Source of the DNA: Candidatus Poribacteria bacterium
Lineage (GTDB): Bacteria; Abyssobacteria; SURF-5
Assembly: GCA_016215705.1 (NCBI GenBank)
Contig: JACRIR010000108.1
Span: 1-24,718 of the forward strand
Reading direction: 5' to 3'
DNA length: 24,718 nt
Below are positions 1-24,718 of the stretch, in pieces. Positions within the stretch are counted from its first letter, which is position 1; the number at the start of each line of letters is the position of its first letter. A program made the position numbers and the translations under genes. The notes below the pieces were generated by a model. It was not told the origin of the DNA. It searched no databases and saw only the letters and a list, made by a program, of their open reading frames with translations.

Positions 1-141
1 CTCGGGCTCCCCATCGCAAAACAGATTGTCGAGGAGCACGGCGGTTTGATTCATGTTGTCTCGAAGCCCTCAGAGGGCACGACCTTCAACATAGTCCTGC
101 CAATGACCCCACACAAAACCGATCTACCATCAACATACTAG
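1..141 (+). CDS. Sensor histidine kinase, C-terminal fragment (cut by window edge)
   Basis: The open frame runs from base 1 to a TAG at 139-141 and gives 46 residues. It opens with LGLPIAKQIVEEHGG, the G2 box and following helix of a HATPase_c domain, then the usual SEGTTFNIVLP strand that closes the ATP-binding fold of two-component kinases. The last dozen residues (TPHKTDLPSTY) are an unstructured tail. The sensor and dimerisation parts lie left of the window, so the signal it responds to cannot be told. The 595-bp gap to the next gene argues against co-transcription with the multicopper oxidase. Family assignment is firm; specificity is unknown. Confidence 0.9.
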   Translation, partial: LGLPIAKQIVEEHGGLIHVVSKPSEGTTFNIVLPMTPHKTDLPSTY

Positions 142-180
142 CACTGCGTTTCCTAAACAACATGCATTGATTCGGCGACG

Positions 181-291
181 TTCCCCCCTTTGCAAAGGGG
201 GGAAGGGGGGATTTAAAACTCTTATCTCCCAAGGATTTCTTTGACTTCTTAAACCCCCCTTTGTCGCCCTTTTTCAAAGGGGGAGCATTGC
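181..291. repeat. Palindromic G/C-tract repeat element (MITE-like)
   Basis: Bases 181-204 form a perfect 24-bp palindrome whose half is TTCCCCCCTTTG. It is followed by GGGGGGATTT (205-214), and about 40 bp later by an inverted counterpart, AAACCCCCCTTTG, and a second imperfect stem (CCCTTTTTC / AAAGGGGG) ending near 291. The nested inverted repeats suggest a non-autonomous, foldable element of the kind dispersed in many genomes. No transposase gene is present. Its exact ends are uncertain. Confidence 0.7.
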
Positions 292-292
292 A

Positions 293-736
293 GCAAAACT
301 TAGGAAGTGCTCCACTTAGTTCCCGGCATCTCGAACACCTTCCAAGCAACACGCCACCGCCTCGTCATGGCCGGGAGCGCAGCAACAATTTGCTCTCTTT
401 TCTTCGCTAAGTGGTTATACCTAATTGAAAATGGGTACTATCGCCCATAGAGTTGTGGGCCATTTGGAGTTATTTTATCTTAAATCGGGCGTTAATTCAA
501 AAAGCGGGGCCGCTGTCCTTTTCATTCTTGATCTGCACGGAAGGTCCTCTCAACGTCTTGAAGACGAGCAGATGCGGCGATGTAAGGAGGGATGAGAAAT
601 ATACGTGAATACTCAAAATGATGCAGTAACGAGAACACTCGGCTCAACAAGGATTGGTTGATTCGGATAATTCCTACCGTGTCGTCAGTGAGGTTAACTG
701 GGGATTGTCCGACCAATCACGAAAGGAGAGTAGCAT
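293..736. other. Intergenic region upstream of the multicopper oxidase
   Basis: No convincing gene is visible in these 444 bp; open frames are short and lack family features. A weak promoter-like pair (TTGTGG, 17 bp, TATCTT) lies near 452-480, and an AAGGAGGG ribosome-binding-like string near 577-584 is followed at once by an eight-codon frame. Neither is strong enough to call. The segment presumably carries the oxidase promoter. Confidence 0.4.
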
Positions 737-2824
737 ATGAAATCGGGGATAAGACGCCTCTTGAAGTCCGCTGCGGCAGCCGCGACCACGTTTCTCGTAG
801 TGACGAATTGGAATCTCCAAAAGGGTTTCGCAGACCCGGTGCCTGGCGGTACGCTGGACCCGCTCACGGTCCCGAAGTATCAGACACCTTTGGTTATCCC
901 GCCGGCAATGCCGCGGACCGACACGATAAGGCAGGACCGCAAAGATGTCGATTACTATGAGATTGCGGTCAGGCAGTTCCAACAGCAAGTTCTGCCTCCG
1001 GGCATGCCCAAAACGACCGTGTGGGGCTACGGCAATGCGGCTGACCGGCTGCCCGGTCCGGGAGTGAGAACGTCGTTCAATTATCCCGGCGATACCATCG
1101 AGGCCCGGGTGGATAAACCGGTGCGAGTGAAATGGATCAACAAGTTAGTGGATTCACGCAATAACTATCTTGCCCATCTGTTACCCCTGGATCAAACTTT
1201 GATGTGGGCGAACCCGCCGGGTGGTCTCGAGGAAAGAGATATGAACGGCACGGACCCGACGCCGTACACAGGCCCTGTTCCCATCGTGACACACCTGCAT
1301 GGGGCGCACAGCCCACAGGAAAGCGACGGCTTTCCGACCGCTTGGTTCCTGCCCGCTGCGAAAAATATCCCGGCAGGTTATGCCAAAACTGGAACGTACT
1401 ATGATATTTTCAAAGGGTCATCGCCGCTAGGCGGTAGCTGGTCGCCCGGGTCGGCGCTCTTCCAGTATCCTAACGATCAACGCGCGACCACCCTATGGTA
1501 TCACGACCACACTCTTGGGATGAGCCGCGCAAACGTTTACACCGGCCTCGCAGGTTTCTACATTCTCCGTGGGGGTTCTGACGACAGGATCATCGATAGC
1601 GCCACTGGCCGCTCTGCCAAGTTACCGGGACCTGCGCCGGCTCTTGGCGATTCGCCCTGCATGACGTACTATGAAATCCCCCTGGCAATCCAGGACCACT
1701 CCTTCAACAGCGACGGCTCGCTATTTTATCCAGACAACCGGGATTTCTTTGAGAATTTGCCCGAAGGCACACTTGCCGGCTTCGGCGTGCAATTCGCTCC
1801 CGACACGGACGTGGCGCCCATTTGGAATCCCGAGTTCTTCGGCAATACCCTCGTGGTCAATGGTCACACCTGGCCATATCTGAATGTGGAACCGCGTCGC
1901 TACCGTTTCCGACTTCTGAATGCGTCCGACACCCGGTTCCTCATCCTGCAATTCGGCGAACCGAATCTGTCATTCTGGCAGATCGGAGCCGACGGCGGTT
2001 TCCTGGCCGAGCCGGTACAGCGGACTGACATTCTTCTCGGCCCAGCAGAACGGGCGGACGTGATCGTGGATTTCACGAATATGGCAGTCGGAACTTCGAT
2101 CATTCTCCAGAACATCGGTCCGGATGAGCCTTTCGGCGGCGGCGAGCCGGGCGCCGATTTCGAGCCGTCGGATGCTTCGACAACAGGGCAAGTAATGAAA
2201 TTCAACGTGGTTCCTCTGCGGTCATCCGACAGAAGCACGCCTCCCAGCCGGCTGGTGTTGCCTGCAATTTCCCCAGTCGTTCCTGACAGCACGAGACTCG
2301 TATCTCTCAATGAAATGGAGTCTGAGGTGCAGAACGTATGTTTCGACGATGTCACGGAGGAAATCGTGGGTGTTCCGCCGTGCGGCGCAGGAACGACGGA
2401 AGCGCCCTTCGGCCCGACTATGGCCATGCTGGGGACCGTTAACCCCGATGGTTCGGGGAATCCGCTGCATTTCAGTGACGACGTCACTGAGAATCCCGCA
2501 GTGGGCGCCTCGGAACAATGGGAAATCCATAACTTCACTGAGGACGCTCATCCCATACACGTGCATCTGGTGCAATTCCAGATTGTCAACCGTGAAGTGG
2601 CAAGCGAAGTGTCCCCCAACTACGATCCGGAGAATCCGAACATCGGAGAGGTCTACCTCCCCGGACCGGAAGAGGACGGCTTCAAGGATACCGTGGTCGC
2701 CTATCCCGGCGAGATTACCCGGCTCAACGCCACATTTGACATGGCGGGCCTTTATGTTTGGCATTGTCACATACTCTCGCACGAAGACAACGATATGATG
2801 CGTCCATATCGAGTCGGCCCATGA
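737..2824 (+). CDS. Secreted multicopper oxidase (CotA/bilirubin-oxidase-like)
   Basis: A 695-aa protein carrying all four copper motifs of the multicopper oxidase superfamily: HLH (186-188), HDH in WYHDHTLG (256-258), HPIHVH (605-610) and HCHILSH (676-682) followed by two Met residues that could give the type-1 axial ligand. Such enzymes oxidise phenols, bilirubin, Cu(I) or Mn(II) and reduce O2 to water in three cupredoxin domains. The N-terminus (MKSGIRRLLKS, then an Ala-rich hydrophobic run) looks like a Tat or Sec signal, so the enzyme is probably periplasmic or extracellular. AAAGGAGAG six bases before the ATG fixes the start. The length exceeds typical CueO or CotA (about 510 aa); the extra sequence sits between the first two and last two motifs. 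It is monocistronic, ending before a terminator at 2984. Substrate cannot be predicted. Confidence 0.95.
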   Translation: MKSGIRRLLKSAAAAATTFLVVTNWNLQKGFADPVPGGTLDPLTVPKYQTPLVIPPAMPRTDTIRQDRKDVDYYEIAVRQFQQQVLPPGMPKTTVWGYGNAADRLPGPGVRTSFNYPGDTIEARVDKPVRVKWINKLVDSRNNYLAHLLPLDQTLMWANPPGGLEERDMNGTDPTPYTGPVPIVTHLHGAHSPQESDGFPTAWFLPAAKNIPAGYAKTGTYYDIFKGSSPLGGSWSPGSALFQYPNDQRATTLWYHDHTLGMSRANVYTGLAGFYILRGGSDDRIIDSATGRSAKLPGPAPALGDSPCMTYYEIPLAIQDHSFNSDGSLFYPDNRDFFENLPEGTLAGFGVQFAPDTDVAPIWNPEFFGNTLVVNGHTWPYLNVEPRRYRFRLLNASDTRFLILQFGEPNLSFWQIGADGGFLAEPVQRTDILLGPAERADVIVDFTNMAVGTSIILQNIGPDEPFGGGEPGADFEPSDASTTGQVMKFNVVPLRSSDRSTPPSRLVLPAISPVVPDSTRLVSLNEMESEVQNVCFDDVTEEIVGVPPCGAGTTEAPFGPTMAMLGTVNPDGSGNPLHFSDDVTENPAVGASEQWEIHNFTEDAHPIHVHLVQFQIVNREVASEVSPNYDPENPNIGEVYLPGPEEDGFKDTVVAYPGEITRLNATFDMAGLYVWHCHILSHEDNDMMRPYRVGP

Positions 2825-2893
2825 TGGCCGTCCGGCAAGGAATGCGGACAACGTTAAGTTGACCGACAACCTTGCAGAACTTTCGAATCTCTT

Positions 2894-2925
2894 CAGTAGG
2901 GGTACGGTGCGCCGTGCCCCTACTG
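2894..2925. repeat. Dispersed-type hairpin downstream of the oxidase
   Basis: CAGTAGGGG (2894-2902) pairs perfectly with CCCCTACTG (2917-2925). Inside, ACGG and CCGT extend the stem after one T/G step, leaving a four-base loop. No T-run follows, so it is not an obvious intrinsic terminator. The sequence type (a GTAGGGG arm with a GC core) resembles palindromic units dispersed in other genomes, but only one copy is seen here. Confidence 0.6.
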
Positions 2926-2983
2926 ACTTGAGCATAAGTGTCGGATTGAATTCACTGACAGGCAATCCGTCCGCCCAAAACAA

Positions 2984-3014
2984 ATGAGGCAGGGTTCACG
3001 TAACTCTGCCTCAT
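2984..3014. terminator. Bidirectional intrinsic terminator between convergent genes
   Basis: ATGAGGCAG (2984-2992) pairs with CTGCCTCAT (3006-3014); GTT/AAC extends the stem around a CACGT loop. CTCTTT follows on the plus strand, and read on the minus strand the hairpin is followed by TTGTTTTG. It sits between the converging oxidase and short-chain dehydrogenase genes and can serve both. Confidence 0.75.
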
Positions 3015-3156
3015 CTCTTTAAGGATTCAATCAGTTCCGGGGGCCTTGACTTTGATGAGAACCTCGTCTTGTCCTTTTATGTTAGTGTTGCTCAATATAG
3101 CAAAATTAGAGTGTATTCCACATAGCTACAGCGGCGTGGTTGGTTTTGGGTTCGGT

Positions 3157-3954
3157 TCAACTCTTCAGCGACTGTCCGCCGTCAACGATAATGGCTGTGC
3201 CGGTTATGAATTTTGCCTCGTCCGACGCGAGAAACAGCGCCGTATACGCGACATCCCATGCATCCCCCATATGGTTCATCGGCACACATGCGTCGCGCAT
3301 GCGAATCAGGTCCTCCCTATCTATTCCCATGCGACTGGAGATGGCCTCGATCGCCATAGGGGTGTTGATGAACCCGGGCATGATGCAATTGCAGCGAACG
3401 CCCTGGTGCGCGTACTGCATCGCGATATCGCGTGTGAGACCATTCACGCCCGCCTTCGACGCGGAATATGCCACATATGGATAGGGCGCGCAGCGGATCG
3501 CCGCCAAAGACGAGATGTTCACAATGGCGCCGCTTCCTTGCTTCTCCATGTAAGGAAGAACGTGTTTGCACGCAAGAAACATGCCCTTGAGGTTCGTTCC
3601 GACGACCTTGTCCCAATCTTCCTCGCTTAACTCGACCGGGCCGCCTCCCTCGCCTATGCCGACGTTGTTATGGAGGATGTCAATCCTGCCATAGGTTTCG
3701 GCGCATTTGTCCGCCATCTGTTTGCAGTCGGCCGACTTTGTTATGTCGGCGCCGAATGCGAATGACTCGCCACCCTCATCATCAATCATCTTCTTTGTTT
3801 CCATGGCCGACTCGAGCCTGTAGTCCACCAGCATCACCTTTGCGCCCTCTCGCGCGAACAGGATTGCCGTCGCCCTGCCATTGCCCAGACTCTCACCCGG
3901 TGTCGAACCCGCTCCGACCACGATCGCAATCTTTCCTCTCAACCGTTGACACAT
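3157..3954 (-). CDS. Short-chain dehydrogenase/reductase (SDR family)
   Basis: A 265-aa classical SDR. The nucleotide-binding loop is GAGSTPGESLGNGRA (14-28), a longer variant of the TGxxxGxG loop. NNVG at 96-99 replaces the usual NNAG. The catalytic Ser (148/149), Tyr163 and Lys167 (YSASK) are in place, and the C-terminal GTAIIVDGG is typical. It should reduce or oxidise a hydroxyl/ketone using NAD(P)(H) in the cytosol; the Asp at position 44 after the second strand suggests NAD(H). The ATG follows AGGAG with good spacing. It is the last gene of the minus-strand set TetR, flavoprotein remnant, Fe-S protein, alcohol dehydrogenase, SDR, separated from the alcohol dehydrogenase by 189 bp that hold a palindromic repeat. 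The substrate is unknown; context with a zinc dehydrogenase suggests polyol, sugar or alcohol oxidation. Confidence 0.92.
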   Translation of the reverse strand: MCQRLRGKIAIVVGAGSTPGESLGNGRATAILFAREGAKVMLVDYRLESAMETKKMIDDEGGESFAFGADITKSADCKQMADKCAETYGRIDILHNNVGIGEGGGPVELSEEDWDKVVGTNLKGMFLACKHVLPYMEKQGSGAIVNISSLAAIRCAPYPYVAYSASKAGVNGLTRDIAMQYAHQGVRCNCIMPGFINTPMAIEAISSRMGIDREDLIRMRDACVPMNHMGDAWDVAYTALFLASDEAKFITGTAIIVDGGQSLKS

Positions 3955-3990
3955 ATTTCATTTCTCCTAAGAAACCGGCAACTGTTTCCC

Positions 3991-4031
3991 TTAATTTGGG
4001 GACACCTTGCGGCAAGGTGTCCCCAAATTAA
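3991..4031. repeat. REP-like palindrome, copy 1
   Basis: A perfect 20-bp inverted repeat around one central base: the left arm begins TTAATTTGGGGACACC and the right arm is its exact complement. The same pattern with substitutions recurs at 22334-22374 and in part at 22409-22447. Palindromes of this wording are often associated with REP-associated Y1 transposases, but none is encoded here. It lies between the alcohol dehydrogenase and SDR genes and could act as a transcript-processing or attenuating hairpin. Confidence 0.85.
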
Positions 4032-4143
4032 GGCGCGTTTCCTTCACGATTGACCGCGCCCCGCCGTGGTCGAGCGCTCCTGAGAACCTGTGCCTGATTC
4101 CCAGTTCCTTGTTCAAACGTACAGATTGAGTGAAGCCGGACTG

Positions 4144-5139
4144 CTACGGAATATCCATCACAATCTTGACATCGTCATTCGGGCCACAGAGTCGCTCAAA
4201 GGCTTCCGGCAGTTCGGCCTGAGAAACCGCACGGCTTATTATTGGGTCCACATCGACTCTTCCGCTTCTCACAAGTTCGATGCAATGGCGGAACTCTTCC
4301 ATATCGCATCCATATGAGGTCTCGAAACGTATTTCGCGCACAAGCAGAAGCGCCGGGTTTACGTTGATATTCTCCAGACAAGCCGCCAGTAGGAGAACTC
4401 TGCCGGCAAAGCCAACAATATTGAATGCATCTTCCAGCACTCGAGGCTGCCCCGAACATTCCACGAGGGCGTCAACGCATGGGTCGAGCGCTTCTCGTGC
4501 GATTTCAGCGAGGTCCTCCTCGACGGGGTTCACAACGCGGTCTGCCCATCGCGACGCCGTTTCCCTTCGACGATTCGATGGTTCACTTATCACAAGCTTG
4601 CGAACACCGATGTCCCTGAGCAACGCTGCGGCGAAGAGCCCGATCGGTCCGGCGCCAGTCACCACGACACCGTCACCTTTGCCGATTTGCGCGAGCCGGA
4701 CACCATGCAGGCTTACGGCCATCGCCTCCACCACAGCCGCCTGTTTGAAAGTGAGATTGTCGGGAATCCGCGCGAGCATGCCCTCTTTTGCCGCCACATA
4801 TTCAGAGAATCCGCCTCGCACGTCCAATCGGGTCGGACAAATATGATGTCGCCCACGCCGGCACCAGTGGCATTGACCACACGGAATCCGCCCGAGGATT
4901 GCTACCCTGTCACCGATGCGGAAACCCTCGATCTGTTTGCCGACCTCCACGATTGTTCCCGCGCTCTCGTGGCCCATCCTTACATTGGGACTCAGCGAAC
5001 CGTGTTTATACAGATGTAGGTCCGTCCCGCAGATGCCGCACGCAGCAACTTTGACCAGCGCCTCATCGGGCCCTATTTGTGGCTCAGGCGCTTCTTCGAC
5101 CACCAACTCATGAGCATTCTTGAGCACTATTGCTTTCAT
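4144..5139 (-). CDS. Zinc-dependent alcohol/polyol dehydrogenase (MDR family)
   Basis: A 331-aa medium-chain dehydrogenase. Catalytic zinc ligands Cys37 (GICGTD) and His57-Glu58 (GHE) are present, and the structural zinc lobe is intact (Cys87, 90, 93, 101). The Rossmann glycine motif TGAGPIG starts at 161. These enzymes oxidise secondary alcohols, polyols or sugar acids with NAD(P)+, with sorbitol and threonine dehydrogenases as relatives. The ATG follows CAGGAG at about 8 bp. It is closely similar in layout to the dehydrogenase at 20014-21024, with identical zinc-ligand positions and the shared C-terminal words ELPEAFERL, so both probably act on related substrates. The gap to the upstream Fe-S gene is 109 bp. 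Exact substrate is unknown. Confidence 0.93.
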   Translation of the reverse strand: MKAIVLKNAHELVVEEAPEPQIGPDEALVKVAACGICGTDLHLYKHGSLSPNVRMGHESAGTIVEVGKQIEGFRIGDRVAILGRIPCGQCHWCRRGRHHICPTRLDVRGGFSEYVAAKEGMLARIPDNLTFKQAAVVEAMAVSLHGVRLAQIGKGDGVVVTGAGPIGLFAAALLRDIGVRKLVISEPSNRRRETASRWADRVVNPVEEDLAEIAREALDPCVDALVECSGQPRVLEDAFNIVGFAGRVLLLAACLENINVNPALLLVREIRFETSYGCDMEEFRHCIELVRSGRVDVDPIISRAVSQAELPEAFERLCGPNDDVKIVMDIP

Positions 5140-5248
5140 GGCAAAGCTCCTGACTCTTCATTATTGTTTCTGTTGCGCCAGCCGGCGTTTCTCTCGCCTG
5201 TCCACTGAGAATCCGACTGCAGAATTTGGGCATGTCCAACGCGCCAAC

Positions 5249-5956
5249 TTATTCGGCCGCTAACGCCCCTATCGCGTCGCGGTGTATGTTAATGCCGTGG
5301 ATGCAGTAGCATTTGCCGCACTTGGCGCAGCCGGAGACGCCAAGGTCTCTTGCCTGCTCGCGCCTGTCAATCACATTGAGAGGGTGGAGGTGCAACTGCG
5401 CCAGCTTCACGAACACATAGGGGCCGGCGAACGGATTCTTCTCGAAGTTATAGTTCGGGCAGGTCGAGTTGCAGGCAAGGCATTCAACACAGTGAAGCAG
5501 TTTCTTGTGAGTCTCCGGCTCACAAATTACCTGCGGCTCCAAAAGGTCTTTCTGTTCGGGTATGTAGAGCTGCAGTTCGCGCAGCGCGTTGAAAAACGCC
5601 ACCCGGTCGACCACAAGATCGCGGATGACGGGCATTCGGGCGAGCGGCGCAATTTTCATCTTATCTTTCGCCTCGGTGAAGCACGCCATTCTTGGCCGAC
5701 CGTTCACCTCGACTGCGCAGAGCCCGCATTTGTTGAACCGGCAGCCGAACCGAAACGCCAGCGTTGGATCGTGATTCTCGTAAATATGCATCAGCGCTTC
5801 CATCACACTCGTGCGCTCACCGGCCGGCGCCGCGTAATCGACCCACTTTGGCTCGACATCGGTCGCCGGGTTGTATCTCCTGATCGAAATCGTTATCCTC
5901 ATCATCACTTCTCCATGGTGGTGGATTTTAGTATTACTTCCCTTGTGCTTCGTCAT
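5249..5956 (-). CDS. Fumarate reductase/succinate dehydrogenase-type iron-sulfur protein
   Basis: 235 aa from the ATG at 5956, which overlaps the upstream stop as ATGA and has GGAGGTG before it; a longer frame reaches 5986, but the coupling supports this start. An alternative start is the MM pair at residues 18-19. Residues 72-92 hold a plant-type 2Fe-2S motif (Cys72, 77, 80, 92); Cys156, 159, 162, 166 form the CxxCxxCxxxCP motif. The second set (Cys210, 213, 216, 218) has shortened spacing and lacks the usual CP, so its cluster may differ from canonical SdhB. Such subunits pass electrons between a flavoprotein and quinone or another carrier. The flavoprotein gene immediately upstream is reduced to its tail, and no membrane-anchor gene is visible, so this subunit looks orphaned. 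Confidence 0.88.
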   Translation of the reverse strand: MTKHKGSNTKIHHHGEVMMRITISIRRYNPATDVEPKWVDYAAPAGERTSVMEALMHIYENHDPTLAFRFGCRFNKCGLCAVEVNGRPRMACFTEAKDKMKIAPLARMPVIRDLVVDRVAFFNALRELQLYIPEQKDLLEPQVICEPETHKKLLHCVECLACNSTCPNYNFEKNPFAGPYVFVKLAQLHLHPLNVIDRREQARDLGVSGCAKCGKCYCIHGINIHRDAIGALAAE

Positions 5957-6129
5957 GAGCCCACCTCCACGCGACGAATTTCGCACACGCCATCCTTCAT
6001 CTTAACGACCATGTTCTTTACCGGAGACTTATCGTCGCGTTCCAGGAAATCCAAACGCACGTGCGCGCCGCGCGACTCCGTACGCTCTCCTTCGCGGGCA
6101 TCCCCTTTCGTCTCGCTCCTATCGTCTTC
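5953..6129 (-). pseudogene. C-terminal remnant of an SdhA/FrdA-type flavoprotein
   Basis: Directly after the TetR stop, and in the same frame, 58 sense codons run to a TGA at 5953-5955 that overlaps the iron-sulfur gene start. The second half reads RTESRGAHVRLDF followed by LERDD and then KNMVVKMKDG: the ESRGAH...ERDD signature at the C-terminus of SdhA/FrdA flavoproteins. The first ten or so residues (EDDRSETKGD) do not look like the family. No in-frame start codon with a ribosome binding site precedes the homologous part. The bulk of a gene of usually 540-600 codons is missing, most simply by a deletion that joined the 3' end of tetR to the flavoprotein tail. The intact ATGA junction shows the two subunits were once translationally coupled. 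Confidence 0.82.
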
Positions 6130-6714
6130 TCACTTCGTTGCGGCGGACACGGCGGCAATAGCAGCCTCTGCAATCGTTTTGTCATGTCGCCTGTTCTTGA
6201 CCAGAACAGGGGCAAAACCGGGCGGCGCCAGCGACGCCAGAATCGGTCTAAGAATGCAACCCAGGAAGACAGATGCAAGTATGCGCGAGTCACCTCCTCG
6301 AACGACTCCCGACCGTTGTCCCTCCACGATGAGCGTTTCAATGGTGTCCACCGGATAACGTGTTTTCCTTGGCAGCTTCCACATATGTTCGTGGACGTTG
6401 AGAAGCACGAACCTGAATGCGCTCGTCTCCTCGCGATAGCTATCCAGCATCAGCGTGACAATATCCCGCAGTTTTTCGAGAGTGGGCCGACGTGAAACTG
6501 CTGTCTCCTCGATCTTGCTTACCAGCATATTCAAGTAGTGCATGTGCAGGGACTTTGCAAGGTCCTCTTTCGACTCGAAATGCCGGTACAGCGCCGCTTC
6601 CGATGTGCCGGAAGCCATAGCTATATCTTTGTTGCTCGCGCCGTCATATCCTTTTTCGGCGAAGCAGCTCAATGCGGCCGACATAATCTTCTGCTTTTGA
6701 CTGGGTCTCGGCAT
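6130..6714 (-). CDS. TetR-family transcriptional regulator
   Basis: A 194-aa protein with the TetR N-terminal HTH: FAEKGYDGASNKDIAMASG then SEAALYRHFESKEDL at about residues 18-52. The rest is a helical ligand-binding and dimerisation domain without sequence features that name the ligand. The ATG follows GGAAGG at 6 bp. The promoter upstream contains a palindromic operator over the predicted transcription start (6771-6824), which fits autorepression. Downstream, its stop abuts the flavoprotein remnant and the Fe-S and dehydrogenase genes, so the same promoter may read through into them. Length and HTH are normal; the gene appears intact. Confidence 0.93.
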   Translation of the reverse strand: MPRPSQKQKIMSAALSCFAEKGYDGASNKDIAMASGTSEAALYRHFESKEDLAKSLHMHYLNMLVSKIEETAVSRRPTLEKLRDIVTLMLDSYREETSAFRFVLLNVHEHMWKLPRKTRYPVDTIETLIVEGQRSGVVRGGDSRILASVFLGCILRPILASLAPPGFAPVLVKNRRHDKTIAEAAIAAVSAATK

Positions 6715-6770
6715 TCACACCTTCCGGCGCGGGAGAATACCGCCATTCCACCGCTAATCCCGCCGCTATA

Positions 6771-6824
6771 TGTAAGTTATTAGTAACTTACAATCAGTGT
6801 ATCAACCGTCGTTCATATTGTCAA
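6771..6824 (-). promoter_or_regulatory. tetR promoter with overlapping palindromic operator
   Basis: On the minus strand TTGACA (6819-6824) and TACACT (6796-6801) are exactly 17 bp apart. Three bases further, 6771-6792 holds a perfect inverted repeat, TGTAAGTTA / TAACTTACA with a 4-bp spacer. The predicted transcription start falls inside it. A bound TetR-type dimer would block initiation, the classic autorepression layout. Confidence 0.8.
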
Positions 6825-6882
6825 GTCATCTCTTACCCACTGGGGACGCATAATGGCCACAGTTGTCAGGCCCAAAAGAACC

Positions 6883-6915
6883 GAGGCCACTTAGGCTATT
6901 TCCCTAAGTGGCCTC
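6883..6915. terminator. Strong stem-loop, probable terminator of the tRNA transcript
   Basis: GAGGCCACTTAGG (6883-6895) pairs perfectly with CCTAAGTGGCCTC (6903-6915) around a 7-base loop. On the plus strand TTTTC follows directly; on the minus strand the run is GGTTCTTTT. The only gene that could use it is the minus-strand tRNA ending at 6932, 16 bp away, since no plus-strand gene lies upstream. Confidence 0.7.
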
Positions 6916-6931
6916 TTTTCAATTATTTACC

Positions 6932-7008
6932 TGGTCGGGGCGACTGGATTTGAACCAGCGACCTCTTGACCCCCAGTCAAGCACGCTAACCAACTGCGCC
7001 ACGCCCCG
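6932..7008 (-). tRNA. tRNA-Pro (anticodon GGG), CCA encoded
   Basis: A 74-nt cloverleaf (7008 down to 6935) plus encoded CCA (6934-6932). The acceptor stem CGGGGCG pairs with CGCCCCG, the discriminator is A, and the D stem is GCGC/GCGT. The anticodon stem CTTGA/TCAAG encloses the loop CTGGGGG, giving anticodon GGG (reads CCC and CCU). The T arm is GCTGG-TTCAAAT-CCAGT. A TATAAT hexamer on the same strand at 7080-7085 could be its -10 box, with a poor -35. A strong stem-loop follows at 6883-6915. Confidence 0.96.
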
Positions 7009-7206
7009 AAACTCTGAAGCTGAGAACTGAAATCGAGGATCACAACGAATTCGGTTCCCTTAGCTCTAACAACAACTTCATTATACTCTTACTCCCGCAA
7101 AAAGGAAAATTCAAGCAGCAATGATCAAACCGCAAAGAACGCAAAGGAAAGCAAGAAGCCCTATCGCGAATCACGAATGCAGCGTGTTTAACGAACAGAA
7201 GGCAGA

Positions 7207-7557
7207 TCACTTCTCCGAATCAAGGATATCAATGATGCCTTGAAGCCCCTTCTCTATCTCAGAAATCGCGTCCGAAAACGACTCGACCCTTTTCGCTTTC
7301 TCGCTCTCAAGTATCTGGTCACGCAAATGCTTCCGGGCGCCGCGAATCGTATAGCCTTCTTCATAAAGAAGCCGCTTGATAAGTCGCACCTTCTCGATGT
7401 CCTGCTGCCTGTATGCGCGGCTTCCGCTTCTCCTCTTGGGCGGGCAAAGGGAAGGGAACACGTCCTCCCAATATCGGAGAACATGTTGGGGCACATCAGT
7501 CATTGAGCTGACTTCACCGATGGAAAAATATATCTTTCCCGGGGCTTTTCGATCCAT
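7207..7557 (-). CDS. MerR-family HTH regulator
   Basis: A 116-aa protein with a MerR-type winged HTH: YFSIGEVSSMTDVPQHVLRY at about 10-29, then the wing RSGSRAYRQQDIEKV. The C-terminal half is a helical coiled-coil-like dimerisation segment with no metal-binding Cys, so it is not a classic metal sensor. It lies 41 bp downstream of the HU-like gene on the same strand. A MerR-like gene beside an IHF/HU gene is a recurrent arrangement in bacteria, and members of this small group are poorly characterised. The ATG has only a modest GGGGAT upstream. No target can be named. Confidence 0.9.
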   Translation of the reverse strand: MDRKAPGKIYFSIGEVSSMTDVPQHVLRYWEDVFPSLCPPKRRSGSRAYRQQDIEKVRLIKRLLYEEGYTIRGARKHLRDQILESEKAKRVESFSDAISEIEKGLQGIIDILDSEK

Positions 7558-7598
7558 GAGTCATCCCCGAAGCAGGCCATATCGCGGGAGGATCAGGT

Positions 7599-7871
7599 CT
7601 ATTGTAGCAACTCTTTGAGCGCGCGCCCGGCCTTGAAGGAAGGCACGGTGCGAGCCTCTATTTGTATTGTTTCGCCCGTCGCCGGGTTTCGGCCCTCGCG
7701 CGCTTTGCGTGTCTTCGCCTCGAAAGTGCCAAAACCGACGAGAGCAACCTTCTCGCCCCGTTTCATCGCCTCAGCTATCGTGTCAAGGATTATGTCCAGG
7801 ACCGTGCCCGTCTCTTTCTTCGTGATGCCGCCCTTCTCAGAAACGATATCGATCAGCTCTTGCTTCGTCAA
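7599..7871 (-). CDS. HU/IHF-family DNA-binding protein
   Basis: 90 aa, the standard length for this family. It begins TKQELIDIVSEKGGITKKE, has the core VALVGFGTFEAKTRKAR, the arm motif GRNPATGETIQI with the intercalating Pro, and ends PSFKAGRALKELL. It bends and compacts DNA as a dimer. The start is TTG at 7871, with GGAGGTG spaced about 8 bp upstream; no ATG fits. A good promoter lies at 7988-8016. MerR follows 41 bp downstream and is probably co-transcribed. Sequence alone does not decide between HU and an IHF subunit. Confidence 0.95.
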   Translation of the reverse strand: MTKQELIDIVSEKGGITKKETGTVLDIILDTIAEAMKRGEKVALVGFGTFEAKTRKAREGRNPATGETIQIEARTVPSFKAGRALKELLQ

Positions 7872-7987
7872 TTGACGTCACCTCCATGTATGCGCGCCGT
7901 CATGCATTCCGTCACGCGCCCGGAACAGATAAAACCGTAATCACGTATGCGTACTCACCCGGCATTTCCCGAGCAATAAACGATGTA

Positions 7988-8016
7988 ATTCTATCAAAGC
8001 ATTGACAGGATTGCAA
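7988..8016 (-). promoter_or_regulatory. Sigma-70 promoter of the HU-merR pair
   Basis: On the minus strand TTGCAA (8011-8016) and TAGAAT (7988-7993) are separated by exactly 17 bp. The predicted start lies about 110 bp upstream of the HU TTG codon, leaving a long leader. The promoter sits directly after the gltX stop, so HU and merR can be expressed independently of the gltX operon. Confidence 0.65.
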
Positions 8017-8028
8017 GAGACTTTGGTC

Positions 8029-9480
8029 TCACTGCATCGCCAGAACCTCCTCGACTCGGCTGAGACATCTTGCCTTGCCGAGGATAGGCAGCATCTTTGC
8101 AAGTTCGGGGCCGTGGAGCCTGCCGGAAACGGCGATGCGGATGGGCATGTAGAGGTCTTTTCCCTTCACACCTGTGGCTTTCTGTAAGGCTTTTCCGATA
8201 AGCGGAACATCCGTCGCGCAGATAGTGTCTCTCTTCTTAATCTCTTCGACAAAACCGGAGATGACGGACCGCGCGCTCTGGCTCGACTTCAGATATTCAC
8301 GCGCCTCTGGCTCGATTATTGTTTCTATCGGTTTGAAATAGGGCGCGGCCTGAGCGACACAATCGGGCAAAACGGCCATATTCCCCCTCAAAGATTCAAT
8401 GATTTCCCCAAGCGCGTCGTCTGAATACTCGGAAACGTCATAGCCGGACTTCAAGAGATAGGGCATGCACAACTCGCGAAGCTTGGCGGCGGGCGTATTG
8501 CGTATATAAGTCCCGTTTATCCAATCGAGTTTACCTCTGTCGAAAATCGCGGCGCTCTTGCCAAGCGCTGACAGGTCGAACCTCTTCACAAAATCACTGA
8601 TCGGAAAAACATCCTGTCCGTCGGGGGTGGCGAAACCCAGGAGCGCGAGCCAATTCAAAAGGGCCTCCGGCAAATAGCCATTCTCCCTGAACTCTTCGAC
8701 CGATGTAGCCCCGTGTCGCTTGCTCAAGCGTGCTCCATCGGGTCCCATTATCAGTGACAGATGTGCGAACCGGGGTGGTTCTGCGCCAAGCGCTTTGTAA
8801 AGCACGACATGGCGGGGGGTATTGGAGAGATGGTCTTCACCCCGTACGACATGCGTGATTCGCATACGCAGATCGTCAATCACGTTTGCGAAATGGAACG
8901 TGGGCGTTCCATCCGTCCGCAAAATAATGAAATCGCTGATTATGCCCGGCCCGAAGGAGACCCGCCCCCGCACGACATCGTCCACTACGATAGTCTGGCT
9001 CTCAGACACCAGCAGACGCACGACCGGTTTGCGTCCTTCTCTCGAAAGGCTCTCTTGCTGCGAGATGGAAAGTGATCGGCAGCGCCGATCATACCCCGGT
9101 GGGCGGCCCTCTTTCAGGGCAAGCTTGCGCCTTTCTTCAAGCTCCTCGGGCAGGCAGTAGCAGTAGTATGCATTCCCGTTCTTGAGAAGACGCTCCGCCT
9201 CGCTCTTATACAGATGAAAGCATTCCGATTGCCGATACGGCCCATAAGAGCCTCCCTTTTCAGCGCCCTCGTCCCATTCGAGGCCGAGCCATCTGAGCGA
9301 CGTGATTATAGACTCGAACGAAGCTTCCGTCGAGCGCTCAACGTCGGTGTCTTCAATCCTGAGTACGAACGTTCCCCCTTGCTGCCGGGCGAACGCCCAG
9401 TTAATAAGAGCCGTCCTGGCGCCCCCGATGTGGAGGTGGCCCGTCGGACTGGGCGCAAATCTCACACGAATACTTGGCAT
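8029..9480 (-). CDS. gltX: Glutamyl-tRNA synthetase
   Basis: A class I aminoacyl-tRNA synthetase of 483 aa from the ATG at 9480; a TTG at 9489 is possible, but GAGG sits 9 bp before the ATG. The HIGH-like motif is PSPTGHLHIGGART near the N-terminus and the KMSKS-like motif is ARLSKRHGA. It charges tRNA-Glu in the cytosol and may also charge tRNA-Gln if no GlnRS exists. It is the last gene of a minus-strand run PNP-yacL-ispD-ispF-gltX; the yacL-ispD-ispF part followed by a tRNA synthetase is a familiar arrangement. The 71-bp gap to ispF contains a near-duplicate of the ispF 3' end. Confidence 0.97.
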   Translation of the reverse strand: MPSIRVRFAPSPTGHLHIGGARTALINWAFARQQGGTFVLRIEDTDVERSTEASFESIITSLRWLGLEWDEGAEKGGSYGPYRQSECFHLYKSEAERLLKNGNAYYCYCLPEELEERRKLALKEGRPPGYDRRCRSLSISQQESLSREGRKPVVRLLVSESQTIVVDDVVRGRVSFGPGIISDFIILRTDGTPTFHFANVIDDLRMRITHVVRGEDHLSNTPRHVVLYKALGAEPPRFAHLSLIMGPDGARLSKRHGATSVEEFRENGYLPEALLNWLALLGFATPDGQDVFPISDFVKRFDLSALGKSAAIFDRGKLDWINGTYIRNTPAAKLRELCMPYLLKSGYDVSEYSDDALGEIIESLRGNMAVLPDCVAQAAPYFKPIETIIEPEAREYLKSSQSARSVISGFVEEIKKRDTICATDVPLIGKALQKATGVKGKDLYMPIRIAVSGRLHGPELAKMLPILGKARCLSRVEEVLAMQ

Positions 9481-9551
9481 ATCGCACAACCTCTTCTATC
9501 AATGGAACAGAACCCTCGATTCGCTCATAATGACAGGAGGCGCGTTCTAAC

Positions 9552-10028
9552 TCACACAATCTCTTCTATCAGCGCTATGGCTTGAGCGCAAATGGCGTCG
9601 CCCGTTCCGACCGGGCCGAGGCCCTCAGCCGTCTTGCCCTTCACGCTGATACTCGAAGGCTCGATGCCGATCGCTGCCGCAAGCGTGTTTTGAATAGTCT
9701 GTCTATGCGGCGTCAGGCGTGGCGCCTCGGCTGCGACCACCGAGTCAATATTGCATATTTTGTAACCCGCCGCGCGGACTTCTCCTGCCACTTGCTTTAG
9801 AAGTTCGATGCTTGATGCGCCCTTGTACTTCGGGTCCGTGTCCGGGAAATGTTGGCCGATGTCGCCGAGGGCCGCTGCCCCAAGCAATGCATCGATAATC
9901 GCATGACAAAGAGCGTCGGCGTCCGAATGGCCGACCAGCTTCTTGTGGAATGTTATTCGAACTCCCCCAAGGATCACTCCGTCGCCCTCGCCAAGCCTGT
10001 GCACGTCGAATCCGAGACCAATACGCAT
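9552..10028 (-). CDS. ispF: 2-C-methyl-D-erythritol 2,4-cyclodiphosphate synthase
   Basis: 158 aa, the usual length. Metal-binding Asp8 and His10 (GFDVHRL) and His42 are present, with GHSDADAL (33-40), DIGQHFPDTD and the signature KGKTAEGLG. It cyclises CDP-methylerythritol phosphate in the MEP pathway of isoprenoid synthesis and works as a trimer. Its ATG overlaps the ispD stop by one base (TAATG), so the two are translationally coupled. Confidence 0.97.
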   Translation of the reverse strand: MRIGLGFDVHRLGEGDGVILGGVRITFHKKLVGHSDADALCHAIIDALLGAAALGDIGQHFPDTDPKYKGASSIELLKQVAGEVRAAGYKICNIDSVVAAEAPRLTPHRQTIQNTLAAAIGIEPSSISVKGKTAEGLGPVGTGDAICAQAIALIEEIV

Positions 10029-10720
10029 TATCGAACCCTCCGTTTGAGGATTTCTTCACAGATTAGTAAGTCCTCGGGTGTTGTCACTTTTATGTTCTCG
10101 TAAGATCCCATGACAATGTGCACGGGCGCTCCCATATGTTCCACCAGGGAAGAGTCGTCGGTAGCCACGTACTCTTTTCGTCTCGCCGCTTCGTACGCCG
10201 AAACCAGCAGATCAAACCGGAAGCATTGCGGCGTTTGCACCAGCCAGATACGGGACCGGTCGAGCGTCTCGGATACGATTCCTCCTTGCGTCGAAAGCTT
10301 GACCGTGTCCTTGCAAGGAACGGCGGCAATAGCGGCGCCGCCCTCCTCCGCCCGCTTGACGACCGTTGTAATGAGCCCTGCGGTAACCAACGGGCGAGCG
10401 CCATCATGCACCGCCACAAGGTCGCAGCCGGATGAAATTTCGCGAAGACAGTTTGCCACGGAATCCTGCCGTGTCTGTCCTCCAATAATCACGCGTACGG
10501 GCGTTCCGGTTCCGGCTTCCTCGCTGAGAAATCGACTGATAAGGTTTCTGTGATCCGGCGAGCACGCCACTGCGACCTCAGAGAAGCAGCCGGATTCCAG
10601 AATGGGCCTGAGCGTCCATCCCAGAAGCGGCCTGCCAAGCAGCGGCATGAGAACCTTTGGACCCATGGAGCCCATTCTCACTCCGCGTCCCGCCGCCGGC
10701 ACGATTGCTACGGCTCGCAT
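10028..10720 (-). CDS. ispD: 2-C-methyl-D-erythritol 4-phosphate cytidylyltransferase
   Basis: A 230-aa nucleotidyltransferase with the CTP-binding loop VPAAGRGVRMG near the N-terminus, the conserved Lys of PKVLMPLLGRPLL, GGQTRQDSV and AVHDGARP. It transfers CMP from CTP to methylerythritol phosphate, the step before IspE/IspF in the MEP pathway. The ATG follows GGAG at 7 bp. It sits 60 bp downstream of the YacL-like gene and overlaps ispF. Confidence 0.96.
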   Translation of the reverse strand: MRAVAIVPAAGRGVRMGSMGPKVLMPLLGRPLLGWTLRPILESGCFSEVAVACSPDHRNLISRFLSEEAGTGTPVRVIIGGQTRQDSVANCLREISSGCDLVAVHDGARPLVTAGLITTVVKRAEEGGAAIAAVPCKDTVKLSTQGGIVSETLDRSRIWLVQTPQCFRFDLLVSAYEAARRKEYVATDDSSLVEHMGAPVHIVMGSYENIKVTTPEDLLICEEILKRRVR

Positions 10721-10780
10721 GAAGACACTCCGATCGTTTGAGGGCGGATTTCGCAGCGAAAAAGAGGGATGCTCGCAAGC

Positions 10781-11782
10781 TCACTTTATTTTGGTGAAGA
10801 TCATCTGGCCGGCCGAGGTCTGAAGAACGCTGGTAACCGTAACCTTGACTTCTTTCCCGATCATGCGCGCGCCGTTCTCTATCACCACCATCGTGCCGTC
10901 GTCAAGATAGCCGATCCCCTGGCCCGGCTCCTTCCCCTCTTTGATTATCTTGATGATGAAATCCTCGTCGGGCAGGACTATCGGCTTGAGCGCATTGGCC
11001 AGGTCATTGATGTTGAGAACGTCGATACCCTGGAACTGGGCTACCTTGTTAAGATTGAAGTCGTTCGTGATTATCTTAGCGTGCAACTGCTTAGCCAATC
11101 TGACCAGTTTCGAGTCGACTTCGCGCACGTCGGGATAGTCCACTTCGCTTATGCGAACGTCTACGGACACCTGCTTCTGAATCTCGGTCAGGATGTCGAG
11201 GCCGCGCCTTCCGCGTGTTCGCCTCAGCGGCTCGGGTGAATCGGCAATGTTCTGCAACTCATTCAGAACGAAGCGTGGGATGACGAGAGAGCCCTCGATA
11301 AAGCCGAGTTTACATATGTCGGCTATGCGGCCGTCTATGATGACGCTCGTATCGAGGACCTTCGGCGCATTGAGTCCGCTGCGGCCAAACTGCGGAGCCG
11401 GCAACATTTTCAGGTCGCCCTTGAGCTTGACACCGATGGAAAAACCCAGATACCCCAGGAACAGCATAAGTGAAATAGTGAAAAAGTGCTTGATCTGGTC
11501 GAAAAAGGCGAAGCTGTCCGGTAAGACCAGGTCCAGCCAGCCAACAATGAAACTCGCGGTCACCATTCCGAGGATCAAGCCCACTGTCGGCGCTATGAGT
11601 CCCTCGAACGAGAATTTCTTGATCAGGTATTCGAGCCCTATTATAATGAAGGCGATACCCCCGCCTATAAGTAGACCAAAGATTTCGTACGACGTGCGGA
11701 CAGGCTCGAATGTCCCGCCGATGACATAGCCGATAGACGCGCTGAAAACTATGAGGAGTACTCGCGCAATGAATGTGGTCAT
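10781..11782 (-). CDS. Membrane-anchored PIN-TRAM domain protein (YacL-like)
   Basis: 333 aa. Four hydrophobic helices occupy about residues 6-24, 34-52, 62-84 and 98-118. A PIN nuclease domain follows at about 141-260, with acidic residues at Asp144 ([11 protein letters not shown]), Glu175, Asp223 and Asp241, then a TRAM RNA-binding domain at 271-333. This is the architecture of Bacillus YacL, a putative membrane-bound RNase whose gene is commonly next to ispD, as here. Its precise role is not established. The ATG has a purine-rich GGAGAGGGG rather far upstream (about 12 bp), so the start is less certain. PNP ends 39 bp upstream and is probably co-transcribed. Confidence 0.93.
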
Positions 11783-11821
11783 CTCGCTTTTTCGCCCCTC
11801 TCCTGACCGGACTTCGTGCCT

Positions 11822-12646
11822 CTATGGCATCGATTTGATTGTCCGGGTAATTAGACGGCTCAACTTTGGCTCGGCTTCGGCCGCCACTTTCAATATCATC
11901 TCGATGTTTGCCGGCTTGAGCGCATCCGGAAGACATTCATCCGTGATACAACTGATCCCAAGGACGCGCAGGCGCGCATGAATCGCGACTATGACCTCGG
12001 GAACCGTCGACATGCCGACGGCGTCTGCCCCGATTACACGAAGGAAACGGTATTCCGCCCGCGTCTCAAGATTCGGTCCGGCGACCGCCACGTATACCCC
12101 TCGTTTGACCGGTATCTTCTCCTCGAGAGCGACTTTCTCGATCTGCTCCATGAGCTCACTGTCGTACGGCTCGACCATGTCCGGGAAACGCGGGCCCATC
12201 GAATCGTCATTCGGGCCTATCAAAGGATTGGCGCCCATGAGATTGATGTGGTCGCTTATGATCATGAGGTCGCCCGCCTTGAAGTTCGGATTCATCCCGC
12301 CCGCCGCGTTTGACACAATGAGCGTCTTTATGCCGAGCGCCTTCATCACTCTTACAGGGAAGGTCACATCCTTCATCGAGTAACCCTCGTAATAGTGGAA
12401 ACGCCCCTGCATTGCCACGACGTTCTTCTGCCCTATCTTTCCGAAAACCAACTGGTTCTCGTGACTCTTCACCGCGGATACCGGAAAATTCGGCAACTCG
12501 TCGTAGCGGATAGTCAACTTTCCCTCTATCTCCTTTACGAGCTCGCCCAGACCGGTCCCCAGGATAATACCTATGGCGGGCTTCAAAGCGGTCTTCTTCC
12601 TGATTGCCGCTACGGCGCCGTCAATCTTTTGCCTGAGATCACGCAA
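11822..12646 (-). CDS. Purine nucleoside phosphorylase (PNP/MTAP family)
   Basis: 274 aa of the trimeric PNP/MTAP family: phosphate loop GTGLG (30-34), QGRFHYYEGY (80-89), SNAAGG (112-117), GPNLETRAEYR with Glu194, and GMSTVPEVIVAIH (211-223). It cleaves purine nucleosides with phosphate for base salvage. The residue matching the base-selecting Asn of 6-oxopurine PNPs is Asp236 (SCITDECLPDALKP), as in MTAP-type enzymes that prefer adenine, whereas Glu194 is PNP-like. The substrate range is therefore uncertain. The start is TTG at 12646, with AAGGAG 8 bp upstream, overlapping the DUF167 stop by 8 bp. No ATG lies near the conserved N-terminus. Confidence 0.93.
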   Translation of the reverse strand: MRDLRQKIDGAVAAIRKKTALKPAIGIILGTGLGELVKEIEGKLTIRYDELPNFPVSAVKSHENQLVFGKIGQKNVVAMQGRFHYYEGYSMKDVTFPVRVMKALGIKTLIVSNAAGGMNPNFKAGDLMIISDHINLMGANPLIGPNDDSMGPRFPDMVEPYDSELMEQIEKVALEEKIPVKRGVYVAVAGPNLETRAEYRFLRVIGADAVGMSTVPEVIVAIHARLRVLGISCITDECLPDALKPANIEMILKVAAEAEPKLSRLITRTIKSMP

Positions 12647-13007
12647 TTTCGCCTCTCCTTCTCATCACGGTAAGTATGTGGTCCTTTTCGACACCTCTCA
12701 GCAGGATGCGCTTCTCCCTCGATTTCAAACCCGATACTATCTCCACACGCCTTTTCTCAATGTCGAAGAATCCCGCAAAAAGCCTGCGGCACGCCTCGTT
12801 CGCCGCGCCTTCCACGGGCGGCGCATTCACACGCGCCTTCAGAAACGCGCCCGCCACGTCCGTCACCGACTCTTTCGAGGAGCGCGGCTGAACCCGGACC
12901 CGCAGCACTACTCCCTCTTCGGTTGCCTGAAGATAAGCCTCTCCGCGATCACCTTCGGATTCTTTTTGCGGTTGCGGGATTATACCACGCTCTCTTTTGT
13001 CTTTCAA
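12639..13007 (-). CDS. DUF167/YggU-family protein
   Basis: The conserved domain begins near 12914 (GVVLRVRVQPRSS) and includes the family core KARVNAPPVEGAANEACRRL and SGLKSREKRI. Family members are small (about 70-100 aa), cytosolic and without a proven function. The open frame extends to 13070, but the best ribosome binding site (GGGAG, 7 bp) precedes a TTG at 13007, giving 122 aa with a poorly conserved N-terminal 30 residues. However, the same TTG is part of a strong promoter, so the true start may be further downstream at a codon that cannot be pinned. Its stop overlaps the PNP start. Confidence 0.85.
   Translation of the reverse strand: MKDKRERGIIPQPQKESEGDRGEAYLQATEEGVVLRVRVQPRSSKESVTDVAGAFLKARVNAPPVEGAANEACRRLFAGFFDIEKRRVEIVSGLKSREKRILLRGVEKDHILTVMRRRGEIA
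12979..13007 (-). promoter_or_regulatory. Internal sigma-70 promoter for DUF167-PNP and downstream genes
   Basis: TTGAAA (13002-13007) and TATAAT (12979-12984) on the minus strand are 17 bp apart, close to consensus. The promoter lies after ntrC and could separate expression of the housekeeping run DUF167-PNP-yacL-ispD-ispF-gltX from the upstream two-component genes. Confidence 0.65.
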
Positions 13008-13091
13008 GAAAAAACTCCCGTTTTGCGCGAGCGAATTGGCGACTGCAATATGTTTTCGGATTTCTCGCAAGGTCGAATCTATTCGACCACA

Positions 13092-14477
13092 TTATTGGGA
13101 CTGCTCATCGGAGGCCGGCTGTTCGGTTCTGAGCCCATACTTCTCCATCCGATAAATCAAGGCCTGCCTCGTGATCCCCAAGAATCTTGCCGCGCGAGTC
13201 TGGTTCCAACTATGTTTTCTCAAACTATAGAGCAATAATTCCTTCTCGACTTCTTCAAGGTTTATTCCTTCATCGGGAATGTGGAAAAGAAACTCCGGAC
13301 TGGAGGCCGCTGCCCCCCGGATGTGGTCCGGCAAATCGCTGACCTTCAAGCATTCCGCATCCTTGCGCAGGAGAAGTGAGCGTTGAAGGACATTCTCAAG
13401 CTCACGGACGTTGCCGGGCCACGGATAGTTCCTGAATGCCAGGAAAACCTCGGGCTCGATCCGGCACGTCGCCTCGCCAAATTTGTTCTTGAAATGGTGC
13501 GCGAGGAGTGGAATGTCATCCGCCCTTTCCCTCAGCGCCGGCAACTGTATCGGGATTACGTTGATCCTGTGGTACAGATCATCGCGAAATTGCCCGTTGG
13601 CCAGCATGGCTTCAAGGTTCTTGTTCGTTGCTGCTATTACGCGGATGTCCACCTTGACCGGCCGCGGATCGCCGACACGCTCGATCTCTTTCTCCTGAAG
13701 CACGCGCAGAAGCTTTGCCTGCAGATCGAAACGCAGGTCGGCTATCTCGTCCAGAAATATCGCGCCGCCGCTGGATAGCTCGAACTTGCCCACCTTGTCC
13801 GAAACTGCCCCCGTGAAAGCGCCCTTTTTGTGGCCGAATAACTCGCTCTCGATCAGGTTCTCAGGAATGGCCGAACAGTTGACGGCGATGAAGTTCCCCT
13901 TCCTTCGAGGACTATTATAATGAATCGCTCGCGCCACGAGTTCCTTGCCCGTTCCGCTTTCTCCTTTTATGAGAACCGTCGCATCACGCGGTGCGACCCG
14001 CCGAATCATCTCGAAAACCTCCGCCATGCGCGCGCTTGCGCCGATAATATTCTCAAAACTGAAACGCTCGACCAACTGAGCTTCCAGCAACTGCGCCCGC
14101 GAGCGCAACCTCTGCACCTCGAGCGCCTTCCTGATTACCAGCCTCAACTCGTCGCGATTGAACGGCTTTGTGATGTAATCATATGCGCCCAGCTTCATGG
14201 CCTCGATGGCCGTGTCGATTGTTCCAAACGCCGTTATCACGATCACAAGCCTTTCGATGTCACGACGCTTGATTTCCTTCAAGAGGTCCATTCCGTCGAT
14301 GCCCGGCATCTTGATGTCGGTAATGACAAGGTCAGGATCCTCCGTGTCAAAAAGCTTCAGCGCCTCGCTTCCGTTTGACGCCGCGATGACTCCATAGCCC
14401 TCTTGCTCAAGGTTGAATTCAAGAACCTTGCGAAGGCTGGCGTCATCATCCACAAGAAGTATTCTCTCTTCGCTCAT
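13092..14477 (-). CDS. NtrC-family sigma-54-dependent response regulator
   Basis: 461 aa in three domains. The receiver (1-120) has phosphoacceptor Asp54, acidic pocket 10-12, Thr82 and Lys104. The AAA+ domain has Walker A GESGTGKE (172-179), the sigma-54 contact loop GAFTGA (219-224), Walker B AIFLDE (239-244) and GNVRELENVL. A Fis-type HTH follows (TRAARFLGITRQALIYRMEK). Phosphorylation by the cognate kinase should let it activate sigma-54 promoters. Its ATG overlaps the kinase stop (ATGA), which ties the pair together. No clear -24/-12 sigma-54 promoter was found in the window, so its targets are unknown. Confidence 0.97.
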   Translation of the reverse strand: MSEERILLVDDDASLRKVLEFNLEQEGYGVIAASNGSEALKLFDTEDPDLVITDIKMPGIDGMDLLKEIKRRDIERLVIVITAFGTIDTAIEAMKLGAYDYITKPFNRDELRLVIRKALEVQRLRSRAQLLEAQLVERFSFENIIGASARMAEVFEMIRRVAPRDATVLIKGESGTGKELVARAIHYNSPRRKGNFIAVNCSAIPENLIESELFGHKKGAFTGAVSDKVGKFELSSGGAIFLDEIADLRFDLQAKLLRVLQEKEIERVGDPRPVKVDIRVIAATNKNLEAMLANGQFRDDLYHRINVIPIQLPALRERADDIPLLAHHFKNKFGEATCRIEPEVFLAFRNYPWPGNVRELENVLQRSLLLRKDAECLKVSDLPDHIRGAAASSPEFLFHIPDEGINLEEVEKELLLYSLRKHSWNQTRAARFLGITRQALIYRMEKYGLRTEQPASDEQSQ

Positions 14478-15616
14478 TCAGCGTCCTCCAACTGATTGAG
14501 TGGCAACGCGAGTGTCACGCGCGTGCCCTTGCCCGGCTCGCTCGAAATATCGATTGAGCCCCCGTGCGCCCTCAGTGTCCTCTTCACAATTGATAGACCC
14601 AGTCCCGTCCCGTCGGATTTGGTCGTAAAGAAAGGGTCGAATATCCGCGCCAGATGCTCGGGCTTTATGCCGATGCCAGTGTCCGTTATCTCCACCAGGA
14701 CACCTTCCGCGCCGTTGCGCTTCTTGAGCCTTGTGGCAAGACTCAGAACGCCTCCGTTCGGCATCGACGCGGCCGCATTCAGCAGCAAATTCAGAATAGC
14801 ATGCTCCATCTGTGACAAGTCCAACTCGAGCTCCGGCAAGTCAGGCGCAAAGTGCGTATGCACGGCAATATTCTTGCGGCCAAGCTGCAGGTCAAGAATT
14901 CGCAGCATCCGCCATAGAATGTCCGCAATATTCGCCTTCTCTCGATGCAGTCGTTGAAATCGCGCCAGCCCCAGAAAATTCGACACCACTCCGTTCAAGC
15001 GATTGACCTCATCGAGCATCAATTTCATGAACTCCTCGCGCCTTGCCTGAGGCGTCGCCGTGTCCAGCAAAATCTCCGCCGTCCCCTTGATGGAGGCAAG
15101 CGGATTCCGTATCTCATGAGCGAGTCCGGCAGCGAGTTCTCCCATAGTGCTGAGCCTCTCGGCGCGCCGAAGCTGCTCCTCCTTCTCGAGAATCAGGTCC
15201 GTCTGCTCACGAAGCTTTTGATAAGCTTTCTGAAGCTCTTCGGCCGTCCGTCGGTACCCCTCTCGCTCTCGCCGCTCGCGCTCCGAGAGCAATCCGGTCG
15301 CCCATCCCACTACGTTATAGATGAGTAACCCTAAAGCCTTTTCGGCGCCCGTCCCGAAAACGTGTTCTCCGACCGGACCAAGCACAACCGGAACATAAAG
15401 GATACTCACAACTATCGCCGTCGCAATTCCCCCAATCAGCCCAAACCATATTGAAGCCATCAATATCGGCAGAAAATACAGAAGATAATGAATATTGTGG
15501 AGCGACAAGTTCTCGTGGCTGACCGTCGTAACATAGTGCCAAGCCGTTATTGCCGCGATAACAGCCGCAATCACAGTCAAACGCGGAAGGTTGCGAAACC
15601 CCGAAATTTGTGTCAT
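14474..15616 (-). CDS. Membrane sensor histidine kinase paired with the NtrC regulator
   Basis: 380 aa. The N-terminal 110 residues are hydrophobic with about four membrane segments (13-31, 43-60, 61-82, 93-110) and only short loops, so the input may be sensed within the membrane. A coiled coil follows (115-157). HisKA has His167 in GLAHEIRNPLASIKG, and the HATPase has the N box NLLLNAAASMP, G1 DTGIGI and G2 GTGLGLSIVKR. It should autophosphorylate and pass phosphate to the overlapping NtrC protein. The ATG at 15616 has GGAG almost touching it, an odd spacing, so a downstream start is possible. Confidence 0.93.
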   Translation of the reverse strand: MTQISGFRNLPRLTVIAAVIAAITAWHYVTTVSHENLSLHNIHYLLYFLPILMASIWFGLIGGIATAIVVSILYVPVVLGPVGEHVFGTGAEKALGLLIYNVVGWATGLLSERERREREGYRRTAEELQKAYQKLREQTDLILEKEEQLRRAERLSTMGELAAGLAHEIRNPLASIKGTAEILLDTATPQARREEFMKLMLDEVNRLNGVVSNFLGLARFQRLHREKANIADILWRMLRILDLQLGRKNIAVHTHFAPDLPELELDLSQMEHAILNLLLNAAASMPNGGVLSLATRLKKRNGAEGVLVEITDTGIGIKPEHLARIFDPFFTTKSDGTGLGLSIVKRTLRAHGGSIDISSEPGKGTRVTLALPLNQLEDAE

Positions 15617-15649
15617 TCTCCAATCTGTCCAATCTGTTCTTGTCAGTTC

Positions 15650-15678
15650 ATTTTAAAGAATGTTCCGTAAATAGGCAA
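15650..15678 (-). promoter_or_regulatory. Promoter of the kinase-ntrC operon
   Basis: On the minus strand TTGCCT (15673-15678) and TAAAAT (15650-15655) are 17 bp apart. The predicted start is about 27 bp before the kinase ATG, giving a very short leader. It is divergent from the HTH-EIIA promoter 52 bp away. Confidence 0.55.
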
Positions 15679-15729
15679 GCGCCAACGAATGTATGGCAAA
15701 AAGAGACAAGGTTTCTGGTACTCTATGGC

Positions 15730-15770
15730 TTGACAAGCAGGCCGACTTGCGATATAATGTTTAGTAAACA
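15730..15770 (+). promoter_or_regulatory. Perfect sigma-70 promoter with operator-like palindrome
   Basis: TTGACA (15730-15735) and TATAAT (15753-15758) match consensus exactly with a 17-bp spacer. The 13-bp palindrome TGTTTAGTAAACA (15758-15770) overlaps the last base of the -10 box and the predicted start site. A consensus promoter with an operator over +1 usually means strong expression held down by a repressor; the HTH protein encoded just downstream is the obvious candidate. Confidence 0.82.
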
Positions 15771-15786
15771 ATAAACAGGAGCCCCC

Positions 15787-16671
15787 ATGGAATTCGGACA
15801 TATTCTCAAAACCCTTAGAATCTCCGCAGGCATTAGCCTCAGAGAATTATCAAGGACCATCAATGTCTCTCCAACATATCTCAGTCTGGTCGAAAACGGC
15901 AAGCAGTCGCCGCCAAACGCCGCGAGAATAAGCCAAATTGAGGAAGCCCTCAAAGTGGCTCATGGCTCGCTCCTTGCCACCACCAATAATATGGACGCCG
16001 ATGTCGCGCTGCTGCTCAGACATGTGCCAGAGGTAGTCGATTTTCTCAAGGTGGCCAGAGAGAATGCGATGGGGTCAGAAGATTTCATGGAACTCACCGG
16101 TTTTCTTAATAGTTATGGCTGGCAGAAGATGAAGGAAGCGCTTGAGAAAGCCTCGATTGAACCCTTCAAATCGCTCTCGGAGGACCGCGAAAAAATGGCC
16201 ATCGGTCCTCATGTATGGCCCTTTCTCAACGAAAAGCTCATATTTGATATGGTCGGATTGGAAGGAAAGGAGGCGTTTTTCGAGGAGATTGTCACACGAA
16301 TGATGCGACATCTGGAAGGATTGAGGCGCGACGAAATAGTCGAGCAACTGATGGAGCGTGAAAGCATCGCCAGCACGGGCATCGGTGACGGCATAGCGGT
16401 GCCACATGCCTACGTTTCCGGTCTCAACCGAATGGTCATTGTGCTCGCCCGCATACGTGATGGATTGGATTTCGACGCGATTGATGACGCGCTCGTTCAT
16501 GTGGTGTTGCTCTTGGCAGGCCCTCTTTCGTCCAAGAACTTGCATCTGATGCTTTTGGCGCGAATAACCAAGCTCCTGAGCCATAAGAACTTTTGCGAGA
16601 GCGTGTTCGATGCCGACAGTCCGCGAGAGATCATTTCGTTGTTCAGGTCGATGGAGATGAAGATTCCCTAG
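15787..16671 (+). CDS. XRE-type HTH fused to a PTS EIIA(Ntr)-like domain
   Basis: 294 aa. Residues 6-60 are a Cro/C1-type HTH (AGISLRELSRTINVSPTYLS). A helical linker occupies 70-160. Residues about 163-290 form an EIIA domain of the PtsN/mannitol-fructose type with the phosphoacceptor His207 in GIGDGIAVPHAY and the following LDFDAIDDALVHVVLLLAGP and HLMLLARITKLL. The protein could therefore couple phosphorylation by HPr or NPr to DNA binding, in one polypeptide. AGGAG 5 bp before the ATG, plus the perfect promoter upstream, fix the start. The zinc-ribbon gene follows after 11 bp. No EI, HPr or EIIB/C gene is in the window. The domain calls are firm; the regulatory role is inference. Confidence 0.92.
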   Translation: MEFGHILKTLRISAGISLRELSRTINVSPTYLSLVENGKQSPPNAARISQIEEALKVAHGSLLATTNNMDADVALLLRHVPEVVDFLKVARENAMGSEDFMELTGFLNSYGWQKMKEALEKASIEPFKSLSEDREKMAIGPHVWPFLNEKLIFDMVGLEGKEAFFEEIVTRMMRHLEGLRRDEIVEQLMERESIASTGIGDGIAVPHAYVSGLNRMVIVLARIRDGLDFDAIDDALVHVVLLLAGPLSSKNLHLMLLARITKLLSHKNFCESVFDADSPREIISLFRSMEMKIP

Positions 16672-16682
16672 GGGGTGGGAAA

Positions 16683-16985
16683 ATGAACGCGAACAATCAA
16701 GTCAAACTGCTTCTGAAACTGTACAAACTTGAGAGCAACGGCAATGGTGTTGACAAAGCGCAAGCAGTTCGACGGCTTGAGAAGAAGCTGGACTCTTCTC
16801 TCTTGAAACGGTATCAGAGACTGAAAGAGAAGAAGGGAACCGGAATAGCAGTACTGAGAAATCGTATATGCAGTGGGTGCAAGATGGTCTATCCGGAAAC
16901 GCACGAAATGCTGAAGTACAGAAACTTCATTCATTCTTGCGAGTATTGCGGCCGCTTGCTTGTGGTAACCGAAAAATCGGCGTGA
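16683..16985 (+). CDS. Short C4-type zinc-ribbon protein
   Basis: 100 aa from the ATG at 16683, preceded by GGGGGTGGG; an open frame extends upstream but overlaps the EIIA gene. Cys63 and Cys66 (CSGCKM) with Cys86 and Cys89 (CEYCGRLL) form the zinc ribbon, and LLKRYQRLKEKKGTGIAVLR before it matches the linker of the C4 zinc-ribbon (zf-RING_7) family. Family members usually carry a long N-terminal coiled coil and total about 240 aa; here only about 60 residues precede the ribbon. Function is unknown; nucleic acid or protein binding is likely. Probably co-transcribed with the HTH-EIIA gene. Its stop codon directly abuts that of the converging uxaA-like gene, leaving no room for a terminator. 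Confidence 0.82.
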   Translation: MNANNQVKLLLKLYKLESNGNGVDKAQAVRRLEKKLDSSLLKRYQRLKEKKGTGIAVLRNRICSGCKMVYPETHEMLKYRNFIHSCEYCGRLLVVTEKSA

Positions 16986-18152
16986 TTATATGGTAGGACC
17001 GCACCGTGTTATCGCAAACTCCACATGTCCGAGAACTTCTGAACGCGTCTTCCGGCCGCTTGCGGTTCGGAGAAGCACCCTCAAGAGCGCATCTCCCAGG
17101 CGCGGGAGAGGGGCGCCATGAGTGAAGAGAGGGCTGGCGTCAAAATCAATGTTCTCTTTCATGGTTGCCCACGTATGGGGGTTGCCGGTGATTTTCACAA
17201 CCGGTGCGATTGGCGAGCCTGTGGGCGTGCCTCTGCCGGTAGTAAATAAGACTATCGTGCAGCCACCTGCAAGCATCCCGCTTACGGATTCAACGTCCTG
17301 CCCCGGCGTATCCATAACAAAGAGACCTTTTCCCTCGATCTGACTCCCATAACTGAGAACGTCTTCAATAGCGGATGTTCCCGCCTTGTAAACACAACCG
17401 AGCGACTTCTCTTCTATCGTGCTGATGCCACCAGCCATGTTTCCAGGCCCCGGCTGAGCCCCCCGTATGTCGACTCCCATCGCAATCGCACCCTGTTCGA
17501 CGCTATACACGAAATCGAGAAGCTTGCGGGCAACCCCCTTCGAGCGGCATCGACGGGCCAGGATGTGCTCGGCCCCAATCATCTCCGTCGTCTCTGAAAG
17601 AACGACGCTTCCTCCCAATGACACGACCCTGTCGGCAACCCAGCCCACAACAGGATTGGCTGCGATTCCGGACGTGGCGTCGCTTCCTCCGCATTCAAGA
17701 CCGACCGTCAGCCGCGAAATGGGGAAGCGTTCGCGCCTGGCTCCTCGGATTTTTCCGGCCAGTGCGCGCGCAACCTGCACTCCTTTTCTCACGGCGGCGC
17801 TCGTTCCGCCCAGTTCTTGAATGACGATCGTTTCCACTGGCTTCTTGCAGAGGGATATGCTCTTTCTCAACGAGTCAACGGGAACTTCTTCACATCCAAG
17901 GCTTACGAGCAACACCGCGCCGGCATTGGGATTAGCTCCCATGCCGCCAAGCGTCCGCACAGTCTGCTCGAAATCGGCGCCGATTTGGCCGCAGCCCAGC
18001 GGATGTTCGAGAGCCACGGCCCCTCTGACTTCCTCAGCGATTCTCTCTGAGACGTGATTGGCGCACACTATCGTCGGCACAATCAGCACATGATTGCGAA
18101 CGCCCACTTTCCCATCAGGCCGGAGGAATCCTTTGAAACTCATGTCACTCAT
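16986..18152 (-). CDS. UxaA/GarD-family sugar-acid dehydratase, large subunit
   Basis: 388 aa matching the C-terminal catalytic part of altronate/galactarate dehydratases: the opening GFLRPDGKVGVRN (8-20), LGCGQIG, VSLGCEEVP, LECGGSDATSG, and GNMAGG further on. Altronate dehydratase converts altronate to 2-keto-3-deoxygluconate in hexuronate breakdown; relatives act on galactarate, sulfolactate or other hydroxy acids. In split forms a SAF-domain small subunit is encoded next door, as here at 18383-18787. A KDG-type kinase just upstream fits this pathway. Start options are the ATG at 18152 or 18143; a weak AGGAAG lies about 12 bp before the first. A 230-bp repeat island separates it from the small subunit. 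The exact substrate is not decided by sequence. Confidence 0.9.
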   Translation of the reverse strand: MSDMSFKGFLRPDGKVGVRNHVLIVPTIVCANHVSERIAEEVRGAVALEHPLGCGQIGADFEQTVRTLGGMGANPNAGAVLLVSLGCEEVPVDSLRKSISLCKKPVETIVIQELGGTSAAVRKGVQVARALAGKIRGARRERFPISRLTVGLECGGSDATSGIAANPVVGWVADRVVSLGGSVVLSETTEMIGAEHILARRCRSKGVARKLLDFVYSVEQGAIAMGVDIRGAQPGPGNMAGGISTIEEKSLGCVYKAGTSAIEDVLSYGSQIEGKGLFVMDTPGQDVESVSGMLAGGCTIVLFTTGRGTPTGSPIAPVVKITGNPHTWATMKENIDFDASPLFTHGAPLPRLGDALLRVLLRTASGRKTRSEVLGHVEFAITRCGPTI

Positions 18153-18174
18153 CTGCCGAGTTCACTTCCTCTTT

Positions 18175-18253
18175 GTCATTCCCGCAAAAGCAGAAATCCA
18201 TGTTCTTGTGGTCACGGCAAGCTAATCTGGATTCCCGTTTTCGCGGGAATGAC
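18175..18253. repeat. 79-bp inverted-repeat element of the ATTCCC-N8-GGGAAT type
   Basis: The left arm (18175-18200, starting GTCATTCCCGC) and right arm (18228-18253, ending GCGGGAATGAC) are complementary at 22 of 26 positions and flank about 27 bp. The right arm contains ATTCCC-N8-GGGAAT (18231-18250), the consensus shape of the neisserial dRS3 repeat. A second such 20-mer is at 23923-23942. The element lies 22 bp upstream of the uxaA-like start codon. Confidence 0.75.
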
Positions 18254-18322
18254 GTAGGGTATGTAGCTTCTTTGCGGTTCAACCATAAACCCCTAACCGA
18301 CTACCCCGCGCCTTGCGGCCCC

Positions 18323-18376
18323 CCTTCGCCTTTCGCCTTTCGCCTCTTTTCACCATGAACCATAAACCATAAACCC
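18323..18376. repeat. Heptad repeat words (CCTTTCG and ACCATAA types)
   Basis: Two adjacent short tandem arrays with 7-bp period: CTTCGCC/TTTCGCC units (18323-18347), then ACCATGA-ACCATAA-ACCATAA (18352-18372). The same pair in the same order, joined by CTCTTTTC, recurs at 22512-22573. They fill the gap between the two dehydratase subunit genes. No gene is present. Confidence 0.8.
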
Positions 18377-18382
18377 AGTTTC

Positions 18383-18787
18383 TCATGAGCGAAGCGAAGC
18401 AATCTCTCTTTCTTCCCTTTCGCCTTTCGCCTCTTTCTGACCTTGGACCTTGGACTTTGGACCTTGGACTCTTTTTCGGATATCCCCTCTGCCGCGCTCG
18501 CTCGCCAGATTATGCGTATGAACGTGCTCTCCCGCTCGAATCGGCCGGGTCGCGCGTCCTATCTTTTCGCCGTATTTTGTCACTTGTGAGCCCTTGCGCA
18601 TTTCCTCGAGCGCGAATTTGTGATAGATGGGTATTCGTTGCAGCAGCCGAACCATCTCGCCGGCGTCCGCAGTGACTGCAATCTGGCCCTTGCTCAACGG
18701 ACGCAACGCGACCGCGACGTTGTCGCCCGGGCACAGCTTGAGCGAATTGGGTCTCTGCCTAGCGTTGGATTTTCGAGTGTCCCGCAT
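18383..18787 (-). CDS. SAF-domain small subunit of the UxaA-type dehydratase, with repeat-derived tail
   Basis: 134 aa. Residues about 16-100 form the SAF domain found at the N-terminus of altronate dehydratase: GDNVAVALRPL, IPIYHKFALEEM, VTKYGEKIGRAT, AGEHVHTHNLAS and RGRGD. It should pair with the large subunit at 16986-18152. The ATG at 18787 follows GGAGG by 9 bp and overlaps the kinase gene by 29 bp. From residue 107 onward the sequence is not protein-like: KVQGPKSKVQG and KEAKGEREERE are translations of heptad repeats, and the final IASLRS comes from a further repeat word that supplies the stop. The tail therefore looks like coding sequence overwritten by a repeat island. The domain call is firm. 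Confidence 0.85.
   Translation of the reverse strand: MRDTRKSNARQRPNSLKLCPGDNVAVALRPLSKGQIAVTADAGEMVRLLQRIPIYHKFALEEMRKGSQVTKYGEKIGRATRPIRAGEHVHTHNLASERGRGDIRKRVQGPKSKVQGQKEAKGEREEREIASLRS
18415..18470. repeat. Heptad repeats inside the 3' end of the SAF gene
   Basis: CCTTTCG-type units (18416-18433) and GACCTTG/GACTTTG units (18439-18470), both with 7-bp period, are in frame with the SAF gene on the minus strand and encode its last residues. A further word (18383-18407) provides the TGA stop. Confidence 0.8.
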
Positions 18788-19718
18788 TGAGTGCGGCCTC
18801 CACTTCGGCCTTTGTAACCAGAGCGAGATCGCCCGGAATAGTGAATTTCAGGGCGGCTATTGCAGAGGCGAAGTTAATGGCGTACTCCGCACTCTGTGTC
18901 AGATAACCGAAAAGGAATCCTGCCGAAAATGCGTCGCCCGCGCCCACTCTATCAACCTCTGTCGTTGCGACGACAGCCGACCTCAATAGCTTTCCCTTAT
19001 GACAACAGATAGCCCCATCTTTTCCAAGAGTCACAATAACCGATGAACAGCCGAATCGTGAGGCAAGCGCCGTAACAATTTCTTCAGGAGCGCCTTTTGT
19101 TCCAAAAACATTTCTGGCGTCTTCAGAGCTGACAAAGAGGATATCTACCTCCGAACATATGGGCGAAAGGGCTCGCTCGGCCTGTCGATGGCTCCAAAGC
19201 TTCGTTCTGTGGTTCACATCAAAGGAAATCACCGAACGCTCTTTTCTGGCTCGCTTTATTATTTCGCTCACGAGACGGCGGCAATTCGGGCCCAGGGCCG
19301 CAGTGATTCCGGTCAGATGCGCTACACGTGCTCCTTTAAATAATGACCAGTTGATCTCGGACGAGTTGATTGTGTTTATGGCCGAGTTCTTTCTGTCATA
19401 GGTCACGCGATGGGGCCGCGGCCCTCTTCCGAACTCAATGAAATAGGTCGCGTTGCGGCCTTCATTCGTCCAGATTATCCCGGATGTGTCCACGCCGTGC
19501 GCCCGGATGGACGACGCTATTTTCCTTCCGAGTGGGTCGTTTACAAGCTTCGAGACCCAGCAGGTCTTCAAGCCGAGCCGCGAGACCGCAATGGCCGTAT
19601 TCGATTCGGTTCCGCCAATAGACACATCAAGAGAGGTCGCCTGCTCGATAGTCTGGTGGTCGGGAGGCGAGAGGCGTATCATCGTTTCCCCGAACGTTAC
19701 AACGTCAAAAGGCCCCAC
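18759..19718 (-). CDS. kdgK: PfkB-family sugar kinase, probably 2-keto-3-deoxygluconate kinase
   Basis: 319 aa with both PfkB signatures: GGTESNTAIAVSRLG near residue 35 and DRVGAGDAFSAGFLFG near the C-terminus, holding the catalytic Asp. FIEFGRGPRPHRVTYDRK followed by NSAIN resembles the substrate region of KDG kinases, where Arg and Tyr contact the keto-acid. It would phosphorylate 2-keto-3-deoxygluconate with ATP, the step after altronate dehydratase; the overlap with the SAF subunit gene supports this. The start is GTG at 19718, with GGAG 8 bp upstream. A repeat island reaches to within a few bases of this ribosome binding site. Other PfkB substrates remain possible. Confidence 0.85.
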   Translation of the reverse strand: MGPFDVVTFGETMIRLSPPDHQTIEQATSLDVSIGGTESNTAIAVSRLGLKTCWVSKLVNDPLGRKIASSIRAHGVDTSGIIWTNEGRNATYFIEFGRGPRPHRVTYDRKNSAINTINSSEINWSLFKGARVAHLTGITAALGPNCRRLVSEIIKRARKERSVISFDVNHRTKLWSHRQAERALSPICSEVDILFVSSEDARNVFGTKGAPEEIVTALASRFGCSSVIVTLGKDGAICCHKGKLLRSAVVATTEVDRVGAGDAFSAGFLFGYLTQSAEYAINFASAIAALKFTIPGDLALVTKAEVEAALNAGHSKIQR

Positions 19719-19731
19719 GACGTTTTCTCCT

Positions 19732-19985
19732 CTATACTACTCAATATCAGAATCACGAATTCTTGTCTTGATTTTCTTTTCTTTTTCTTTCCCCAAATCC
19801 GTGTTAATCCGTGTCAATCCGTGGTTAAGATGACTCTTTTTCTTTTATTCTTCTTCTTTTCCCCGTGACTCCCGCGCTGAGGCCCCGCGTTTCGCGGGGT
19901 CCCGCCCCCGGCGGGATGCTCTCCGTGGTTAAGACTGCGTCTTCTGTTTCTTCTTCTTTTGGTTGGTTGCGGCTTTGCCGCGCTG
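19732..19985. repeat. Repeat island between the kinase and dehydrogenase genes
   Basis: No gene. The segment is built of short imperfect words: a 70-bp block (19732-19803) also present at 21045-21111; three 10-bp units AATCCGTGTT-AATCCGTGTC-AATCCGTGGT (19797-19826); T/C runs; GC-rich hairpins (CCCCGCG-TTT-CGCGGGG, 19883-19899); and TTTCTTCTTCTTTTGGTTGG followed by TTGCGGC (19947-19973), which recurs three more times in the window. Confidence 0.8.
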
Positions 19986-20013
19986 TGCAGGTACACTGAT
20001 TAAGCTGCAAATT

Positions 20014-21024
20014 TCAGAACTCCACCAGCACTTTAAGTTCGGTGTTTGGCGAAAGCAGCCGCTCAAAGGCCTCCGGCAGTTCATCGATTGAAACGGTCTC
20101 GCTCACGAGACTGTCGGCCTTGAAAACACCCTTATGCATGAAATCGAGAATGTCGCCGAATTCTGCCCTTGTGAATCCGAGCGTGGTTTGCATCGAGACC
20201 TCTTTGATAATCCACAACACCGGCTGGACTGTTGCAGGCTCCAAACATACGCCTACCAGAACGACCTTGCCTGCGCGTCTGACGAGATTAAACGCCTCTT
20301 GCGTAGTATCCGGCACTCCGACGCACTCGAATACATAATCGACACCCACGTCGTTTGTGAGATCGCTCAACGTGTTGAGGACATTGTCCCCGGCATCGAG
20401 AACTACGTCTGCGCCGAATTCCTTTGCCGCCTGTGCCCGTCTTTCAACCCGCTCCGTCGCTACTACCAGCCTCGCGCCCGCAAGCCGCAGGTGCCGGATG
20501 ATGCACAATCCGATTGGGCCCGCTCCCATCACCAGCGCCGTGTCACCCACCTTGAAACCCGACATACGAACGGCGTGATAGGCGGTGGCGAACGGGTCCA
20601 TCACCGCCAAATCACGCAACGTGACGTTCTCGGGAACTTTGAGCAGCATCGAGGGGAAGACTCTCATGTATTCCGCATACCCGCCCGGCATGTCGCCGAT
20701 GCCGATCCCGCCCATCTCCCGGCAAAGATTCGTAAAACCTTTCATGCACCAGAAACATTTGCCGCAGTAGAGAGCCCCATAAAGGCCTGCCTTCTCACCA
20801 ATGCCCCATCCTTCCACTCCCTCACCAAGCTCCGCAACGACCCCGCTGCATTCATGTCCCATTATGGTGTCGGGCGGTAGCAAACCGGTTGAATACAGAT
20901 GCAGGTCGGAGCCACAAATGCCCGTATACTTCATCTTGAGAATAATCTCGCCCGGCCCCGCCTTTGGAGTCGGAATTTCTTCCACCACCATGCTTCTTCT
21001 GTCTCTTAGAATTGCCGCCTTCAT
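20014..21024 (-). CDS. Zinc-dependent alcohol/polyol dehydrogenase (MDR family)
   Basis: 336 aa. Catalytic zinc ligands Cys37 (GICGSD) and His57-Glu58, structural zinc Cys87, 90, 93 and 101, and Rossmann motif GAGPIG near 170. It is a paralogue in layout of the dehydrogenase at 4144-5139 and should oxidise an alcohol, polyol or sugar acid with NAD(P)+. Placed among a KDG-type kinase, a UxaA-type dehydratase and a ribokinase, it could catalyse the first oxidation of a sugar or sugar acid. The ATG follows GGGAG at 7 bp. Its upstream gap is a repeat island with (TTC)n runs, so any promoter lies in that island. Confidence 0.93.
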   Translation of the reverse strand: MKAAILRDRRSMVVEEIPTPKAGPGEIILKMKYTGICGSDLHLYSTGLLPPDTIMGHECSGVVAELGEGVEGWGIGEKAGLYGALYCGKCFWCMKGFTNLCREMGGIGIGDMPGGYAEYMRVFPSMLLKVPENVTLRDLAVMDPFATAYHAVRMSGFKVGDTALVMGAGPIGLCIIRHLRLAGARLVVATERVERRAQAAKEFGADVVLDAGDNVLNTLSDLTNDVGVDYVFECVGVPDTTQEAFNLVRRAGKVVLVGVCLEPATVQPVLWIIKEVSMQTTLGFTRAEFGDILDFMHKGVFKADSLVSETVSIDELPEAFERLLSPNTELKVLVEF

Positions 21025-21044
21025 TTGTCTTCTCCCAACACTCT

Positions 21045-21400
21045 CTTACTACTCACATTCGAAATCGCGAATTCCTGTCGTGATTTCCTTTTTGTCCTTC
21101 CCCAAATCCGCGTTCATCGGCGTTCATCGGCGGTTAAAGACGCCTCTTTTTGTTTCTTCTTCTTCTTCTTCTTCTTCTTCTTCTTCCTCCCAAATCCCGT
21201 TCATCGGCGTTCATCGGCGGTTAAAAACGCCTCTTTTCGTTTCTTCTTCTTCTTCTTCTTCTTCTTCCTCCCAAATCCGCGTTCATCGGCGTTCATCGGC
21301 GGTTAAGAATGCCTTTTGATGTTTTCTCTTCTTTTCCCCGAATCCGCGCAATCTGCGAAATCTGCGGATTCCCCATTTCTTCTTTTGTTTGGTTGCGGCT
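21045..21400. repeat. Repeat island with three tandem units and (TTC)n runs
   Basis: No gene. After a 67-bp block shared with 19732-19803, three tandem units start at CCCAAATCC, positions 21101, 21189 and 21270 (periods 88 and 81 bp). Each carries two CGTTCATCGG decamers and GGTTAAnAnnGCCT; the first two end in (TTC)11 (21154-21186) and (TTC)9 (21241-21267). Then come AATCCGCGC-AATCTGCGA-AATCTGCGG (21350-21377) and a fourth-type word TTTCTTCTTTTGTTTGGTTG (21376-21395). Confidence 0.88.
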
Positions 21401-21435
21401 ATACCACGTTGCTAAGTCAGATTCTCTCGTCCGCT

Positions 21436-22227
21436 TTATTCCAGTGGCCGTACCTGACCTATCAGCAAGTCATTCGACCCGTGTGTTACAAAGCCGCCGC
21501 GATACTCTTTCGGCTTTAGTGTGGATACGACTTCCATGATCTGGCTTCCTAGCGGACATTGTTCCCACTTCGGTTGAAAGAAACCGATCTCCGGTTCGCC
21601 GCTGTACGCGCTCTTGATCCTGGTCTTGGATGGTATAAGCATGGGCCGGCTGAGTTCGGAGTTGAGTCCATTGCCCGTCGGAATATACTTCCACGACATC
21701 CACGGATGTGAGTTCGTCATCTGTTCCATCATCTGGATGTTTTCTTGGCTGATTTCAGTGGCATTGTTTACGGATATTTCCGCCAGTCGGTGGCCGTTCT
21801 CCGACACGTGCGCTCGCCAAACGTTTTCCATGCGCGAAGGATCGGGCAAATCACCGTAAAGCTTGGGAACTCCGAGAAGCTCACGCCCAAGAAGAATCGG
21901 AATCGTATTGTTCTCCCACAAAACGAGCGCATAGTTTCCGACGATGCTGTCTTTGTGACCGTTGAAAACCGCAGGAAGATTAATCCCGAAGATGTTGTAG
22001 CCTCCGCCCGCGAGAAAGTCGACGCTCCCACATTTCGAATAGTAGACCACTACAATCGGTTCGTCGGCTATCTCGAACTGCTTCGGCAGCAGGTTGCTGA
22101 CCGCGTCCTTCTCCGTAAGATACAGCGCCGTAAGCGTCGTCACGTCCTCATATTTCGCAACGGCCTGCCCCTTGACCGGTCCGATACTAATCGGCATGAG
22201 ATAATAAGTGTTCTTTCTTAGTTCCAA
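21436..22227 (-). CDS. Acetoacetate decarboxylase-family protein
   Basis: 263 aa. LVLWENNTIPILLGRELLGV is followed by PK, matching the family core ExxGxPK; Lys122 corresponds to the Schiff-base lysine of acetoacetate decarboxylase. Family members decarboxylate acetoacetate or carry out related Schiff-base chemistry on keto-acids (decarboxylation, dehydration, aldol reactions). In a sugar-acid gene set a keto-acid substrate other than acetoacetate is plausible. The start is TTG at 22227, with AAGGGAG 8 bp upstream. No CoA transferase or other acetone-pathway gene is nearby. Family is firm; reaction is not. Confidence 0.88.
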   Translation of the reverse strand: MELRKNTYYLMPISIGPVKGQAVAKYEDVTTLTALYLTEKDAVSNLLPKQFEIADEPIVVVYYSKCGSVDFLAGGGYNIFGINLPAVFNGHKDSIVGNYALVLWENNTIPILLGRELLGVPKLYGDLPDPSRMENVWRAHVSENGHRLAEISVNNATEISQENIQMMEQMTNSHPWMSWKYIPTGNGLNSELSRPMLIPSKTRIKSAYSGEPEIGFFQPKWEQCPLGSQIMEVVSTLKPKEYRGGFVTHGSNDLLIGQVRPLE

Positions 22228-22333
22228 TGCTTACGCTCCCTTCATGCGCCAGTTGCAATCATGCTGAGCGCTTTGTTGTCGTTCCGACCACCTGACCACG
22301 CCCGCGACGTGGTTAATTGTCAAAAAAACCCAC

Positions 22334-22447
22334 TTAATTCGGAAACACCATGCCACATGGTGTCCCCGAATCAAGAGAAACGGTGAGCCTTCGACCGCGA
22401 TGAATGGCGTATGCAGCACACCATGCTGCATGGTGTCCTCGAATTAA
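22334..22447. repeat. REP-like palindromes, copies 2 and 3 in tandem
   Basis: Copy 2 (22334-22374) starts TTAATTCGGAAACACC and has an imperfect complementary right arm; it has the same 41-bp length as copy 1 at 3991-4031. Copy 3 keeps the core CACCATG-CTG-CATGGTG (22419-22435) and right arm but has lost the left TTAATT arm. Both are followed by AAGAGAAAC, so the pair arose by local duplication of about 73 bp. Confidence 0.8.
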
Positions 22448-22484
22448 GAGAAACAGTCGTGGGTCTCCTAGAAGCTCTTCACAC

Positions 22485-22606
22485 TGTCATTCTGAGGGGA
22501 GCGAAGAATCTCCCTTTCGCCCTTTGGCCTTTCGCCTCTTTTCACCATAAACCATGAACCATGAACCATAAACTCCGCACGCTTCGCGCGGCCCCTTTCG
22601 CCCCTC
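22485..22606. repeat. Repeat words between ribokinase and the ADC-family gene
   Basis: No gene. GTCATTCTGAGGGGAGCGAA followed by GAATCTC (22486-22512) is a dispersed-type word related to the one at 18383-18407. CCTTTCG-like heptads (22512-22540) and ACCATAA/ACCATGA heptads (22544-22573) repeat the arrangement at 18323-18376. The ribokinase stop follows immediately. Confidence 0.75.
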
Positions 22607-23578
22607 TTATGTATGTGCCATCTCTCGAAAACCCGCCACCAAATCAGGCGCGCGATCAACCAGGAACTCATCCACCTCTTCGCGACTCGGTATAGAGGTC
22701 TGCGCTCCCTTCTTTGTAACAACGAGCGCGGCCACAGCGGAAGCAAACCTCGCGAGACTTTTCAGATTGGCAAAGAAACCACGTCCCGCTGCCAGCGCGC
22801 CGACATAAGCGTCACCCGCCGCCGTTGTATCTTCAACTCTGACCGGAAACGCGGGTATGCGCATTACGTTGCCTGAGTCCGCGATAACGCTGCCTTTCTC
22901 TCCGAGAGTGATGATGACGGTTCGCGCGCCCTTGGCTGCGAGGATGTGTATCGCGCTTTCCTCAAAATCGGCGGCATCGTGTTTCACGCCCGTAAGGGCT
23001 TCCGCCTCGGTTTCATTCGGAACGAGGATGTCAACCTGCTTTAGCATGGAATCGGCCGGGCCGCCGGTCATCGCCGGCGCGGGATTAAGGATTACTGGAA
23101 CCTTGTGTCTGACAGCGAGGCTCATGGCGCGGCTCAGCGTCTCCGGAGGCATTTCAAATTGCGTCACGAGAACCGATGCTCTCGCGATTACTTCTTCGGC
23201 GGCATCGATATCCGACGGTTCAACTTTGTGGTTTGCTCCCGGCGCGACGACTATTTGGTTTTGTCCCCCGGAGTCAACGATAATCATTGCGGTTCCGCTC
23301 GGGCATCCATTGACCACTCTGACATGACTCGTATCTATTTCCTCGCCGCTCATGTTGGCGATCATCTCGCGCCCGAAAGAGTCGTCGCCGACACAACCCA
23401 CAAAGCATACAGGCGCTCCGAGACGGGCCGCCGTCACCGCCTGGTTTGCGCCCTTTCCTCCGAAACTGGTATAAAAACTCTCACCCGTAACGGTCTCGCC
23501 GGGCCGTGGAAAACGACTGGTCTTTATGACCATATCCACGTTGGCGGCTCCGACGACTACAACCGGCTTCTGGCGCAT
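22607..23578 (-). CDS. rbsK: Ribokinase (PfkB family)
   Basis: 323 aa. ANVDMVIKTSRFPRPGET, FGGKGANQAVTAARLG (39-54) and DTTAAGDAYVGAL (250-262) are ribokinase hallmarks; the anion-hole motif is AAGD rather than GAGD, a common variation, with catalytic Asp256. LNPAPA and PNETEAEALTG are also typical. It phosphorylates D-ribose (or a similar pentose) with ATP in the cytosol. GGAG 8 bp before the ATG supports the start. No ribose transporter or RbsD is in the window. The gene ends directly at a repeat island, and upstream there are 800 bp of repeats with one promoter-like site. Confidence 0.9.
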   Translation of the reverse strand: MRQKPVVVVGAANVDMVIKTSRFPRPGETVTGESFYTSFGGKGANQAVTAARLGAPVCFVGCVGDDSFGREMIANMSGEEIDTSHVRVVNGCPSGTAMIIVDSGGQNQIVVAPGANHKVEPSDIDAAEEVIARASVLVTQFEMPPETLSRAMSLAVRHKVPVILNPAPAMTGGPADSMLKQVDILVPNETEAEALTGVKHDAADFEESAIHILAAKGARTVIITLGEKGSVIADSGNVMRIPAFPVRVEDTTAAGDAYVGALAAGRGFFANLKSLARFASAVAALVVTKKGAQTSIPSREEVDEFLVDRAPDLVAGFREMAHT

Positions 23579-23619
23579 ATCAGTTTCTCCGGATCACTGG
23601 TGCCAAAAAAGGAATCCGA

Positions 23620-24206
23620 ATCGCAGGGGTCGCGAAGGGGCGCAGAGGAAAGACCAATAAAGCAATACTCTCAAAGTCCTCGGCGTCTTTTTCTTCTTCT
23701 TATTAACCCGCGTTAATTCTTGTCAATCCGCGGTTGAGATCGCCTCTTCTCTTTCTTTCCCCAAATCTATGGCCATCCTTGGTCCATCTGTGGCTAAGAA
23801 TGTCTCTTCTTTTTCTTCTTCTTTTCCCCAAATCCGTGCAATCCGTACTATCCATTGCATTTTCTTTAATTCCTGTCGTGATTTTACAGAATATATTTGT
23901 GTAACTCCTTGTTCATGAATGGATTCCCGCCTTCGCGGGAATGATAAAAAGGGATTATTCATTCGTGTAATTCGTCTCGCGCCTTGCGCGATTCGTGACA
24001 TTCGTGATCCCAGAGTTTCTTCTTCTTTTTGGTTGGTTGCGGCTTCGCTGCGCCGTGTTCATCTGTGGCTAAGAATGTCTCTTCTTCTTCTTCTTCTTTT
24101 CCCCAAATCCATGCAATCCGTAGGCTGAGCCCCGCGCGAAGTCCCGCGCTTCGCGGGATTCCCAATGTTTCTTCTTTTGTTTGGTTGTGGATTCGCCGTG
24201 AAAACG
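23620..24206. repeat. Large repeat island upstream of ribokinase
   Basis: No gene. The segment strings together words seen elsewhere: CGCAGAGG-like units (23630-23652), AATCCGCGGTT and GGCTAAGAATG words, TTCCCCAAATCC (three times), AATTCCTGTCGTGATTTT (23867-23884, also at 21070-21087), ATTCCC-N8-GGGAAT, ATTCGTG units (23960-24008), and two copies of the TTCTTCTT-GGTTGG-TTGCGGC word (24016-24053 and 24168-24200). A GC hairpin CCCGCG-CTT-CGCGGG (24143-24157) resembles that at 19883-19899. Confidence 0.8.
23923..23942. repeat. dRS3-like 20-bp palindrome
   Basis: ATTCCC, GCCTTCGC, GGGAAT: the ATTCCC-N8-GGGAAT pattern, with complementary inner bases giving a GCGGGAAT hairpin. Second copy of the right arm at 18231-18250; here the partner arm is absent. 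Confidence 0.8.
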
Positions 24207-24235
24207 ATTATACAGAAAAGTCCGCTGAGAAACAA
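24207..24235 (-). promoter_or_regulatory. Possible sigma-70 promoter at the island edge
   Basis: On the minus strand TTGTTT (24230-24235) and TATAAT (24207-24212) are 17 bp apart. If real, it would drive ribokinase across about 620 bp of repeat island. The -35 match is only moderate. Confidence 0.4.
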
Positions 24236-24382
24236 TATGCGGAAGAAGAAAAAACTTTGGAAAACGAATCTGCGATCACGAATGGCACAAACAAAAAATG
24301 CGAATGACACGAATGAAGAAAAGACATCTCTCTGCAGATTGCAGTGCGCGGCATAGCTGTAACAAAAGAAGCTATGAGTATT

Positions 24383-24718
24383 TCATTGCGCTTTGTGAGG
24401 GACAGTTGCCGGATTGAAGGCTGGCACGCGGCATTTCCTGGCGGCTCTTGCCAGGGAGGTATCCCGCGTGGCAATCGGCAGGCCGAGGCTCATGGCCAGG
24501 TCCAGGTAGGAAGCGTCATAGGTCGTAAGCCGCTGTTCTCTCGCGAGCGCCACGATTTCCTTGAGCATTCTTTCAGGGCTCTCCTGTTCGACCATGATGG
24601 GCAGGTTGCTCAAAAGAGCGAGAAAACGGACGACATCGGCCTCGCTCAGACGCTTCTTCCGCTCCGCCACAAGCAGTATATTGCCGACCTCCAGCGGCCA
24701 GATCGAGGGAACAACCGC
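24383..24718 (-). CDS. VapC-like PIN-domain toxin, C-terminal part (cut by window edge)
   Basis: The reading frame runs from the right edge (AVVPSIWPLEVGNILLVAER) to a stop at 24383, giving 111 residues. The PIN-domain acidic residues visible are the Glu of PLEVGN, the Asp of TTYDASYLDLA and the Asp of ATRDTSLARAA. The N-terminal strand with the first Asp lies outside. A GTG at 24670 would truncate the fold, so the gene surely continues beyond the window. VapC proteins are RNases inhibited by a cognate antitoxin normally encoded just upstream, here outside the window. The gene is on the same strand as the sugar genes but separated by the repeat island. Confidence 0.88.
   Translation of the reverse strand, partial: AVVPSIWPLEVGNILLVAERKKRLSEADVVRFLALLSNLPIMVEQESPERMLKEIVALAREQRLTTYDASYLDLAMSLGLPIATRDTSLARAARKCRVPAFNPATVPHKAQ

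Follow-up and report, generated by a model that had tools for sequence, protein, structure and literature searches.

Gene-separating islands in a Candidatus Poribacteria contig hold at least three kinds of dispersed short-repeat word

The islands that separate a run of minus-strand sugar-acid genes in Candidatus Poribacteria bacterium hold at least three structural kinds of repeat word, here called A, B and C. We read these islands, with a probability of about one half, as intergenic accretions of several dispersed short-repeat families, hairpin elements together with slippage heptamers. The window analysed is a whole contig of 24,718 nucleotides from a 5.47-Mb assembly of 270 contigs. Five word-bearing gaps separate its minus-strand genes between positions 16986 and 24718 (Table 1), with approximate limits because genes were called with a simple codon model. 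The islands have 161 same-strand 9-mers in common, compared with a mean of 16.6 and a maximum of 34 in dinucleotide shuffles, and 65 tandem recurrences at lags of 7–10, compared with 2.8; coding DNA of equal length gave 8 shared 9-mers and 3 tandem recurrences. The vocabulary common to five gaps that the first-pass annotation had described is thus borne out, words and coordinates alike, as is the TTCTTCTT..TTGGTTG word with its four copies (19948, 21377, 24017 and 24169), the last of them diverged (TTGTGGA). The same annotation had placed the CCTTTCG/GACCTTG arrays at 18416–18469 between genes; the count of five gaps stands, but these arrays lie inside a predicted ORF. This SAF-domain ORF (18383–18787, minus strand) extends into the arrays, so that repeat words encode its end (VQGPKSKVQGQKEAKGE...; translated tail VQGPKSKVQG), and its Pfam match stops at residue 94 of 134. 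Elsewhere in the window, CATGGTGTCC palindromes followed by CCGAATYAAG occupy 22340–22450. No Rfam family reached its cut-off anywhere in the islands.

Table 1. Repeat-word features in the five islands of the window.
Feature	Position	Strand	Remarks
Island 1	18153–18382		between SAF-domain ORF and altronate/galactarate dehydratase C-terminal gene (gene calls, Pfam); 14-mers in common with 34 other gaps
REPIN-type inverted pair GTCATTCCCGC..GCGGGAATGAC	18175–18253		opposite-strand ATTCCCGC pair, 65 bp apart; predicted fold of 18176–18252, −33.3 kcal/mol
ATTCCC(N8)GGGAAT	18231–18250
Heptamer arrays CCTTTCG and ACCATAA/ACCATGA	18325–18375	+
Heptamer arrays CCTTTCG and GACCTTG	18416–18469	+	in 3' part of minus-strand ORF 18383–18787
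Island 2	19719–20013		between PfkB and ADH genes (gene calls, Pfam, 14-mer sharing)
Solo three-word arm ACCACGGAT-TGA-CACGGAT-TAA-CACGGAT	19797–19825	−	followed by TTGGGGAA and purine tract
TTCTTCTTCTTTTGGTTGGTTGCGGC word	19948–19973	+
Island 3	21025–21435		holds 81–82-bp tandem 21101–21314, 2.5 copies of arm + (TTC)n
Three-word arm ACCGCCGAT-GAA-CGCCGAT-GAA-CGCGGAT	21106–21134	−
(TTC)11	21154–21186	+	second TTC run 21241–21267
Two-word version of arm 21106–21134	21203–21221	−
Three-word arm	21275–21303	−	sequence identical to 21106–21134
9-base-period array AATCTGCGA	21341–21366	+
TTCTTCTTTTGTTTGGTTGCGGC word	21377–21399	+
Island 4	22228–22606		GTCATTC(TGAG) word at 22486; CCTTTCG array 22512–22541; ACCATAA array 22544–22573; 14-mers in common with 34 other gaps
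Island 5	23579–24382		degenerate arm near 23775; ATTCCC-N8-GGGAAT 23923–23942; ATTCGTG words 23961–24007; 14-mers in common with 32 other gaps
TTC/TTGGTTG words of island 5	24017–24043 and 24169–24191

Kind A consists of arms of three 7-base words with 2–3 free bases between them and an RCC/GGY end; on the minus strand its 10-base words read RCC-word-spacer-word-spacer-word. Kind B consists of REPIN-type inverted palindrome pairs, the dRS3 pattern ATTCCC-N8-GGGAAT among them. Its palindromes GTCATTCTGAG and ATTCCCGC occur in inverted pairs, one of which lies in island 1; pairs of GTCATTCTGAG were found 9 times in the '+-' arrangement and never in the '-+' arrangement, and the printed units measure 84–107 bp with predicted folds of −41.8 to −51.3 kcal/mol. 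Kind C comprises heptamer arrays without gaps, and the recurrence of 7-mers in intergenic DNA peaks at lags of 7, 14, 21, 28 and 35. With at least three structural classes found, the earlier suggestion that the islands are not one mobile element holds. Tandem units do differ by one or two bases, as had been noted; in the 10-base words this is not random drift, because the 7-base word is kept, the 2–3-base spacers are free and the tail of the end unit is fixed, a grammar that recurs in many phyla.

The words recur throughout the genome. Our main counts come from 40 stretches picked by contig number (511 kb), with chance levels taken from a third-order Markov model; a further 18 stretches outside the window, from contigs bearing one of the words, form a biased sample. 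Within the 511 kb, CCTTTCGCC was found 42 times between genes and 11 times in coding DNA (1.4 expected), ACCATAAACC 46 times and once (0.2), TTGGTTGCGGC 11 times and once (0.2) and GTCATTCTGAG 34 times and once (0); the palindromic ATTCCC(N8)GGGAAT pattern, both strands counted, was found 8 times between genes and never in coding DNA, and GACCTTG was rare beyond the window. The words thus lie mainly between genes, far above expectation, and the first-pass annotation's caveat that they might be absent elsewhere is excluded. The islands are unlikely to be an assembly artefact, given that many contigs, and other genomes too, carry the words. A 14-mer is shared with another gap by 298 of 560 gaps. 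Gaps less than 6 kb apart share 14-mers at 1.87%, compared with 1.33% for gaps on different contigs, and because neighbours share barely more than other contigs do, we regard the spread as dispersal and not as local copying. The 10-mer present in the largest number of sample gaps (53), GTGTCCCCGA, exceeds every word listed in the first pass, and more repeat-like words absent from that list (AAAGTGAGCTAAAGTGCC) occur at L038 1665–2053.

The words had also been described as lying nearly always on one strand relative to the genes. Outside the window, whole islands divide 49:39 in this respect, largely as random orientation would give, and of the twelve single words tested, just ACCATAAACC showed a strand preference (18:5 gaps, p=0.01); an orientation rule relative to genes is therefore rejected as general. 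Words within one gap tend toward a common strand (158:51 word pairs). Agreement between neighbouring islands (39:24) is suggestive at most.

Kind A extends far beyond this genome. Its exact 20-base form ATCCGTGTNAATCCGTGGTTA occurs in at least 116 stretches of the genome collection, in about a dozen phyla, where chance would give about 0.5 matches (2 x 257 Gb / 4^20). By record title, the lineages include Phycisphaerales, Verrucomicrobia, Desantisbacteria, WOR-3, Nitrospirae, Bacteroidota, Roseiflexus, Parcubacteria, Clostridiales, Terriglobia, Elusimicrobia, Latescibacterota and others. Nearly all listed matches are metagenome-assembled; arms also occur in records of isolates (Bacteroides finegoldii, Gemmatirosa and Pseudoalteromonas) and in plasmid records of named strains, and because of the latter, misbinning does not account for everything. 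Among 386 genomes, a related pattern was found in 12 and a CTCTGTG form in 30, compared with 0 and 1 in the reversed control. Arm periods are 10 or 9. Real and reversed DNA gave 153 and 1 arms at cross-phylum loci, 49 and 0 in viral contigs and 18 and 2 in this genome's sample, the first two sets having been fetched by an arm sequence, so that their counts, the reversed control aside, are enriched by choice. For ACCATAAACCATAAACC, viral contigs gave at least 120 stretches, a weak signal given 34 for the word reversed. Other words of the window had few or no matches in the cross-phylum loci beyond the fetched one. The lag-7 comparison of arm-positive with arm-negative genomes is dominated by one genome, the strict mask having left too little non-coding DNA.

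Elsewhere, two arms often form an inverted pair, as in a hairpin. At loci not chosen for pairs, neighbouring arms up to 200 bp apart were facing in 12 cases, back to back in none and on the same strand in 21; beyond 200 bp there was no bias (7:7). The two arms of a pair agree in their words more than shuffled partners do (0.957 vs 0.848). In the genus of G310, all 34 close pairs are facing. This count is based on 79 arms mainly from paired genomes; unpaired arms of further species, such as the overlapping runs in G389 and G423, were set aside, and several G387 and G412 pairs with the same spacers are likely to be orthologues that do not count independently. Spacers there are variable and the word mismatch rate is 1.1%, a value biased low by a search that allowed up to 2 mismatches. 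The spacers of facing arms in this genus agree in 25 of 132 comparisons, against 54.1 ± 5.4 after shuffling (33 of the 34 pairs), and at the other loci examined their agreement is at or slightly above the null; that facing spacers avoid matching in this genus is a lead. The first spacer of the left arm tends there to match the second spacer of the right arm (64 vs 48.9 ± 5.0), as though the arms could fold with a shift. Among facing pairs from pair-selected loci, three of four in L260 (G310) have related interiors by eye, and most others differ. Pairs in the Pseudoalteromonas stretch comprise 2 facing, 3 back to back and 1 on the same strand; a Pseudoalteromonas megaplasmid (L279 24216–24800) bears two arm elements, nearly identical and separated by about 450 bp, and in each of them an arm contains a small GC hairpin.

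Kind A arms in this genome almost always stand alone, and TTTGGG or a GAA-rich tract often comes next. Under a strict pattern, six close arm pairs are on the same strand and none is facing; a looser pattern gives 2 facing, and a facing pair lies at L026 14403/14525. In G001 and G002, two other genera of this organism's family, the genes around PfkB homologues are spaced differently, and no cluster there was seen to match. In G002 (L230, L231 and L242–L249), GTCATTGCGA and CGAAGCAATC replace the GTCATTCTGA and GAAGAATCTC of this genome, changes that would preserve the inverted match.

Orthologous gaps differ at two loci, both chosen for bearing an element. The gap that holds an element in G310 measures 32 bp in G394 and 16 bp in G423 between aligned flanks, with no element; it holds a different arm hairpin in G421 and other hairpins in G395 and G413. 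The gap of the G354 element holds a GC-rich hairpin in G386. Upstream, the remaining congeneric species carry different genes or DNA that could not be aligned, and they are uninformative. We interpret the differences at the two loci as gain, loss or replacement; the alignment of filled and empty gaps is too poor for target duplications or the direction of change to be read. Y1_Tnp proteins are encoded in this genome and its family. Across 39 genomes of the G310 genus comparison, Y1_Tnp counts did not correlate with arm counts (rho 0.05, p 0.77), and Y1 transposases are not supported as the driver of kind A; a search covering the Y1_Tnp family found no transposase for it. No REP words were seen in the stretches around this genome's three Y1_Tnp genes, two of which lie at contig ends.

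Among known systems, REPINs come closest to kind B. REPINs are REP doublets that form hairpins, with singlets and clusters by mutual insertion also described (PMC3116915), and the words of the window are likewise dispersed, extragenic and arranged as inverted pairs with a spacer, with singlets among them. Kind B shows the inverted palindrome pair with a short spacer, whereas kind A units are not palindromic, being direct 7-base words with spacers, and their inverted doublets predominate in the genus of G310, where all 34 close pairs are facing, but not in this genome. Kind A also differs from REPINs in that no linked RAYT was seen and its exact words are common to many phyla. Neisserial intergenic mosaic elements carry dRS3, ATTCCC(N8)GGGAAT (PMC3898611); the window has two copies of this 20-base pattern, in intergenic arrays that are likewise mosaic, although other words dominate the islands and the likeness lies in the dRS3 pattern. 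Intergenic heptamer repeats are known with the units TAACTGA (PMC4679880) and GGGAATC and GGGGA(C/T)T (PMC4692102). Like these and the cyanobacterial STRR, to which it is likened by unit structure, kind C consists of gapless 7-base intergenic tandem units; its unit sequences are unlike those three heptamers, and the window mixes several unit types with hairpin words in one gap. MITEs are also short non-coding elements with inverted ends; however, by eye the loops are unlike in most printed copies, no source transposon was found, and a target duplication was not found in gaps too diverged to align. No description of kind A was found by topic or by long arm strings, whose sole match was unrelated, in literature of partial coverage.

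In our preferred reading, kinds A and B would be small hairpin-forming elements, or derivatives of them, that lodge in intergenic DNA and inside each other, with the hairpin as the unit that moves, probably in trans, and with any transposase putative. In this genome, kind A would survive mostly as single arms, derived from hairpins and joined to a purine tract, whereas kind C heptamers and (TTC)n would most likely grow by replication slippage. Against this stand the near absence of paired arms in this genome and the spacers that differ between copies; because of the latter, plain copying of a unit is disfavoured for kind A. Tentatively, kind A may be an undescribed cross-phylum class of miniature hairpins with three-word arms and free spacers, whose machinery would read the words and not the spacers.

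It is also conceivable, though doubtful, that the arms of kind A serve a conserved DNA-binding protein as arrays of binding sites, with words under selection spaced about one helical turn apart and the spacers free. Conserved words, variable spacers, periods of 9–10 and arms common to many phyla would suit such arrays; however, the arms are not conserved in either of the two orthologous gaps compared, their position and strand relative to genes are not constant, and the word varies between and within genomes. Whatever their origin, the hairpins might be retained because they form the 3' ends of transcripts or stabilise RNA, but this seems improbable. The filling of one orthologous slot by different hairpins is consistent with such a role, as are the arms of Bacteroides finegoldii, which occur at 0.71 per kb in convergent gaps, 0.31 in codirectional gaps and not at all in divergent gaps (14 arms), but the raw densities in this genome are 0.27, 0.13 and 0.11, respectively (30 arms), and divergent gaps commonly hold TTC words. 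We consider local copy-and-diverge within each gap by slippage and short duplications, as the first pass had proposed, quite unlikely for the islands and applicable at most to the heptamer and (TTC)n arrays, not to the 10-base words, since, despite the 81–82-bp tandem in island 3 and the intergenic recurrence peaks at lags of 7, 14 and 21, sharing between contigs about equals sharing between neighbours and unrelated phyla carry the same words.

For an exact 20-base non-coding sequence to be present in about a dozen phyla, some carrier, shared enzyme or shared binding protein is required, and we know of none for this sequence. The arm grammar of kind A is explicit enough for a search of any genome, and filled and empty gaps can be compared directly in species-rich genera such as that around G310.
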